Of a stretch of 64,000 nucleotides of DNA, positions 1 to 64,000 are shown piece by piece; the first letter of the stretch is position 1; each line of letters starts with the position of its first letter. The notes beneath the pieces were generated by a model. It did not search any database, was not told the DNA's origin, and saw nothing but the letters and a program-made list of their open reading frames with translations. The DNA lies in contig CAIOTF010000012.1 of assembly GCA_903861125.1 (NCBI GenBank), forward strand, positions 1-64,000. The letters are read 5' to 3'. The DNA comes from an uncultured Ignavibacteriota bacterium. GTDB lineage: Bacteria > Bacteroidota > Ignavibacteria > UBA10030 > UBA8401. The position numbers were made by a program, and so were the translations under genes.

Positions 1-113
1 ATTTCACAATTGTTTTAAGGTTTGGCTTACCAATATAGCCAACAGACGCTAAAAAGTCAACGAAATCTTCCGATTTGCACCATGTTTTGAGAATATCCTA
101 ATATTCCCTCTTC

Positions 114-142
114 TTGACTGACCTTAGGCATTTCGGTATATT
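114..142 (+). promoter_or_regulatory. Putative sigma-70 promoter of clpC
   Basis: A TTGACT box at 114-119 and a TATATT box at 137-142 are separated by 17 bp, giving a predicted start near 149 and a leader of about 110 nt before clpC. No CIRCE-like or CtsR-like operator is evident in the leader. The call is by pattern only. Confidence 0.6.
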
Positions 143-181
143 CTTAAAAGAATGTCTTTTAGAAAGTTAATGAAGCATACA

Positions 182-202
182 ATTATTTATTTATTTATTT
201 AA
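182..202. repeat. Short TTTA microsatellite in the clpC leader
   Basis: About four to five tandem copies of a four-base ATTT unit lie between the predicted promoter and the clpC start. Tracts of this kind can change length by slippage, but it does not overlap the promoter boxes or the ribosome site, so any effect is speculative. Confidence 0.5.
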
Positions 203-261
203 AAGAAACGTACTGCGGAATTCGTCTGTTATAGAGGTAGTCATAAGAAAAGGAAAAAAAC

Positions 262-2769
262 ATGGAAGGTAATTTCTCAAATCGCGTTCAGGATGTTATC
301 CGCCTCAGCCGTGAGGAAGCCCTGCGTCTCGGTCACGATTACATCGGCACAGAGCATCTGCTGCTGGGTATCATCCGCGAAGGAGAAGGGATCGCAGTGA
401 AGATTCTGCGCAATCTCGGATGCGATCTTTATAAACTGAAAAAAGCTGTCGAAGATACCGTCCGCACATCGGGCGGTACGCTGACCATCGGAAATATTCC
501 GCTCACCAAACAGGCGGAAAAGGTTCTGAAAATAACCTATCTCGAAGCAAAATTATACAAGTCCGATGTGATCGGCACAGAACATCTGCTCCTCTCACTG
601 CTGCGCGACGACGATAATATCGCCGCTCAGATCATGCATCAGTTTGAAGTGCATTACGATAAAGTGCGTGCAGAACTGGACAACATTATCAGCGGAAAAC
701 CGTCCACACCGCCGGCCCAGGGAAGTCAGACACAGGAAAAGAAGCAGGAAAAATCGAAAACACCGGTGCTGGATAATTTCGGACGCGACCTGACGAAACT
801 TGCCGCGGAGTCGAAGCTTGATCCCGTGATCGGACGTGAAAAGGAAATTGAACGTGTCGCTCAGGTTCTTTCGCGGAGAAAGAAAAACAATCCCGTTCTG
901 ATCGGTGAGCCGGGCGTTGGGAAGACGGCGATTGCCGAAGGACTGGCGCTGCGCATCATCAACAAAAAAGTTTCGCGCGTGCTGCACGATAAGCGCGTTG
1001 TCACGCTCGATCTTGCCGCGCTTGTGGCGGGAACAAAATACCGCGGACAGTTTGAAGAGCGGATGAAAGCAGTAATGAACGAACTGGAAAAAGCCCGCGA
1101 TGTTATTCTGTTTATCGACGAGCTTCATACCATCGTCGGCGCCGGCGGCGCATCGGGATCACTTGATGCATCGAACATGTTTAAACCGGCTCTGTCACGC
1201 GGCGAACTGCAGTGCATCGGCGCAACCACGCTTGACGAGTACCGGCAGTTTATTGAAAAGGACGGCGCTCTCGACCGGCGGTTCCAAAAGATTATGGTCG
1301 ATCCTGCAAGCGTCGATGATACGATCCAGATCCTTGCGAATATCAAAGACAAATATGAACAGCATCACGGCGTACGCTACACGGATAAATCGATCGTTGC
1401 CGCCGTAAAATTAAGCGACCGGTACATTACGGACCGCAATTTGCCGGACAAAGCGATTGATGTGCTTGATGAAGCCGGAGCCCGGGTGCATCTGGCGAAC
1501 ATTGTTGTTCCCCAGGAGATACTGAAACTGGAAGAAGAAATTGAAAAGATAAAACTCTCGAAGAACAGCGTTGTGAAAAGTCAGAATTTTGAAGAAGCAG
1601 CGCGTCTGCGTGATCTGGAAAAGAAATTATTAAGCGACCTGGAAATTGCAAAGCGCGAATGGGAACTGAAGGCGCAATCGATGGTCTTTGAAGTAACGGA
1701 AGACCACATGTCCGACGTTGTCGCGATGATGACGAGCATTCCCGTAAACAAGATCGCCGAAGGGGAAACACAGAAACTGCTGAAGATGGATTCTGCTTTG
1801 AAATCCATTATTATCGGCCAGGATGAAGCAATCGAAAAGCTGACCAAGGCAATCCGCCGCGCGCGTTCGGGGTTGAAGGATCCTAAACGTCCCATCGGTT
1901 CGTTTATTTTCCTCGGTCCGACCGGTGTGGGAAAAACGGAACTGGCAAAATCGCTTGCTCGCTATCTTTTTGATTCGGATGATTCGCTTATCCGCGTTGA
2001 TATGAGCGAGTATATGGAAAAATTCTCCGTCTCCCGTCTTGTCGGCGCTCCTCCCGGTTATGTGGGATATGAAGAAGGGGGCCAATTAACGGAAAAAGTA
2101 CGGCGCAAACCGTATTCCGTTGTGCTGCTGGATGAAATTGAAAAAGCTCATCCCGACGTTTTCAACATTCTCCTTCAGGTACTCGATGACGGTCAGCTGA
2201 CCGACTCGCTCGGACGCAAGGTTGATTTTAAGAACACGATCCTGATCATGACGTCCAACATCGGAGCACGCGACATTAAGGTGTCGAAAGGATTCGGATT
2301 CGGCGAAGAGAATGTCGGCGACAAATACAAGCACATGAAAGATACTATCGATGAAGCGGTGAAACGGGTGTTCAATCCCGAATTTTTGAACCGTATCGAC
2401 GATACGATCGTTTTCCATCAATTGAACAAGGAAGATATCGCCAAGATCATCGACATTCAGGTGAAGGAACTGTTCAAGCGGATGAGCACCATGAACATCT
2501 CCATTGAACTTACGAAACAGGCGAAGGAATTTCTTGCGGAAAAAGGATACGATGTACTCTTCGGCGCACGTCCGCTGCGGCGCGCACTGCAGAAATATGT
2601 GGAAGATCCTGTTGCCGAGGAGATTCTAAAAGGAACCTATACCGAAGGAAGCGTCATCAAAGTAAAACTGAACAAGAAAAAAGATGAACTTACCTTCACC
2701 TCGGGAAATCAGCCGGATGACAACGGCGGCGAAGCACCGGAAGAACTGAAACAGGAAGATGCTGTGTAA
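262..2769 (+). CDS. clpC: ATP-dependent Clp protease ATPase subunit ClpC
   Basis: Class I Hsp100/AAA+ unfoldase that feeds substrates to ClpP in the cytoplasm. The 835 residues show two N-terminal Clp repeats (about 5-140), a first Walker A GEPGVGKT at 215-222, a UVR motif around 442-460 ([15 protein letters not shown]) in the middle domain, and a second Walker A GPTGVGKT at 552-559 followed by the C-terminal small domain. The UVR middle region and the double N-repeat mark it as ClpC rather than ClpB or ClpA. The ATG has an AAAGGAAA ribosome site. It stands alone: no ctsR, mcsA or mcsB lies next to it, and it is followed by a strong bidirectional terminator. Confidence 0.97.
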
Positions 2770-2787
2770 GTACAACCGAACGTTAAC

Positions 2788-2829
2788 AAAACACAAATCC
2801 CAATCAGATACGATTGGGATTTGTGTTTT
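2788..2829. terminator. Bidirectional terminator between clpC and the flavin reductase
   Basis: A perfect 18-bp inverted repeat (2788-2805 with 2812-2829) around a 6-nt loop. It has an A-rich 5' arm and a T-rich 3' arm, so it can end transcription from both convergent genes. The arm contains ACACAAATCCC, shared with the terminators near 26931 and 35023. Confidence 0.9.
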
Positions 2830-2854
2830 AAAGAGAAACTGTACTCACGGCATA

Positions 2855-3736
2855 TCAACCATACGATTCGTAGGTGATCCGGTCTTTTGCAATATTCAGT
2901 TCCCGTAAACCGGCAAGCGCGCTTTCCAAAAACCGGGGCTGCGGTTCCTCCCCTTTTGCTTTTGCCGCATTTCTATCGTGGGATGTAATAGCCGGACCGC
3001 ACACATACACGTGAGCATTGCTTTGCTCTGGGATCAATTCACGCATAAGTTCCGCGGTTATTCTTCCTTTACGTACGGACTCCGTATAGCGGAACGAATC
3101 GGATTCCCGCGTTAATGAATGTACCACACGAAGACGATCCGGGTGTTTCATCTCAAGATCGGTCAGCGCATCCCGGAAGATGATATCGTCCCACGTTTTA
3201 TTGGCATACATAAACGTATGCCGCAGTTTCGGATAATTGGCCAACGCAAATTTCAGCATCGCATAATTCGGCACACTGCCCGAGCCTGCGCACACATGCA
3301 CAAGATGATCTGTTTGTGACTCTATATCATCAGGAAGCGTATACGGGCCGGTGAATCCGGTAACAACAAGATGCATTCCGCGCACGGTTTGCTTTACCAG
3401 CAGCGGCGACAGCAGCGGAGGATATTTTGTTGCGCCGGATGTATACCGTTCTTCTTTTACTGTAATTGCAATATATTTTTCATGGGGTGAGGAACACATT
3501 GAGTATGCTCTCGGGGGTTCTTTTTTTCCCTTGAGATCTTCAAGGAATGCAGTAAACCGGCCTAACGCTTCAAACTGATGGGGATCGATCGTGAGAAAAT
3601 GTCCCGCTTTGTAATCCAAACGGTCGTTTCCGGTGAAGAGAACCAGCGTTGTGGTATCATGTGCTTCTTCTATCGTATCTGCTACCATCACCTCCAATTC
3701 TTTTATTCGCTTTCGTTCCTGCGGATCTTTATTCAT
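2855..3736 (-). CDS. FAD/NAD(P)-binding oxidoreductase of the ferredoxin-NADP reductase fold
   Basis: Predicted cytoplasmic flavoprotein that moves electrons between NAD(P)H and an unidentified partner. The 293 residues contain the FAD-binding signature RAYSMCSSP near residue 100, a nucleotide-binding CAGSGSVP stretch near 170, and a C-terminal CGPAITSHD segment typical of the NAD half of these enzymes. There is no 2Fe-2S cysteine cluster, so it is the bare reductase module and not a PaaE-like or Hmp-like fusion. An AGGGGTG ribosome site precedes the ATG. No redox partner is encoded nearby, so the substrate cannot be told from context. Confidence 0.8.
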   Translation of the reverse strand: MNKDPQERKRIKELEVMVADTIEEAHDTTTLVLFTGNDRLDYKAGHFLTIDPHQFEALGRFTAFLEDLKGKKEPPRAYSMCSSPHEKYIAITVKEERYTSGATKYPPLLSPLLVKQTVRGMHLVVTGFTGPYTLPDDIESQTDHLVHVCAGSGSVPNYAMLKFALANYPKLRHTFMYANKTWDDIIFRDALTDLEMKHPDRLRVVHSLTRESDSFRYTESVRKGRITAELMRELIPEQSNAHVYVCGPAITSHDRNAAKAKGEEPQPRFLESALAGLRELNIAKDRITYESYG

Positions 3737-3771
3737 CGTACACCCCTTTTTTTGTTAAAGAATATTGTTGA

Positions 3772-4545
3772 TTATTTTGACTCCGCCAGCCGTACCTTAA
3801 ACCAAAAATCCAATGGTGCTCTATTTTCTCCGCGTTTCACTTCTCCTTCTCCGTCTTTTCTTGTACCGCCACCGTGCCCCATTCCGCCGGCAGGATATCC
3901 CCCGGCTCTGTTGTCGGTGCCTACTAAATCAGCGGACATATCTTCTTTTTTCCGGGATTTCATTTCCCCTGTTTCAAGCGTAATACCGATCACCGGCCCG
4001 GCAGCAGTCCACTGCATGGGATTGTCCGGATTTTCCTTCAACGGGATCCTGCATTCCATTATCATACTTTCCGGCGTGCGCGACGTTGCAAATTGAATAC
4101 CATTACGTTCAACAATTGGAACAAAGACCGGTTCTTTCTTTCCTTTCGTCAGCACGCCTATTTCGGTGACCGCAGCAGAAACAGGCTGCTGATCGTTCTC
4201 CGAAATGTCTTCCCGCTGTACCGGTTTTCCCGGAATCCGGATGCCGTATGATTTACTGTCACTGCCGTTCGGATCGAGCCAAATTGTAAGGCCTGCCATC
4301 CGGATATTCCGGATCTGCTGCCGGTCAACAATTTTTAGGAAGAGGTACAGATACTCCTCATCGTTGCGAACACCAAGAAGTATATTCTGCTGGTTTAGAT
4401 AGAACGTTTTATTGTTCCAGTCTTTCTCGTCACCATCAACAATGATATTCTTATCTTCCCTGGATGAATTGACAAGCAGAATAGGCGAGCAGCCCGTAAA
4501 GAATAGAATGGTATACAGCAATGTTACAAATATTGTTTTCATCAT
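3772..4545 (-). CDS. Lipoprotein with a CBM9-like beta-sandwich domain
   Basis: The 257-residue product starts with a short hydrophobic signal peptide ending in a lipobox (FFTGC), so it should be lipid-anchored. Residues about 30-190 resemble family-9 carbohydrate-binding/DOMON-like sandwiches: an opening VDGDEKDWNN, then alternating hydrophobic strands with YLYLFLKI and a WLDPNGSDSK segment. A glycine-rich low-complexity stretch (GGYPAGGMGHGGG) lies before the last strand. Function is unknown; these domains bind sugars or haem in other proteins. Two adjacent ATGs exist at the start (4545 and 4542). It is separated from mutS by 77 bp and could be transcribed from the mutS side. Confidence 0.65.
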   Translation of the reverse strand: MMKTIFVTLLYTILFFTGCSPILLVNSSREDKNIIVDGDEKDWNNKTFYLNQQNILLGVRNDEEYLYLFLKIVDRQQIRNIRMAGLTIWLDPNGSDSKSYGIRIPGKPVQREDISENDQQPVSAAVTEIGVLTKGKKEPVFVPIVERNGIQFATSRTPESMIMECRIPLKENPDNPMQWTAAGPVIGITLETGEMKSRKKEDMSADLVGTDNRAGGYPAGGMGHGGGTRKDGEGEVKRGENRAPLDFWFKVRLAESK

Positions 4546-4622
4546 TTTCTTTCGGTGGCGTTCTGTGCAGACAACATCAATGAGGGACTGGTCGATCGGT
4601 GAATCATCATTACGACGACAGA

Positions 4623-7349
4623 TTACAAATTTTCTTTTACCTTTGCCAGAAATTTTAACGCTTCCATCGGTGTCATGGCATTGATGTCGAGTTTTTTAAT
4701 GGCATCACGCAGTTCGTCATCCTTCATCTGGAACATCGTGATCTGCGGCGTATTGGCGATCTTTGCGGCATGCCGTTTTATTTTCCGGACATCCAAAGGA
4801 TCCGCCGGCTGTTCACCGTGCGGCGTCAATTGCGATGCTTCAAGATTCTCGAGTATCTTTTTTGCGCGGTCTGTCAGAGACACAGGCAGACCGGCCATCA
4901 TCGCCACCTGAATTCCGTAGGAATGGTCGGCTGTGCCCGGCGTAACAGTGTGAAGGAAAACTACTTTGTCGCCGTACTCTTTCACGTCCACTTTGTAATT
5001 TTTGATCCGCGGATAGAGTGATGCAAGTTCATTCAACTCGTGATAATGCGTAGCAAATAATGTCCGTGCGCAAATCTGTTCGTGCAGGTATTCCGTTAAT
5101 GCCCACGCGATAGAAATGCCGTCGAACGTACTTGTGCCGCGGCCGACCTCATCAAGCAGGATCAGACTCCGCCTGGTTGCGCGGTTGACGATGTTCGCCG
5201 CCTCATGCATCTCTACAAGAAACGTGCTTTCCCCGCTCGTAATGTTATCGCTGGCACCAACGCGGGTAAAAATATTGTCTACCAATCCGATCACCGCACG
5301 TTTTGCAGGAACAAAACTTCCGATGTGTGCAAGCAGAACAATCAATCCCGCCTGTCGCAGGTAGGAGGATTTACCGCTCATATTCGGTCCGGTAATGATC
5401 AATATCTGCTGATCTTTTGTGTCTAATTGGACGGTATTCGGTATATACTGCTCTCCAACGGGAAGCATTTGTTCGATGACTGGATGTCTTCCCTCCTCTA
5501 TAATAAGTGCATCACTTTCATTCACTTCGGGAAGTGTATATTTGTTCTCCACAGCCGTCTGCGCAAGTGAAACCAAACAGTCCAAAGCAGCGATCTGCTG
5601 AGCATTGGATTGGATAACGCCGGCAAATTGCGAAGCATACAAACGCAGTTCGTTGAAAAGTCTGATCTCGATCGCAAGAATCTTTTCATCGGCATTGAGC
5701 ACTTTGTCTTCGTACTCTTTCAGTTCCGGCGTGATGTACCGTTCTGCATTGGTCATCGTCTGCTTGCGAATGTAATCATTCGGGATTTTATCTTTGTGCG
5801 TATGCGTAATCTCGATAAAATATCCGAACACATTGTTGAATCCGATCTTCAGCGACGAAATCCCTGTCCGCTCCCGTTCTTTTATCTGGAGATTGGCGAT
5901 CCAATCTTTCGCCGAAAATGATAATGACCGGAGTTCATCTAATTCCGCATTGAATCCTTTGCGAATGATACCGCCATCCTCAAATTTCATCGGCGGATCG
6001 TCGGCAATGGCGCGCGTGATTGCGTCGGTCAGTTCTACCAGTTGCTGAAGTTGAGAATTGATATCATTCAACGTATGACCATCCTGGGCATTTACCCGCC
6101 TTGATTCATCATTTGGCGGGAGCGAGTCGTTTTTTGACGAGCGCGACGAAGGATCGCCCTTCAACATGTTCGTCTTCGACGAACTGCTCAGGATAACTTT
6201 CAATTTGGGAATACTCTGTAATATTCTCTTCAGCGCCAGCATCTCGCGCGGATTTGCGCGGCTTGTTGCAATACGTGCGATCAGGCGTTCCATATCGCCG
6301 ATTTCGGAAAGTTCAGTTTGAAGGTCTGTGCGAAGCGAAGAATGTTCAACCAGGTATTGTACGCCGCTTGCCCGCCACTGTATCTGGCCGATCTTCTTCA
6401 AGGGATTGTTCACCCACTTTTTAAGCAGGCGTCCCCCCATCGGCGTGTTTGTTTTGTCGAGCACCGAAAATAATGTGCCGTCGAGAGAACCGCCGAGCGA
6501 TGAGGTGATCTCCAGATTCCGTTTTGTTGCCGGATCGAGTACGATCGTCTCCTCCACGGAATAAGGGACGATCTTCTGGATATGTGCAAGATTTGCCTTT
6601 TGCGTTTCGTTCAGATAATGCATCACGCCGCCGGCGGCAATAATGCCGATGCTCATCGATTCAATGCCGAAGCCTTTCAGCGACTGCGTTTTAAAATGCT
6701 GAAGAAGTTTTTCGTTTCCGTAATCGTACTGAAAAAGCCAATCGTCGAGCGACGTATACATGCCCTTGTAGTGTGCTGCAAGAAGCTGCTGGAACGATTC
6801 CTTATCCCGTTTCTGCACAAGCAGTTCTGACGGAGCGACAGAGCCCAGTATCTCCGGAAGCTGGCGGAACGGAAATTCTGACACAGAAAATTCACCGGTG
6901 GAGATATCGACGAATGAAAAACCGATCGGATCGTTGGCGGCGGCAATGGCGCTCGGCAATGCAACGCAGGCAAGATAATTGTTCTGCTTTTGTTCAAGGA
7001 TCTTGTCGGAGAACGAAACACCCGGCGTCACAACTTCGATCACATCACGTTTAACAAGTCCTTTAGCAAACTTCGGATCTTCCAACTGTTCGCATACCGC
7101 TACACGAAGTCCAGCCTTCAATAATTTTGGTAAATATGTCTCCAGTGCATGATAGGGAAATCCTGCCAGCGGAGTTTCGCCCACATCTCCCGCTTTGCCG
7201 CGGCGGGTCAGTGTAATTCCCAGCACTTTCGATGTTGTTTTTGCATCCTCGTCGAATGTTTCGTAGAAATCCCCCATCCTGAAAAGCAGGATCGTATCCG
7301 GATATTTCGCCTTTACGGAGGCGTATTGTTTCATTAAGGGGGTGGACAT
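4623..7349 (-). CDS. mutS: DNA mismatch repair protein MutS
   Basis: Recognises mismatches and recruits MutL. The 908 residues carry the mismatch-contacting F-x-E (FRMGDFYETF) near the N-terminus, the connector and core domains, Walker A GPNMSGKS at 654-661, the DEVGRGTSTFDG Walker B region and the ATHYHEL switch. Between core helices, residues about 388-424 form an extra Ser/Asn/Asp-rich stretch that the family does not normally have; the DNA encoding it is rich in hairpins (listed separately). No strong ribosome site is visible; an in-frame ATG five codons later is an alternative start. No mutL is in the window. Confidence 0.96.
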   Translation of the reverse strand: MSTPLMKQYASVKAKYPDTILLFRMGDFYETFDEDAKTTSKVLGITLTRRGKAGDVGETPLAGFPYHALETYLPKLLKAGLRVAVCEQLEDPKFAKGLVKRDVIEVVTPGVSFSDKILEQKQNNYLACVALPSAIAAANDPIGFSFVDISTGEFSVSEFPFRQLPEILGSVAPSELLVQKRDKESFQQLLAAHYKGMYTSLDDWLFQYDYGNEKLLQHFKTQSLKGFGIESMSIGIIAAGGVMHYLNETQKANLAHIQKIVPYSVEETIVLDPATKRNLEITSSLGGSLDGTLFSVLDKTNTPMGGRLLKKWVNNPLKKIGQIQWRASGVQYLVEHSSLRTDLQTELSEIGDMERLIARIATSRANPREMLALKRILQSIPKLKVILSSSSKTNMLKGDPSSRSSKNDSLPPNDESRRVNAQDGHTLNDINSQLQQLVELTDAITRAIADDPPMKFEDGGIIRKGFNAELDELRSLSFSAKDWIANLQIKERERTGISSLKIGFNNVFGYFIEITHTHKDKIPNDYIRKQTMTNAERYITPELKEYEDKVLNADEKILAIEIRLFNELRLYASQFAGVIQSNAQQIAALDCLVSLAQTAVENKYTLPEVNESDALIIEEGRHPVIEQMLPVGEQYIPNTVQLDTKDQQILIITGPNMSGKSSYLRQAGLIVLLAHIGSFVPAKRAVIGLVDNIFTRVGASDNITSGESTFLVEMHEAANIVNRATRRSLILLDEVGRGTSTFDGISIAWALTEYLHEQICARTLFATHYHELNELASLYPRIKNYKVDVKEYGDKVVFLHTVTPGTADHSYGIQVAMMAGLPVSLTDRAKKILENLEASQLTPHGEQPADPLDVRKIKRHAAKIANTPQITMFQMKDDELRDAIKKLDINAMTPMEALKFLAKVKENL
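6080..6184. repeat. Hairpin-rich repeat-like insertion inside mutS
   Basis: Within the mutS frame there are three short hairpins in a row: CCCGCC 6095-6100 with GGCGGG 6115-6120; a weak TCGT/ACGA stem around 6127-6140; and a perfect 7-bp stem 6168-6174 with 6178-6184 (3-nt loop). The encoded residues (about 388-424) are low-complexity and polar. This looks like a small palindromic element inserted in frame, comparable in principle to Rickettsia palindromic elements. No second copy is obvious in the window. Confidence 0.6.
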
Positions 7350-7391
7350 ATTACATTACACGATAGAAAGACTAAGGGATTTTCGATATTA

Positions 7392-7424
7392 AAACCTCTG
7401 AAATCGTTAAGATTTCAGAGGTTT
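7392..7424 (-). terminator. Terminator-like hairpin upstream of mutS
   Basis: A perfect 14-bp inverted repeat (7392-7405 with 7411-7424) with a 5-nt loop. On the minus strand it is followed by a short T-rich run, so it should separate the membrane-protein genes at 7518-8985 from mutS. Confidence 0.75.
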
Positions 7425-7517
7425 CACGATTGGTTTCAAGGTAAAAAAATAAAGAGGGGGAAACAAGGATCAAGTCCGGTCGACATGAAGATTTTCACGC
7501 CGTCATTAATACCCGCA

Positions 7518-8351
7518 CTATTTTTTTTGTGTTATTATGTAATTGGCAGGATAGATTGTCAGTTCATACTCAACAAGGTGATCGGAATCTTTTGGATTAT
7601 ACGGCTGCTTGGGAATTATTTTGTTGCCAAGAAAAAGTATTTGTATCGCAGTATCGGCTTCGCTCGGCAGCATAATGAAGCGGCCCAGCGATGTTGTCTC
7701 CTTGAATCCAAGATCATCCAGTTTCACACTCCTCTTTCCTTTCATGAAACTATTTCCGCCACCGCCATCTGCAACCGGAAAAATATAGTACTGTTGTGCC
7801 TTAAATGAAATATCCACCAATTGCCGGGCGATATCATCTCTGTATTGTGACAAAGCATTATCGTTTTTCATCATTGAAAATACAGAACTCGAAGCGAAGA
7901 AGGTTGCTAACGCAAATCCCGAATATAACAGACACCAGCCGGCTGTGATAGTGACAAGTATCCGCAATGGAAGCGGGGTTCGCTTTTCGTGTACCGCATA
8001 TGAACTGATCTTTTTCCGCAGCAAGATGTACGTTGTCGGTGCCAAGACGAATGTAAAATAGATTGAAATAAAGACACTGACATATGACATTAATCCTACT
8101 TCGGATAACGGTTTTCCGGAAAATTCTGCGATGCCGTTCGCAACAGTTATGTAGCCAGCAGAGTATGGTGCAACGTGTTCCAGCCAATCCATCCATCCGC
8201 GAAAGGCAAAGAAAGTATTGAACGGCATTTGCGGGATAGCGATGAATGCTTTTACGAGCACTGCCATCAGCACAAATACGGATCCCGCAAAAAACATGAA
8301 CTGCCAGGAAGAGACGATTGATTTCTTTTTCATATCAATTGGTTCGTTCAT
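7518..8351 (-). CDS. Integral membrane protein of unknown function
   Basis: I do not recognise the family. The 277 residues show hydrophobic helices near 13-35, 84-110 and 128-152, then a soluble C-terminal part of about 110 residues with a glycine patch (DGGGGNSF) and strand-like segments. Its start overlaps the end of the next upstream gene by 17 bp, so the two are probably translated together and may form one complex. No enzyme motif is visible. The terminator-like hairpin at 7392-7424 follows the pair. Confidence 0.6.
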   Translation of the reverse strand: MNEPIDMKKKSIVSSWQFMFFAGSVFVLMAVLVKAFIAIPQMPFNTFFAFRGWMDWLEHVAPYSAGYITVANGIAEFSGKPLSEVGLMSYVSVFISIYFTFVLAPTTYILLRKKISSYAVHEKRTPLPLRILVTITAGWCLLYSGFALATFFASSSVFSMMKNDNALSQYRDDIARQLVDISFKAQQYYIFPVADGGGGNSFMKGKRSVKLDDLGFKETTSLGRFIMLPSEADTAIQILFLGNKIIPKQPYNPKDSDHLVEYELTIYPANYIITQKK

Positions 8352-8985
8352 ATTTCACTCCGTTTTTGGACAGCGTTGAGCGATATTGCAATTTACCGGT
8401 ATGCCCTGATGCATTCTTAAAATGTTCATCAATTCCGCGCGCCGTCGTATCGATGCAGATATATTGAACGACTGAGTCTCCCTGGTATGATACATAGGTC
8501 ATAATATCGAACTCCCTGACATAATCTTTTAACGGTGGATATTTGTTGAACGACCCGTCCGCAATAGATGCACCGTACATTTCCCGGAATATTGTTTCCA
8601 TTTTTTTTCCTTTTTCCGGCTGACGATAATACGCACGGAGCGTCGGCATCATGGTTCCATAGATCTTGTCCGTAATGATAATCCCGGATCCGATCACCGT
8701 TCTGATCTTCAGAAGCGTCTGCCGTTGATACGTCGTCATTGTATAATGCTTTTCTGACTCAAGTGCGAATCCGGCGATAAGCATAACACAGACAATACCT
8801 GTAATGACATCTTCCTTGCGGGATGAGCTTTGCTTTAAAGAATATAGAGAGAGAGCAAGCAAGAATAATGCAGCTCCGGCAGCTCCGGCGATGATCGAGC
8901 CCCAAAGATCGTACGGATTATAAAAAGCAACGTATGGAATGCCGATGGCGAGCAGACCTGCTCCATACCAATAGATATATTTCAT
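8335..8985 (-). CDS. Integral membrane protein of unknown function
   Basis: I do not recognise the family. The 216 residues have three predicted helices in the first 80 residues (about 3-24, 28-48, 62-79) and then a soluble domain of about 130 residues that may face the periplasm. A near-perfect AAAGGAGG ribosome site sits just before the ATG, so the start is secure. It is the first gene of a two-gene unit with the overlapping 277-residue membrane protein. Fusion of helices to a small soluble domain suggests an envelope role, but nothing specific can be assigned. Confidence 0.6.
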   Translation of the reverse strand: MKYIYWYGAGLLAIGIPYVAFYNPYDLWGSIIAGAAGAALFLLALSLYSLKQSSSRKEDVITGIVCVMLIAGFALESEKHYTMTTYQRQTLLKIRTVIGSGIIITDKIYGTMMPTLRAYYRQPEKGKKMETIFREMYGASIADGSFNKYPPLKDYVREFDIMTYVSYQGDSVVQYICIDTTARGIDEHFKNASGHTGKLQYRSTLSKNGVKYERTN

Positions 8986-9040
8986 GAAGCCTCCTTTATA
9001 ATAACTGATGTTACGCAGAAAGTATGAAAGTAATTAAAAA

Positions 9041-9266
9041 ATGGTTCGGCGCCAGCCCGCTGCGCATTCTGGCGGGCGGCGCAACAACCATGTTCATCTC
9101 CGAAGGAGTCCTTTCCCAAGGGGACCACTTTGCGGCGGACCTGAGCAAATGCCGATGTTGTTTACCGGCATGCGCCTCCCGAAGGGATGCCTTTCACGAA
9201 GCGACCACTTCGTGGCGGCAGAAGGATGAACTAATATATTACGGTTGCGCCTTGCTCACCATGAAC
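9041..9266. repeat. Multi-hairpin interspersed repeat, copy A
   Basis: Nearly identical to the element at 12321-12503. It opens with a GC-rich hairpin (9049-9060 with 9072-9082, one bulged base) and carries imperfect inverted ends: GCGCAAC 9079-9085 and GTTCATC 9092-9098 against GATGAAC 9225-9231 and GTTGCGC 9244-9250. A 44-bp block at 9177-9220, absent from copy B, is a diverged second copy of the unit at 9098-9139. The open reading frames across it are by-products of base composition. It behaves like a REP/MITE-type non-autonomous element. Confidence 0.85.
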
Positions 9267-9301
9267 AGTATTAATGATTTGCGTAACATCTGATAGTAAT
9301 T

Positions 9302-9715
9302 TCAATTGACGTCAAAAGAGATCGTTTGCTGTTGACGGGAAATATTGACCGATTGAAGAAATTGATCTGATAAATATTTTTCCTGAATGTTCCCGACAAC
9401 GTACATAAAGAGCGTCATCATGATCACCGCGCCTATGGAATATACTGCCGTTGGAATTGAAATCGTCAGGGTTCTGTTCCGAAATTGTGAAGCTGTTTCT
9501 TTCATTCCCAGAACTTCAAACTTTCGGTCCATCGCATGCGGAACCGTATCATATGCCAATTCTTTCACCGCGTCGTGGATTGTTTTCGTATCGATAAAGA
9601 ATTCCCTGCACAGTTCGCATTCCGACAGATGCCGGAACAACGCTTGCTGCAATTCTTTCGGCAGTTCATTATCCATAAACTGACTGATCTGTTCCTGAAT
9701 TTTTTGATGGTCCAT
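9302..9715 (-). CDS. Anti-sigma factor with zinc-finger domain
   Basis: The 137-residue protein has an N-terminal ZAS-type zinc-binding motif (HLSECELC, H-x3-C-x2-C) at about residues 29-36 and one transmembrane helix near 98-118, then a short periplasmic tail of about 25 residues. This is the layout of membrane anti-sigma factors that hold an ECF sigma factor until an envelope signal arrives. Its gene starts 11 bp after the ECF sigma gene, with an AAGGAGA ribosome site in the gap, so the two are co-transcribed and cognate. The signal sensed is unknown. Confidence 0.85.
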   Translation of the reverse strand: MDHQKIQEQISQFMDNELPKELQQALFRHLSECELCREFFIDTKTIHDAVKELAYDTVPHAMDRKFEVLGMKETASQFRNRTLTISIPTAVYSIGAVIMMTLFMYVVGNIQEKYLSDQFLQSVNISRQQQTISFDVN

Positions 9716-9726
9716 ATTATTTCTCC

Positions 9727-10275
9727 TTACAGATACGGTTTCAGCATTTCATTCAATGCCGCGCGCGCTTTGAACAATTTTGATTTTACGGCACTCACCG
9801 TTGTTAATGTTGTTGTTGCGATCTCTTCGTACGTAAAGCCTTCTGTTTCTCTTAATAAATATGCTTCGCGGTAGGCGGGTTTTAACTGCATGATCGCCGT
9901 CAGAAGTTTTTCCTTCATTTCAGTCTGAAGAGTAATGCTTAATGGAGTTGAATGATCGAACACGACCGTTTCATCATCAAACTGTTCCATGGAAATTATT
10001 TTTTTTCTGCGTACTACCATCAGCACTTCGTTTCGTGCAACCGAAAACAGCCATGATTTTAATGTTACGCCCCGCTCTATGGACTGGATCTTTGTGATCA
10101 TTTTCAGAAACGTTTCCTGTGCCGCATCCTGCGCCGCGGCCGGATCCTTGAGCATCCGAAGACAAAATGAATAGACCGCATTTTTATGACGTATATACAG
10201 TACCGATCCGGCGTTGAGTTCTCCGTTCTTTAACTGCACGATCAATTCTTCGTCCGGTACCGTCGTTGTGTTCAT
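9727..10275 (-). CDS. ECF-family RNA polymerase sigma factor
   Basis: The 182 residues contain region 2 (about 15-85, with AAQDAAQETFLKMI and a SWLFSVARNEVLMVVRRKK segment for -10 recognition and melting) and region 4 (about 122-180, with GFTYEEIATTTLTTVSAVKSKLFKARAAL, a helix-turn-helix for the -35 box). Regions 1 and 3 are missing, as expected for an extracytoplasmic-function factor. It is followed directly by its predicted anti-sigma factor. The regulon cannot be seen; the CsgG-like gene diverges from it 143 bp away and might be a target. Confidence 0.92.
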   Translation of the reverse strand: MNTTTVPDEELIVQLKNGELNAGSVLYIRHKNAVYSFCLRMLKDPAAAQDAAQETFLKMITKIQSIERGVTLKSWLFSVARNEVLMVVRRKKIISMEQFDDETVVFDHSTPLSITLQTEMKEKLLTAIMQLKPAYREAYLLRETEGFTYEEIATTTLTTVSAVKSKLFKARAALNEMLKPYL

Positions 10276-10343
10276 TGGTCCTGTTATTGTTCAATTGTGC
10301 CAGTAAGATGCACAAGTCGGGTAAAAGTTGCCACTTTCCTTCA

Positions 10344-10372
10344 TTGCCTTTCGCCCTCAATCTCTCTATATT
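10344..10372 (+). promoter_or_regulatory. Putative promoter of the CsgG-like gene
   Basis: TTGCCT at 10344-10349 and TATATT at 10367-10372 are 17 bp apart, giving a predicted start near 10379, about 40 nt before the chosen ATG. This also supports the shorter start at 10418, because a start at 10328 would lie upstream of the promoter. Confidence 0.5.
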
Positions 10373-10417
10373 TCCTCCACTTCACTCACAATTCTATACA
10401 CTTATCGGGGACTACTT

Positions 10418-11302
10418 ATGAAAAGCATAACTCTATTCCTTGCCGCAGTACTTCTTTTTTCGTTAGCCGATGCACAATTGAAAAAACGCGTAGCAATCTC
10501 AGCATTTGAGGATAAAACGGGCTCCGGCTACGCTCATCTCGGTTCCGGTGTTGCCGATATGCTGACTACAGCATTGGTAAAATCGGGAAAGTTTACCGTA
10601 ATAGAACGCCAGGAACTGGAAAAAGTGCTGGCGGAACAAAAACTTGGTGAAAGCGGACTTGTCACGGCGGAAACTGCGCCAAAAGTAGGAAAACTGCTCG
10701 GAGTTGAACTGATCGTTGTCGGGTCGGTTTCGGAATTCGGGACTAAGGAAAATAAGGTTTCCGGCGGATTGTCTTTTATCAGCGGCGGTATTAAACGCAA
10801 AACATCGCGTGCCGTAGTTGATGTGCGTCTTGTGAATACCGTCACGGGTGAAATTGTTGCAGCTGAATCGAAAGAAGGAGAAGAGTCCACCACCGGAATT
10901 TCATTTGATTATTCAGGGGTCGACTTCAACAACATGGACAGCTGGGACGATACCGATATCGGCAAAGCATGCCGTAAAGCGGTGGACGGTGTGATTGAAT
11001 TGATCACGGATAATATGGGAAAGATTCCTTTCACCGGAAAAATTTTGAAGATGAACAGCGACGGTACATTATTAATGAAACCGGGTTCCGAAGGAAATGT
11101 AAAAGTCGGAATGGAATTTGACGTGTTCCGCGTCGGCGAACCGATCAAAGATCCGGATACGGGGCTTGACCTCGGTGCCGAAGAAACAAAAATCGGACAT
11201 GTGAAAGTGATCGAAGATGCATTGAAGGGAAAAGCGGCGAAAGCAAAGATCACCGAAGGGAAAGATATTCAATCAACCGATATTCTTCGGGAACCGAACT
11301 AA
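10418..11302 (+). CDS. CsgG-family secreted protein with FlgT-like C-terminal domain
   Basis: The start at 10418 gives 294 residues beginning with a clean signal peptide (cleavage likely after LADA, residue 19); the longer frame from 10328 would bury it. Residues about 23-200 match the CsgG/HfaB fold: RVAISAFEDKTGSG at the start, then GSGVADMLTTALVKSGKFTV and LLGVELIVVGSVSEF. Residues about 205-294 resemble the FlgT C-terminal domain (GKILKMNSDGTLLMKPGSEG, then VGMEFDVFRVGEPIKDPDTG). There is no lipobox cysteine, so unlike E. coli CsgG it is probably soluble in the periplasm. No curli genes are near, so a curli role is not implied. Confidence 0.8.
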   Translation: MKSITLFLAAVLLFSLADAQLKKRVAISAFEDKTGSGYAHLGSGVADMLTTALVKSGKFTVIERQELEKVLAEQKLGESGLVTAETAPKVGKLLGVELIVVGSVSEFGTKENKVSGGLSFISGGIKRKTSRAVVDVRLVNTVTGEIVAAESKEGEESTTGISFDYSGVDFNNMDSWDDTDIGKACRKAVDGVIELITDNMGKIPFTGKILKMNSDGTLLMKPGSEGNVKVGMEFDVFRVGEPIKDPDTGLDLGAEETKIGHVKVIEDALKGKAAKAKITEGKDIQSTDILREPN

Positions 11303-11320
11303 TTCTGAATGGAAAACGGG

Positions 11321-11397
11321 CAATTGACAATGGATGCTGTTTGGATAGAATTACGGTGCAGTAATTTTCAATTTTCCATTGTCAATTCTCAATTGTC
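11321..11397. repeat. AT-rich inverted repeat between csgG-like gene and ABC transporter
   Basis: CAATTGACAATGGA (11321-11334) is repeated in inverted form at 11375-11388 (13 of 14 bases). The right arm carries a further AATTGTC and runs straight into the ATG of the ABC transporter ATPase. AATTGTCAATTG-type tracts are common short interspersed repeats in Bacteroidota-related genomes, which I recall as general knowledge and did not check. Confidence 0.7.
11324..11351 (+). promoter_or_regulatory. Putative promoter within the repeat, for the ABC transporter
   Basis: A consensus TTGACA (11324-11329) inside the left arm of the repeat and TAGAAT (11346-11351) are 16 bp apart. The predicted start near 11358 lies about 40 nt before the ATPase ATG. 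Confidence 0.55.
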
Positions 11398-12312
11398 ATG
11401 AGCGATATCATCCTCCGCACCAAAAATCTCGGCAAGCACTACAAGAACCGCTGGGCCGCGCAAGAGATCAATCTTGAAGTGCACCGGGGCGACGTGTTCG
11501 GTTTTCTTGGACCGAACGGCGCGGGAAAAAGCACAACAATACGGATGATCCTCTCCCTCATCACACCGACGACCGGTACGGTGGAGCTGTTCGGTCACGA
11601 TCTATTTAAGAAGCGCGAAGCTGCGTTGCAAAATGTTGGCGGCATCGTGGAAAAACCGGATTTCTATCTTTATCTCTCCGCCTACCGCAATATGCAGATC
11701 GCCGGTTCGCTCACACTCGGAAAAACTCCCGACGATAAAAAAATAAATGAAACGCTCGGCATTGTCGGTCTCGCTGAACGGTCGATGGACAAAGTGAAAA
11801 CTTTTTCCCATGGAATGAAACAACGCCTCGGCATAGCGCAGGCACTTCTCTGCGATCCTCAATTGATCATGCTTGACGAACCTACAAACGGACTTGATCC
11901 GCAGGGAATGAAAGAAGTACGTGAATTGATAACACGGCTGACAACAGAACGCGGTATCACCGTTTTTCTCTCCTCGCATCTGCTGAATGAAGTGGAGCAG
12001 GTGGCAACACGCATGGCGATTATCAACAAAGGAAAAATGATCGTTCAGGGCAAGGTTGAAGATCTGCTGAAAGCAAATGCGAATAAGATTCTCTTCAATG
12101 TTGAGCCGGTCAAACGATCAATGGCAGTTTTGAAAAAAATAAAAACGGTATCGGAAATAATACAAACCGACGAAGGAATCGTGGCAAAGATTGATGGAAA
12201 AGAGATCCCTTCGGTGGTCAATGAACTGGTAAAAGCGAAATGCCGGGTCTTTTCCGTGCAGCCGAAACACAGTTTGGAAGAATATTTTTTGTCGGTTACT
12301 GATGAGCGTTAA
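11398..12312 (+). CDS. ABC transporter ATP-binding protein
   Basis: The 304-residue ATPase energises the ABC-2 permease encoded downstream. It shows Walker A GPNGAGKST (about 39-47), the signature FSHGMKQRLGIAQAL near 140, Walker B LIMLDEPTNGLDP near 160 and the switch histidine in SSHLLNEVE. The extra C-terminal 80 residues are typical of the CcmA/NatA-type exporters. The ATG at 11398 sits at the very edge of an inverted repeat and has no Shine-Dalgarno sequence, but the protein aligns from its first residues with the family (SDIILRTKNLGKHYK). A mobile repeat separates it from its permease. Confidence 0.93.
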   Translation: MSDIILRTKNLGKHYKNRWAAQEINLEVHRGDVFGFLGPNGAGKSTTIRMILSLITPTTGTVELFGHDLFKKREAALQNVGGIVEKPDFYLYLSAYRNMQIAGSLTLGKTPDDKKINETLGIVGLAERSMDKVKTFSHGMKQRLGIAQALLCDPQLIMLDEPTNGLDPQGMKEVRELITRLTTERGITVFLSSHLLNEVEQVATRMAIINKGKMIVQGKVEDLLKANANKILFNVEPVKRSMAVLKKIKTVSEIIQTDEGIVAKIDGKEIPSVVNELVKAKCRVFSVQPKHSLEEYFLSVTDER

Positions 12313-12320
12313 AAGATGAA

Positions 12321-12503
12321 ATGCTTCGGCGCCAGCCCGCTGCGCATTCTGGCGGGCGGCGCAACAACAATGTTCATCTCCGAAGGAGTCCTTTCCCAAG
12401 GGGGACCACTTTGTGGCGGACCTGAGCAAATGCCGATGTTGTTTATCAGCATGCGCCGAAGGATGAACCAATATATTACGGTTGCGCCTTGCTCAGCATG
12501 ACC
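12321..12503. repeat. Multi-hairpin interspersed repeat, copy B
   Basis: Second copy of the element at 9041-9266, in the same orientation, lying between the ATPase and permease genes of one transporter. Over the shared parts it differs from copy A by only a few single bases and lacks the 44-bp internal duplication. The GC-rich opening hairpin is intact and would form a strong structure in the message between the two genes. Confidence 0.85.
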
Positions 12504-12529
12504 AATTTTTTTGAATATTTGAATACAAT

Positions 12530-13369
12530 ATGCTCAATCTTATCTACTGGGAACTATTCAAGACTTATGCCAAATGGCGGACGTATATCGGCTTCATAGC
12601 CGTCGGCATCCTCATTCCTGTGATCATGTGGATCATGTGGGTGGAAGGAGGAAAGTTCATCCAGCATCAACTGAGGTCCCTCCAATCCGAGTTTTTAATT
12701 ACCGGAAATCTCTTTAACGGCTGGGTAATTGCACAATTGATCATGAACGGATTGTGGGTTCACGTTCCGGCGCTCATCACTCTTGTTGCCGGTGATCAAC
12801 TGTCCGGTGAAGCTACATCCGGAACTTTCAGACTTACTCTCATTCGCCCTGTTTCACGCACGCGGATATTGAATGCCAAATATATTGCTACACTGATCTA
12901 CACGGCATCAATTGTTATTTCCATTGCAGCATTATCCATTGGATTAGGAATGTGGATCTTCGGTACCGGTGATCTAATTGCTTTTGATAAGGATGGAATC
13001 ACGATCCTTCCGGAGAGCGATCTCTATATTCGTTTTCTTTTTGCCTATGCGCTCGCTATCTGGTCGATGTTTGTTGTCGCTTCGCTTGCATTCTTCATCT
13101 CATCATTCGTTGAAAATGCCATCGGCCCGATTATCACAACCATGACGGTGATCGTCATCTTCCTTATTATTTCTAATCTCCCGGTCGAATCCGTTGAAGG
13201 GATTAAGCCATGGCTCTTTACCACACATATGAATGTATGGCAGCAAGCCTTCCGTGATCCGTATGATTGGGAAAGGATCCGCACTTCTGTCCTTGCGCTC
13301 GGGGCAAACAGTCTGTTCTTTTGGGCGATAACACTCTTCATATTCCGACGAAAAGATATTCTATCATAA
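12530..13369 (+). CDS. ABC-2 type transporter permease
   Basis: The 279-residue inner-membrane protein has about six hydrophobic segments: near 18-36, 60-95, 115-150, 165-200, 205-225 and 250-270. The SGEATSGTFRLTLIRPVSRTRI stretch near residue 95 (quoted here only in part as GTFRLTLIRPVSR) is a common ABC-2 permease feature. With the ATPase encoded before it, it should export a small molecule or act in drug resistance; the substrate is unknown. The ribosome site is weak and the repeat element ends only about 27 bp upstream, so expression relative to the ATPase may be affected. Confidence 0.85.
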   Translation: MLNLIYWELFKTYAKWRTYIGFIAVGILIPVIMWIMWVEGGKFIQHQLRSLQSEFLITGNLFNGWVIAQLIMNGLWVHVPALITLVAGDQLSGEATSGTFRLTLIRPVSRTRILNAKYIATLIYTASIVISIAALSIGLGMWIFGTGDLIAFDKDGITILPESDLYIRFLFAYALAIWSMFVVASLAFFISSFVENAIGPIITTMTVIVIFLIISNLPVESVEGIKPWLFTTHMNVWQQAFRDPYDWERIRTSVLALGANSLFFWAITLFIFRRKDILS

Positions 13370-13382
13370 ATAAAGGAATACA

Positions 13383-14651
13383 ATGACATTGCAGGAAAGA
13401 TTGAAAGAAGTAAAAGACGGATTTCATCCGTCGTTCTGGGTTGCCAACGGAATGGAACTGTTTGAACGCCTTGCATACTACGGACAACAAATTGTTTTTA
13501 TGGTGTATGTGCGCAACAGACTCGGTTTTACCGAAACGGAAGCCGGAACGCTTTCCGGAATTTTCGGCGGATTGATCTATCTCCTTCCGATCCTCGGCGG
13601 AACGCTTGCCGATAAATGGGGATTTCGGCGCGCATTCAATATTGCGTTTTCAATCCTCGGCCTTGGTTATTTTCTTATCGGTTCGGTAGGCATGACCGCC
13701 TTTGCCGGTATATACAGCGGAATTCCTCTCTACTGGCTGCTGCTGGCATTCCTGATCTTCACAGCTTTTGGCGGATCGTTCATCAAACCATCCGTACTCG
13801 GAACCGTTGCCGTCACTTCTACGGAAAAAACAAAATCCCTCGGCTTCGCTATTTATTATTGGCTGGTCAATGCCGGCGCAATGATCGGACCGACAATCGC
13901 TTATTTTGTCCGCGACAGTTTCGGCAATGAATTTGTCTATCTAGTCTCATCCATAAGCTGCTTTGCCATGCTTATCGTCAACATGATCCTCTATAAAGAT
14001 GTAGTACACGAAAAGAACGAGATCACCGAAACGCTCGGCAAGAAAATGGCTAATCTTGTTGTTGTTCTCGGAAATTTTAAGTTCATGATCTTCCTGCTTA
14101 TCTACTCGCTGTACTGGGTCATCTTCTGGCAGGAATTCATCATCGTTCCGTATTACATAACGGATTATATCGGCAAGGAAGCGCCGTACGAAATCGTGCA
14201 GTCGTGGGCAGGAGCCGGCGCAATTATCTTGCTGCAAATCCCCATCAACCGGTGGACGAAGAATATTCCGACCCGCACTGCAATCCTGACGGGATTTGCG
14301 GTGTCGTCGCTCATCTGGATTATCATTGCAATTCATCCTTCCATTCCCACGATCGCCGCAGGAATTGTCGCCTTTGCCATCGGCGAAATGATTCAGGCTC
14401 CGCGGTATTACGAATATATTTCGGAGATCGCACCGAAAGGACAGCAGGGATTGTATCAGGGATATGCATTTCTTCCGATAGCCATCGCACGGTTTGTCGG
14501 CGATCCTTTCGGCGGCTGGATCTATCAAACATCAAAAGCCTCGGGAAATCCTTCCAATGTGTGGTATTCCATGATCGCGATCGGAATTACCGGAACGGTC
14601 CTGATGGCAATCTATAACAAGGTTATTGCACGGCAAGAATCAAGGATATAA
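13383..14651 (+). CDS. Major facilitator superfamily transporter
   Basis: The 422 residues form about twelve membrane helices. The N-terminal part resembles the proton-dependent oligopeptide (POT) branch: FHPSFWVANGMELFERLAYY near residue 20 matches the ExxER-like region, and GGTLADKWGFRRAF near 70 is the loop 2-3 MFS motif. The usual POT G-x-G-G-I-K-P motif is replaced by GGSFIKPSVLG, so the substrate may not be a peptide. An AAAGGA ribosome site lies just before the ATG and the gene starts 13 bp after the ABC permease, so it is probably in the same operon. Confidence 0.85.
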   Translation: MTLQERLKEVKDGFHPSFWVANGMELFERLAYYGQQIVFMVYVRNRLGFTETEAGTLSGIFGGLIYLLPILGGTLADKWGFRRAFNIAFSILGLGYFLIGSVGMTAFAGIYSGIPLYWLLLAFLIFTAFGGSFIKPSVLGTVAVTSTEKTKSLGFAIYYWLVNAGAMIGPTIAYFVRDSFGNEFVYLVSSISCFAMLIVNMILYKDVVHEKNEITETLGKKMANLVVVLGNFKFMIFLLIYSLYWVIFWQEFIIVPYYITDYIGKEAPYEIVQSWAGAGAIILLQIPINRWTKNIPTRTAILTGFAVSSLIWIIIAIHPSIPTIAAGIVAFAIGEMIQAPRYYEYISEIAPKGQQGLYQGYAFLPIAIARFVGDPFGGWIYQTSKASGNPSNVWYSMIAIGITGTVLMAIYNKVIARQESRI

Positions 14652-14653
14652 AC

Positions 14654-15370
14654 ATGAAAACTGCAAGAACTACGATGTATGGCACGCTGCAGAAATATCT
14701 TCTGTGCAGTATTCTTGTTTTTTCTTTTTCCCTTACGGCCTTTGCGCAGGAACTGACCGCCGAGAAGATACTCCGAAACGTAAAGGCAAATTTTGATGCG
14801 GTAAAGGATTATACCGCCATGCTCACCGCCACGGTGGACATGGAACGGCTGCGTGTGCCGGAAATGAAAGTGAAAATCTATTTCAAGCAGCCGAACAAAT
14901 TCAAAACGGAATCGAAGAACACCTCGTTCCTTCCAAAGAATATGATGGACCTGAATCCGGGCGATATGCTTGCTAAATTTGATGCATCATTAATGGGAAA
15001 AGAAAGTTCAGGAGGAAAAACATTCTACAAGATCCGTCTCATTACAAAGCCCGAAAAGGGAAAGCAGGTCCGGGAAAGTTTCGTATGGGTCGAGTCTGAA
15101 CACTGGACAATTACAAAACTGGAAGCTTTTCCGTCCGAAGGAAGAAAGATAGAGCTGACAGTGGAAAGTACTGTTATCAATGGCAAATACATTGTACCAT
15201 CCCGAATTTTTGCACGATTTGATTTCGAACAGAATGCCGATTCGTCCGCGGAAAAAATCTACAATCCGAACCGCATGCCGAAAAAGGGATCGGTGGAATT
15301 GAAGTATTCCGATTATGAGGTGAACAAAGGATTGAGCGATGAGATCTTTGAGAAGAAGGAAAAGCAATAA
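14654..15370 (+). CDS. LolA/RseB-like outer-membrane lipoprotein-sorting protein
   Basis: The 238-residue protein has a signal peptide (cleavage likely after TAFA, about residue 32) and then a half-barrel fold seen in LolA, LolB and RseB relatives: repeated strands such as DYTAMLTATVDMERL and VKIYFKQPNKFKTES. Proteins of this type bind acyl chains in the periplasm. It starts 3 bp after the MFS gene with an AAGGA site, so it ends the ABC/MFS operon. Whether it is the cell's main LolA is not clear; the sequence is nearer the broad outer membrane lipoprotein-sorting family than to E. coli LolA. Confidence 0.75.
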   Translation: MKTARTTMYGTLQKYLLCSILVFSFSLTAFAQELTAEKILRNVKANFDAVKDYTAMLTATVDMERLRVPEMKVKIYFKQPNKFKTESKNTSFLPKNMMDLNPGDMLAKFDASLMGKESSGGKTFYKIRLITKPEKGKQVRESFVWVESEHWTITKLEAFPSEGRKIELTVESTVINGKYIVPSRIFARFDFEQNADSSAEKIYNPNRMPKKGSVELKYSDYEVNKGLSDEIFEKKEKQ

Positions 15371-15371
15371 T

Positions 15372-15737
15372 TTATTTTTGGGCCGAGGGATATTGAGTGG
15401 GCGGTTCTGCCACCTGCTGAAAGTGACGAACATGAAGTATTTCTGTATTTAATAAAGGCTCAAGGTGCGATGCAGGCAACGTAACGACGGCAATCGTATC
15501 TCCTGTTGCATTAAAGACTTCCACTGTATACCCCTGCTCATGTGTTGACGCTCCGGCATGAAATTCTACAATCGTCACAACATATTCCGTTTTATCATAA
15601 AGGACAGCTTCAAATTTTTCCGTTTGCTGACGAATATCCGTTGCCAATATATCGGCAGATTCAAGAGAATATCCTGCTCCGGCTAAAAATTTGGACTTAT
15701 CATCTTCCTCTCTTTTCTTGAGAAGATATTCTGTCAT
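15372..15737 (-). CDS. Small protein with DUF4926-like domain
   Basis: The 121-residue protein has no signal peptide. Residues about 45-95 (YVVTIVEFHAGAS, EQGYTVEVFNATGDTIAVV, then LPASHLEPL) resemble DUF4926, a small beta-barrel fold often found with toxin-antitoxin-like or DUF6883 partners. No such partner is next to it. It ends 1 bp from the convergent LolA-like gene and starts 42 bp after carA on the same strand, so it may be read through from carA. Function unknown. Confidence 0.5.
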   Translation of the reverse strand: MTEYLLKKREEDDKSKFLAGAGYSLESADILATDIRQQTEKFEAVLYDKTEYVVTIVEFHAGASTHEQGYTVEVFNATGDTIAVVTLPASHLEPLLNTEILHVRHFQQVAEPPTQYPSAQK

Positions 15738-15779
15738 TTTTTTTTCCCTGCAATATATACATTGCCAGATATCTTCGCA

Positions 15780-16910
15780 CTATTTCTTCTGCTTCTCCAT
15801 CATCGTGATGAATTTTGAAAAGAGATAATCGCTGTCGTGCGGTCCGGGTGATGCTTCCGGATGGTACTGCACGCAAAAAAGAGGATGGTGCTTGTGTTCG
15901 AATCCTTCCACCGTTTGGTCGTTCAGGTTAATGTGGGTCAGTTCCACCTGCGACTGGTCCATCGACTTCCAGTCAACAGCGAATCCATGATTCTGTGACG
16001 TGATTTCGATGACGCTCGTTTTCAGATTTTTTACCGGATGATTACCGCCGCGATGGCCGAATTTAAGTTTGTATGTCGTTCCACCGAGTGCCAGCCCAAG
16101 CAATTGATGACCGAGACAAATACCGAAGATCGGTTTCTTGCCGATAAGTTCTTTGATGGTGGTAATTGCATATTTCACCGCGCCCGGATCTCCGGGGCCG
16201 TTTGAGAGGAATATCCCGTCGGGTTTCAACGCCAGCACCTGTTCCGCTGAATAACTTGCCGGAACCACGGTCAGATCGCAGCCGTACGTGGTCAGGCGGC
16301 GAAGGATATTCTGTTTTACTCCGTAATCTACCACCACAACTTTATACTTCGCATTGTTTGTTTCGTTATTCTTTGTTCCCAACGCATAATTGGTTGTATC
16401 TATTTCACTCCAACGGTATTCGGCCTTTGTTGTAACATTCTTCGCAAGATCACGGCCGTTCATATCGGGAGATGATTTTGCTTTTGCGATCAGCGATGCG
16501 TCATTCAGATCCCGCGTGGAGATCACTCCCCGCATCGCTCCTTCTGTCCGCAGAATCTTCGTCAGCATGCGCGTATCAATTCCCTGGATGGCGAGAATAT
16601 TATTTTTCTTCAGCCAGTCTCCAAGCGACGAATCAGCGCGCCAGTTACTGTAAAAATCAAAATATTCCTTTACGATAAATCCGCTCACCTGCGGTTTCAC
16701 CGATTCAACATCTTCCGTATTCACTCCGTAATTGCCGATCAGCGGATACGTCATCGTTACGATCTGTCCTGCGTATGACGGATCGGTAAGGATCTCCTGG
16801 TACCCGGTGATGCTGGTATTGAAACACACTTCACCAAATGTTTCACCTTCGGCGCCGAAATGTTCACCGGTAAAGATAGTACCGTTCTCTAAAGCAAGTT
16901 TTGCGATCAT
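15780..16910 (-). CDS. carA: Carbamoyl-phosphate synthase small (glutaminase) subunit
   Basis: Hydrolyses glutamine and passes ammonia to CarB to make carbamoyl phosphate for arginine and pyrimidines. The 376 residues show the CarA N-terminal domain (LALENGTIFTGEHFGAEGET, then SITGYQEILTDPSYAGQIV) and the class I amidotransferase domain with nucleophile cysteine in FGICLGHQLLGLALGG and the histidine/glutamate pair in CVQYHPEASPGP. The ATG has an AGGAA site. carB is not in the window. The gene diverges from the lysine riboswitch; no PyrR or arginine operator is visible. Confidence 0.97.
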   Translation of the reverse strand: MIAKLALENGTIFTGEHFGAEGETFGEVCFNTSITGYQEILTDPSYAGQIVTMTYPLIGNYGVNTEDVESVKPQVSGFIVKEYFDFYSNWRADSSLGDWLKKNNILAIQGIDTRMLTKILRTEGAMRGVISTRDLNDASLIAKAKSSPDMNGRDLAKNVTTKAEYRWSEIDTTNYALGTKNNETNNAKYKVVVVDYGVKQNILRRLTTYGCDLTVVPASYSAEQVLALKPDGIFLSNGPGDPGAVKYAITTIKELIGKKPIFGICLGHQLLGLALGGTTYKLKFGHRGGNHPVKNLKTSVIEITSQNHGFAVDWKSMDQSQVELTHINLNDQTVEGFEHKHHPLFCVQYHPEASPGPHDSDYLFSKFITMMEKQKK

Positions 16911-16993
16911 TGTTTCCTACACCGTCACGTTATGCGGCAAAAAAAATATTTTTTCACTTGTTGGATGCTCCGGCTAAAAATACGAAATATTTG

Positions 16994-17022
16994 TTGACAA
17001 CCGAAATACAATTTTGTTAATT
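16994..17022 (+). promoter_or_regulatory. Putative promoter of the lysine riboswitch transcript
   Basis: A consensus TTGACA (16994-16999) is followed after 17 bp by a weak TTAATT. The expected start would fall just before the riboswitch P1 helix at 17029, which fits. The -10 box is poor, so the exact position is uncertain. Confidence 0.4.
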
Positions 17023-17028
17023 GTAGTA

Positions 17029-17210
17029 GTCTTAGAGGAGCGGTGCACACAAGTATTCATGCGGAGAGCGGAACGGCTCAATGAAGCATGAAGAAAAGGT
17101 TAGCTGGTAGCACCGCCGAAAGATGGAACATGTTCCCGTTCCATTCTTGGGATGCAAGAATACGACTTGCAGACTGTTGTTTCGAGATATCGGAACAAAG
17201 CGCTAATGAC
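17029..17210 (+). ncRNA. Lysine riboswitch (L box)
   Basis: All main helices can be drawn. P1: GTCTTAG 17029-17035 with 17203-17210 (one bulge). P2: GCGGTGC 17040-17046 with GCACCGC 17110-17116. P3: TTCATGC 17056-17062 with GCATGAA 17086-17092. P4: ATGGAAC 17123-17129 with GTTCCAT 17138-17144. P5: TGCAAG 17153-17158 with CTTGCA 17166-17171. Conserved unpaired elements match: AGAGGAGC near 17034, AAGTA near 17051, GCCGAA at 17115-17120, TTGGGATG near 17148 and GACTGT after P5. It precedes dapB-dapA-dapD, so lysine should switch off its own pathway. Confidence 0.95.
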
Positions 17211-17260
17211 GATCTGCAAAGAATCATTTTGCCGTTATTCAGTGCGGTTCATATCATTCA

Positions 17261-17295
17261 AACGTAGAGAGTCCAGAGCGCTTCTCTACGTTTTT
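17261..17295 (+). terminator. Riboswitch-controlled intrinsic terminator
   Basis: A 10-bp stem (17261-17270 with 17283-17292) with a T run to 17295, 50 nt after the aptamer. AGCGCTT at 17277-17283, in the loop and first stem base, can pair with AAGCGCT at 17198-17204, which overlaps the 3' strand of aptamer P1. That gives a plausible antiterminator when lysine is absent (inference). Confidence 0.88.
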
Positions 17296-17361
17296 CATTT
17301 TAAAGCATAGGTTTCCGGATCACAGAGATTTGGAAGATCTATTGTCAAAAAAGGAATGAGT

Positions 17362-18114
17362 ATGAACATTGCTCTTGTTGGTTACGGCAACATGGGGCGT
17401 GAGATCGAATCCATAGCCCTTCAGGGCGGACACACGATCGTTGCCTGTTTTTCATCAAAGTTTCCCCTTCCCTCCTCCTCATCCGGTTATTACCGGGAAC
17501 TAAAGATCGATTGCTGTATTGATTTTTCGTCCGCAGCATCTGTCCGTCACAATGTAGAGACCTGCGGTGCGCTGGGTATTCCCCTTGTAGAAGGTACTAC
17601 CGGATGGCACGAGCAGAAGAATGAAATTGTAGAGATTGCCCGCGCCAATAACACAACACTCGTTTATGGAACAAATTTCTCCGTCGGCGCTCAGATGTTC
17701 TTCCGCATCGTCCGACATGCTGCCGATTTGATGAATTCCTTTCCGGAGTACGATACGGCCATTCATGAAACACATCATACCAAAAAGAAAGATGCGCCGA
17801 GCGGAACGGCCCTGACAATCTCACAGATTCTTCTCTCCTCTTTGCAAAGGAAAGATGGAGTCAAGGAATCTTCCGGCATGTCCGTTATCCAGCCAAATGA
17901 GATCAGTATTTCCAGTGCGCGTATCGGAAGTGTCTCCGGCACGCATTCCGTGCTGTTCCATTCTCCGGCGGACGAGATCGAACTGGTTCATCGGGCGCAT
18001 AACCGGTCCGGATTTGCGTCCGGTGCGGTTCTGGCGGCGGAACTGATACAGAAATCATCCGGCATATTCACATTTGAAGAAATACTTTTTGAACAATCAC
18101 TCACTCATCAATAA
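17362..18114 (+). CDS. dapB: 4-hydroxy-tetrahydrodipicolinate reductase
   Basis: Second committed step to diaminopimelate and lysine. The chosen ATG (17362) has AAGGA at 17351-17355 with proper spacing; the in-frame ATG at 17356 directly abuts that site, so it is less likely. The 250 residues open with the nucleotide-binding VGYGNMG, contain GTTGWHEQ and GTNFSVGAQ, and carry the substrate loop ETHHTKKKDAPSGTA. At about 250 residues the length is normal. It is the first gene after the lysine riboswitch and its end is 10 bp from dapA. Confidence 0.95.
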   Translation: MNIALVGYGNMGREIESIALQGGHTIVACFSSKFPLPSSSSGYYRELKIDCCIDFSSAASVRHNVETCGALGIPLVEGTTGWHEQKNEIVEIARANNTTLVYGTNFSVGAQMFFRIVRHAADLMNSFPEYDTAIHETHHTKKKDAPSGTALTISQILLSSLQRKDGVKESSGMSVIQPNEISISSARIGSVSGTHSVLFHSPADEIELVHRAHNRSGFASGAVLAAELIQKSSGIFTFEEILFEQSLTHQ

Positions 18115-18124
18115 AGGAACAATT

Positions 18125-19027
18125 ATGTCATCAACATTTTCTTTCCGCGGCGTTGCTACGGCGCTTGTCACTCCCATGCTGGAGAACGGCGACATCGATA
18201 CCGGATCGCTTCGCCGGCTCGTTGATTTTCAAATTTCCAACGGCGTGAATGCTCTGGTTCCGTGCGGTACAACCGGTGAAAGCGCCACGCTCTCGCATCC
18301 TGAACATCATCATGTAATGGATATCGTTGCGGAACAAACAAACGGAAGGGTTCCGAATTTTGTCGGAGCCGGAAGCAATTCCACTCGCGAAGCGATCTCG
18401 CTCACGCAGCATGCTAGGGCGATCGGCGCAAGCGCCGTTCTTTCTGTAGCACCATACTATAATAAACCGACGCAGCAGGGATTCTACGAACATTACAAAG
18501 CTATTGTTGAAGCTGTAGATATTCCCGTATTCGTGTATAATGTTCCGGGTAGAACGGGAAGTAATATCAATGCCGAAACAACATTGCGTCTGGCCGAACT
18601 TCCCGGAATTGCGGGGATCAAGGAAGCATCAGGCAACATTCCTCAGGTAATGGAAATATTACGTCATCGGCCGAATAATTTTGTTGTCCTTTCCGGCGAT
18701 GATGCGTTGGCGCTGCCGATGATGTCGCTCGGGGCTGACGGAGTTATTTCCGTTGTTTCTAACGAAGTGCCGCTCGAATTCACACAAATGATTCGGTGGT
18801 GCCTTGAAGGGGATTTTGTGAAAGCCCGCATGATCCATGAACGATTGCTCGACCTGATGAATATGAACTTTATTGAATCAAATCCGATTCCCGTTAAATC
18901 GGCCCTTTCAATGATGGGTATCATCCGCGAGGCGTATCGCCTGCCGTTGACACCGATGACATTGGAACATAAATTTCAACTGCGGCGCGTGCTTGAAGAA
19001 TTATCATTGGTGGGGCAAACATTATGA
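18125..19027 (+). CDS. dapA: 4-hydroxy-tetrahydrodipicolinate synthase
   Basis: Condenses pyruvate with aspartate semialdehyde. The start at 18125 has an AAAGGAA site and gives 300 residues beginning [14 protein letters not shown]; an upstream in-frame ATG at 18074 would lie inside dapB. Family marks are [16 protein letters not shown], the catalytic tyrosine in [13 protein letters not shown], the Schiff-base lysine in GIKEASGN and [21 protein letters not shown]. The dapD ATG overlaps its TGA, showing translational coupling. Confidence 0.96.
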
Positions 19028-19857
19028 TTATCGAGACAGAAACATTGCAGCAATCGGTGGAATCGGAACATGAACATCAAACAAAGGATGCCGATATGGT
19101 GTTCTCTTCTTTCCTCTCCCTGCTGGACAGCGGTGAAATTCGTACCGTTGAGAATATTGACGGCGAGTGGATCGTCAATGCGTGGGTGAAAAAAGGGATC
19201 CTGCTCGGATTTCGTCTCGGAATATTGAATCAGATACAGGACGGATCGCCGTTTTCCTATTTTGATAAACATACCTTTCCGTTAAAAACATTTTCCGTAA
19301 AGGATAATGTACGGATCGTTCCCGGCGGAACCTCGGTGCGGAAAGGGGCGTATATTGCCCCGACTGTCATCATTATGCCCCCCGCATTTATCAATGTCGG
19401 AGCGTATGTTTCAAAAAATACGCTGATCGATTCCAATGCGCTTGTCGGTTCGTGCGCTTATGTAGGCGAAAGAGTTCATTTAAGCGCCGCATCACAATTG
19501 GGAGGTGTGCTGGAACCGATCGGCGCCCTGCCTGTCGTTATCGAAGACGATGTGATGGTCGGGGGCAATTGCGGTATCTTCGAAGGAACCATCGTCCGGC
19601 GCAGAGCAGTGCTTGGCAGCGGTGTGATCCTGAACGCGTCCACACCGGTGTACGATCTTGTGAATAAAACAATTATCAGGAAGAACCGTAAAGGTTCGAT
19701 CGTCATTCCGGAAAATGCAGTCGTTGTGGCCGGAAGCAGAAAAGTGGAATCTTCGTTTGCACAAGAGCATGGATTAAGCGTGTATACACCGATGATCGTT
19801 AAATACCGTGATGAACGGACCGATGCGAAAACTGCTCTTGAGGAGAGTTTGCGTTGA
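19024..19857 (+). CDS. dapD: Tetrahydrodipicolinate N-succinyltransferase
   Basis: Third gene of the lysine-controlled operon. The 277 residues form an N-terminal helical domain and a left-handed beta-helix of hexapeptide repeats ([57 protein letters not shown]), as in DapD. Its presence shows the cell uses the succinylase route. The N-terminus is somewhat shorter and more acidic than in enterobacterial DapD. The ATG overlaps the dapA stop (ATGA). dapC and dapE are not in the window. Confidence 0.93.
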
Positions 19858-19938
19858 GCTCACTTTATCTGTGAAAGAATATTTCGTATGTTTCTATAGT
19901 GATCTGATATTTTCATCCACACTATTTCTCATGAACAT

Positions 19939-20268
19939 ATGACAACAATATTTCTTTTGACCGCTTCCAATATTTTTATGACTTTTGCGTGGTACGGGCA
20001 TCTCAAATTCAGAGATGTGGACTTGTGGAAAGTGGTGCTTGCCAGTTGGGGCATTGCATTCTTTGAATATTGCCTGATGGTTCCCGCGAACCGATATGGC
20101 TTCGGCAAATTCAGTGCTGTGGAATTAAAAACAATACAGGAAGTTATCACGCTGATTGTTTTCTCTGTCTTCTCCGTTGTGTACCTCAAAGAAGAACTCC
20201 GGTGGAATTACATTGTCGGGTTCGGTCTTATCGTTGCCGCAACATTCATAATCTTTAAGAAATGGTAA
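19939..20268 (+). CDS. DUF486 (DMT-like) small membrane protein
   Basis: The 109 residues form four helices and match the DUF486 family: FMTFAWYGHLKF near residue 15, WGIAFFEYCLMVPANRYGF near 45 and LKEELRWNYIVGFGLIV near the end. The family is widespread, related to drug/metabolite transporters, and has no proven function. No ribosome site is seen before the ATG. It lies 81 bp after dapD on the same strand and could be read through, but a separate role is likely. Confidence 0.85.
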   Translation: MTTIFLLTASNIFMTFAWYGHLKFRDVDLWKVVLASWGIAFFEYCLMVPANRYGFGKFSAVELKTIQEVITLIVFSVFSVVYLKEELRWNYIVGFGLIVAATFIIFKKW

Positions 20269-20296
20269 AAACTGAAAATATATTTTAAAAAGCATA

Positions 20297-20340
20297 CCAC
20301 GGATGAACACCGAAAGAACTGATTAGCACGGATAAAAACC
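20297..20340. repeat. Remnant of a CCACGGATGAACAC-type interspersed repeat
   Basis: Two related half units, CCACGGATGAACAC and GCACGGATAAAA, lie 20 bp apart in non-coding sequence. Short repeats of this sort occur scattered between genes in related genomes (general recollection, not checked here). Confidence 0.45.
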
Positions 20341-20419
20341 TACCACACATCTTCACTAAACCGCCTTTTTTAGCAAAAAAACACCTATTTATCCTGTTTA
20401 TTAATTTTTTCTCATAACA

Positions 20420-20448
20420 TTGGAAACACGACGAACCTTTGTTATATT
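20420..20448 (+). promoter_or_regulatory. Putative promoter and operator region of the tetR efflux operon
   Basis: TTGGAA (20420-20425) and TATATT (20443-20448) are 17 bp apart. TTGGAAAC occurs at the -35 box and again at 20447-20454 over the -10 edge, and GGAAACCAAA is repeated exactly at 20449-20458 and 20541-20550. A small hairpin (20458-20477) sits between. The repeated motif is a candidate binding site for the TetR protein encoded just downstream. Confidence 0.5.
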
Positions 20449-20589
20449 GGAAACCAAAGAAACCACTTCGGTTTCTTGCAATGACAGTAAGACATATACG
20501 TCAATCAATGCAGGAAATCTGCATTTTTTTATGGAACAAAGGAAACCAAAAAAACGTTACAAGTTTCTGATAGTAGGCAAAAGGAGATA

Positions 20590-21231
20590 ATGGTGTCCGA
20601 TTTAGAAATCAAAAGTAGGATCCTGGAAACCGCAAAAGAGAATTTTTTTAACAACGGTTTCAGCAAAACAACGATGGAAGAATTTGCTCAAAGCATGGGT
20701 ATGAGCAAAAAGACCATCTACAAATTCTTCCCAAGCAAAGATGATCTTATACGCGAGATAACACACGAGAAGCTGCATGCAATTCACTCTCAGTGTGAAA
20801 GTATCCGCAATGACGAATCCATTGAATTCGTCGACCGCATTAAATTGACGATCAATTTTCTGACATCAAGAATGCAGGAGATGAAACCGTTGTTCGCTCT
20901 TGACATTCAGCGGACAATGCCGGAACTGTGGAAAGAAGTGGAAGACTTCCGCAACGAAAAAGTGAAGAACGATTTTGCATTAATGATAACAAAAGGTGTA
21001 GAACTCGGTATCTTCCGGAAAGATGTTAATGTGCAGGTGTTCGTACTGATGTATACATCGGCAATGCGGGGCATCATTAATCCGGAAGTGTTGTCGCAGC
21101 TCCCTATCAATTTAAGCCAGGCATATCAAGCAGCGGTCACCGTGTTTTTTGAAGGAATGATGACCGACGAAGGAAGAATAAAATACAGATCAAAATTAAA
21201 CGAACCATTGAAAGAAGAGGTCGCAGCATAA
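20590..21231 (+). CDS. TetR-family transcriptional regulator
   Basis: The 213 residues begin with a TetR helix-turn-helix (ETAKENFFNNGFSKTTMEEF, then MGMSKKTIYKFFPSKDDL at about 30-50), followed by a variable all-helical ligand domain. It is the first gene of an efflux operon and its stop shares one base with the tolC start (TAATG), so it most likely represses its own operon and is released by a pump substrate. An AAGGAG site precedes the ATG. The ligand cannot be inferred. Confidence 0.9.
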   Translation: MVSDLEIKSRILETAKENFFNNGFSKTTMEEFAQSMGMSKKTIYKFFPSKDDLIREITHEKLHAIHSQCESIRNDESIEFVDRIKLTINFLTSRMQEMKPLFALDIQRTMPELWKEVEDFRNEKVKNDFALMITKGVELGIFRKDVNVQVFVLMYTSAMRGIINPEVLSQLPINLSQAYQAAVTVFFEGMMTDEGRIKYRSKLNEPLKEEVAA

Positions 21232-22547
21232 TGAATAAATATTTCATCTCTCTGATTATTCTGTACAGTTCCGTTGTTTTCGGACAACAGAAACTTTCCC
21301 TTACTGTTGAACAAGCTATCCAAACGGGACTTGAAAACAGTAAAGCACTGAAGTCATCGCAATTTAAAGTGATTGCGGCCGAAGCCAAGACAAGCGAAGC
21401 CGGCGCAGCAGGATTGCCATCGCTGAAAGTTAATGCGGCATATACACGGTTAAGCAACGTTCCGGCAAGTTCTATTCCAAACTTTATCAATCCTGCTTTG
21501 CCGCCGATCGTTCTTTCTCCAACCGTTCTTAATAATTACACAATGCGGGCAACAATTCAGCAACCGCTCTTCACAGGGAACAGAATATCCGGCTCAGAAG
21601 ATATCGCAGAATATTCGTACGAAGCTACGAAACATGATTTTCAAAAAGACCGATCCGATCTCATTTATAATATTAAAAATGCTTATTGGAATCTTTACAG
21701 AGCCAATGAATTTAAAAAAGTTGTTGATGAGAATGTCGGACAGATCAAGGCGCACGCCACCGATGCTGAGAATCTGATGAAGCAGGGATTGCTGACCAAT
21801 AACGATCTGTTAAAGGTTCAAGTACAGCTTTCCGATGCACTCGTCCGCCAGATCGATGCGAAGAATAATGTGACGTTATCAATGATCATGCTGGACAATA
21901 CGCTTGGTCTTCCCTTGTCCACCGAAGTCGAGATCCTTTCACAATTACAAACCGGTGTTGCCGCGCAATCCGATATCGAAACGCTTGTTAAAAAAGCGGT
22001 GGAAAACCGTCCGGATATTTTGGGTATGAATGCACGTTTGAAGATAAGCGAATCAAGTCTTTCCATTGCGCGTTCGGGCTGGTATCCTCAAATATTTTTG
22101 GTAAGCAACTATAATTATTTGAGACCAAATTCAAGAATATTTCCGACAAAAGATGAGTTTAAGGGAACGTGGGATGTGAGCGTTTCGCTGAGTTACGATC
22201 TCTGGAACTGGAATACCTCGGGAAGCCAATCGACACAGGCGGAAGCACAGTTGTCGCAAACAGAACAAGCGTTATCCCAAATGAAGGATGGCGTGTTGCT
22301 GGATGTCACTCAAAGCTATCTGACAGTCAATCAGACCAATGAACGAGCTGCCGTAGCCCGCAAAGGTGTGGAACAGGCGGAAGAGAACTACCGTGTTACG
22401 AACGAACGCTACAAAAAAGGATTAAATGTCAATTCCGACCTTTTGGATGCCGAAGTTGCTTTATTGCAGGCTAAATTGAACTATACCCAATCATTAATCG
22501 AATACGAATTATCCAGTGCGCGTCTTTCGCGCTCCATTGGTGAATAA
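21231..22547 (+). CDS. TolC-family outer-membrane efflux protein
   Basis: Outer-membrane channel of a tripartite pump. The 438 residues have a signal peptide (cleavage near VFGQ, residue 19) and two outer-membrane efflux repeats of long coiled helices (about 25-215 and 230-435). Typical marks are LTVEQAIQTGLENSKALK at the start of the first repeat and NERYKKGLNVNSDLLDAEVALLQAKLNY near the end (quoted in part: SDLLDAEVALLQAKLNY). It overlaps tetR by one base and is followed by the adaptor and RND pump. Confidence 0.93.
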   Translation: MNKYFISLIILYSSVVFGQQKLSLTVEQAIQTGLENSKALKSSQFKVIAAEAKTSEAGAAGLPSLKVNAAYTRLSNVPASSIPNFINPALPPIVLSPTVLNNYTMRATIQQPLFTGNRISGSEDIAEYSYEATKHDFQKDRSDLIYNIKNAYWNLYRANEFKKVVDENVGQIKAHATDAENLMKQGLLTNNDLLKVQVQLSDALVRQIDAKNNVTLSMIMLDNTLGLPLSTEVEILSQLQTGVAAQSDIETLVKKAVENRPDILGMNARLKISESSLSIARSGWYPQIFLVSNYNYLRPNSRIFPTKDEFKGTWDVSVSLSYDLWNWNTSGSQSTQAEAQLSQTEQALSQMKDGVLLDVTQSYLTVNQTNERAAVARKGVEQAEENYRVTNERYKKGLNVNSDLLDAEVALLQAKLNYTQSLIEYELSSARLSRSIGE

Positions 22548-22586
22548 ATAAAAAAATTAAATAAATAATAGATAAGGATAATACGA

Positions 22587-23651
22587 ATGACCAAATACAA
22601 ATTAATCTCCATCAGCGTAGTACTGTTCGGTGTTTCTTTAGGTTTCATTATGAACAGTCAGGCAAAGAACGGTACCGACACTGCCGCTGGAACCGGGATT
22701 TCAACGGCATATTCCGTTTCCATCGTTACCGCTTCCAAACAAAGCGTTTCCGACAATTTTTCGTTAACCGGCACCATTGCTGCAAATAACGATGTGATTG
22801 TCATGTCGGAAACACAGGGACGCGTTGTAAAAGTGAACGCACAGGTCGGCGATTATAAAACGGCCGGATCGGTACTGGTGGAAGTCGATGATGAATTGAA
22901 AGAAGCCAATTATAAAGCAGCAAAATTAAATTACGATAAAGCAAAAAACGATCTCGACCGTTATGAATCTCTCTATAAAGACAAATCCATTTCGGAATCT
23001 CAAATTGAGCAGGCGCGATGGAGTTTTCAAAGCGCAGAATCGCAATATATCGTTGCACGCCGCCAATATCGAGATACAAAGATCACTACACCCATTTCCG
23101 GTATCGTCACCGCACGTCCGGTCGATATCGGGTCGATGCTTCAAGGATCCCCTCAGCCGAGCGTAGTGGCAAACATTGTCGACATTTCGAAACTGAAAGT
23201 GAAGATCAATGTCGCGGAAAAAGATGTGTTCAAACTGAAACTCGGCGACAATGTTGAAGTAACAACCGATGTCTACCCAAGCGCAACATTTGGAGGAAAA
23301 GTTATCACGATCGCGGCAAAAGGAGATGAGTCGCATACATATCCGGTTGAAGTCCGCATCGAGAATAGCAAGACGTATCCTCTTAAAGCAGGAATGTTCG
23401 GACGGGTAAGCTTTTCACTGACTAACAAGGGAGAATATATCGTCATTCCCCGCGAAGCACTTTTGGGTAGCCTGAAAAATGCAAAGATCTATGTTGTTCA
23501 AAATAATATCGCAAAACTGCGTTCGATCACGATCCGGAAAGAGACCGGCACCAATGTTGAAATATTGAACGGATTGACTGATGGCGAGATGGTTGTCGTC
23601 AACGGACAGAATAATTTAAAGGACAATGCTGCTGTAATTGTCAGAAAATAA
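22587..23651 (+). CDS. RND efflux periplasmic adaptor (membrane fusion protein)
   Basis: Bridges the RND pump and the TolC-like channel. The 354 residues have an N-terminal anchor/signal segment (about 5-25), a biotinyl-lipoyl half (GRVVKVNAQVGDYKTAGSVL near 75), a coiled-coil hairpin (about 105-160), the second lipoyl half (TTPISGIVTARPVDIGSML) and a beta-barrel/membrane-proximal domain. There is no lipobox. An AAGGATAA site precedes the ATG, 39 bp after tolC. Confidence 0.92.
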   Translation: MTKYKLISISVVLFGVSLGFIMNSQAKNGTDTAAGTGISTAYSVSIVTASKQSVSDNFSLTGTIAANNDVIVMSETQGRVVKVNAQVGDYKTAGSVLVEVDDELKEANYKAAKLNYDKAKNDLDRYESLYKDKSISESQIEQARWSFQSAESQYIVARRQYRDTKITTPISGIVTARPVDIGSMLQGSPQPSVVANIVDISKLKVKINVAEKDVFKLKLGDNVEVTTDVYPSATFGGKVITIAAKGDESHTYPVEVRIENSKTYPLKAGMFGRVSFSLTNKGEYIVIPREALLGSLKNAKIYVVQNNIAKLRSITIRKETGTNVEILNGLTDGEMVVVNGQNNLKDNAAVIVRK

Positions 23652-23715
23652 ATAATCATGTGGGTCCGGTGTTAGTACAAATGAGTGACCCCCTCCATCA
23701 AACAAGGAATGTGCA

Positions 23716-26700
23716 ATGACAATTACAGAATTATCAATTAAACGGCCTACACTCGTTGTGGTTGTTTTCACCGTTATCGGCGTACTTGGATTGTTCAGTT
23801 ATTTTCAGCTGAACTATGAATTATTTCCAAAGATGTCTATACCCATTATTACCATTACCACGATCTATCCCGGTGCATCTCCGTATGAAGTAGAAAATAA
23901 CATCACAAAAAATATTGAAGATGCGGTATCGGGCATCGACAAGATTGACAACGTCCGTGCAACCTCATTTGAAGGATTGTCTCTTGTTATTATTGAGTTT
24001 AAGCAGGAAGCAAACATTGATAATGTGGTTCAGGATGCATCCCGAAAAGTAAATGCAATTGCATCAAAGCTTCCTTCAACTGCCAAACCGCCGACCGTAT
24101 CAAAAATTGCATTCGATGAAATCCCCGTGCTGCGTTTGGGTGTTACAAGCAAAATGAATTCACGCGATTTCTATCAGTTTCTGAAGGATAGAATTCAGCC
24201 GCGAATTTCTAAAATTAGCGGTGTTGCGCAGGTTGCTCTTTCCGGCGGCGACGAACGGGAAATTAAGGTGAATCTTGATGCCAGCAAGGTCCGTGCATAC
24301 GGCCTTTCTGTCTTGCAGATTATACAAGCTGTACGCAGTGCAAATATGGATTTCCCAACGGGAAAAGTGAAGGATACCGATGCACAATTTGTTGTTCGCG
24401 TGGCAGGGAAATTCCATTCCATCGAAGATATGAGAAATCTTATCGTTGCCCGTTCACGTCAGGGAGGCGATATCCGTTTGGGAGATATTGCAGAAGTTCA
24501 GGACGGCATTAAAGAGTATTCACAAATAAATAGAATCAACGGCGTAACCTCTGTCGGCATTACCGTTGTAAAGCAATCCGATGCAAATGCTGTTACCGTC
24601 AGCAAATTGGTTCGTGACGAGCTGATTAGAATTCAAAATGAATACACAGAACAAAGTATCTATTTTGATATTTCACAGGACGGCTCAACATTCACGTCGG
24701 ATGCAGCTCGGGCCGTAAAAGAAGATCTTGCGCTTGCTGTATTAATGGTTGCCATTGTGATGCTTTTGTTTTTACATAGTTTCCGCAACTCGCTTATCGT
24801 TCTTGTTGCAATTCCATCATCGCTGATAGCAACATTTGCATTCATGTATGCAATGGGTTTTTCCTTTAACATCATGTCGCTTCTTGCGTTATCGTTGGTG
24901 ATCGGTATTCTGGTGGATGATTCGATCGTGGTGCTGGAGAATATTTACCATCACATTGAAAAAGGTGAAGAACCGAACCTTGCTGCGCTGCGAGGGCGAA
25001 ACGAAATCGGATTTGCTGCTCTCTCGATAACACTGGTAGACGTTGTAGTATTTCTTCCGTTATCGCTTGTCGGCGGTCTCGTAGGAAACATTTTGCGGCA
25101 ATATGCACTCGTTATTGTCGGAGCCGCACTGATGTCGCTATTTGTTTCTTTTACAATTACCCCAATGCTGGCATCACGGTTTGCAAAACTTGAACGGTTA
25201 ACTGACCGGACGCTGTTGGGTAAATTTGCGCTGGCATTTGAACGAATGTACCATAAATTTTCTGAAGCGTATCAAAAAACTCTTATTTGGTCTTTGGTCA
25301 ACAAATCAAAAGTGGCTATAATATCGAGTGTATTATTTTTTGCGTCGTTATCCTTACCGGCACTTGGGCTTATCGGGAATGAATTTATGCCGCAGTCTGA
25401 CCGCGGTGAGTTCAGCGTTTCGCTTGAATTACCTCCCGGTGCTTCAATCGAACAAACCAATCAGACAACCCTAAAAGTCGAACAAATGTTGGCGGAAATA
25501 CCGGAAATTAAAAAGGTGTTCACCGGGGTTGGAGCACAGGCAAGCGGTATCCTTTCCATCTCGAGTAATAATCTTACACAACTGAATGTTGCGCTTACTC
25601 CAAAAAACAAACGGAAAAAATCAACGCTGGAGGTCGGCGAAGAGATCAAAGCAAAGGTCAGTGAAATACCGGGCGTAAAGGTGTTCGTGAATCCCATTGG
25701 TATTTTTGGCGCTGCAAATGATGCTTCACTGCAAATTGCGGCGTATGGAACGGACAATAAAGATTTAATTCAAGCTGCAGGACAAATTTCCGATGTTTTG
25801 AAAACAATTGCCGGAACTACCGACATCCGTCTTTCTTCTGAAGACGGCAAACCGGAAATGAACATCGACATTGACCGGGCTAAGATGGCTCAGTTCGGAC
25901 TTTCCGTTTCCGATGTTGGTTCAACATTGCGCATTGCATTAACAGGAGATGATGAATCAAAATTCCGCGACGGCAACAACGAATATGATATCCGGATTCA
26001 ATTTGATGAATCTGACCGTTCGCGAACAACGGAAATCGGCAATATTACTTTCCTGAACAACCGCGGACAACAAATTGAACTGAACCAATTTGCTACAATC
26101 ACTCATTCTTCCGGCCCGACACGGCTGGAACGGAGAGACCGCATTGGTGTATTGTATGTGAAAGGCGAAACACTTGGCCGTCCGGCAGGGACGATCATGG
26201 AAGATTTTAAAAAGGCTATTGCCAATACGAAACTGCCGGCTGGCGTTTCAATTTCATATCTTGGACAGGAAAAGCAGCGCGCCGAAGGATTTAATAGTCT
26301 TTTTATCGCTATGGCGATCGGTATTTTATTTATCTACCTGATTATGGTCGCTCTGTATGATTCTTATGTTTATCCAATCGTCGTATTGTTCTCACTTCCT
26401 CTGGCAATGATTGGTGCAATGGCAGCTCTTGCTATTTCAAAAAGTGCGCTGAGTATCTTTAGTATTCTCGGTATTATTATGCTTATGGGGCTGGTTGCAA
26501 AGAATGCTATTCTTCTTGTTGACAGAACAAACCAAACCCGCCTTGAAAAAGGATTAACTGTTTACGAAGCATTGCTTGAAGCAGCACAGTCGAGATTACG
26601 ACCAATTTTGATGACCACGGCTACTATGATTTTCGGTATGATGCCAATTGCACTATCAACTGCTTCGGGTTCGGAGTTTAAGTCCGGCTTAGCCTGGGCT

Positions 26701-26907
26701 CTTATCGGTGGTCTTACAAGTTCTATGTTTTTAACATTACTGGTAATTCCTGTTGTCTATATGAAAATAGATGAGTGGAAAACAAGAATTCCTGCTTTCT
26801 TTAACCGTCCCTCATCAATGTTCGCGCGATTCAAAAAGAACGGATCGAATGGTAAAAGTATTGCCGTCAATACCAATGGTAAATTGGAGGATCTGAAGGT
26901 ACAATAG
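23716..26907 (+). CDS. RND-family efflux permease (AcrB/MexB-like)
   Basis: Proton-driven inner-membrane pump. The 1063 residues show the two-fold RND plan: TM1 near 12-32, a large periplasmic loop, TM2-6 around 330-480, a second loop and TM8-12 from about 870. TM4 carries the paired acidic residues in GILVDDSIVVLENIYHHIE; GNEFMPQSDRGEFSVSLELP marks the start of the second loop. The sequence is of the HAE1-like drug-efflux type rather than metal efflux, as TM4 has DD and lacks the metal-type methionine clusters. AAGGA precedes the ATG. A terminator follows. Confidence 0.94.
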   Translation: MTITELSIKRPTLVVVVFTVIGVLGLFSYFQLNYELFPKMSIPIITITTIYPGASPYEVENNITKNIEDAVSGIDKIDNVRATSFEGLSLVIIEFKQEANIDNVVQDASRKVNAIASKLPSTAKPPTVSKIAFDEIPVLRLGVTSKMNSRDFYQFLKDRIQPRISKISGVAQVALSGGDEREIKVNLDASKVRAYGLSVLQIIQAVRSANMDFPTGKVKDTDAQFVVRVAGKFHSIEDMRNLIVARSRQGGDIRLGDIAEVQDGIKEYSQINRINGVTSVGITVVKQSDANAVTVSKLVRDELIRIQNEYTEQSIYFDISQDGSTFTSDAARAVKEDLALAVLMVAIVMLLFLHSFRNSLIVLVAIPSSLIATFAFMYAMGFSFNIMSLLALSLVIGILVDDSIVVLENIYHHIEKGEEPNLAALRGRNEIGFAALSITLVDVVVFLPLSLVGGLVGNILRQYALVIVGAALMSLFVSFTITPMLASRFAKLERLTDRTLLGKFALAFERMYHKFSEAYQKTLIWSLVNKSKVAIISSVLFFASLSLPALGLIGNEFMPQSDRGEFSVSLELPPGASIEQTNQTTLKVEQMLAEIPEIKKVFTGVGAQASGILSISSNNLTQLNVALTPKNKRKKSTLEVGEEIKAKVSEIPGVKVFVNPIGIFGAANDASLQIAAYGTDNKDLIQAAGQISDVLKTIAGTTDIRLSSEDGKPEMNIDIDRAKMAQFGLSVSDVGSTLRIALTGDDESKFRDGNNEYDIRIQFDESDRSRTTEIGNITFLNNRGQQIELNQFATITHSSGPTRLERRDRIGVLYVKGETLGRPAGTIMEDFKKAIANTKLPAGVSISYLGQEKQRAEGFNSLFIAMAIGILFIYLIMVALYDSYVYPIVVLFSLPLAMIGAMAALAISKSALSIFSILGIIMLMGLVAKNAILLVDRTNQTRLEKGLTVYEALLEAAQSRLRPILMTTATMIFGMMPIALSTASGSEFKSGLAWALIGGLTSSMFLTLLVIPVVYMKIDEWKTRIPAFFNRPSSMFARFKKNGSNGKSIAVNTNGKLEDLKVQ

Positions 26908-26930
26908 ACTTTTTTTGAATGTCCTTTCGG

Positions 26931-26976
26931 CACAAATCCCTGAATCTTTAATGAATTCGGGGATTTGTGTTTTTTA
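26931..26976 (+). terminator. Terminator of the efflux operon
   Basis: A 15-bp stem with one mismatch (26931-26945 with 26955-26969) followed by a T run. The 5' arm starts CACAAATCCC, matching the terminators at 2788 and 35023. Confidence 0.9.
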
Positions 26977-27116
26977 CATTTCCGTTAACTCTTCTTCCAT
27001 GCGTTATTTTTGCGTAATTTGTTGAGCACGTGTTTCAAGCGTCTCCGACTGCTCGGCCTTACTGATATAAAACCGGAGAACAATATTTTAACCGAAGTGG
27101 AATATATATAACAACC

Positions 27117-28406
27117 GTGGCAAAAATAACATTCTCGCTCTTCATAGTATTATTTTTTCCCGTAATACTATTTTCTCAAATATCTGCATACGGTTCTGCT
27201 TCGTACGGCTATAGTTCAAATCCGCTCTATAATTATCAGAAGCTGTCCGATCAGCTCTTCCAGAACTATGTTGAAGTCACTTCCGCTCATTCACTCGATC
27301 GATCCGAACTAAAAATTCAGTACGTCGGCGGTTCGATGATCTTTCATCGTTTTACGCTGCGCAACTATTACGAGCATAGCCTTGCTCTTCACTACGATAC
27401 AAAAATGTTCCGATCATTATCTTCTGTTGCCGAAAATGATGAGGAGTCGGATACAGAAGAGGATGATGATTCCACGGGAATCCCATTCCATACGGACATT
27501 CAGGTATCAGCAAGACATGACAAGAATGAATTTAAGGAATTTGATAACGAAGGCCTGATATTGAACAATCGTTTGAATGTTATTATCGGCGGCGGCTTTT
27601 CGGCTGGCATCAACAGCAAAACGGAGTATCGCTATTACCAGAATCTGCATCCATATAATAATCTGTCCGAAATATTCACGCTCGATCTCAAAAATGGGGA
27701 CGGCAAACCATTTCAGTATGGGGTTTCGTTAAGCGGTGGATTGAAATATTTTTCGAAAATTAAATATGATACTTCTCAGTTCGAGGAAACGCGTTCGTAT
27801 GTTGTTCAAATAATACGCGATTCAAATTTTGTGGGATCCGGTAAACTGGGGCATTGGGTATATTTCACATACCCCGATACAGGTGAATCGGGGAAAACCG
27901 TTTTGCAACGACCAAATACAAAAACAGCTTATCAGATAGCTGCTGGCGGGTTTATTCTCCGAAACTGGGACAACGGAGCACTAAGAATTGAATGTGTGTA
28001 CAGGATCAATTCCCGGTCAACACTACTGTCTCTCGTTCAGAGCAGTTCCACGCTCACACTGAACGAAGATCTGTATAACAGCATCTTTAATGCTCACGGA
28101 CCAGAATTGCATCTTCTACTGAATTATACACTCCCATCCGAGATACAGTTTTCCGCCCATGTTACCATGGAGCTAAAGACGTATGAAACTCCGGCCTACG
28201 ATCTTCTTTCCGGTCAGAGCACAACAAACAACCGCAAAGATGCAGGAACCGATATTGAACTTTACGCATCAAGATTTTTTCAAATAACGGAAACTGTCGG
28301 TTTCGATATTTCCGTCAGCGCAAATTATCTCCGGAATGCGTCGAATGATGCGTATAACGATTACTCGCTCTTCGGCTATGCCTTATCATTCGGATGCAGT
28401 TTTTGA
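27117..28406 (+). CDS. Predicted outer-membrane beta-barrel protein
   Basis: I do not recognise a family. The 429 residues start (GTG) with a signal peptide (FPVILFSQ, cleavage near residue 22) and are rich in Tyr, Ser and Asn with alternating strand-like segments such as SAYGSASYGYSSNPLY, LHLLLNYTLPSEIQFSAHV and a final YALSFGCSF ending in phenylalanine, the usual barrel terminus. An acidic loop (EENDEESDTEEDDD-like, residues about 102-118) is unusual. No strong ribosome site is seen. It lies 218 bp before wecB on the same strand, so it could be the export barrel of the polysaccharide locus, but this is inference from position. Confidence 0.6.
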   Translation: MAKITFSLFIVLFFPVILFSQISAYGSASYGYSSNPLYNYQKLSDQLFQNYVEVTSAHSLDRSELKIQYVGGSMIFHRFTLRNYYEHSLALHYDTKMFRSLSSVAENDEESDTEEDDDSTGIPFHTDIQVSARHDKNEFKEFDNEGLILNNRLNVIIGGGFSAGINSKTEYRYYQNLHPYNNLSEIFTLDLKNGDGKPFQYGVSLSGGLKYFSKIKYDTSQFEETRSYVVQIIRDSNFVGSGKLGHWVYFTYPDTGESGKTVLQRPNTKTAYQIAAGGFILRNWDNGALRIECVYRINSRSTLLSLVQSSSTLTLNEDLYNSIFNAHGPELHLLLNYTLPSEIQFSAHVTMELKTYETPAYDLLSGQSTTNNRKDAGTDIELYASRFFQITETVGFDISVSANYLRNASNDAYNDYSLFGYALSFGCSF

Positions 28407-28627
28407 AGAATTTTTGCAATAGATGCATATAAATGGAAAATGTTAAAACCTTCCTGGAAATCGATACAGCCTCACATACTCTCTGGTATCATCGGGGCAT
28501 TGAATCATAAAAATCTTTTTCATTGATGTCCTGTTCACGACCAAAACAATAAAAACAAAGAAATACGCATATTTTTGCTTAAATTGTAAAGGAAATCAGT
28601 GACAACTTTTTAATTTCAGGATTATTG
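28407..28627. other. Non-coding gap before wecB
   Basis: A 221-bp stretch between the predicted barrel gene and wecB. I see no strong hairpin, repeat or convincing promoter pair apart from an AT-rich part near 28540-28600 and the AGGA site of wecB. If the barrel belongs to the polysaccharide locus, the rest may have its own promoter here. Confidence 0.4.
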
Positions 28628-29779
28628 ATGAAGAAGATAGCCGTAATTTTTGGAACCAGGCCCGATACAATAAAACTTGCTCCCGTTATTGTAGATTTGC
28701 AGCGGCAGCACAAACATTTTGACGTCATACCCATAGCAACCGCACAGCACCGTTCGATGCTTGACCAGGTGCTCGATGTTTTCACGATTAATCCCCGCTA
28801 CGATCTGAACGTGATGAAGCCGAATCAGTCTCTGGCCATGATCACTAAGAATATTATCGGCGCATTGGATGACATTCTTGTGAAAGAACAGCCCGATATG
28901 ATCGTCGTTCAGGGTGATACTTCCACAACTTTTGTGGGGAGTTTGGCTGCATTCTACCGGCACATTCCCGTTGCTCATGTTGAAGCAGGGTTACGCACAT
29001 ACGACAAGAATAATCCGTTCCCCGAAGAGATCAACAGACGATTGACAACATGTCTGGCAGACCTGCATTTTGCGCCGACCGACACATCCAAAAAAGCATT
29101 GCTCAGGGAACATGTCGATCCGCAATCGGTATTTATTACAGGTAATACGGTCATCGATGCATTGAATACCTCCGTGCAGAAACAGCACCGTTTCCGATAC
29201 GCACCGCTGAATACAATGCTTGAAGGGAAAAAGCGCCGCATTCTAATCACAATGCATCGCCGCGAAAATTGGGGACCACCGATGCACGGCGCCTGCATAG
29301 CTGTGCAGCGTTTGGCAGTTGAATATCCCGATATCGATTTTATCTTTCCTGTTCATTTGAATCCTATTGTCCGCGATATCGTGTACCCGATATTATCGCA
29401 TGTGCCGAATGTTATGCTAATAGAACCGCTCGACTATCTGGATTTTGTCAATACGATCGCCCGTGTAACGCTCGTCCTCACCGATTCGGGCGGAGTTCAG
29501 GAAGAGGCCCCTTCGCTCGGAAAGCCGGTGCTGGTACTGCGGAGCACAACCGAGCGGCCGGAAGCGGTGAAATACGGTACTGCAAAACTGGTAGGGTTGA
29601 ATGAGAATTTGATCTATTCCACAACATGTAAACTTTTAGAGAATCCTAAAGCATATAAAGCAATGGCAACGGCAACAAATCCGTATGGCGATGGTCTTGC
29701 ATCGCAGCGGATCACAGCAATCATCAGCAAATATTTTGGTCTGTCAAAAAAGACCGTTAAGGAATTCAAACCACGGTAA
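28628..29779 (+). CDS. wecB: UDP-N-acetylglucosamine 2-epimerase (non-hydrolysing)
   Basis: Interconverts UDP-GlcNAc and UDP-ManNAc in the cytoplasm. The ATG at 28628 has an AGGA site; a TTG one codon earlier is in frame. The 383 residues show the GT-B-like fold with KIAVIFGTRPDTIKLAPVI, VVQGDTSTTF, VAHVEAGLRT, NPFPEEINRR and the C-terminal LTDSGGVQEEAPSLGKPVLV with the UDP-binding site. It supplies an activated amino sugar and is followed 11 bp later by the large deacetylase-like gene, tying it to the polysaccharide locus. Confidence 0.95.
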   Translation: MKKIAVIFGTRPDTIKLAPVIVDLQRQHKHFDVIPIATAQHRSMLDQVLDVFTINPRYDLNVMKPNQSLAMITKNIIGALDDILVKEQPDMIVVQGDTSTTFVGSLAAFYRHIPVAHVEAGLRTYDKNNPFPEEINRRLTTCLADLHFAPTDTSKKALLREHVDPQSVFITGNTVIDALNTSVQKQHRFRYAPLNTMLEGKKRRILITMHRRENWGPPMHGACIAVQRLAVEYPDIDFIFPVHLNPIVRDIVYPILSHVPNVMLIEPLDYLDFVNTIARVTLVLTDSGGVQEEAPSLGKPVLVLRSTTERPEAVKYGTAKLVGLNENLIYSTTCKLLENPKAYKAMATATNPYGDGLASQRITAIISKYFGLSKKTVKEFKPR

Positions 29780-29790
29780 GAAAGAACAAC

Positions 29791-32700
29791 GTGCGAAAAA
29801 TATTTTTCATTGTACTTTTCAGTTTTTTGTCTGTTTCTCTCTTTTCACAACAGCACAAAAAAGTTCTTGTTGTTACGGAAGGCGTTTCCGATCTCAACAA
29901 TCCTTCCTACGCTGTCGGCAGACAGATCCTTACTTTGTTCGGGCATTTCGCCGTGCAGTCCACGTTGATTGCTGTTCACGACTATACGCCGGAGATGATG
30001 GAACGGTTTGACATGATTTTTTACACAGGATTCAATCCCGTCAATGCTGTCCCAAAGGTGTTCTTGACCGATGTATTTAAAACGACGAAACAGGTCGTAT
30101 GGTTAAGCACCGGTTTTATTGAATTCTGCCGAGACTTCCCTGTTGAAAAGCATTTCGGATTTACCGTTGCACGATTTGATTCTGCAACCGAATATTCAAC
30201 AGTGTTGTACGGTTCCAAAATATTCGGACGTTCTGAAATGACGACCGGAATAATCCACATTGCGGACAAACAAAAAGTTAAAGTGATTGCATCGATCCGC
30301 GCGAAAAAAACTTCTTCCGAACTTCCCTATATCGTCCGGTCGGATAATCTTACATACATTGCGGATTCCCCGCTGTCATATACGGATGTTGGCGACCGGT
30401 ATCTTCTTTTTGCCGATATGCTGCATGATCTTCTTGGCGAGGATCACGAAGAACGGCATACGGCCATTGTGCGCATTGAAGATGTGGATGCGTATGAAGA
30501 TCCGAACGAACTTCGTGACATTGCCGATATGCTGTCGGCAAAAGAGATCCCTTTTCTGGTCGGCGTTGTTCCCTTTTATGTCGATCCCAGCACCGGAACG
30601 CGCTCCAGTTTGTCCGAACGGCCCGATCTTGTTGATGCTCTGAAATATATGGTGCGCAACGGCGGAACGATTGTAATGCACGGAACGACACATCAATACA
30701 AGGGAACGACAACGGTCGATTTTGAGTATTGGGACGAAAGCACGAATAAGCCGATCAAAGAACAGACCGAGGCGGATATTGAACGGAAGTTCGAAACAGG
30801 GATTCAGGAATTTATGCGCAACGGATTGTATCCGTTGATCTGGGAAACGCCACACTATACGGCATCGAAACTCGCCTATAAAACAGCAGCAAAGCATTTC
30901 AGCACTGCCTGTGAACAAAGACTCGCCAATGAAGATGCAGATTTCAGCCAGTATTTTCCTTATATCATCAATAAGGATCTGTACGGTCAAACAATCTACC
31001 CGGAAAATTTAGGATATGTTCCGCAGGATAAAAATCCCGAAGTCGGCGAAAATGCCGTGCGGGTCATTCTAAACGGCGCCAAAACGCTGCTCAATGTCCG
31101 CGACGGAGTGGCCGGATTTTTCTTCCACCCTTTCATCCGCATATCGCTTTTAGAAGAGATCGTTGACGGAATGCAGGGAATGGGATACACATTTCTCGAT
31201 CTGAAAGAATATCCGCACTGGGTGAAGGCAAACGAAAAAATGATCCTGTGCGGAACTCAGCAGCTCTCACTTACATTGAACGATCAGTATCTTGTGGAAT
31301 CGTATTTCGATCACAGCGGTGAGCTAAAGGAAAAGAACATTTCACCAGAACGGGTGAAAGGCTCAGTCGTAAAGACAATATCGCTGAACGAAGGTGAGAC
31401 GTATAAGGCGGAACAGACCGATGTGCGCATAAAAGAAATTTCTTTCCTGGAAAAGACGGAACGCCTGGCAACGCAGGTGTGGGAAAAAACCCTGGCACCG
31501 GAAATCAACTGGAAATATCCGCGGGTTGCCGTACTCTGGAATCATTTTTTACGCGGTGCGCAATTCAATAATCAGGCATCTTACATATCCGCGCTGCAAA
31601 GCGTGAACATTACGGTCGATACGATCTTTGTTAACGAACCTCTTGATCTGTCGCCGTACAATCTGGTCATCGTTCCCTCCGGATTTGTTGACTCGCTGAA
31701 ACAGACCGACTATGATATTCTGACAAGTTTTGTTTCCAGGGGAGGCAATCTTATTACCGATTCAAAAACCGAGCTTGCAAAAGAGTTCGGCATTCAGCAT
31801 CTGAAATCGATGCTGCGTATCTCCCGTGTGCGGGATAAGTTTTATTCCGAACAATCGCTGACGTGGCGTGACCCGCAATTGGTCCCTAAATTTGAAGCGG
31901 AAGGGATCGACGAGATCTTTTGCAGCGATGAGGCAACGGAATTACCGATGGTAATCGGAAGAAAGTTCGGAAACGGTAAAATTCTATTTCTGAATTCACT
32001 CTTCGATCCCCTGTCTCCTCACGGATACAGTTTATATCCCTACTTCATCCAGTACATTCAAAAATATTTCGACCTCCGTCCGTTCATCAAACGCGAAGCA
32101 CTTGAACTGTATTTTGATCCGGGACTTCGGCACGCGTATTCTATTGAGCAATTGGCTGCACAATGGGTAAAACAGGGTGTGCGTATCATTCATGCGTCCG
32201 GTTGGCATCAGTATCCGAAATACACATACGATTACGAGCGGCTGATCCGTGTTGCTCATGCCAACGGCATCCTGGTCTATGCATGGCTGGAACCGCCTCA
32301 GGTCAGTCAAAAATTCTGGACTGATCATCCCGAATGGCGCGAAAAAAATATTAAGGGGGAAGATGTGCGTCCGTCCTGGAGATACCCTGTTGCATTGACC
32401 GATGTGCGCTGCGTGGATTCGATGGTTGCTCTCTATACCGGCTTGTTGCAAAAATATGATTGGGATGGCGTGAACATTGCCGAACTGTACTTTGAAGCCG
32501 GACAAGGTTTCAAAGATGTAAACTACTTTACACCGATGCATCACACGGCAAAGGATGAATTCAAACACCGGTATGGATATGATCTACAATCCGTATTCAG
32601 CGATACCTCGCAGCATTATTGGAAGACGAATGCCGCTTCCCGATCTGCCGTTACCGATTTCCGCGTGCATGCATTGGACGGAGTCTATGAACGGATACTT

Positions 32701-33735
32701 TCTTCGGTCAAAATCTTTACCGAACAGCGGCCGGGATTCCAGGTCATCGTCACGGCAATGGATAGTTACGGCTCGCCCGAACTGCGTGAAAATATTGCCG
32801 TGGACATGGACCATATTATTACGCTTCAAAAGAAATACAATTTTTATCTGCAGGTGGAAGACCCGGAAAACAAATGGTCAACCTCGCCAACGCGCTATCA
32901 GGCCATTGCTGACCGGTACCGGTCCGAGGTAAGTCATCCGGACCATTTGATGCTTGACCTTAATATTTTGGAATTCAGAAAAACATCAACAGTCACTGCG
33001 TTCCCCACATTAACTCCAACCGGTATTGAAGGATACCAGCTGGTCCGCAGTGCGGCACTGGGAACTATCCGTTCCACTATCTATAGTGAAGCAACCGTCC
33101 CTCCGGAAGACCTTTCGCTGTACGGTAATGCGCTTACCACCGATGTTACGTATCAGTATTTCGGAAATGAGATTTCCGTATCCAGCCCAAGGTCGTTTAC
33201 GTTATCTGTTCCAAAGAATATCACCGAGGTGAGCATCGACGGTTCACCGCGAATGCCTGTGCGCAAAGGAAATATTTTGATCCCAGCCGGAGAACACCGT
33301 TTGGGTCTTCAATCGTCGGGATCGGGTGAGTTTTCCACGTCACAGCTTGAACTGCAGTTGTTGTCCATAAATGCAAACCTTCTTTCCATCAACCACTCAA
33401 TGAGAAATCTCGATTTCGAATACGAGTCATCGCAGCGTGTTTTGGCCTCGCTGAATGCAAAGCCGACCAAAGTGCTTGTTGACGGAGAAGAATTTCAAAC
33501 AGTGATCCTGCCGGGAAATGATTGTTATACCATCTCCCTTCCAACGGGGAAACACTCCGTTCTGATTTATACCGGAGATGAATTCGCGTATGGCGTTAGT
33601 CTTACCAGTTTCTGGTCTACCTATGCAATTGCAATTTTCGGATTCAGTGCCGTTGTTCTGCTGTTAATGATGTACGTGGGATTGAAGGTTGTGAAACAGC
33701 GCGCTGCGGCGCACAAAGTAAGGAAAAGTATATGA
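29791..33735 (+). CDS. Large periplasmic DUF2334 deacetylase-like / glycoside-hydrolase-like protein
   Basis: The 1314-residue protein (GTG start) has a signal peptide (to about 20) and a C-terminal helix near 1272-1295, so most of it should face the periplasm. Residues about 220-490 look like a DUF2334/polysaccharide-deacetylase domain: RIEDVDAYEDP, MHGTTHQYKG near 296, WETPHYTASK near 351 and FFFHPFIRI near 445. About 570-740 resembles a glutaminase-like Rossmann module. About 768-1110 looks like a TIM-barrel hydrolase: HASGWHQYP, YAWLEPP and DWDGVNIAELYFEAG near 890. A beta-sandwich tail follows. The deacetylase-plus-hydrolase order recalls PgaB. It overlaps the GT2 gene by ATGA. Confidence 0.75.
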   Translation: MRKIFFIVLFSFLSVSLFSQQHKKVLVVTEGVSDLNNPSYAVGRQILTLFGHFAVQSTLIAVHDYTPEMMERFDMIFYTGFNPVNAVPKVFLTDVFKTTKQVVWLSTGFIEFCRDFPVEKHFGFTVARFDSATEYSTVLYGSKIFGRSEMTTGIIHIADKQKVKVIASIRAKKTSSELPYIVRSDNLTYIADSPLSYTDVGDRYLLFADMLHDLLGEDHEERHTAIVRIEDVDAYEDPNELRDIADMLSAKEIPFLVGVVPFYVDPSTGTRSSLSERPDLVDALKYMVRNGGTIVMHGTTHQYKGTTTVDFEYWDESTNKPIKEQTEADIERKFETGIQEFMRNGLYPLIWETPHYTASKLAYKTAAKHFSTACEQRLANEDADFSQYFPYIINKDLYGQTIYPENLGYVPQDKNPEVGENAVRVILNGAKTLLNVRDGVAGFFFHPFIRISLLEEIVDGMQGMGYTFLDLKEYPHWVKANEKMILCGTQQLSLTLNDQYLVESYFDHSGELKEKNISPERVKGSVVKTISLNEGETYKAEQTDVRIKEISFLEKTERLATQVWEKTLAPEINWKYPRVAVLWNHFLRGAQFNNQASYISALQSVNITVDTIFVNEPLDLSPYNLVIVPSGFVDSLKQTDYDILTSFVSRGGNLITDSKTELAKEFGIQHLKSMLRISRVRDKFYSEQSLTWRDPQLVPKFEAEGIDEIFCSDEATELPMVIGRKFGNGKILFLNSLFDPLSPHGYSLYPYFIQYIQKYFDLRPFIKREALELYFDPGLRHAYSIEQLAAQWVKQGVRIIHASGWHQYPKYTYDYERLIRVAHANGILVYAWLEPPQVSQKFWTDHPEWREKNIKGEDVRPSWRYPVALTDVRCVDSMVALYTGLLQKYDWDGVNIAELYFEAGQGFKDVNYFTPMHHTAKDEFKHRYGYDLQSVFSDTSQHYWKTNAASRSAVTDFRVHALDGVYERILSSVKIFTEQRPGFQVIVTAMDSYGSPELRENIAVDMDHIITLQKKYNFYLQVEDPENKWSTSPTRYQAIADRYRSEVSHPDHLMLDLNILEFRKTSTVTAFPTLTPTGIEGYQLVRSAALGTIRSTIYSEATVPPEDLSLYGNALTTDVTYQYFGNEISVSSPRSFTLSVPKNITEVSIDGSPRMPVRKGNILIPAGEHRLGLQSSGSGEFSTSQLELQLLSINANLLSINHSMRNLDFEYESSQRVLASLNAKPTKVLVDGEEFQTVILPGNDCYTISLPTGKHSVLIYTGDEFAYGVSLTSFWSTYAIAIFGFSAVVLLLMMYVGLKVVKQRAAAHKVRKSI

Positions 33736-35003
33736 ATGTTTTGGAAGTCGATCTGAGTGCATTGTTTGTCGTGGCTGTTATCCTTATCTGGTTCATGATC
33801 GCCTACCAGTTTGTTCTGACGGTTTTCGGATACATCAATTATGTACGCTCCATGCGAGAAAAGCAGCTTGCCGACGGAACTGCAATAGATTTTCCATCGT
33901 GCACCATTTTGATCCCCGCGCATAATGAAGAAAAGGTTATCGGCGACACTGTGCGGTCTATGCTTGCACTCAGGTATCCGCGGGAGAAGTTACGCATCAT
34001 TATCATCAACGACGGATCACAGGACAGCACGGAAGAGATCGTCCGACATTTTGCAGAGAGCGACGAACGGGTGATCCTGTTCAACGTGCCGAAAGGTGAA
34101 GGGGGAAAAGGTAAATCGCGGGCTTTGAATCTTGCGATACCAAAGGTTCAGTCCGATATTATTGCCGTCTATGATGCAGACAACACTCCCGATCCGGACG
34201 CGCTTCGTTATCTTGTCACACAGCTCGTTCAAAATAAAGAACTCGGAGCTGTAATCGGAAAATTCCGTTCGGTCAACAAGCACGCCACACTGCTGAACAG
34301 ATTCATCAATATTGAAACGCTCAGTTTCCAGTCGATGCTGCAAGCCGGACGCTGGCAGTTGCACAAGGTGGCAACGCTGCCCGGGACGAACTACGTCATG
34401 TGGACACATCTCCTCCGTTCGCTGAACGGATGGGATGAGGAAGCGCTGACGGAAGATTCCGAAATGAGCATACGCTTATACGAAGAGGGTTACAAGATCA
34501 AATTTATTCCGTATGCCATAACGTATGAACAGGAACCGCAGGAATGGAAGGTCTGGCTGAAACAGCGTTTACGCTGGGTCCGCGGGAACAATTATGTTAT
34601 AACAAAATTCTGGAAGGACTTGCCGAAATTCGAAAGCAAACGAGTTGCATTCGATCTTTTGTATACTCTGTCGCTCTATTATGTCTTTTTTGTGGCGATG
34701 ATCATTTCCGATATTCTTTTTATTGTGAGTGCGGTCGGTCTTGTAACCATGAGTCTGCCGGGACCATACACTATTGTGTGGATGATGGCATTTATCCTCT
34801 TTATTTTTGAAATCATCTTAACAATTTCGTACGATGACGAAGACACCCTCGGCAATATATTTGTGATCTTACTGATGTATTTCACCTATTGTCAATTGTG
34901 GATTTATCTGGTTTTAAAAGCATCCTACATCGAATTCATCAAGAAAGAAAAGCACACGTGGGATAAAACGGTGCGGTTCGATGTGAAACCCGGTGCAAAA
35001 TAG
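33732..35003 (+). CDS. Processive family-2 glycosyltransferase (PgaC/IcaA/BcsA-like)
   Basis: The 423-residue inner-membrane synthase has one N-terminal helix (about 12-34), a cytoplasmic GT2 domain and about four C-terminal helices (from about 300). The D,D,D,QxxRW set is complete: IINDGSQDST, YDADNTPDP, LTEDSEMSIRLYEEG and KQRLRWVRGN. Such enzymes make and extrude a beta-linked polymer at the same time. The ATG overlaps the stop of the 1314-residue gene, so the two are translationally coupled. It lacks a PilZ domain, and no PgaD-like partner is encoded. A terminator closes the unit. Confidence 0.92.
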   Translation: MNVLEVDLSALFVVAVILIWFMIAYQFVLTVFGYINYVRSMREKQLADGTAIDFPSCTILIPAHNEEKVIGDTVRSMLALRYPREKLRIIIINDGSQDSTEEIVRHFAESDERVILFNVPKGEGGKGKSRALNLAIPKVQSDIIAVYDADNTPDPDALRYLVTQLVQNKELGAVIGKFRSVNKHATLLNRFINIETLSFQSMLQAGRWQLHKVATLPGTNYVMWTHLLRSLNGWDEEALTEDSEMSIRLYEEGYKIKFIPYAITYEQEPQEWKVWLKQRLRWVRGNNYVITKFWKDLPKFESKRVAFDLLYTLSLYYVFFVAMIISDILFIVSAVGLVTMSLPGPYTIVWMMAFILFIFEIILTISYDDEDTLGNIFVILLMYFTYCQLWIYLVLKASYIEFIKKEKHTWDKTVRFDVKPGAK

Positions 35004-35022
35004 TCATTAGAACCGTTCACAA

Positions 35023-35063
35023 ACACAAATCCCCGAATTCAAAAAGAGTTCGGGGATTTTTTT
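35023..35063. terminator. Terminator after the polysaccharide locus
   Basis: A perfect 11-bp stem (35027-35037 with 35049-35059) followed by T7. It faces rdgB and may work both ways, since the opposite side is also T-rich. The 5' arm begins ACACAAATCCCC, like those at 2788 and 26931. Confidence 0.9.
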
Positions 35064-35127
35064 GCAGAAATCAGTAGGGTGAATTATTGGTTTATGAAGT
35101 CATACCGCAAAATAATTATCCTGTGCT

Positions 35128-35715
35128 TTACAATTTATTCAATATCTCAACCGCTTTTTCCAATGCACGGGCGCGGTGACTAAGTTGATTCTTTTCTTCA
35201 ATTGTCATTTCGGCATACGTTTTGGAATACCCGTTCGGCATAAAGAGCGGATCATAACCAAATCCCTGACTGCCGCGCGGTTCTTCACATATCACTCCTT
35301 CAACAATTCCCTCCGCTGTCCGTTCAATCCCCTTGCCGACAATGGCGACAACGGTGCGGAACTGCGCTTTCCGTCTACGCGGCGCAACACCGTTCATTGC
35401 CTGCCGCAATTTATTGCAATTATCCGCATATGTAGCCTTCTCTCCTGCATACCGCGCGGAATACACACCGGGTTTCATTGCAAGATAAAAGACTTCTAAA
35501 CCTGTATCGTCGGCGAGCGTCAGCATACCTGTTGCGAGGAACGCTTCCCGTGCTTTTTTCAAAGCGTTGCCTTCAAGTGTTAAAGCATCTTCTACTGTTT
35601 TCGGAGCGTTGGAAATATCGATCAGTGAATGAATATCGTACGGAAGCGAAGAGAGAAAATGCCTGATCTCTTCAACTTTGTGTTTGTTATTTGTTGCTAT
35701 AAGGAGTTTTTGCAT
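35128..35715 (-). CDS. rdgB: Non-canonical purine NTP pyrophosphatase (XTP/dITP)
   Basis: Removes ITP, dITP and XTP from the nucleotide pool. The 195 residues show the Ham1/RdgB fold with LLIATNNKHKVEEIRHFL at the start, the catalytic ADDTGLEVFYLAMKPGVYSARYAG region (in part TGLEVFYL, PGVYSARYAG), EEPRGSQGFGYDPLFMPNG and LSHRARAL near the end. It starts 2 bp after guaD and is the last gene of a radA-guaD-rdgB group, all concerned with nucleotide or DNA quality. Confidence 0.95.
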   Translation of the reverse strand: MQKLLIATNNKHKVEEIRHFLSSLPYDIHSLIDISNAPKTVEDALTLEGNALKKAREAFLATGMLTLADDTGLEVFYLAMKPGVYSARYAGEKATYADNCNKLRQAMNGVAPRRRKAQFRTVVAIVGKGIERTAEGIVEGVICEEPRGSQGFGYDPLFMPNGYSKTYAEMTIEEKNQLSHRARALEKAVEILNKL

Positions 35716-35717
35716 GA

Positions 35718-36185
35718 TCAGTATTTGATCTTATCCTGTTTTTGTTCCCATTCATGGAATGCTGCAAGCGCTTCCTCGCGCATCAGTTGTTTGGTCGGAA
35801 TTCTGCGTTCGGAGATTTTTTTCGGAAGTTCTTCATACAGAAGTTCATCGTCAAATCCTATCCGTGCGGCATCGCTTCTTCCGTTCGCGTAATAGAGTCT
35901 GTCCGGACGGGCCCAATAGATGGCCCCGAGACACATCGGACACGGCTCGCACGATGTATAGATCTCGCAGCCGGTTAGTTGGAATGTCTTCAGTGCTTTG
36001 CATGCATTTCGGATCGCAACAATTTCCGCATGTGCGGTCGGATCGTTCGTGGATGTGACAGTATTTGTACCGCGCGCAATAATCTTGTTGTCTTTCACGA
36101 TCACGCACGCAAACGGTCCGCCTGATCCGTCCCTGATATTCTGGATCGAAAGCCGAATGGCTTCCCACATAAATTCTGCATTCAT
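35718..36185 (-). CDS. guaD: Guanine deaminase of the cytidine-deaminase fold
   Basis: Converts guanine to xanthine. The 155 residues have the zinc motif HAEIVAIRNACKAL and SCEPCPMCLGAIYWARP. The C-terminal region RSDAARIGFDDELLYEEL and the final lysine/tyrosine end resemble B. subtilis GuaD and not the tRNA adenosine deaminase TadA, which has a different C-terminal helix. An AGGAA site precedes the ATG. It lies between radA and rdgB on the same strand. Confidence 0.88.
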   Translation of the reverse strand: MNAEFMWEAIRLSIQNIRDGSGGPFACVIVKDNKIIARGTNTVTSTNDPTAHAEIVAIRNACKALKTFQLTGCEIYTSCEPCPMCLGAIYWARPDRLYYANGRSDAARIGFDDELLYEELPKKISERRIPTKQLMREEALAAFHEWEQKQDKIKY

Positions 36186-36233
36186 AATTATTCCTGCACT
36201 TTCTCAGTCCGCGCGAGTCCGGAATCTTTTCTG

Positions 36234-37592
36234 CTATTCGACCAGGTGTTTGATGGCTTCCTGAATTGACTCCACACCGATAATCGTAATCTCTTTTGTC
36301 GATTTCATTTTCTTTGCGTTCGTCTTCGGCACAACAATCGTTTTGAATCCGAGCTTTGCTGCTTCCTGCACCCGTTTATCACAATGCGCGATCGTGCGGA
36401 TCTCACCGCCAAGACCGATCTCGCCGATGGCAACGGTCTGCGAATCAACCGGAATATCCCGAAGTGATGATACGATCGCCGTGGCTATTCCCAAATCGGC
36501 AGCCGGTTCATCAATGCGGATACCGCCGGCAATATTCACGAACACATCGTGTGTGCCGGTGTTGATGCCGACACGCTTATCAAGAACGGCCAATAACATC
36601 TGCAGCCTGCGAAGATCAAATCCCGTGGATGTACGCTGTGGCATTCCGTAATTGCTGGTGGTGACGAGCGCCTGCACTTCAATAAGAATCGGGCGGGTTC
36701 CTTCCAGACTTGCCACGATCGCCGCACCGCTGGAACCGTAACTCCGTTCGGAAAGAAATATTTCCGACGGATTTAGCACTTCGCGCAGACCAGTATCGTG
36801 CATCTCAAAGATGCCGATCTCATTCGTGGAACCGAAACGGTTCTTGATACCGCGCAGAATTCTGTATGCATAATGCTTCTCCCCTTCAAACTGCAGCACG
36901 GCATCAACCATATGTTCGATCACGCGCGGACCGGCGATCGCCCCTTCTTTTGTCACGTGACCAATAAGAATGATCGGAATATTTTTCGCCTTTGCAATGC
37001 GGGTCAGCATACCGGTCGATTCGCGCACCTGTCCGACGCTTCCCGGAGCACTTTCAAGATTCGGGTTGAACAAGGTTTGGATCGAATCGATAATCACCAG
37101 GTCGGGCATGGCGCGTTCGATCACATCGGTAATTGTTTCAAGATTCGTTTCGGCAAGAAGTTGAAAATTGTTCGTTGCTGTTCCCAGCCGTTCCGCGCGG
37201 AGTTTTACCTGTTTCGGCGATTCCTCGCCGGTGATGTACAGAACAACTTTTTCCTTCAAATGAAGAGCTACCTGCATCATCAGCGTCGATTTTCCGATTC
37301 CCGGATCTCCGCCGAGAAGGATCACGCTGCCGGTAACGATACCGCCGCCCAGCACACGGTCGAATTCCGCTAGACCCGTAACAAAACGGACATCGGAAAC
37401 ACTGTCGATCTCGTTAAGCGGCACAGCGTTCAATTTGGATGCTATTCCGCCGGTTTTGCGCACTAATTTCAGCGGTGTGGGTGCCTCTTCAACGAAAGTA
37501 TTCCATTCATTGCAATTCGGGCATTTTCCGGTCCACCGGGGGGACACATAACCGCACAATTGGCATACGTATTTTGATGATTGTTTTGACAT
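36234..37592 (-). CDS. radA: DNA repair protein RadA (Sms)
   Basis: Branch-migration helicase acting in recombinational repair. The start at 37592 gives 452 residues beginning MSKQSSKYVCQLCGY; the frame extends upstream to 37643 but that extension is not RadA-like. Features are a C4 zinc finger (CQLCGY, then CPNCNEW), Walker A GGDPGIGKST near residue 78, the RadA-specific IKNRFGSTNEIGIFEM and a C-terminal Lon-like domain (VNIAGGIRIDEPAADLGIA). It heads the radA-guaD-rdgB group. Confidence 0.96.
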   Translation of the reverse strand: MSKQSSKYVCQLCGYVSPRWTGKCPNCNEWNTFVEEAPTPLKLVRKTGGIASKLNAVPLNEIDSVSDVRFVTGLAEFDRVLGGGIVTGSVILLGGDPGIGKSTLMMQVALHLKEKVVLYITGEESPKQVKLRAERLGTATNNFQLLAETNLETITDVIERAMPDLVIIDSIQTLFNPNLESAPGSVGQVRESTGMLTRIAKAKNIPIILIGHVTKEGAIAGPRVIEHMVDAVLQFEGEKHYAYRILRGIKNRFGSTNEIGIFEMHDTGLREVLNPSEIFLSERSYGSSGAAIVASLEGTRPILIEVQALVTTSNYGMPQRTSTGFDLRRLQMLLAVLDKRVGINTGTHDVFVNIAGGIRIDEPAADLGIATAIVSSLRDIPVDSQTVAIGEIGLGGEIRTIAHCDKRVQEAAKLGFKTIVVPKTNAKKMKSTKEITIIGVESIQEAIKHLVE

Positions 37593-37625
37593 AACTGAAC
37601 AAATATAACCACAAAGCGAGAGAGG

Positions 37626-37672
37626 CACAAAGATAATTTTCAACTTTACGGAGACAAATTATTATCTTTGTG
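37626..37672. repeat. Perfect 12-bp inverted repeat between radA and the GT-C-like gene
   Basis: CACAAAGATAAT (37626-37637) and its exact complement (37661-37672) flank a 23-bp loop in the 83-bp gap between two divergent genes. The right arm ends 3 bp before the ATG at 37676. It could be an operator, a hairpin at the message start, or a remnant of a CCACAAAGNNNCACAAAG-type repeat, which the left flank resembles. Confidence 0.6.
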
Positions 37673-37675
37673 CAT

Positions 37676-39232
37676 ATGAATAACAGGATCCCATTCTACG
37701 TGTCGTCTCTTCTGCTGCTGCTGTTGACTGCGGCCGAATTTGCGGCTATTCTCAGAATGAATAACGGAATGTTCGTCTATACGCTGGACGACGCGTATAT
37801 CCATCTTTCACTCGCAGAGAATATTGCGCTGGGACATTATGGCATTAATCCGGGAGAATTTGCATCCGTTGCATCAAGTATTCTTTGGCCGTTTCTTTTA
37901 GCGCCATTCGCATTATTTTCTTTCGGTACATATATTCCGTTTGTTCTGAATATTATTTTTGAAATTGCAACTTTATATGTCCTTTGGAACATTTTCGATC
38001 GTGTCTTCACGAATATGAAACAAAAAGAATTATTCATCTCCGTTCTTCTTGTTCTGTTGATTCCGGCTGCCGGTATGGTGGGACTGATCTTTACCGGGAT
38101 GGAACATTCGCTTCAGGTACTCGCGGTCATCACCATCCTGTATTCCATCATCAAAGAACTTTATGGTGAATTCGATCCGTGGTTAACGGCAGCTTCAATT
38201 ATTATTGCTTCCATTGTACGGTATGAGGATCTTTCCGTTTCTCTTTTTGCAATTGCATTCCTGTTCGTTCGCGGAAGAAAAACTGCGGCCCTTGTTTCTC
38301 TGGGTTCTGTGATTATTCTTCTTTCGTCTTTTTCACTCTTCCTGTATCTCAACGAAGGATCGTTCCTTCCAACGTCGGTCGTAGCGAAGCTCGGTTCTTT
38401 TAGAAATCCCGTAGCGCCACTGTCGCAATTTGTTGCGGCAATACATACCTCCTTTGGAATGCTGTACGGCATGCTTGCTTTAATCCTTGTACTTATTGCC
38501 ATCATCAATCGTAAGGATTTTTCTGCTATCGCACTGTGCGCCGGAGGTGTGTTCATAACGCTGCTGCATCTGGCTTATGGTAAAGTGCAATACTTCGGAA
38601 ACTTATCCGTTGAATTCGGATATTTTTTTCGCTACGAAATGTATCTGTGGACCATTCTTTTGGTGATACTCATTATACTGGCAAAGAATATTTTCATACG
38701 TATGTACCTGTATTCACGGATCCTTTTCATTGTCCTGCTTATTGTGGCTGAAATCGTTTTGTGCGGACGGAATAATGCAATATTATCGTCGATTTCAAAC
38801 GGATCGAACAACATCTTCGAACAGCAATTACAAATGCATACTTTCGTAACGCATTTCTATCAAAAACCGGTAGCGGTGAATGATATTGGATATGTTTCGT
38901 ACAAGAACAGTAATTATGTGCTTGATCTCTGGGGGTTGACGTCAAAAAATATATTGCGCATGAGAAAGTCCAATCCGGGAAAAAATGAATGGATGGATTC
39001 TCTTGTGACCGAAAAGAATATCTCGCTTGTCATCATCTATGACGTATGGTTTACAAACCATCCGGCACACTGGAAGAAAGTTGCCGAACTGACACTAACA
39101 AAGCCGAACATTACTGCATCCGAGAATGTCGTTTCGTTCTATGCTGTAAACAATACGGAAGAGACTATACAAAAAATAAGGGCATTTCGGAATGAAATGC
39201 CCTTTAAGGAAATGCTGCATATTCTTCAATAA
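37676..39232 (+). CDS. GT-C-like polytopic membrane protein
   Basis: The 518-residue protein (a GTG two codons earlier is also in frame) has about ten to eleven membrane helices, then a soluble C-terminal part of about 130 residues. Near residue 36 the loop TLDDAYIHLSLAENI carries the acidic pair typical of GT-C transferases that use polyprenyl-phosphate sugars (ArnT/PMT and relatives). The soluble part contains KPVAVNDIGYVSY and LDLWGLTSKN, often seen in such bacterial proteins. Likely a lipid-linked sugar transferase acting outside the inner membrane; acceptor unknown. Its last codons contain the terminator of the opposite TRAP operon. Confidence 0.65.
   Translation: MNNRIPFYVSSLLLLLLTAAEFAAILRMNNGMFVYTLDDAYIHLSLAENIALGHYGINPGEFASVASSILWPFLLAPFALFSFGTYIPFVLNIIFEIATLYVLWNIFDRVFTNMKQKELFISVLLVLLIPAAGMVGLIFTGMEHSLQVLAVITILYSIIKELYGEFDPWLTAASIIIASIVRYEDLSVSLFAIAFLFVRGRKTAALVSLGSVIILLSSFSLFLYLNEGSFLPTSVVAKLGSFRNPVAPLSQFVAAIHTSFGMLYGMLALILVLIAIINRKDFSAIALCAGGVFITLLHLAYGKVQYFGNLSVEFGYFFRYEMYLWTILLVILIILAKNIFIRMYLYSRILFIVLLIVAEIVLCGRNNAILSSISNGSNNIFEQQLQMHTFVTHFYQKPVAVNDIGYVSYKNSNYVLDLWGLTSKNILRMRKSNPGKNEWMDSLVTEKNISLVIIYDVWFTNHPAHWKKVAELTLTKPNITASENVVSFYAVNNTEETIQKIRAFRNEMPFKEMLHILQ
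39170..39204 (-). terminator. Terminator of the TRAP operon inside the end of the convergent gene
   Basis: A perfect 10-bp stem (39178-39187 with 39195-39204). Read on the minus strand it is followed by CTTATTTTTTG, a good T run; on the plus strand there is none. It lies 38 bp beyond the dctM stop and within the last ten to twenty codons of the GT-C-like gene. Confidence 0.8.
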
Positions 39233-39241
39233 CTATGCCCG

Positions 39242-40504
39242 TTATTTCACCAGCCACAGACTCAATTCCGGCACATACGTAATCAAGATCAATGCGATAA
39301 AAAGGACGAAAATGAACGGTAGTGTGGCAACCGCAACCTGTCCGATGGACCGTTTGAACCGGAAACTAGCCATGAAAAGATTCAATCCGATCGGCGGCAT
39401 AAGATAAGCGATCTCAAGATTCGCAAGGAAAATGATGCCAAGATGAATTGGATCGATGCCGTATTGTTTTGCAACGGGAACGATGAGCGGAATAACAACA
39501 ATGGCGGAAAATATCTCCATCATCATTCCGATGATGAGCAGGAAGACGTTAAGGATCATCAGAAAGAATACTTTGCTGCTCACAACCTGGCTGATGTATT
39601 CAAATAATTTTTGCGGAACCTGCTGATCGATAAGATAACTTGTCAATCCCATTGCACAACCAAGGATCATAATAATCGCACCGACGAGAACCATGCTTTC
39701 CTTCATCACCCGCGGCACATCGGTGAAGAACTTCAAATCCTTGTAGATAAACACTTCAACGACAAACACATAGAACGCCGTTACCGCAGCCGCTTCGGTT
39801 GCAGTGAACAATCCGCCGTAGATTCCGAAGATGATAAAGAACGGAAGAGGGATCTCCCACGCAATTCCTTTAATGGCCGCCCACGCTTTTTTTGCTTCGA
39901 ATGGATGACGCGGAACATGCGCTTTGCTCCCCTGTTGAATGCTGTATAACGCAACCACCAACATCAGGATCACGCCGGGAACAATTCCTGCTTTGAACAA
40001 AGCGTCCACAGAAACTTCAGCAAATGTGCCATAGAGAATAATGGGAAGCGAAGGGGGAAATAACAAACCCAAACTGCCGGAGGTTGTGACAAGTCCCAGC
40101 GCAAATTTTTCAGAATATTTTTCTGATATAAGGATCGGAAAAACCAGTCCTCCCAGAGCAACAATTGTTACGCCGGACCCCCCCGTAAATGCCGTAAAGA
40201 CTGCACAGCTGATAAGAACGACAATCGCGAGACCCCCCGGCATCCATCCTATCAGCGCCTGTGCCAGCGCAACAATACGCAACGGGGCTTTACTTTCAGC
40301 GAGAAAATATCCGGAAACGGTAAAGAGTGGTATGGCAAGAAGCACCGGTTGACCGGCAAGACGGTACAGTTCGATGATGACGGCCGCCGTATCAATTCCC
40401 TCTTTAGAGAATCCGAACATCGATATCGCACCGATGATCGTGAAGAGCGGCGTGCCGATAAGAACAAGTAGAATAAGTCCGAGCGCAATAAGAAGGATAG
40501 ACAT
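39242..40504 (-). CDS. dctM: TRAP transporter large permease subunit
   Basis: Twelve-helix membrane subunit that moves substrate using a sodium gradient. The start at 40504 gives 420 residues beginning MSILLIALGLILL and shares one base with the dctQ stop; the longer frame from 40531 would overlap dctQ. DctM marks include AIPLFTVSGYFLAES, GSLGLLFPPSLPIILYG (part) and the C-terminal GLNLFMASFRFKRS. Part of a four-gene operon tatT-dctP-dctQ-dctM. Confidence 0.95.
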   Translation of the reverse strand: MSILLIALGLILLVLIGTPLFTIIGAISMFGFSKEGIDTAAVIIELYRLAGQPVLLAIPLFTVSGYFLAESKAPLRIVALAQALIGWMPGGLAIVVLISCAVFTAFTGGSGVTIVALGGLVFPILISEKYSEKFALGLVTTSGSLGLLFPPSLPIILYGTFAEVSVDALFKAGIVPGVILMLVVALYSIQQGSKAHVPRHPFEAKKAWAAIKGIAWEIPLPFFIIFGIYGGLFTATEAAAVTAFYVFVVEVFIYKDLKFFTDVPRVMKESMVLVGAIIMILGCAMGLTSYLIDQQVPQKLFEYISQVVSSKVFFLMILNVFLLIIGMMMEIFSAIVVIPLIVPVAKQYGIDPIHLGIIFLANLEIAYLMPPIGLNLFMASFRFKRSIGQVAVATLPFIFVLFIALILITYVPELSLWLVK

Positions 40505-41016
40505 CAGTGTTTTGCCTCCTCGGTATTCCAATTTCCTTTTATCATTTCAACGCTCCAGTTCAGTGCACGCACTAAGAACCGGAAGGAGAGCATCGCATAA
40601 CCGACGGGAATGATAATAATAAAATACCAGCTGGAAAGGTCCAGAATGAGTTTTGATCCGGATTCGATCTCGAGCTGAACAAACGAGATTGCTGCCTGCA
40701 TCAGCAGATAACAGATGGCCGCGGCAAAGAGACTTGTGATGACGAAGAAAATTTTCCGCGGCCGTTCCGGCACAAGTTTGCTCACAAACTCGATACGCAG
40801 GTGACGTCCTTCTCCTGTTGCGATCACCGCGCCGAAATACCCGACCCATAAAACAAGATGACGCAGAAAAATATCACCCCACTCAATGCTCGATTCAAAG
40901 AAATTTCTGAGAATAACTTGTCCGAACGCCATAACGATCATAATGCCGAGAAGCGATACCAGCATCCATCCGGAGATACGTTCAAGCCATTTGTCTATAA
41001 GAAGAATTGGTTTCAT
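40504..41016 (-). CDS. dctQ: TRAP transporter small permease subunit
   Basis: The 170-residue subunit has four helices (about 15-35, 47-65, 88-110, 130-150), with the conserved ESSIEWGDIFLRHLVLWVG (in part EWGDIFLRHLVLWVG), and RLRIEF-like GRHLRIEFVSKLVP. It forms the membrane complex with DctM. It is separated from dctP by 30 bp and overlaps dctM by one base. Confidence 0.93.
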   Translation of the reverse strand: MKPILLIDKWLERISGWMLVSLLGIMIVMAFGQVILRNFFESSIEWGDIFLRHLVLWVGYFGAVIATGEGRHLRIEFVSKLVPERPRKIFFVITSLFAAAICYLLMQAAISFVQLEIESGSKLILDLSSWYFIIIIPVGYAMLSFRFLVRALNWSVEMIKGNWNTEEAKH

Positions 41017-41046
41017 TATTTATTTTCGCAGTGACCGATACAATGA

Positions 41047-42042
41047 TTATTTATTTTTCGCCCGGAAATCAGCAAGTGCTTTTTCCACGCGGTTCAGCAG
41101 ATCTTCCGAATACAGTTTTCCGGCAAGGGAACGGCGTGCTTTGCGTCCGATTTCATCGTACGATTTCAATTCGTTTGCATCCGGTTTGTTGAATGTCATC
41201 TTGTTCTTTTTCAATGTCTCAAGCGATTTAATATTGTCTTTACGGCTTTGTTCGGTAAGCTTGCGCATGAAAGCTTTTCCGTGTTTTAACAGAATCTGCT
41301 GCAGATCGGCAGGTATTTTATCGAAATCACGCTTCGAAATTACCACGGCACCTGACGCATTTGTGAGAGGATAGTCCATTAAATTACTTGTAGCAGAGTT
41401 CCATTGAAGCGAAACGATCGCCAGCGGCGACGCATAAGCGCCGGTGATCAACCCCGTCTGCAGCGACGTGACTACGTCGGTAATAGAAAGCTGTATCGGA
41501 TTAATGCCGATCGTTTTGAATGTTGCATCGGCAACAGGATCGCCTTCCCACTCCCACATTTTAATGCTATGCAGATCACCGATCTTCATCACCGGTGTTT
41601 TGGAAATAATATACACCGAACCGACCTCCGCCCAGCCGAGAAGAACAAATCCGCCGTTTTGAAATTCGCTGTTGAATTCCCCGTCGAACTGTGTTACGAT
41701 GTGATCCACTTCGGCGGAATTTTTAAAAAGGAATGGTGCATCGAGTACGCGTGCGGACTTCGCGATCTCGCCGATTCCGAATCCGGTGATCCCGGCGCTG
41801 TTGAACTGTCCAAGACGAATCTTGCGCATCACATCCTTTTCGTCACCGGCTACGCCTCCGGCATAGATACGAAATCCGAGTTTTCCGCCGCTTTCTTTCC
41901 GTACGGCCGCATCATATTCCTTCATGATATTGATCCACGTGCTCCCTTCGGGGGCAAGCGTTGCAAATTTAATGACATATTCCTGGGAATATGAAACGGT
42001 AATTATTACTAATAAAGCAATACACAACAATGTTTTTTTCAT
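41047..42042 (-). CDS. dctP: TRAP transporter substrate-binding protein
   Basis: Periplasmic receptor of the DctP type. The 331 residues have a signal peptide (ending near VSYS, residue 19) and typical motifs: KFATLAPEGSTWINIMKEYD, GFRIYAGGVAGDEKDVMRKI (in part), IKMWEWEGDPVADATFKTIG and GAYASPLAIVSLQW. Most DctP proteins bind carboxylates through an arginine, but the substrate here may be different because the operon carries a TatT lipoprotein. Not a TAXI-type receptor. Confidence 0.93.
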   Translation of the reverse strand: MKKTLLCIALLVIITVSYSQEYVIKFATLAPEGSTWINIMKEYDAAVRKESGGKLGFRIYAGGVAGDEKDVMRKIRLGQFNSAGITGFGIGEIAKSARVLDAPFLFKNSAEVDHIVTQFDGEFNSEFQNGGFVLLGWAEVGSVYIISKTPVMKIGDLHSIKMWEWEGDPVADATFKTIGINPIQLSITDVVTSLQTGLITGAYASPLAIVSLQWNSATSNLMDYPLTNASGAVVISKRDFDKIPADLQQILLKHGKAFMRKLTEQSRKDNIKSLETLKKNKMTFNKPDANELKSYDEIGRKARRSLAGKLYSEDLLNRVEKALADFRAKNK

Positions 42043-42081
42043 GGTATTTCTCTGTTCCGTTTTTGTCGCGGTGATAAAAAA

Positions 42082-42957
42082 TTAGAAGAATAGTTCATCG
42101 ATGCGTTCGGCGAGTTTTTTTGCCTTTCGTTTTGCTATGGCGTTCACCAGGCGTTGTTCCGGCAGATCATCAAGAGGGGTTTCTTCAATGGTTGTGAGCA
42201 GTTTCTCAAACAATGCCCTGTCCTGCATCTGCACGCAATAGCTTTTGGCCATATACAGATGCGGCAGAACAAATTTATTCTTCCCGATCTCAAAACATTT
42301 TTCAAAATGATACCGCGCGCTGTCCGGTTTCCCTCCCAGATTCTTCGGCGTCGTGGCCAGGATTGCCGCAAAATAAAGATGGGCGCTTCCGTAGAAATAT
42401 GTTTCGTCGTTCTTCAGCACAAACTCCATCATCGCATTCACTTTCGGAAGATCGCCAAGTACCGAAGGATCGGAGATGCTGATATTGATCAGATTTCCCC
42501 ACGCATTCGCCGTCCAGAAGATCATCGGCACATCATCCTTGCCGAACTGATCAAGGCTTTTTCTAAAAGCAGCCTGATCCTGATCGAATGCTTGTGCAAA
42601 TTGCTTGTTTTTCTTTAAGGAAGTCAATCCGTAATTGCGTGCGCGGGTATACAGTACTTTCGCCCGTTCCACATCAACATCTTCAACAAATCCTAACGTA
42701 TAGCCTGTATATCCCTCCGTAAGAAGAAATGCAAGATGATCGTCGTCTTTGCCTTTGGCACGATACAATGCTTCCAGCAGCGTCAGATTTCCGGGAATGG
42801 CTTTTTCTGCAAAGTCGAGGTCACTTTCTTCAAATATGGCTCCAAGGCCGTAATCAACAATGTTTGTGGTTGCATTTACCGCAACAGTATTGACAACTCC
42901 GCAGGACCAATGCAGGAGTGCAGAAAAAAGGAGGAGAATAAATGTGAGTTGTTTCAT
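42082..42957 (-). CDS. TatT-family TRAP-associated lipoprotein
   Basis: The 291-residue protein has a signal peptide with lipobox (LLHWSCG, cysteine near 19), so it is lipid-anchored. The body is helical and TPR-like and matches the TRAP T-component family known from Treponema pallidum Tp0956 (TatT): LLEALYRAKGKDDDHLAFLL, GYTGYTLGFVED, FWTANAWGNLINIS and YFAAILATTPKNLGGKPD. In Treponema, TatT forms a trimer that binds the DctP-like TatP and may pass hydrophobic ligand to it. It is the first gene of the TRAP operon. Confidence 0.88.
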   Translation of the reverse strand: MKQLTFILLLFSALLHWSCGVVNTVAVNATTNIVDYGLGAIFEESDLDFAEKAIPGNLTLLEALYRAKGKDDDHLAFLLTEGYTGYTLGFVEDVDVERAKVLYTRARNYGLTSLKKNKQFAQAFDQDQAAFRKSLDQFGKDDVPMIFWTANAWGNLINISISDPSVLGDLPKVNAMMEFVLKNDETYFYGSAHLYFAAILATTPKNLGGKPDSARYHFEKCFEIGKNKFVLPHLYMAKSYCVQMQDRALFEKLLTTIEETPLDDLPEQRLVNAIAKRKAKKLAERIDELFF

Positions 42958-43198
42958 AGTATTTGAAAATAAAAAAATGTTGCTCTATATCCAAGGTGGA
43001 ATATGGACCGCCGGATGAAAAATAATTTAATTTTTACTCTTTTTTACTGCCTGGAATACTTGCTTCCTTCTTTCTAATCGGGTACTTTTATCCACGTTCT
43101 ACGGTTCCGCAAACCCTTCTGTTCGACCGATGGCAAGCGGAAACCTCTGTGTAAAGGAACCTCCTATTGAAGAAGCACTGCATAAACAGAAAGATTCT
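42958..43198. other. Divergent intergenic region, TRAP operon / two-component system
   Basis: A 241-bp region between the divergent tatT and response-regulator genes, so it should hold both promoters. It is AT-rich around 43020-43060, but no clear -35/-10 pair or repeat stands out on either strand. Confidence 0.4.
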
Positions 43199-43891
43199 AT
43201 GAAAGAACATAAAACCAAGATCCTTATCATTGAAGATGAAAAAAAGATCTCCGCATTGATCCGTAAAGGGCTGGAAGAAGAAAAATATTCCGTTGATGAC
43301 GCCTTCGACGGCGAAAAAGGAGAACATCTCGCCTTAAAACAGATCTATGATGTTATTATTCTGGATATTATGCTTCCCAAAAAGGACGGTATCCAGGTGC
43401 TGGACTCGCTGCGCAAAGCAAACATCGAAACGCCCGTTCTGATGCTGACAGCAAAGGGAACGGTTGAAGACCGCGTGAAAGGACTTGATACGGGTGCCGA
43501 TGACTATCTGGTAAAACCATTTGCCATTACTGAACTTCTGGCACGTATCCGTTCCCTTTTGCGCAGGAAAAAAGGGGCAGAGAAATCGGCAACAACACTA
43601 ACCATTGCCGATCTGACGCTGGATCTTGTTTCGCGAAAAGTGATCCGCGGAGGAAAACTAATCGATCTGACATCGAAGGAGTTCTCGTTGCTGGAATATT
43701 TCATCCGCAATAAGAATAAGACACTGAACCGCAGCACCATCACCGAGCATATCTGGAACTACAACTTCGATACAGGCACAAACATCATTGATGTGTACAT
43801 CAACCATCTTCGGACAAAAATTGACGGTGGATTCTCCTCCAAATTACTGCACACGATCCGCGGTGTAGGGTATGTTTTGAAAGACCGGTAA
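43199..43891 (+). CDS. OmpR-family response regulator
   Basis: The start at 43199 (MKEHKTKILIIEDE) gives 230 residues; the frame extends to 43130, but those residues are not family-like. The receiver domain has the acidic pair in IIEDE, phospho-acceptor Asp56 in ILDIMLPKKDG, and Lys in YLVKPF. The C-terminal winged helix includes LTSKEFSLLEYFIRNKNKTL and VYINHLRTKID, then IRGVGYVL. It precedes its kinase by 7 bp. No target is seen; the divergent TRAP operon is a possible one. Confidence 0.94.
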   Translation: MKEHKTKILIIEDEKKISALIRKGLEEEKYSVDDAFDGEKGEHLALKQIYDVIILDIMLPKKDGIQVLDSLRKANIETPVLMLTAKGTVEDRVKGLDTGADDYLVKPFAITELLARIRSLLRRKKGAEKSATTLTIADLTLDLVSRKVIRGGKLIDLTSKEFSLLEYFIRNKNKTLNRSTITEHIWNYNFDTGTNIIDVYINHLRTKIDGGFSSKLLHTIRGVGYVLKDR

Positions 43892-43898
43892 AAAGATC

Positions 43899-45410
43899 AT
43901 GAAGAACCTGCGGCGTTCAATTCGATTCAAACTTACTCTCTACTATTCGCTGATTGTCGGCGGCACACTGTTGGGATTTGCGCTGGCGTCCTATTATTAT
44001 ACCGAGCAGAACCTGCTTGCCAGTCTGGACCGGTCATTGTATAACGAGGTGGTGTGGTTAAAGAACTTTATCGAGCCGCGCGCAAGCAAAGTAAAACTAA
44101 AAAAACAGCGGATCATTCCGAAACAGCAGGCGGCAAACGAAAAAAAATCTCCGACAAAATTAATCAGAAAATCCGACGAAATTGAGATCGTCAATATCGA
44201 TTCAACCGATATCGAATTCGACGCGATCTGGAATCAGATCTATGAACACACTCTTCTGACACCGAAAAAACAGATTATTCAGATCAAAGACCGGAATGGA
44301 GACATACTATATAAGTCCGGATTGGGGAAAGAGGATATCGCGTTCGACGATGTTCCGCAGGACATCACCAAACTCGTCACTATTTGGAACACCAAAGGGC
44401 AGCCCCTGCGTCTTGCAGTCAGCCAGGACCGGACAATGAAGGTGTATGTTGCCTATCCCATTTCCGAGATCAACGAGGTGTTGAGCAATCTTTTTTTTAT
44501 TTTCATATTTCTGATACCGGTCGCCGTGGTCATTTCTGTCGGTGGCGGCTGGTTTCTTGCAACCCGGTCGTTTAAACCGGTGGATGATATTGCGCGAACC
44601 GCTCGTGCAATCACTGCGCACAATCTCGATCAGCGCATCCTCTCTTCGGGCGTAGATGATGAAATGGGGCGGCTTATAGCAACATTCAACGAGATGATCA
44701 GCCGTCTGCAGCTCTCCTTCACTCAGATCCAGCAATTTTCGAGCGATGCATCGCATGAACTGCGTACGCCGCTGACGATCATGCGCGGAGAACTGGAACT
44801 TGCATTGCGATCCAAAAAACATTCCTCGGAAGAATACCGGAAGGTACTTTCCAGCGCACTGGAAGAAACAATGCACATGACGGTCATTACCGAAAATCTT
44901 CTGACGATGGCCAAAGCGGACCGTGGTTTAACCAATTTCGCAACGGACGATGTTTGGCTCAGGTCGATCGTTCAGGAATTGTTTGAAGACTGTGAAATTC
45001 TTGCTGAACGAAAACATATTTCCGTAACGCTTGGAACGCTGGACGATGCGTTGATTGTCGGCGATCCTATCCGTTTACGCCAATTACTTCTGAATCTTAT
45101 CGATAATGCGGTAAAATATACTCCTGAAAAAGGAAGCATCGAGATATCACTTTTCCGCGAACAACGGCAGGCAAAGATCCGGATCAAAGATTCAGGCATC
45201 GGCATTCCGGCGAACGATCTTTCCAAAATTTTTGACCGGTTTTACCGTGTAGATAAGGCGCGTTCCAGGGAACTGGGAGGAAGCGGACTTGGCCTCTCCA
45301 TTTCGAAATGGATCGCCGATATACACGGCGGAACCATTACGGTGGAAAGTGAAGTGAACACCGGAAGCATCTTTACGGTGATATTGCCTCTTAAATACCA
45401 AACATCCTAA
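43899..45410 (+). CDS. Membrane sensor histidine kinase
   Basis: The 503 residues have two helices (about 10-30 and 195-220) flanking a 165-residue periplasmic sensor with a basic/acidic stretch, then HAMP, HisKA with phospho-acceptor His286 in SSDASHELRTPLTIM, and the ATPase domain with NLIDNAVKYTPE, DSGIGIP and GGSGLGLSI. Cognate of the response regulator just upstream. The signal is unknown; the sensor does not match a common named domain. Confidence 0.94.
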   Translation: MKNLRRSIRFKLTLYYSLIVGGTLLGFALASYYYTEQNLLASLDRSLYNEVVWLKNFIEPRASKVKLKKQRIIPKQQAANEKKSPTKLIRKSDEIEIVNIDSTDIEFDAIWNQIYEHTLLTPKKQIIQIKDRNGDILYKSGLGKEDIAFDDVPQDITKLVTIWNTKGQPLRLAVSQDRTMKVYVAYPISEINEVLSNLFFIFIFLIPVAVVISVGGGWFLATRSFKPVDDIARTARAITAHNLDQRILSSGVDDEMGRLIATFNEMISRLQLSFTQIQQFSSDASHELRTPLTIMRGELELALRSKKHSSEEYRKVLSSALEETMHMTVITENLLTMAKADRGLTNFATDDVWLRSIVQELFEDCEILAERKHISVTLGTLDDALIVGDPIRLRQLLLNLIDNAVKYTPEKGSIEISLFREQRQAKIRIKDSGIGIPANDLSKIFDRFYRVDKARSRELGGSGLGLSISKWIADIHGGTITVESEVNTGSIFTVILPLKYQTS

Positions 45411-45441
45411 AGCTTGTTTCAAAAACCGTACTAATTGAAAA

Positions 45442-45473
45442 TTGTCACACTGAGCGGAGACGAAGTGTGACAA
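45442..45473. repeat. Palindromic interspersed repeat (GTCACACTGAG...GTGTGAC type)
   Basis: TTGTCACAC (45442-45450) and GTGTGACAA (45465-45473) form a perfect 9-bp stem around CTGAGCGGAGACGAA-like loop sequence. It sits 31 bp after the kinase gene. This is a well-known type of short palindrome scattered in Bacteroidota-related genomes (general knowledge). It may double as a weak transcription end, though no T run follows. Confidence 0.75.
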
Positions 45474-45596
45474 CAAATTGGTTTTTAAATTTACACTTCC
45501 AGTGCGTTTCAATATAAATTGCTTCTTGCTATGTGATTGACTATTTTTTCCCGGATTCAATTCATATCGCTGCATTCATTATTACAGGAGAAACGA

Positions 45597-46994
45597 ATGT
45601 CATCGGACCAACAGAAGACCACGCTCGCCCGACGTTTAACGCTCACCAATGCCGTTATGGTCGTAATCGGTTCCGTTATCGGTTCCGGGATATTTCTCAC
45701 GCCGCAGAATGTTGCAGCACATGTTGATGTACCGGGACTGATGATTGGGGTCTGGATCCTAACGGGGCTGCTCACACTTGCCGGCGCATTGACGAACGCT
45801 GAGGTGGCCAGTTTAATACCCGAAGCGGGAGGCCAATACGTTTTCTTTCGTGTTACGTTCGGACAATTGACCGCTTTTCTGTACGGTTGGACCACGTTCA
45901 TCGTATACCAAACGGGATCCATTGCAGCAATTGCAGTTGCTTTCGCAAAATACCTGGGATACTTCGTGGACCTGCCGCATTTAGGACCGGAACTTGAAGC
46001 ATGGCAGCTTCCACTGCTCGGAAATATTTTCCCGTTTAAAAATATCGGCGTCACAATGGTCGCCATACTGGCGATCATCACCGTTACAACAATCAATTAT
46101 TTCGGGGTGCAATTCGGCGGAATGATCCAGAATGTCTTCACGATCCTAAAAGTGGTGGCGATTGGTGCGATCATCGTACTTGCGTTCTCTTCGGGAAAAG
46201 GAAATGTTAATAATTTCTTTCCGTTGTGGGGTATGCCTTCTTCGGGTTCGCTGCTGGCAGCCGTCGGTATCGCGATGATAGCCACACTCTGGTCATACGA
46301 CGGATGGAATTCGCTTACATTCCTGGCTGGCGAGGTGATAGAGCCGCAGAAGAATATTCCGCGTGCGCTGATTATTGGAACGCTTTCGGTCATTCTTATT
46401 TATGTTACAACGAATCTTGCGTATCTGTACATCCTTCCGATCGGTCAGATAGCACAATCAAAACTTGTCGCCGCCGATGTAATGAATGCGATCTTCTCCG
46501 GTTGGGGAGGCGCGATTATTTCTGCAATGGTAATGATCTCAACGTTCGGCACGGTGAATGCATCGTCGATGACCACCGCCCGCGTTTTCTATGCAATGGC
46601 AAAAGATAAAATGTTCTTTAAGCAAATGGCTGATGTTCATCCGAAGTTCCGTACGCCGAACAAATCCCTTGTAATTCAATGCACCTGGGCATGTATCTTA
46701 TGCTTGACCGGCACGTACGATCAGATTTTTACGTACGTGATCTTTGCAGGGTGGATCTTCTATGCGCTCGGCGGAGCGGCGGTTTTCATTTTACGAAGAA
46801 AACAACCCGATGCGGTACGGGCCTACAAAGTTCCGTTTTATCCGGTCATTCCCGTTCTCTTCATTATTGTTGCCACATGGTTTGTCTATAATACGATTGT
46901 TCAGCAGACGGCAGATTCCATGGTTGGATTATTTTTGGTAGCAGCAGGAATTCCGTTCTATCTCTACTGGAAGAAACAGATGATGAACGCATAA
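45597..46994 (+). CDS. APC-family amino acid permease
   Basis: The start at 45597 has CAGGAG at 45585-45590 and gives 465 residues; the longer frame from 45537 lacks a ribosome site. Twelve helices are expected. The substrate-backbone motif GSVIGSGIFLTP lies in TM1, and WSYDGWNSLTFLAGEVIEPQ (TM6) and RVFYAMAKDKMFF resemble LAT/SteT-type exchangers. Likely exchanges or imports neutral amino acids. It stands alone and ends at a bidirectional terminator. Confidence 0.92.
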   Translation: MSSDQQKTTLARRLTLTNAVMVVIGSVIGSGIFLTPQNVAAHVDVPGLMIGVWILTGLLTLAGALTNAEVASLIPEAGGQYVFFRVTFGQLTAFLYGWTTFIVYQTGSIAAIAVAFAKYLGYFVDLPHLGPELEAWQLPLLGNIFPFKNIGVTMVAILAIITVTTINYFGVQFGGMIQNVFTILKVVAIGAIIVLAFSSGKGNVNNFFPLWGMPSSGSLLAAVGIAMIATLWSYDGWNSLTFLAGEVIEPQKNIPRALIIGTLSVILIYVTTNLAYLYILPIGQIAQSKLVAADVMNAIFSGWGGAIISAMVMISTFGTVNASSMTTARVFYAMAKDKMFFKQMADVHPKFRTPNKSLVIQCTWACILCLTGTYDQIFTYVIFAGWIFYALGGAAVFILRRKQPDAVRAYKVPFYPVIPVLFIIVATWFVYNTIVQQTADSMVGLFLVAAGIPFYLYWKKQMMNA

Positions 46995-47017
46995 TACAAA
47001 GAGAAGAAATTATCAAT

Positions 47018-47055
47018 AAAAAAACCCGTTCCAATCATGCTGGAACGGGTTTTTT
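47018..47055. terminator. Bidirectional terminator between permease and Omp85-like gene
   Basis: A perfect 15-bp stem (47019-47033 with 47041-47055) with a 7-nt loop, an A run on one side and a T run on the other. It can close both the permease gene and the convergent tamB operon. Confidence 0.93.
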
Positions 47056-47073
47056 ATTTACGAAAATAATTTT

Positions 47074-50000
47074 TTAGAAGTCTCCGCCGAGTGAAAAATA
47101 ATATTTCGGCACTGAAAATCCGGCTCCGTTATACGACCATGCTACATCTATCTTTAAGGGGAGTCCGAACAGGAACATCCGTACCCCCATACCGGTACCG
47201 ATCAGCATATCCTGCGCTGCAATATTTCCCTGCGAATCCTTCCCGAATCCACGATAGGCTTTCTCCTTCGTCCACGATGACCCAACGTCGAGGAATGTTG
47301 CGCCTGTGATGTTGCCGAGTGCAATGGGAAGACCTCCGGTCACCAGATATTGAATGAACGGATAGCGCAGTTCATAATTCATCAGAGCAAATTTTGTTCC
47401 GTTCTTAACATTATAATTGAAACCGCGCATCGGCAGTGCGGGGGTTAGGAAGGCGAAATCCTCTATATTAACAATTGGAATGCCGCCATTCTCGAATTCA
47501 CGGTTGATCCATCCGTCCGTTCCGCCGATGAAGAAGCGCTGTGCATTCTTACCGGTGCTGACGCCGCCGGAATACCGAAGAACAAATGAATAGTTCTTCC
47601 AGAACTTAAAATATTTCCGGTAATCTCCCGTGAACGTCTGAAAATCGAGCGAATTGCTTCCGAGTTTCGGACTGACCATTGCGTTTATATTATAGCGGGA
47701 ACCGTTGTTCGGAGATGTATATCCCCACAACGTATTATCGTGAACAAAACTTACAGTGGGAATAATGAGTGCCCTCTTCTGGTTCGGACTGGTCGAGTAT
47801 TCAAGATTTTCCCTGAGCAGATTCATCCATGATATTCCGAACTCGAACCGGTTGAAACGGTCAAGCGGCATCGATGCCGTTCCGGCTATCCCCCACGTGC
47901 GAAAACGAAACAGTGCAAGACCGTTTGCATCCTCCAGATATAAAAACCGCGCACTGTGGTATCCCTGTATTCCATAGTCGATAAAATCCGGCAGATAATA
48001 GTAGGCAAGCACATAGTCGCTGTTTTTCAGATCAAGCAGAAGATTGGTCAGGAAATAGATCTGATGATCACCCAGCATATCGCTGAACGCCATCATCGTT
48101 GTACCCTGCACTCCGTAGAACGTGCTGAACGCAGCATTGCCGTACACAATGTCCGGCGAAAAATTCAGTTTATATTTGTTGACGATAAAATTGCTGTCCT
48201 CATCCATGTTTCCGGATATGGACAATGATGTTGTCTTGAGCGACGGAACATATTCCGATTCACGCGGTTTGTCGGTTTCGTCATTAAAGATATAATGGTT
48301 AAAGTCGATCCGGACATTGTCACCGTATACATTGGCTGTATCACTTTTCGTTTCAGTCACACTCTGTACGGAGGATGTATCAACAATCTTTTTCACCAGC
48401 CGGTGCTTTCGCTTCACGTATTCCGTCGGTTCTATCTGCGAACTGTCGAATTTCTTTTCGAAAGGGGTTTTAAGCAGAAAGATATCGAAGCCGGCTTGAT
48501 CCAGCGCCGAATAACAAAGTTTATTTCCATCGGATGAAAGTGAAAGCTGATAGACTCCGGTAATCGAGTTTGTGATGGGTCTGTCCTGCTTCGTCACAAG
48601 ATCCCGTTCATACACATTCCCATTTCCGTTCCGGTCGGACACATACAATAATTTTGTACCGTCCGCCGATACAACGGGTGATGTCTCGTCGCTTTCCTCG
48701 TCGTTCGTAATGCGCTCAATCGTACCGCCGGCCATGTCAAAAGAATAGAGGTCAAGCTGCTTGTAATTGGATCTGACCATTTTAAAATTTGCAGGAAGCA
48801 TGTTCCGCGAAAGATGATCACCTCGGTCCGAAACAAAAAATATTTTGCTACCATCCGGCGACCATACGGGATCCGAATCGGAAAATATGTCGTCCGTAAG
48901 ATTCTTCAATTCTTTTTTTGCTATATCGTATGTGTAAATATCGGATTGATACGATGTATTTCCGACAAAGACAAGCTTATCGCCCGTATGCGACCAGTCA
49001 ACCGTAAAGATTCCTTCCAGATCGAATGCGATCTTTTCCTCGTCGCCGCTGTTCACATCAATTAGATAGATCGCGTCACGTTCACCACTCTTTGCCGAAA
49101 GAGCTATTTTTTTTCCGTCCGGCGACCAGCACATGCCAGGCGTGAGCAGATGAAGTTCTTCAAAATTCTTCGTCCTCTGGCCATCTACCAGTTTCGTAAT
49201 TTTGTTATCGATCGTGGACATGATATAGACGTCGAAGTAATCATCCCTGTCCGAAATGAACGCCACCTTATCGCCCTGCGGAGAGATTGCGGGACTGGTG
49301 TTATAGAAATTATTTTCCTTTACGTGATTCGTCAATCTGGTAGAAAAATCCTCCGGTTCTTCACGTTTAGCAACATCGGGCCAGTAGAGAACTTTCTGCT
49401 CTTTTTGCCACCGTTCGGAAAGTTCTTCCACTGTCAAGCCAAGTGCACTTTTGAATCCTGCATCAACATTGCGCAGACTTTTCATCCGGTGCAGAATTTC
49501 GGCGATCTTCTGTTCTCCGTACTTATTGGCGATATAATAGAACACGGATTGACCGCCGCGATAGGCAAAATACCCGCCGAGCATTTCGATTGGAGGAAGA
49601 TACGTGTGGATTGTTGCATCGCGCATGAACATATCGGAATTCGTATCCCATTTCAACGCTTCGTATTCTGCAAAACCTTCGCTGATCCACATGGGCAGCT
49701 GCAGACGGATATTGTTCGAGATAATGGATTGAATCGAACCACCGTAGAACATGTCGTTCATTACAGCATGCACCAGTTCATGATGGATCACATGCCGGAA
49801 CTGGCGGTAACTTCCTTCAAAAGGAAGAACAACGCGGTTTTTGAACAGCTCCGTCACGCCGCCGATCCCCTCTTCCATATATTCACCGACAACATTGGTC
49901 TGTTGAAAATCGTTGTGCGAATTGTAGACCATTATGGCGATGCGGTTGTTCAATTGATACCGCATGGTCGAGCTGATGGACGTGTAAGCAGATTCCGCAG

Positions 50001-50178
50001 CGATGGCTGTAAAGTTGGCGATGGATGCACCGCCGTCGTAAAAATAGATGTCAAAATGGTTCGTTTGAATGAACGACCATTTGAACGGCTTGTATTGCAC
50101 CTTATTTTTTCCAAAGTTCCCGTCCTGCCCAAAAAGCAATGCTGAGAACAGAACGATACCGATGAATATTTTTTTCAT
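47074..50178 (-). CDS. Peptidase-MA-like / TolB-propeller / Omp85-like barrel fusion
   Basis: The start at 50178 gives 1034 residues with a signal peptide (FSALLFGQ, to about 19). Residues about 35-250 form a gluzincin-type peptidase: HELVH at 133-137 and WISEGFAEYEA with the third ligand Glu167. About 290-580 are TolB/PD40 propeller blades with repeated WSPDGKKI-like motifs and FVSDRGD, YVSDRNGNG. About 640-1034 look like an Omp85/bacterial surface antigen barrel, with the lid-loop motif MRGF at 917-920 and a final DVAWSYNGAGFSVPKYYFSLGGDF (in part PKYYFSLGGDF). There are no POTRA domains. It closes an operon that includes tamB. Confidence 0.82.
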   Translation of the reverse strand: MKKIFIGIVLFSALLFGQDGNFGKNKVQYKPFKWSFIQTNHFDIYFYDGGASIANFTAIAAESAYTSISSTMRYQLNNRIAIMVYNSHNDFQQTNVVGEYMEEGIGGVTELFKNRVVLPFEGSYRQFRHVIHHELVHAVMNDMFYGGSIQSIISNNIRLQLPMWISEGFAEYEALKWDTNSDMFMRDATIHTYLPPIEMLGGYFAYRGGQSVFYYIANKYGEQKIAEILHRMKSLRNVDAGFKSALGLTVEELSERWQKEQKVLYWPDVAKREEPEDFSTRLTNHVKENNFYNTSPAISPQGDKVAFISDRDDYFDVYIMSTIDNKITKLVDGQRTKNFEELHLLTPGMCWSPDGKKIALSAKSGERDAIYLIDVNSGDEEKIAFDLEGIFTVDWSHTGDKLVFVGNTSYQSDIYTYDIAKKELKNLTDDIFSDSDPVWSPDGSKIFFVSDRGDHLSRNMLPANFKMVRSNYKQLDLYSFDMAGGTIERITNDEESDETSPVVSADGTKLLYVSDRNGNGNVYERDLVTKQDRPITNSITGVYQLSLSSDGNKLCYSALDQAGFDIFLLKTPFEKKFDSSQIEPTEYVKRKHRLVKKIVDTSSVQSVTETKSDTANVYGDNVRIDFNHYIFNDETDKPRESEYVPSLKTTSLSISGNMDEDSNFIVNKYKLNFSPDIVYGNAAFSTFYGVQGTTMMAFSDMLGDHQIYFLTNLLLDLKNSDYVLAYYYLPDFIDYGIQGYHSARFLYLEDANGLALFRFRTWGIAGTASMPLDRFNRFEFGISWMNLLRENLEYSTSPNQKRALIIPTVSFVHDNTLWGYTSPNNGSRYNINAMVSPKLGSNSLDFQTFTGDYRKYFKFWKNYSFVLRYSGGVSTGKNAQRFFIGGTDGWINREFENGGIPIVNIEDFAFLTPALPMRGFNYNVKNGTKFALMNYELRYPFIQYLVTGGLPIALGNITGATFLDVGSSWTKEKAYRGFGKDSQGNIAAQDMLIGTGMGVRMFLFGLPLKIDVAWSYNGAGFSVPKYYFSLGGDF

Positions 50179-50228
50179 TCCTACCCCGTTGTTTCTTCTT
50201 GTGCAAATAGAACACAGCCGCAAGCACT

Positions 50229-52403
50229 TTAATTCCTGCGCTGTTTTCCTTTTTTTCTTTTTCCGCCCTCTTTAATATCAGTTTCCGCAAGAACAAAATC
50301 AATCTGCCGGCGTTCCGGTGTTACTTTTGCCACCTTTACCGTGATGGAATCGCCGAGGCGCAGGCGTTTTCCTTTTCGTTCTCCCACCAGAGAATATTGT
50401 TTCTCGTCGAACACGTAATAATCATCATTCAGATCGCGAACATGCAGCATTCCCTCAACAAGAATGTCGTTGATCTCCACGAAAACGCCGTATTGGATAA
50501 CGCCGGAAATAATCCCTTCAAACTCGGCGCCGATATGCTGACGCATATATTCCACTTGCATTACCTTTACTGAATCCCGTTCGGCTTCCGCGGCTACTTT
50601 CTCCCGTTCCGAACAATGCTTGCACATTGCCGGCAGTTCCTTTTTCATCGACTGCTTTCTTTTTTCATTCATCCCCTGCGTAAAATCCCACAGAAGACGG
50701 TGAACCAGAAGATCGGGATACCGGCGTATCGGCGACGTGAAATGGGAATAAAACTCAAACGCCAGACCGAAGTGTCCTATGTTGTCGGTCGAATAGACAG
50801 CTTTTGCCATGCTCCTCAGCGCCACTTCGCTGATAAGGTTCTCTTCTTTCGTTCCCTGGATCTCGACAAGAAGGTGCTGCAATTCTTTAGACGAAGATGA
50901 CTGCGATATGTTTAATTTATGACCGAATTTTCTCACAAATTCTTCAAGTGTTTTGAGTTTTTCCTTGTCCGGCTGGTCGTGAATACGGTAGACGAACGGA
51001 AGTATTTCCCCATCTTTTTGCAGCGTAGAGATATAGGTTGCTACCGTTTGATTTGCCAACAGCATACATTCTTCAACCAATTGATGACTCTTCAAACGCT
51101 TTTTAATGAAGATATCAGCCGGCTTCCCTTTTTCATCGTAGGTAAACTTTGCTTCAGGCGAATCAAAATCGAGGCTGCCGTTCTTCATCCGGTTCTTCCG
51201 CAGCGTTTTTGCAGCGGTCCAAAGATGTTTCAGTTCATCCGAATATTCTCCCGATCCTGCATCAAGGATCTTTTCCGCTTCTTCATACGAGAATCTTTTT
51301 TTCGAATTGATCACGCTCCGCGCAAACTCATATTTCCGCACTCTTCCTTTTTCCGTCACATGCATGAATACGGTATATGTCAGCCGGTCCTTGTGCGGCA
51401 CCAGACTGCAGATATTGTTGGAAAGTTTTTCCGGCAGCATGGGAATAACCTGATTGGCAAGGTACACGCTTGTTCCGCGCGCGAACGCTTCCTGATCCAG
51501 TATACTCCCTTCGGTTACGTACGCACTCACGTCGGCAATATGAACACCGATCCGGAAGGAACCCCCTTCCAGCATTTCGATTGAAAGAGCATCGTCAAAA
51601 TCCTTGGCATCATGCGGATCGATGGTAAGAACGGTGGTCTTGCGTAGATCAAGGCGTCGGGCGATTTCTTCTTTCGGGATTTCGGACGGAATACTTGCCG
51701 CTGCCTGTTCAACCTCTTTGGGAAACGATGTCGGCAGGCGGTACGTCTGGATCACCGAACGCAATTCCACAAATGGATCGCCAGCTGCGCCGAGCGTAGA
51801 TATGATCCGGCCTTCTGGATTCTTGTACGGATCGTCCCACTCCAACAGTTCCACCAGAACTTTATCGCCGGACTCTGCACCGTTCAGATCTTCGGGGGCG
51901 ATATAAAAATCGCGTTTTACTGTCGGATCGTCGGGAAGGACAAAATAAAAATTCTTACTCTTCTGCAGCGTACCGCCAAACTGAGTGTGAGCACGGGAGA
52001 GCACATTCAGCACTTCGCCTGTATCCGGAGTCCCTTCGCTCTTTTTGGATTTTTTCGAGACGAATACCGCCGCTTCAACAACATCACCGTTGAACGCCGT
52101 ATGGAGTGATTGCTTATCGATAATAATCTCGCCGCGCGCAGTAGTCACCACACCGTTTCCACGCTTATCGATCTTCACAGTACCCTGAATCCGGTTGGAA
52201 GTGGAAGCGATGTGATATCCCCTTTGTTTCGTCCATGTCAATATGCCTTCATCAACCATGGCATGAAGAACATCGCGGAGATCTTGAAATTCATCCTCTC
52301 CCGACATGCGGAAAACTCTTCTGAGCTGGCGTGATTTGAATCCGTCTTTCGAACGTTTTGAAAGATAAGCGATGATCTGATCGCGAAGCAGGTTTGTTTT
52401 CAT
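50229..52403 (-). CDS. rnr: Ribonuclease R
   Basis: Processive 3'-5' exoribonuclease that degrades structured RNA. The 724 residues have an N-terminal winged helix (about 5-65), cold-shock domains (about 70-230), the RNB domain with the catalytic acidic cluster in TIDPHDAKDFDDALSIE near 265, and YPDLLVHRLL near 590, then an S1 domain (about 630-710) and a short basic tail (GGKRKKGKQRRN). The gene lies between tamB (8 bp gap) and the Omp85-like fusion (50 bp gap), so all three are probably on one message. Confidence 0.95.
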   Translation of the reverse strand: MKTNLLRDQIIAYLSKRSKDGFKSRQLRRVFRMSGEDEFQDLRDVLHAMVDEGILTWTKQRGYHIASTSNRIQGTVKIDKRGNGVVTTARGEIIIDKQSLHTAFNGDVVEAAVFVSKKSKKSEGTPDTGEVLNVLSRAHTQFGGTLQKSKNFYFVLPDDPTVKRDFYIAPEDLNGAESGDKVLVELLEWDDPYKNPEGRIISTLGAAGDPFVELRSVIQTYRLPTSFPKEVEQAAASIPSEIPKEEIARRLDLRKTTVLTIDPHDAKDFDDALSIEMLEGGSFRIGVHIADVSAYVTEGSILDQEAFARGTSVYLANQVIPMLPEKLSNNICSLVPHKDRLTYTVFMHVTEKGRVRKYEFARSVINSKKRFSYEEAEKILDAGSGEYSDELKHLWTAAKTLRKNRMKNGSLDFDSPEAKFTYDEKGKPADIFIKKRLKSHQLVEECMLLANQTVATYISTLQKDGEILPFVYRIHDQPDKEKLKTLEEFVRKFGHKLNISQSSSSKELQHLLVEIQGTKEENLISEVALRSMAKAVYSTDNIGHFGLAFEFYSHFTSPIRRYPDLLVHRLLWDFTQGMNEKRKQSMKKELPAMCKHCSEREKVAAEAERDSVKVMQVEYMRQHIGAEFEGIISGVIQYGVFVEINDILVEGMLHVRDLNDDYYVFDEKQYSLVGERKGKRLRLGDSITVKVAKVTPERRQIDFVLAETDIKEGGKRKKGKQRRN

Positions 52404-52411
52404 AGAGTATG

Positions 52412-55400
52412 TTAGAATGAAAAGCGATAGAAAAGACGAAGACCGAGAATTGCGTTTGCTTTGATTGCATAGTCGTAGTTCTCAACTTTTCTCTCGACTT
52501 CGATCATGAAATTACGGTTTTGTTTTCCAAGCAGCGGACGTTGGTAGCTAAAATTGGTGTTGTTTACATCATTAAAAACACGACCGCCGACATTGATCTC
52601 TCCGCCCAGCAGTTCGCCGGTTATATTAATATCGGTCGCCGTGGTAACATTGCGCAGTTCAACCCGTTTTACGAACGGGATGTCGTTTTCCTTAATAAAG
52701 TCCATGACAACGCCGGAAAGCAGACTATTAATAAATGTTCCGCCGATCGCTTCGGTTAACTGATTACCCAAACGATTCCGGTCATAGGTGGATAATTCTT
52801 CGCGAAACTGACCGGACTTGTTTGATGATGAAGTGAGCAGGAATGAAATGGCATCATTTTCAACATCACCGAGGCGCGGAATTTCCCTGCCGCTTGCGTC
52901 GACGGTAGCCAGTCCGATTTTTAATTTCGGATTCAGTCGATTTCCGGTGATCTCCAGCGAGACTACAACCTTTTCGGGCTGTTCCTTGCACTCCCCCTTA
53001 TCGAGATCGGGATTTTTACAATGCGTCCCCTCATACTTTGCAAGAATATTCAATTGCGGATTTTGCGGATCTCCGACAAATGTTAAAGATCCAGTTGCCT
53101 TGAATTCTTTATAGAACTTATAATTAGACCCGTCGCCGACATTAATTGTTCCGGTAAGTTGCTGACCCGATTCGTCTTTTTTCAATACCATTTTTCCATT
53201 CAGCTCGGCATACAATTCTTCATACGCTCCTGCATCGGCACTGAAGATCATCTGCACGCGTACGTTTCCCTGCGTTTGTATCGTTAGTTCATATCCGAAT
53301 CCATCCAGGAATGTCCGTTCACTGCCAGCAGGTTTAACGGACGGTGAAATCATTTGTATAATATTTTGCACCACGGCTGTATCGACCATCAATCGTGTAG
53401 TATCATCGACAAAGACAACATCTTCAAACCGCGCCGAAGAATACGTTGCAGATTGCTGCGTTGGCGGAAACGTAATAAACGCATCCTGCACAAGCACTTC
53501 CCCGATAATCCTGGAGTGTTCAAAAGATCCTTCGAATTTAATTCCTGCCCGTCCGGTACGCGCGATCAATTTTCCAAAAAATGACTGGTTCGGTGCACGC
53601 GAAGCATCGGTCAGTACCAGTAATTCTCCGTTAACATTCAGATGATATTCGGAGGGAGCAAAACCTTTCAGTTGAATGAAACCGCCAACGGCCATGGTTC
53701 CATCAGAATATTCCTTGCTGCGGTTACTGATATTAAAACTGGGAAATTGTATCATCTGGCTGTCCAGAACGATCCGTCCCGCAACATTGTATTCAATACC
53801 GGTCATCTCCAAACGAAATGATCCGTCACGCAGATTCAGATCACCGGTCATTAACGGCTTATCCAGCGAACCGGTAATTTTGACCTTTCCGTCGGCATTC
53901 CCGGACATTCGGTCGATCTCCGGTATGAAAATATCGAACATGTCCACCGGAAGGTTGGCGGTTGTCAACTGAACATCCATACCGGAAAGATTGGTCCGAT
54001 CTTCAACGGAGGTAAAGCTAAGGTCGATCGGAACAATACCCGCAAGTTCAAAACTGCTTAGTGTGTCGGCCTTCTGTTTATTGTTCATTTCGACTTTTAT
54101 CCCTGCTCTTTTTCCGGCATAGTTCAGGGCAGCATCAAGATCGCCAAAACTGCTGTTTCGGTACGATATATCTTTCCCTTCCAACTGAGAAATGATCTCC
54201 GGATTTTCAACTGTTCCGCTGATCTTTACAACTCCGTCAATCTTTCCTCCCAACGCAAAAGCTTGTTCCCTAAATTCAGGCGATGTGTTGACAAAAAAGA
54301 TATCGGATAATGCAAAATTTTTGATGGAAGCATCAACCAGAATATCCCCGCGATAACCATACCCCCCTTTTACAACAAACTCTTCGTCCCCCCGGACAAA
54401 AACTGATGAATCGAACGTGATGCCGTTTTGTGTTTGGGTAACAACAAAAGGTGTCGTGTTTTGGATGGAAAAACCCTGATATTTCGCACGAAGTCCGGAA
54501 ATAGTGAAGCGATTAAGAAAATCCGAAACTTCAACTTTTCCTTCCACAGCGGCGCTTATGGTCGTATCGATATCGGTTGCCGCAAAATATCTTCCTTTCC
54601 GATCGTGGAAATCAAAATCGAGTTTCGCCATACGGAAAGCGGTATTGTTTACTTTCAGTTCATCCCCGTTGTATTTCACGGTAATTGAGAGCGAGTCGTT
54701 GGGAGAGATCATCTGTGCAGGAGAGATGTTCTCAAGCGTATAATCCAGACTGGCATTATGCAGACGGATATACGACGATGTATCAGCGTAACTGCCGCGT
54801 ACTAGCCGGATAGTTCCGGCAGAAGATGAGTACACGGTGTCGCTGCGGATCGTCCCCTTTGCCGTTCCAATAAGTTCAAGTTCCGGAAACCGGAAAAAAG
54901 TCGAGATCGGTTTCAGATTTTTCATCCGCAGGTCGTAGGAAAGAGAACTCTTCGTCAGCGGATACGTGTTGAGATGTTCAACGGTATCTTTTTGTGCAAA
55001 CTTCGTTGAGTCAATAATGCCCCGTTGATATGCATATACCTTTTCAAAACCGGCCAGGTGTGTTTGCACGTTGTTCACAATATCGCGTATGGTGAATTTC
55101 CCCGTTACCTCGCCGTCAACCACCGGAGACCGGACCACAAGGTGATCGGTATTGGTGGAATCTTTCAGCCATCTCATCACAATCTGAGCACTGTCGAAGG
55201 ACATTCCGTTGAAATTTGAGTGATGGATATCTATTCTCGTGTCGGAGACATTATCAAAGAGCGATATCCCTTTCCCCGAGCGTTCAATATCAAACGAAAG
55301 ATCCGATGTATAGTAATCATCCCGTACGATCGGTGCAAGATTAAGTCCGTGCACATTACCCGAAAAAGAATATGCCGGAACATTTTCATCCTGAAAATCG

Positions 55401-56917
55401 ATCATAGCCTTCAGCGCAACATTTCCGTCGGGGGATTGAAGGCTAATATCGCTGTTGATCTTCTTTTCATTTGCCTTCAAAGAAACCGTTGTATTGTTCA
55501 AAGGAATGTTTCGGAACGATGAAGAATCTATCTGTATGGTGGCTTCAGCATTCAATGTTGCAAGGGAAACACCTTTTCCTTCAATGTATACCCGCGTATT
55601 CAAATGGGATGCAAGATCGTTCGTTGCGAAGATCTTTTCCAAATTCACGTCGCTCCCGGCAAGGATTCCTTTATAGTGAATGTTTTCTTCTGTAATCACC
55701 ATTTGTCCGTCAACGGTAATAGTGCCGGCGGCCGACTTAATCTTGGAAATTGCAAGAAAATCGAGCGGCTTGCCGATAAACTGGAAATCAATGGTAATAA
55801 GGCCAACGCTTTGATAATCGGGAATGCCGAAATATGGCATCAGCGCAGGAACATCCGACGGCTGTATCGTGCTGTTGGTCGAAACAATATTCAGCCGCAG
55901 ATCATCCGGCTTGTGAATATTCGAGACCGTACCTGACAGCGCCAATGATGAACTTCCGAAACCGGCGTTCAGACTTTTCACGGTAAGATTATCAAAGTTA
56001 CCCTCCATTTCGCTGTCGAAGAGAACATTCCCTTCCATAAAATCAAGCGACGGCAGAAACACCTGCATATCTCTTGATAAAATGTGTGAGGGGGAAACTG
56101 AGAGCGACAAATGGCCCCGGCGCAGATCCTCCATTGTACTGATCGTGAATGCGTCAAGATTATCCATTGAAATGGATGATTTGATGTACGAATCCGGCGT
56201 TGAAATCACCAGATTTTTTATCGTACTGCGCTTTGCGGTGCGGTAAAGATCGGCCGAAAACTGTTTTAACACAAATTTTTCTTTCGGCGATACGAAGGAA
56301 CAATGTGCGACTGTAACATCCAGTTTCTGTTCGGAATACATTCCGTGCAGATCGATATCAATCTTTTCAAGGACAATATTACGATAGTTGATGCTCGGCT
56401 TGCCGTTCCGGTCCACGATCTGACGGTCGAATTCTCCTGTTGAGTCGATAAGATGGAACCGCGCGTTAATAATCCGCACTCGTCCTGCTGTAACAATCAA
56501 CGTTGATTCTGTGGTATCGGCCGGTCGCGGATTCTTTACCAACCGGTTGACATTCCATTCACCATTTTTTCGGCGGGTAAGAGTAATAGATGGATTTTCC
56601 AGTGTTGCCGAATCAATGGTAATTTTATTTCCGATGATATCCAGTAATCTGAACCGTACGGAAATTTTGCCGGACTCCAGAAAGGGGGCGCGGTCAACAT
56701 ACATCATCACAGTATCAACCGTAAAACCGTTGACAATATTTCCGTTGATCTCGCCGATATAAATTTCCGCGTTGATTTCTTTTGCAAGGAAAGTATACAA
56801 TGTCGATCGCACCATTGAGCGGAACATCGGGGTTTGCATGAACAGCCCCAGTCCCCCCGCGAACAGGAGTACGGAAAGAAAAGAATAGAGGAAAAATTTT
56901 GTGACTTTTTTTGTCAT
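52412..56917 (-). CDS. tamB: TamB-like translocation and assembly protein
   Basis: The 1501-residue protein has one N-terminal membrane helix (about 7-28) and then a very long run of beta-rich repeats forming the hydrophobic groove expected of TamB/AsmA-like bridge proteins. The start EINAEIYIGEINGNIVNGF is AsmA-like, and the last 350 residues match DUF490 (TamB C-terminal), for example GDGSNYKFYKEFKATGSL, LNILAKYEGTH and NQLTEAIGGTFINSLLSG. The C-terminus ends GLRLFYRFSF. It works with an Omp85 protein or moves lipids between membranes. It starts 3 bp after the heptose adenylyltransferase gene. Confidence 0.93.
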   Translation of the reverse strand: MTKKVTKFFLYSFLSVLLFAGGLGLFMQTPMFRSMVRSTLYTFLAKEINAEIYIGEINGNIVNGFTVDTVMMYVDRAPFLESGKISVRFRLLDIIGNKITIDSATLENPSITLTRRKNGEWNVNRLVKNPRPADTTESTLIVTAGRVRIINARFHLIDSTGEFDRQIVDRNGKPSINYRNIVLEKIDIDLHGMYSEQKLDVTVAHCSFVSPKEKFVLKQFSADLYRTAKRSTIKNLVISTPDSYIKSSISMDNLDAFTISTMEDLRRGHLSLSVSPSHILSRDMQVFLPSLDFMEGNVLFDSEMEGNFDNLTVKSLNAGFGSSSLALSGTVSNIHKPDDLRLNIVSTNSTIQPSDVPALMPYFGIPDYQSVGLITIDFQFIGKPLDFLAISKIKSAAGTITVDGQMVITEENIHYKGILAGSDVNLEKIFATNDLASHLNTRVYIEGKGVSLATLNAEATIQIDSSSFRNIPLNNTTVSLKANEKKINSDISLQSPDGNVALKAMIDFQDENVPAYSFSGNVHGLNLAPIVRDDYYTSDLSFDIERSGKGISLFDNVSDTRIDIHHSNFNGMSFDSAQIVMRWLKDSTNTDHLVVRSPVVDGEVTGKFTIRDIVNNVQTHLAGFEKVYAYQRGIIDSTKFAQKDTVEHLNTYPLTKSSLSYDLRMKNLKPISTFFRFPELELIGTAKGTIRSDTVYSSSAGTIRLVRGSYADTSSYIRLHNASLDYTLENISPAQMISPNDSLSITVKYNGDELKVNNTAFRMAKLDFDFHDRKGRYFAATDIDTTISAAVEGKVEVSDFLNRFTISGLRAKYQGFSIQNTTPFVVTQTQNGITFDSSVFVRGDEEFVVKGGYGYRGDILVDASIKNFALSDIFFVNTSPEFREQAFALGGKIDGVVKISGTVENPEIISQLEGKDISYRNSSFGDLDAALNYAGKRAGIKVEMNNKQKADTLSSFELAGIVPIDLSFTSVEDRTNLSGMDVQLTTANLPVDMFDIFIPEIDRMSGNADGKVKITGSLDKPLMTGDLNLRDGSFRLEMTGIEYNVAGRIVLDSQMIQFPSFNISNRSKEYSDGTMAVGGFIQLKGFAPSEYHLNVNGELLVLTDASRAPNQSFFGKLIARTGRAGIKFEGSFEHSRIIGEVLVQDAFITFPPTQQSATYSSARFEDVVFVDDTTRLMVDTAVVQNIIQMISPSVKPAGSERTFLDGFGYELTIQTQGNVRVQMIFSADAGAYEELYAELNGKMVLKKDESGQQLTGTINVGDGSNYKFYKEFKATGSLTFVGDPQNPQLNILAKYEGTHCKNPDLDKGECKEQPEKVVVSLEITGNRLNPKLKIGLATVDASGREIPRLGDVENDAISFLLTSSSNKSGQFREELSTYDRNRLGNQLTEAIGGTFINSLLSGVVMDFIKENDIPFVKRVELRNVTTATDINITGELLGGEINVGGRVFNDVNNTNFSYQRPLLGKQNRNFMIEVERKVENYDYAIKANAILGLRLFYRFSF

Positions 56918-56920
56918 TAT

Positions 56921-57403
56921 TTATTTCTTGCCGAAACGGGACACGATCGTATCAACAATATTCGAAGTGGACCGGTCGGGCACAAATTCAATGGTCTGCA
57001 CTTTCCCGCCGGCATGCTCAACAACATCCTTCCCTACGATCGCATCCAAAGAATAATCAGCCCCTTTAACAAGAATATCGGGCAGAAGAAGTGAGATAAT
57101 GTTGTACGGCGTATCTTCGTCAAAAAGGGAGACAGCGTCGACACAGACAAGCTGGGAAAGAATAAACGCGCGGTCTTCCTGTTGAACAATCGGACGAAGC
57201 TCACCTTTGATCCGTTTCACCGAGGCATCGCTGTTCATACCGACGATCAGCCGGCCGCCAAGCGCTCTTGCCTGAGTCAGATATTCAATATGCCCGCGGT
57301 GCAGAATATCAAAGACGCCGTTCGTGAAAACAACGGTGAGCCCTTGGTCTTTCCAGAGCTTCCGCTGTTCCGCCAGCAATGATTGTGTATAGACTTTTCC
57401 CAT
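56921..57403 (-). CDS. hldE2/rfaE2: D-glycero-beta-D-manno-heptose 1-phosphate adenylyltransferase
   Basis: Makes ADP-heptose for the lipopolysaccharide inner core. The 160 residues form a nucleotidyltransferase domain with the signature TNGVFDILHRGHIEYL, then GMNSDASVKRIKG and PDILVKGADYSLD. In E. coli this is the C-terminal half of HldE; here it is a separate gene whose ATG overlaps the kinase stop (TAATG). Presence of the pair indicates a heptose-containing LPS or glycan. Confidence 0.92.
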   Translation of the reverse strand: MGKVYTQSLLAEQRKLWKDQGLTVVFTNGVFDILHRGHIEYLTQARALGGRLIVGMNSDASVKRIKGELRPIVQQEDRAFILSQLVCVDAVSLFDEDTPYNIISLLLPDILVKGADYSLDAIVGKDVVEHAGGKVQTIEFVPDRSTSNIVDTIVSRFGKK

Positions 57404-58419
57404 TAGACTGAATATTCCAGCATGGTGGATCGTAAGAGAGCGGGATCGATAGGTATAATGCCGACTTCACCGCACACGATTCCTCCGGCAACGTTCGAAA
57501 GCATTGCCGATTCTGCAATCGTTCCTCCGGCGCAAAGAACCGCTGTGAGTGTTGCAATGACCGTATCGCCGGCACCGGAAACATCGGCCACCTTGCGTGC
57601 GTGTGTGGGAATATGAGTGATCGTTCCGTCCTTCTGAAACAAACTCATTCCCTTTTCGCTGCGCGTCAGCAAAATATTCTCCGCACTCAATCGCTGCAGA
57701 AGCGCTCTTCCTGCCGCGGTCACATCGTCATCCGTCGATAATTTTTTACCGAGCGCCTCTTCCGTCTCTTTCTTATTCGGCTTAAAGACCGTCACATTGG
57801 TGTATTCAAAAAAATTGTTGAACTTCGGATCGATGGTGATGATCTTATTGTGTTTGTTCGCAAGCTGAATGATCCTTCGGATCAGTTCCGTTACGATAAC
57901 CCCTTTGTTGTAGTCCTCGATTATAATCCCGTCAATCGTGTCGATGTTCTTTTCAATAACTGCATACAGCTTCTGCTGGATTGAAAAATCTACATCCTTT
58001 TTCTCTTCGCTGTCGATCCGCACAACGTGCTGATTATGAGCAATCACCCGTGTCTTTACGGTTGTAGGCCGTGCAGGATCGGTTACTATTCCGTCCGAAG
58101 TGGTCTTTTGTTGCTGCAGTTCGGTGCGGAATTCCTTGCCGCTGATATCATCGCCGACCACACCGATCAGAAACGCCGATGCGCCGAGCGAGACAATATT
58201 GGTAGCCACGTTTGCGGCGCCGCCAAGGCGCGAGGATTCGCTTTCCACTTCCACCACAGGAACGGGTGCTTCGGGAGAGATACGGTTCACCGTACCCCAT
58301 ACATAGCGGTCGATCATTACATCGCCGATTACGGCGATCCGCTGTGTCTTTACTTTTGAAAGAAGTTCATCTATCCGTTGCTGCGTTAAAGAGATCATGG
58401 TATCCGATAATTTTTGCAT
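57403..58419 (-). CDS. hldE1/rfaE1: D-glycero-D-manno-heptose 7-phosphate kinase
   Basis: PfkB-family kinase that phosphorylates heptose 7-phosphate at C1. The chosen start at 58419 gives 338 residues (MQKLSDTM); 58398 (MISLTQQRI) is also possible, and the frame goes back to 58458 without support. Marks are IAVIGDVMIDRYVWG, SRLGGAANVATNIVSLGAS and the catalytic DVSGAGDTVIATLTAVL. It leads the group rfaE1-rfaE2-tamB-rnr-Omp85-like. Confidence 0.93.
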   Translation of the reverse strand: MQKLSDTMISLTQQRIDELLSKVKTQRIAVIGDVMIDRYVWGTVNRISPEAPVPVVEVESESSRLGGAANVATNIVSLGASAFLIGVVGDDISGKEFRTELQQQKTTSDGIVTDPARPTTVKTRVIAHNQHVVRIDSEEKKDVDFSIQQKLYAVIEKNIDTIDGIIIEDYNKGVIVTELIRRIIQLANKHNKIITIDPKFNNFFEYTNVTVFKPNKKETEEALGKKLSTDDDVTAAGRALLQRLSAENILLTRSEKGMSLFQKDGTITHIPTHARKVADVSGAGDTVIATLTAVLCAGGTIAESAMLSNVAGGIVCGEVGIIPIDPALLRSTMLEYSV

Positions 58420-58480
58420 TATTATTAAGAATATAGCCAATAAACCAGCGAGTATCAATTTGGGAACGCCTTTTAAAATA

Positions 58481-58509
58481 CAAAATCCCGCAGTTTTTGC
58501 GGGATTTTG
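58481..58509. terminator. Terminator between the T9SS cargo gene and rfaE1
   Basis: A perfect 12-bp stem (58481-58492 with 58498-58509) with a 5-nt loop, followed on the minus strand by a T-rich stretch. It lies 25 bp beyond the stop of the cargo gene and separates it from the heptose-tamB group. Confidence 0.88.
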
Positions 58510-58533
58510 ATACCATTGAAACAGCCAATGATA

Positions 58534-59868
58534 TTATTTAAGCAGCATCATCTTCTTGGTCTGTGTGAAACCATTCGATGTTTTCAATGTATAGAAATAC
58601 ATTCCTGAAGAAAGATTCTTTCCGTTCATGTCCGCTGTATACGAACCGGCCGAAAATTCACCTTCAACAAGTGTTGCAACTTCTTTTCCAAGCATATCGT
58701 ACACTTTTAAGCTTACGGTAACATTCGACGGAACCGTAAATTTAATCTGCGTGGATGGATTGAACGGGTTCGGATAGTTCTGCATCAACTGATAATCCGA
58801 CACAACAATACCATCTTCGCGATGCACGCCTGCAGCCTGCGATTTTCCAACAAACATCTGAACGCATGCTTCTGCGCTGACGTTAAAAGCACAGATATAC
58901 GCTGTATCACCGGTGTTGCTGAATGCAATACCGCGCGGACGAGGATCGTTGGTCAGCAAGTTTGCGCTGCTCCATTTAATACTGTCAACGGGAGTATTGA
59001 AATTGGGTGATTTGAATGCATAAAAACTATAATCCGTGAACGGAGCCAGGTTGGCGCCCGATGTTGCATTGCCGCCGCCGGCCCAGAGATAGCCTGTTTT
59101 TGGATGCCATCCGAAGCACTCTACTGTAAGACCTTTCATTACTGTATCAATTGTGCTGTACGGTCCAAGTGATCCGTTCGCGCTGTGATAGCGTGTCACC
59201 TTGTTATTCGTGAAGCCTCCAAAGTAAACGTCGTTACCGTCTTTCGAAACGGCAAGAGTACGCGAGAAACCGCGGCTCGTGTCTACAACGTTGCCTAGAA
59301 AACTGAAACTTCCATCAAAAATACGGATTGGTCCGACACCGTCCGAAACGTTCGCTGTGAACATTTCATTCAGATCGTCAAAAGCAGGCTGCGTTTGTGA
59401 TGCAACTTGCGGACTAACCTTGTCAATTCCGGCACCGGTTTTGTAATTAATGCGGTACAGGTTACCTGTGCGGGTCGGATTAGCCAAATTATTGGCAACA
59501 ACGATGTTTCCGTTTTTATCTCTTGCAATACCGCGGTTATTGCCGGCATACAATGTTTCTGCAACGGATTTGATCGTCAAGATCCTGATCGGCGAGAACG
59601 AAGCCGGTGTACCGTTTGCATTATAGACGCGAATCGGAATTGTTGCTTTGTACGTGCTTCCAACAAGCATACTGTCTGCATCAGAATAACGAACGATCCA
59701 AACTTTTCCGTCAGGATCAACAGCGACTCCGTGTGCGCCGTTAGCGACCTTAAAGCCGGTATCAGGAAATGCTTTCGAGAACGCGTACTTGTACACTGTT
59801 GTTTGCGCTGAAGCGACGAACGCAAACATCAGGACAAGACCGAACAAAAACATTAAACGTGATTTCAT
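58534..59868 (-). CDS. Type IX secretion cargo with beta-propeller domain
   Basis: The 444-residue protein has a signal peptide (ending FVASAQ, about 21) and a central part resembling NHL/SMP-30-like propeller blades (GVAVDPDGKVWIVRYSD, GIARDKNGNIVVANN, GIAFSNTGDTAYICAF). The last 85 residues are a type A sorting domain: YQLMQNYPNPFNPSTQIKF, VYDMLGKEVATLVEGEFSAG (part) and SGMYFYTLKTSNGFTQTKKM. So it is exported through the type IX system and its C-terminal domain cut off. Function outside the cell is unknown. Confidence 0.9.
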   Translation of the reverse strand: MKSRLMFLFGLVLMFAFVASAQTTVYKYAFSKAFPDTGFKVANGAHGVAVDPDGKVWIVRYSDADSMLVGSTYKATIPIRVYNANGTPASFSPIRILTIKSVAETLYAGNNRGIARDKNGNIVVANNLANPTRTGNLYRINYKTGAGIDKVSPQVASQTQPAFDDLNEMFTANVSDGVGPIRIFDGSFSFLGNVVDTSRGFSRTLAVSKDGNDVYFGGFTNNKVTRYHSANGSLGPYSTIDTVMKGLTVECFGWHPKTGYLWAGGGNATSGANLAPFTDYSFYAFKSPNFNTPVDSIKWSSANLLTNDPRPRGIAFSNTGDTAYICAFNVSAEACVQMFVGKSQAAGVHREDGIVVSDYQLMQNYPNPFNPSTQIKFTVPSNVTVSLKVYDMLGKEVATLVEGEFSAGSYTADMNGKNLSSGMYFYTLKTSNGFTQTKKMMLLK

Positions 59869-59923
59869 GAAACCTCCAACTAGTTGTGAGTGATTTGGTG
59901 GATTATAGCAATGAAGCTATTCT

Positions 59924-61156
59924 TTATAGATCTCCGCGTCCGTAATACGGCGCGCTCGTTTTTAACGTGTTGATCTTTACAATAACGTGCGTGGCCGTTG
60001 TGCCTCCGCGTGAAACATACAGTGTGCTTCCTTTTCCCCATGCAAACGTCATTGATTCGGGGCTTAACAATCCTGTATAGAATGTTTCGTACGATTTATC
60101 CGGGTGTACAACGAGCATCGCATCAGGGCTGTTTGTGCCGACATACATATCACCGTCAGTATTAAACGTGATTGCCAAAGCCGAATACCCGTTGTATAAA
60201 TATCCCGGTTTGCCCGTCAGTTCAAAATATTTTTCCGCAGTACCGATACTATCCGCCGATACAATTTTAAATCGATAGATCCCTTCTGAAGAATCTACTT
60301 TCGCCGCAACATATACATAGTCATTATAGACGCGAACGGAACGAATGTTGCCGACAAATGGGAACGATTTAACAGTTTTATCGGAAACTTTAATCTTGTA
60401 GATCAATGTTCCGTTTCCTCCGGTCCAGACATTTCCCAGTTTATCGAAGTCAAGATCATAGAACGTTGCACCGGTCTGAGCCGCCCATAATGTCGGCACT
60501 CCCCCTTGTGCAATTGTATACATCGCCCGCACATTACGCACGGCGTAGACCAGTCCGCCCGGCCCCATCTTTAAAGCACTCCAATACGTAACGCTGTTTG
60601 CCGTAATGAATTGCGAACTGGTGCCTGCCAGATCAAATTTCCGAATTCCGTCACCATTAAAATTTTTAATGATCGAACAATATAGATTTCCCGCTGTATC
60701 ACAAGCCATTCCGAACGGTTCTTCCGTCTTGTCAAGACTGCCGAATTCCGTAACGGCTGCAGCCAGAGAAACGAAAATCGTATTGCTGAAACTCAATGCG
60801 CCGGTCACTTGCACGCGCAGTCTGATAGAATCCTTCACAAGCGGAGCGGCTTTCACCACTATTTGAGTGGCGGTATTGGAAATTATAGTTCCCGGCACCG
60901 CATCAAAATAGACCGTATTGTACTCTTTGGTTGCCGAAAAATTTTTTCCGGTAATTGTAAAAACCGAAACACCGGCAAGTGTGCCGCTTGACGGCGACAC
61001 AGAGGTAATTTGCGGAGAAGGGGCCGCCGTAACTGCCTTATCGTACAGGCTCGGCGTAATGTCATTCTTACATCCGCTTGCCGCGATGAAGCAAAGAGCG
61101 ATCACGATCGTTGATCCCGTGAATGCAAAACGAAACCGTTGTATATTTTTTTTCAT
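59924..61156 (-). CDS. TIG/IPT-domain lipoprotein with propeller-like repeats
   Basis: The start at 61156 (MKKNIQRF; an ATG two codons earlier and frame back to 61204 exist) gives 410 residues with a lipobox at FIAASGC. Residues about 45-125 form an IPT/TIG immunoglobulin-like domain (ITSVSPSSGTLAGVSVFTITG, in part SPSSGTLAGVSVFTITGKNF). The rest resembles propeller blades (GMACDTAGNLYCSI, DLDFDKLGNVWTGGNG, ALAITFNTDGDMYVGTN). Likely surface or periplasmic; it may bind glycans, but no substrate is evident. Lies between two type IX cargo genes. Confidence 0.75.
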   Translation of the reverse strand: MKKNIQRFRFAFTGSTIVIALCFIAASGCKNDITPSLYDKAVTAAPSPQITSVSPSSGTLAGVSVFTITGKNFSATKEYNTVYFDAVPGTIISNTATQIVVKAAPLVKDSIRLRVQVTGALSFSNTIFVSLAAAVTEFGSLDKTEEPFGMACDTAGNLYCSIIKNFNGDGIRKFDLAGTSSQFITANSVTYWSALKMGPGGLVYAVRNVRAMYTIAQGGVPTLWAAQTGATFYDLDFDKLGNVWTGGNGTLIYKIKVSDKTVKSFPFVGNIRSVRVYNDYVYVAAKVDSSEGIYRFKIVSADSIGTAEKYFELTGKPGYLYNGYSALAITFNTDGDMYVGTNSPDAMLVVHPDKSYETFYTGLLSPESMTFAWGKGSTLYVSRGGTTATHVIVKINTLKTSAPYYGRGDL

Positions 61157-61210
61157 AGTCATACCAATAAATAGATCATAGAAAATGTCTGTACGATTAT
61201 GCACCTGATG

Positions 61211-62224
61211 TTATTTCAATGAAATTTGGAACGAAATGCGGTGCACATCTGAAAATACTCCGAACGGCATATACGAATAATCGACTCCCAGATGGATGCC
61301 GCTGAATTCCTGCTGAACACCGAGACCGAGAGTATAACCGTACTCGTCATTATTAAACATGTATCCGCCCCGTATGGCGAGTGATTTCATAAAAAGATAT
61401 TCTCCGCCAAGATTGATCTGTTCGGGATAATCGCGCGGGTGCGTTGCATCCACCGACACCGTTAAGGCATGCATTTCGCGGTCAAGATTTGTCAGATCTA
61501 TAACATTCATCGAAAGACCGATCTTAAAGATCAGCGGAAGTTGAAATTCTTCTTCCTGATATTTCACTTCTTTCGAAAAATTCCTAACTGATACACCAAA
61601 ATTCAGACTGTGAAATCCCGTCCGGTAGAGCATTCCAAAATCAAAGACAAGAACCGATAACGCATTACCCTTTTGCGTTTGCACTCCCAAATTATCCACA
61701 TTGGTGATGGATGAGCCGAGATCCTGGCGGACGGTTTTAATGTTGCCGCCGATTGAAAACCGGTCGCTGAGCGCTTTTGAATATCCGATACCGAAAGCCG
61801 TAGCGCTCGGTGAGAAGGTGCCGGTATTAATGAAGCCCTGCGTGTTATTGGCACGGACCGTACCCAAAAATTCACCGTAATCAACAAACTGCAGCGTAAC
61901 GCCGATCACGCCGTAATCGCCGTTCTCGGGACTAAAAGCAATGCTGGCAAAATTATGATTGATGTCGGCGATCCATTGTGTCTGCCCGATAAACACATCA
62001 ACAAAAGATTTTTGCCGAGCCATGGCGGCCGGATTGTAAAACATTGAGACCGACTGTCCTTCCAAAGAGGTGATTGCATCGGCCATTCCGGTAGCTTGCG
62101 CATTGGAACCGACATTAAGAAATTTCATTCCTGTCTGCGCTAATTTTCTGTCCTGACTTTGTACAAGAGAGACAGACCCGCAGAGAACCACAAGAATAAA
62201 GAGAATCAAAATTCTATTTTTCAT
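61211..62224 (-). CDS. PorV/PorQ-family outer-membrane protein
   Basis: The 337 residues have a signal peptide (to about 23) and the family opening AQTGMKFLNVGSNAQATGMAD followed by MFYNPAAMARQ. The body is beta-rich and ends in FQISLK, as in FadL-like barrels. PorV shuttles type IX cargo from the translocon to the attachment complex; related proteins are common next to cargo genes. Given the cargo on both sides, a role in type IX export is likely but not proven. Confidence 0.87.
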   Translation of the reverse strand: MKNRILILFILVVLCGSVSLVQSQDRKLAQTGMKFLNVGSNAQATGMADAITSLEGQSVSMFYNPAAMARQKSFVDVFIGQTQWIADINHNFASIAFSPENGDYGVIGVTLQFVDYGEFLGTVRANNTQGFINTGTFSPSATAFGIGYSKALSDRFSIGGNIKTVRQDLGSSITNVDNLGVQTQKGNALSVLVFDFGMLYRTGFHSLNFGVSVRNFSKEVKYQEEEFQLPLIFKIGLSMNVIDLTNLDREMHALTVSVDATHPRDYPEQINLGGEYLFMKSLAIRGGYMFNNDEYGYTLGLGVQQEFSGIHLGVDYSYMPFGVFSDVHRISFQISLK

Positions 62225-62254
62225 GGAAATACCCGTTCTGTAATTTTCTAAACG

Positions 62255-64000
62255 TTAACGAATCACAACAAATTTTCGGAATGCCCGTTCACCTTTAGGA
62301 GTTTCTATCAAAACAATATAGATACCGCTGACTACCACCTGATTGGACGATGTCAGCGAATTCCAATAGGCATCACCGCTGCCGTCCGTATGATCCATAG
62401 TATAGATCAATTCTCCAAGTTCCGTATAGATTTTTATCTTACAATCACCGGGAATGTTCAAAAATCCGATACGGTTGTTGTCGAACATAACGGTGCTGTT
62501 GCCTGAGATATTGTACGGATTCGGAACAACACGTATCTCCGACAAACTATTGCCGGCTGCTCTTCGTAAATATGCCGGATCGTACGTTTGCGTTAGGTAT
62601 CTGTTGCTTGTTATCGCTCCGGCTGGTTTGATGATATCGTGCGTTCCTCCATTGTTTGCAGGATCGCCTTTGGTCACCAGATAATAATAATACGATAACC
62701 CGCGGATCACCGATGTATCTTTATAACTGCGTTCAGTTAAACCTGCCGAATATATGAGCGTATAATTACTGTCATATCTACCCAGCGCGCGATAAATATC
62801 AAAACCTTTTAAATTCGGATCACCGGCATTGAATACTTCCCAGCTTAATGTGATCTTGTCGCCACCCGATGTTACTGTAAATGACTTTGGCGGGAGCGGC
62901 GGCTGCGGAATGGCATACGACGATTGGAAATTTGCAAGCGCTCTGTTGAATGTAAGGAACAACGAGTCACGCCCCGTATACACCCAGTCATTTTTTGTTT
63001 TGCTGACGCCGTTATAACTGATCAGCGCCGAAACATTTCCACCGCTTGCTTTGAACTGTTTGCCGATCTCTACCGTAGCATTTCTATCCAGACCGGCCGC
63101 ACCTTCCGCCTGAACGATATGAATGCTTTGTCCCGGCGCCAGCGTGTATGGCCCGTAACCGATAGCCATTGAATAACCGCCGGAAGTGCCAATAGCAGGA
63201 TCACCGCTTTGCCCGACTTTGTCGGCATGACGCGGTGAAAGATGTCCTTTAGACATCCATGCATACTCGGCCGTATTCTTTACGGTATTCATTTTGTCGT
63301 TATTGGAATTATTTGGTTCGTCGGAACCTTCATAACTTGTTGTCGAGGGCTGAGTAAGATCGTCCGTTTTGTTGGTTGCGGATTTATCCGCATAGAGAGT
63401 TGCAACACCGATAAACTGTGCGGCACCCAAACGACCGACGGTGTCGGATTTATCATAATACGGAGTCCAGATCGGTCCGCCGACATTATCATACAATGTG
63501 AACGGAGGATATTTTCCGTGCCATGAGTAGCCGACTCTGATGTTGTATTTTATTCCGTTGCTTGCCGGGTCGGCGAAAAACGGCGACGATGGTGTTAAAC
63601 CGTCCCCCCTGAAATCATTCATCTCGTTGATTCCCCATCCGGTAGGATTTTGTCCGATCACATAGCGGGTATCAGCACAGACTGCGTAACGATACTGATA
63701 ATAGAAATAGACACCGGTCAATGTTTTTGCGGAAGCAAGAACGGTTGTATCGGTGGTAGATGTGTTTCCGGTATTCTTGTATTCATAATCGTATACCATG
63801 TAATTATCATGGTACGGCTGACTGAACTGCATGATCTTTCTCGTCATTGTGATGCCGCCGAATGTATTCACCACATTCACGATCATCCTGTCGGCCGGAA
63901 TTGTTGCATCAACAGTGATGTCGCCGATCGATTTGCCTTCCGATACGTTGCCGTCAACGATCACCTGAGGAATTTCATATTTGCTGTACATTGCAAATTT
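62255..64000 (-). CDS. Type IX cargo protein, truncated at the window edge
   Basis: The frame stays open to the end of the window, where residues KFA precede the first methionine at 63991, and there is no signal peptide, so the 5' end is missing. About 580 residues are visible. A fibronectin type III-like domain lies before the end (PPKSFTVTSGGDKITLSWEV, then GFDIYRALG), and the tail is a type A sorting domain (IRVVPNPYNISGNS, CKIKIYTELGELIYTMDHTD, VSGIYIVLIETPKGERAFRK, in parts). It is the first of the 64000-61211 group with the PorV/PorQ-like gene 30 bp downstream. Confidence 0.85.
   Translation of the reverse strand, partial: KFAMYSKYEIPQVIVDGNVSEGKSIGDITVDATIPADRMIVNVVNTFGGITMTRKIMQFSQPYHDNYMVYDYEYKNTGNTSTTDTTVLASAKTLTGVYFYYQYRYAVCADTRYVIGQNPTGWGINEMNDFRGDGLTPSSPFFADPASNGIKYNIRVGYSWHGKYPPFTLYDNVGGPIWTPYYDKSDTVGRLGAAQFIGVATLYADKSATNKTDDLTQPSTTSYEGSDEPNNSNNDKMNTVKNTAEYAWMSKGHLSPRHADKVGQSGDPAIGTSGGYSMAIGYGPYTLAPGQSIHIVQAEGAAGLDRNATVEIGKQFKASGGNVSALISYNGVSKTKNDWVYTGRDSLFLTFNRALANFQSSYAIPQPPLPPKSFTVTSGGDKITLSWEVFNAGDPNLKGFDIYRALGRYDSNYTLIYSAGLTERSYKDTSVIRGLSYYYYLVTKGDPANNGGTHDIIKPAGAITSNRYLTQTYDPAYLRRAAGNSLSEIRVVPNPYNISGNSTVMFDNNRIGFLNIPGDCKIKIYTELGELIYTMDHTDGSGDAYWNSLTSSNQVVVSGIYIVLIETPKGERAFRKFVVIR

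Follow-up and report, generated by a model that had tools for sequence, protein, structure and literature searches.

A peptidase-propeller-Omp85 fusion protein encoded near tamB in an uncultured Ignavibacteriota bacterium and its relatives

Described relatives of the fusion protein

The closest described relatives of the protein studied here are the WD40-Omp85 proteins, a subfamily named in 2014 by Heinz and Lithgow. In these proteins a WD40/TolB-like propeller precedes the Omp85 barrel and POTRA domains are lacking; they were suggested to be BamA-BamB-like fusions (PMC4104836). In PlpD, a patatin-Omp85 protein, an enzyme domain lies N-terminal to the barrel and is periplasmic (PMC11116518). 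The TamAB structure has the POTRA domains of TamA bound to TamB, and deletion of POTRA2 is lethal (PMC12800296). In F. johnsoniae, TamL copurifies with TamB though their genes are not in one operon, and the genes of TamL2 and TamB2 do share an operon (PMC12045153). BepA of E. coli is an M48 protease that acts beside BAM (PMC13067283).

The protein encoded by our locus has the barrel, the propeller and the lack of POTRA of the WD40-Omp85 subfamily but differs in carrying a peptidase, a word absent from the main text of PMC4104836, which in its accessible parts describes neither linkage to tamB nor a trio of copies. With TamA and TamL it shares a 16-strand Omp85 barrel and a gene position near tamB; it differs in lacking POTRA domains, in its added peptidase and propeller, and in that a TamL/TamA-like protein is also present in the genome. 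Linkage to tamB is a feature of omp here and, judging from the F. johnsoniae account, not of Bacteroidota tamL itself (PMC12045153). PlpD resembles it in domain order but pairs a patatin lipase with POTRA, whereas our protein pairs a putative zinc peptidase with a propeller (PMC11116518). The likeness to BepA is one of proposed role, that of a metalloprotease acting on stalled outer-membrane proteins, rather than of demonstrated M48 kinship; BepA is a separate protein, whereas the protease here is built into the barrel protein (PMC13067283). We also considered BamP, a BAM subunit in F. johnsoniae that extends a loop into the barrel of BamA; the accessible text of its paper does not contain the word "peptidase". 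The open-licence literature yielded no paper on a peptidase-propeller-Omp85 fusion beyond PMC4104836. The first-pass annotation had considered the arrangement a possible undescribed form of the TAM system, perhaps with proteolytic quality control; WD40-Omp85 proteins were already named in 2014, and what is new is the peptidase on a protein of this type, its tamB linkage and two further copies.

Operon and architecture of the fusion protein

The window, by which we mean the whole stretch of DNA analyzed (64,000 nucleotides), contains five consecutive minus-strand genes in the order rfaE1-rfaE2-tamB-rnr-omp, followed by a hairpin.

57403..58458, minus strand: rfaE1, heptose-7-phosphate kinase, RfaE domain I (TIGR02198, 387 bits); TTG start, ATG at 58419
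56921..57403, minus strand: rfaE2, heptose-1-phosphate adenylyltransferase, RfaE domain II (TIGR02199, 198 bits)
52412..56917, minus strand: tamB, 1501 aa (PF04357, 97 bits)
50229..52403, minus strand: rnr, RNase R (TIGR02063, 803 bits)
47074..50178, minus strand: omp, peptidase-propeller-Omp85 fusion, 1034 aa counted from the ATG at 50178
47018..47055, no strand assigned: hairpin with T runs flanking both sides, terminator closing the operon (from folding energy)

The ORF list of the window gives gaps of -1, 3, 8 and 50 bp, in agreement with the first-pass annotation, and the terminator that it had placed after the last gene is supported by the folding energy of the hairpin (-24.1 kcal/mol within a 71-nt stretch, z -5.7). 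A consensus terminator scan of the window returned 15 sites, against 12.2 expected by chance; the hairpin is absent from them, six weak minus-strand sites lie within the operon, and a strong site (58509-58481) stands directly ahead of it. A TTG 15 codons upstream of the omp ATG is likewise open. Scores exceed the model cut-offs for RNase R, RfaE domains I and II, TamB (PF04357), PD40 and Peptidase_MA_2. The tamB gene is the sole match in a protein search of the genome; given that a PF04357 scan of the genome failed to pick up the TamB of the window, which hmmscan does find, profiles of local TamB proteins were used in the searches. The presence of rnr and rfaE within the operon means that neighboring genes need not be partners.

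In the AlphaFold2 model of the 1034-residue protein (pLDDT 82, pTM 0.80), a peptidase of the gluzincin type comes first, then a TolB-like propeller and a disordered linker that has no POTRA, and last an Omp85-type barrel of 16 strands. The protein has the following features.

50125..50178, minus strand: probable signal peptide, residues 1-18 (hydrophobic N-terminus, low conservation)
49354..50079, minus strand: gluzincin-type metallopeptidase domain, residues 34-275 (PF13485, 47.4 bits; model pLDDT 88.7)
49768..49782, minus strand: HExxH (H133 E134 L135 V136 H137); H133, E134 and H137 invariant in 63/63 rows
49678..49680, minus strand: E167 in W-x-x-E-G, presumed third zinc ligand by comparison with gluzincins; invariant in 63/63 rows
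48448..49353, minus strand: TolB-like propeller, residues 276-577 (PD40; structural match to TolB 1c5k)
48175..48423, minus strand: helix and disordered linker without POTRA, residues 586-668 (pLDDT under 50 for 600-651)
47077..48162, minus strand: 16-strand Omp85-type barrel, residues 673-1034 (AlphaFold2 strand list, manual count)
47419..47430, minus strand: M-R-G-F motif with invariant R and G, residues 917-920, in the long loop that joins strand 11 to strand 12

In an hmmscan of the protein, PD40 scores 82 bits and Peptidase_MA_2 (PF13485) 47.4 bits. The HExxH motif, the downstream glutamate and the modeled fold place the peptidase domain in the MA clan (gluzincins), with zinc binding and proteolysis as predicted properties. 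Its fold matches include collagenase (Z 17.2), M30 (15.3) and M1 (14.2), within a range of Z 17.2-12.7 among the 50 matches listed; Foldseek scores are weak, with a best E of 1.3e-4 and seven matches at E 0.001 or better. Peptidase_MA_2 differs from PF00149, the calcineurin-like phosphoesterase family. PF00149 is the domain of the Omp85 "Metallo" subfamily, which is named metalloprotease-Omp85 in the 2014 account (PMC4104836).

The propeller has the fold of TolB (1c5k: Z 27.9, rmsd 2.2, 244 aligned) but is part of a fusion, and the TolB model TIGR02800 reaches 145.6 bits, below its cut-off of 343. On the idea of a TolB substitute, the genome has no TolB match over the model cut-off, a strict one that 2 of 14 controls pass. 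Among the barrel matches listed, target-normalised scores peak with the TamA barrel 4n74 (TMt 0.73), and BamA structures reach Z 25.9. In the genome scan, the Omp85 model PF01103 matches the C-terminal part of the protein (43.9 bits, cut-off 24), is unlisted in the whole-protein hmmscan and is listed for 5 of 24 orthologues; the NCBIfam TamA and TamL models fall below cut-off (20.2 bits of 625 and 18.8 of 400). The R-G-F/Y motif in loop L6 is a hallmark of the Omp85 superfamily, to which the modeled 16-strand barrel and this motif assign the fusion protein; by architecture (propeller and barrel without POTRA) it is a WD40-Omp85 protein, the 2014 members being compared by their description. No POTRA model matches in hmmscan and none appears in the AlphaFold2 structure, in which the disordered linker rules out a hidden POTRA. 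HELVH, E167, the PD40 blades, the MRGF motif, the missing POTRA and the 16-strand barrel, all put forward from the sequence alone, were borne out by sequence, family models and the structure predicted for this protein by itself.

Our 63-row alignment (A2) comprises the window and 62 of 68 complete reads, from the best 80 of 391 loci; set A1 comprises the window and 23 of 40 loci, and rows were left out of sets A3 (L225), A6 (L249) and A7 (L263, L268, L272 and L276). Across the 63 rows, R918 and G919 are invariant, as are the four presumed zinc-site residues, and position 920 is Y in 48, F in 11 and H in 4. Mean column conservation is highest in the peptidase (0.78), compared with the propeller (0.67) and the barrel (0.65).

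Linkage to tamB, a separate POTRA-bearing Omp85 and further copies

In the phylum sample of 296 genomes, 288 gave a match to profiles built from local TamB proteins, and 148 (a count by eye) gave one of at least 600 bits to the fusion protein. The linkage count covers the 93 of these 148 genomes whose TamB match was among those listed, a choice that favors strong TamB matches. In 43 genomes tamB lies within 5 kb of omp, 42 times with an rnr-sized gap; in the other 50 linkage was not seen, tamB being on another contig (43) or far off on the same contig (7), a tally in which fragmented assemblies can hide linkage and G103 is scored unlinked. At a contig end of G103, the end of TamB adjoins rnr. 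Linkage is all-or-none in 22 of 26 families. The conserved linkage proposed in the first-pass annotation holds for several families, some beyond the class of the window, and is missing in many others. At 40 loci chosen outside the order of the window, tamB and rnr are the top neighbors (13/40 each). The tamB-rnr-omp linkage is old.

The same genome encodes, at L011:2507-4558, an Omp85 with POTRA domains, for which TamL is the best-scoring NCBIfam model (171.9 bits, below the cut-off of 400; BamA model, 149.3), in addition to a BamA over its model cut-off (428 bits). No tamB was found next to the L011 gene. A clear relative of the L011 protein occurs in 40 of 41 genomes, and the idea that the genome has no POTRA-bearing candidate partner for TamB is rejected. 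By sequence it is TamL/TamA-like rather than a proven TamA. The role of TamA is more likely that of this protein than of the fusion, and the earlier claim that the fusion replaces TamA is not upheld: the separate canonical TamA that would speak against it is largely supplied by the L011 protein, short of proven identity. In the phylum sample the TamL-like profile matched 273 of 296 genomes, many matches outside the order being weak or fragmentary, with TamL-like and BamA proteins indistinguishable. Rate covariation across 14 genomes (rnr signal removed, run without rfaE1) gave r 0.60 for TamB with the TamL-like protein, 0.53 with the barrel and 0.46 with the whole fusion, and 0.38 for the fusion with the TamL-like protein; each correlation exceeds nearly all of 2000 permutations, and the test is therefore unspecific and picks out no single partner.

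Two further full-length paralogues of the fusion protein are encoded at other loci of the genome (the search set aside two weak matches, on contig 31 and on contig 54 at 116708). Copy 2 adjoins a BamB-like gene in 20/20 relatives and copy 3 adjoins LptF/LptG in 13/20; within the order of the window all three copies adjoin envelope-assembly genes. HExxH and W-x-x-E-G are present in 20/20 reads of copy 2 and 18/20 of copy 3, the remaining two being mis-called ORFs; the other propeller ORFs, in six stretches of this genome, have no HExxH followed by W-x-x-E-G.

Proposed role and its alternatives

We tentatively propose, at close to even chances, that the fusion protein is a metalloprotease of the periplasm, anchored in the outer membrane, that takes part in outer-membrane biogenesis or quality control as an accessory to TAM and not as a replacement for TamA, its activity and topology being predictions. 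On a POTRA-less 16-strand barrel it would carry the gluzincin-type peptidase along with the TolB-like propeller; both barrel ends would face the periplasm, which would have the two domains work there. The propeller may dock clients or partners, and the peptidase may cut stalled or misassembled outer-membrane proteins or trim factors of the co-expressed machinery. By analogy with BepA and BAM in E. coli, the protein would most likely work alongside TAM. The proposal draws on the computed domains and folds, the high conservation of the peptidase and the invariant zinc-site motif; on the tamB operon and its linkage, the separate TamL/TamA-like Omp85 and the zinc-motif paralogues beside envelope genes; and on the periplasmic enzyme of PlpD (PMC11116518) and the precedent of BepA (PMC13067283). 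It is weakened by the rnr and rfaE genes in the operon, the 50 of 93 unlinked genomes, the all-or-none linkage in most families, the unspecific covariation and the weak Foldseek peptidase scores.

It is quite unlikely that the fusion is the true outer-membrane partner of TamB, its barrel pairing with the TamB C-terminus and its propeller and peptidase replacing POTRA. The top score of the TamA barrel among the matches listed is consistent with such pairing, as is the old tamB linkage, whereas the L011 protein has no adjoining tamB; that POTRA-bearing protein, however, has relatives in nearly all genomes compared, TamB is held by POTRAs in the TamAB structure (PMC12800296), the F. johnsoniae TamL copurifies with TamB without a shared operon (PMC12045153), and TamB is far more widespread in the phylum than the fusion (288 genomes against 148 by eye). 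We find it rather unlikely that the fusion serves in the outer membrane as a protease that matures secreted or surface proteins, such as cargo with C-terminal sorting domains, and that the operon reflects nothing more than shared housekeeping expression. An RNase R gene does stand between tamB and omp, many families keep omp without tamB linkage, and the neighboring gene 58534-59868 ends, by its sequence, in a PNPFNP-type sorting domain; yet all three copies adjoin envelope-assembly genes within the order, and at the 40 loci outside it no neighbor is commoner than tamB and rnr, a minority of the other clusters there having an assigned identity. Very unlikely, finally, is that the protein is itself a BamA-BamB-like assembly factor with a merely structural peptidase: the barrel and propeller would suit such a role, which was suggested for WD40-Omp85 (PMC4104836), but a mere scaffold would not need its most conserved domain to be the peptidase or its zinc motif to be invariant.

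With our preferred reading of an accessory protease, the paralogues raise a wider idea, which we regard as unlikely: three outer-membrane-anchored proteases, all built on Omp85-type barrels and linked through their neighboring genes to one assembly route apiece, copy 1 to TAM (tamB), copy 2 to BAM (BamB-like) and copy 3 to LPS export (LptF/LptG), might be dedicated quality-control or maturation proteases at sites of outer-membrane assembly.

A conserved gene is now placed next to tamB in these lineages, and its product is a concrete candidate for the removal of stalled outer-membrane proteins outside Proteobacteria. If our proposal is true, proteolysis would be an integral part of how these bacteria assemble their outer membrane, in contrast to separate proteases such as BepA in E. 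coli, and if the idea of three proteases is also true, each assembly route (TAM, BAM and LPS export) would have a built-in protease.

The omp protein at the end of the tamB operon

The window is part of contig 12 of a 4.19-Mb genome, and ORF reading recovered the five minus-strand genes of the first-pass annotation, rfaE1, rfaE2, tamB, rnr and a gene that we call omp, with gaps of -1, 3, 8 and 50 bp. Family-model scans upheld their annotations, and the operon ends in a strong hairpin terminator. TamB (window 52412-56917) was missed by a PF04357 genome scan, yet scores 97 bits (over the cut-off) in hmmscan; a negative TamB result from such a scan is unsafe. An AlphaFold2 model of the omp protein, built on 63 aligned sequences (the protein and 62 complete relatives from named loci), has a mean pLDDT of 82.2 and a pTM of 0.80.

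Regions of the omp protein (47074-50178, minus strand, 1034 aa) in the AlphaFold2 model
Residues 34-275: peptidase domain
Residues 276-577: propeller
Residues 600-651: linker, pLDDT <50
Residues 673-1030: barrel, 16 strands between these residues (manual count of the model's strand list)

The 16 predicted strands agree with the barrel proposed in the first-pass annotation, as does the lack of POTRA, none being found by domain models or in the predicted structure. The barrel aligns with that of TamA (4n74, TMt 0.73) and with BamA entries (Z up to 25.9), and the propeller is TolB-like (1c5k, Z 27.9, rmsd 2.2, 244 aligned). The Omp85 sequence model exceeds its cut-off only over the C-terminal stretch, is missing from the whole-protein scan, and is listed for 5 of 24 orthologues. 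Folded alone, the peptidase domain (pLDDT 88.7) matches bacterial collagenase peptidase domains (Z 17.2), M30 (15.3) and M1 (14.2); its Foldseek scores are weak (best E 1.3e-4). The matched families are gluzincins. None of the 63 sequences departs from H133, E134, H137 or E167, and mean column conservation is highest in the peptidase (0.78), followed by the propeller (0.67), the barrel (0.65) and the linker (0.36).

Distribution of omp and its linkage with tamB and rnr

Matches to the omp protein occur in 41/41 genomes of the near sample, its own included; the best match has at least 54% identity in 40, and G024 has a more distant copy only. The phylum sample yields matches, many of them weak, in 283 of 296 genomes; in 148 genomes (table counted by eye) a match reaches 600 bits or more. 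Named relatives were taken as the best 80 of 391 matches, the titles of which are Ignavibacteria, Ignavibacteriales, Bacteroidetes/Bacteroidota, Kryptonia and a few others; these relatives place the host in the same group.

A manual count of 40 near loci (39 genomes) gives 28 in which rnr is collinear with omp, the two being side by side in 27 and separated by 2.5 kb in one (L082); in the remainder, the cluster adjoins omp but is inverted (three), is unlinked (six) or is cut by contig ends (three). Among the best 80 of 391 matches, 59 loci have 3 kb upstream, and 35 of these carry rnr on the same strand no more than 1 kb upstream; tamB is in the locus in 39/80, or 15/28 where both sides have 9 kb. 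In 40 loci chosen from genomes beyond the order, the most frequent neighbors are tamB and rnr (13 each). Of 93 genomes from the phylum sample, 43 have tamB within 5 kb of omp, with a gap of 2,036-3,024 bp, the size of rnr, in 42 and of 958 bp in one (rnr itself was observed only in fetched loci; elsewhere the gap size stands for it). Linkage is all-or-none in 22 of 26 families of these genomes. Some linked families come from other classes of the phylum: f21 and f32 among these genomes, and f31, f47 and f52 among the loci chosen from beyond the order. The cluster is thus old, and many families have lost or rearranged it.

A separate TamL-like protein

The first-pass annotation read the omp protein as a possible outer-membrane partner of TamB, with POTRA replaced by the peptidase and propeller. 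A genome scan gives nine Omp85 matches in the same genome. These include BamA (L010) and a 684-aa protein with POTRA and Omp85 domains (L011:2507-4558), the best NCBIfam model of which is TamL (171.9 bits, not reaching the cut-off of 400; BamA model, 149.3). The TamL, BamA and TamA models each match 20/20 members of its alignment, and no lipobox is seen in its first residues. A clear relative, in some cases in pieces, is present in 40/41 genomes, and G019 has a weak match only. Another POTRA-bearing Omp85 protein is encoded at L013.

Three other loci of this genome are recorded here: L012:2877-5750 (contig 39) encodes a patatin-POTRA-Omp85 protein of the PlpD type; L015:4665-6059 (contig 18) encodes a 465-aa protein that has one POTRA match and, in the genome scan, matches Omp85; and L017:3048-4715 (contig 13, 556 aa) unusually combines an Omp85 barrel match over its cut-off with a weak Bactofilin match, under cut-off, that precedes it.

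According to the available part of PMC12045153, TamB of F. johnsoniae copurifies with TamL although tamL and tamB are not in one operon, and the genes for TamL2 and TamB2 share an operon; in E. coli TamAB, TamB is bound by the POTRAs (PMC12800296, available part). Given these interactions and the retention of the L011 protein, we do not file the omp protein as TamA, and its proposed role as a TamA replacement is not supported. Rate covariation does not single out the omp protein as the partner of TamB: after removal of the rnr signal (14 genomes), the TamL-like protein shows the highest correlation with TamB (0.60), followed by the omp barrel (0.53), the whole omp protein (0.46) and its propeller alone (0.06).

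Related copies and a proposed mode of action

Two further proteins in this genome are built like the omp protein (copy 1).

Further copies in the same genome
L016:4606-7422 (contig 18): copy 2, 939 aa; BLASTP 355 bits; profile comparison over 886 columns
L238:2593-5874 (contig 17): copy 3, 1094 aa; BLASTP 154 bits; profile comparison over 890 columns

The Omp85 model is found in only 2/17 copy 3 members, so the barrel of this copy is assigned by profile comparison. HExxH with W-x-x-E-G is intact in 20/20 reads of copy 2 and 18/20 of copy 3, the other two being mis-called; the peptidase motif is absent from the other propeller ORFs looked at in this genome. Directly after copy 2 is a BamB-like gene (L016:3329-4603; TIGR03300 160.5 bits, cut-off 285), adjacent in 20/20 relatives from the near sample, with a lipobox pattern in 10/20 reads (four of the others are mis-called ORFs). 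An LptF/LptG pair lies within the same ~11-kb locus as copy 3 in 13/20 relatives. The three copies are each beside a different outer-membrane assembly route, a pattern spotted post hoc and not predicted. Besides copy 3 and the LptF/LptG pair, L238:2593-9372 contains a gene that weakly matches DUF5683.

The name WD40-Omp85 dates from 2014, when the group was likened to a BamA-BamB fusion, and the word "peptidase" is absent from the main text of that paper (PMC4104836, available part). In the open-licence literature, supplements excluded, we found no paper on a peptidase-bearing WD40-Omp85 protein, on its linkage with tamB or on a set of three copies. We take PF00149 to be the calcineurin-like phosphoesterase family. 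For this reason the "Metallo" Omp85 group, for which the available part of PMC4104836 terms PF00149 a metalloprotease domain, may not be proteases.

Because an Omp85 barrel has both of its ends on the periplasmic side, the peptidase and propeller of the omp protein should be located there. The fused enzyme of PlpD is located in the periplasm (PMC11116518, available part). We propose that the omp protein serves TAM as BepA serves BAM (PMC13067283, available part). It would be an outer-membrane-anchored protease adjoining TAM, where it may remove stalled proteins or mature factors.
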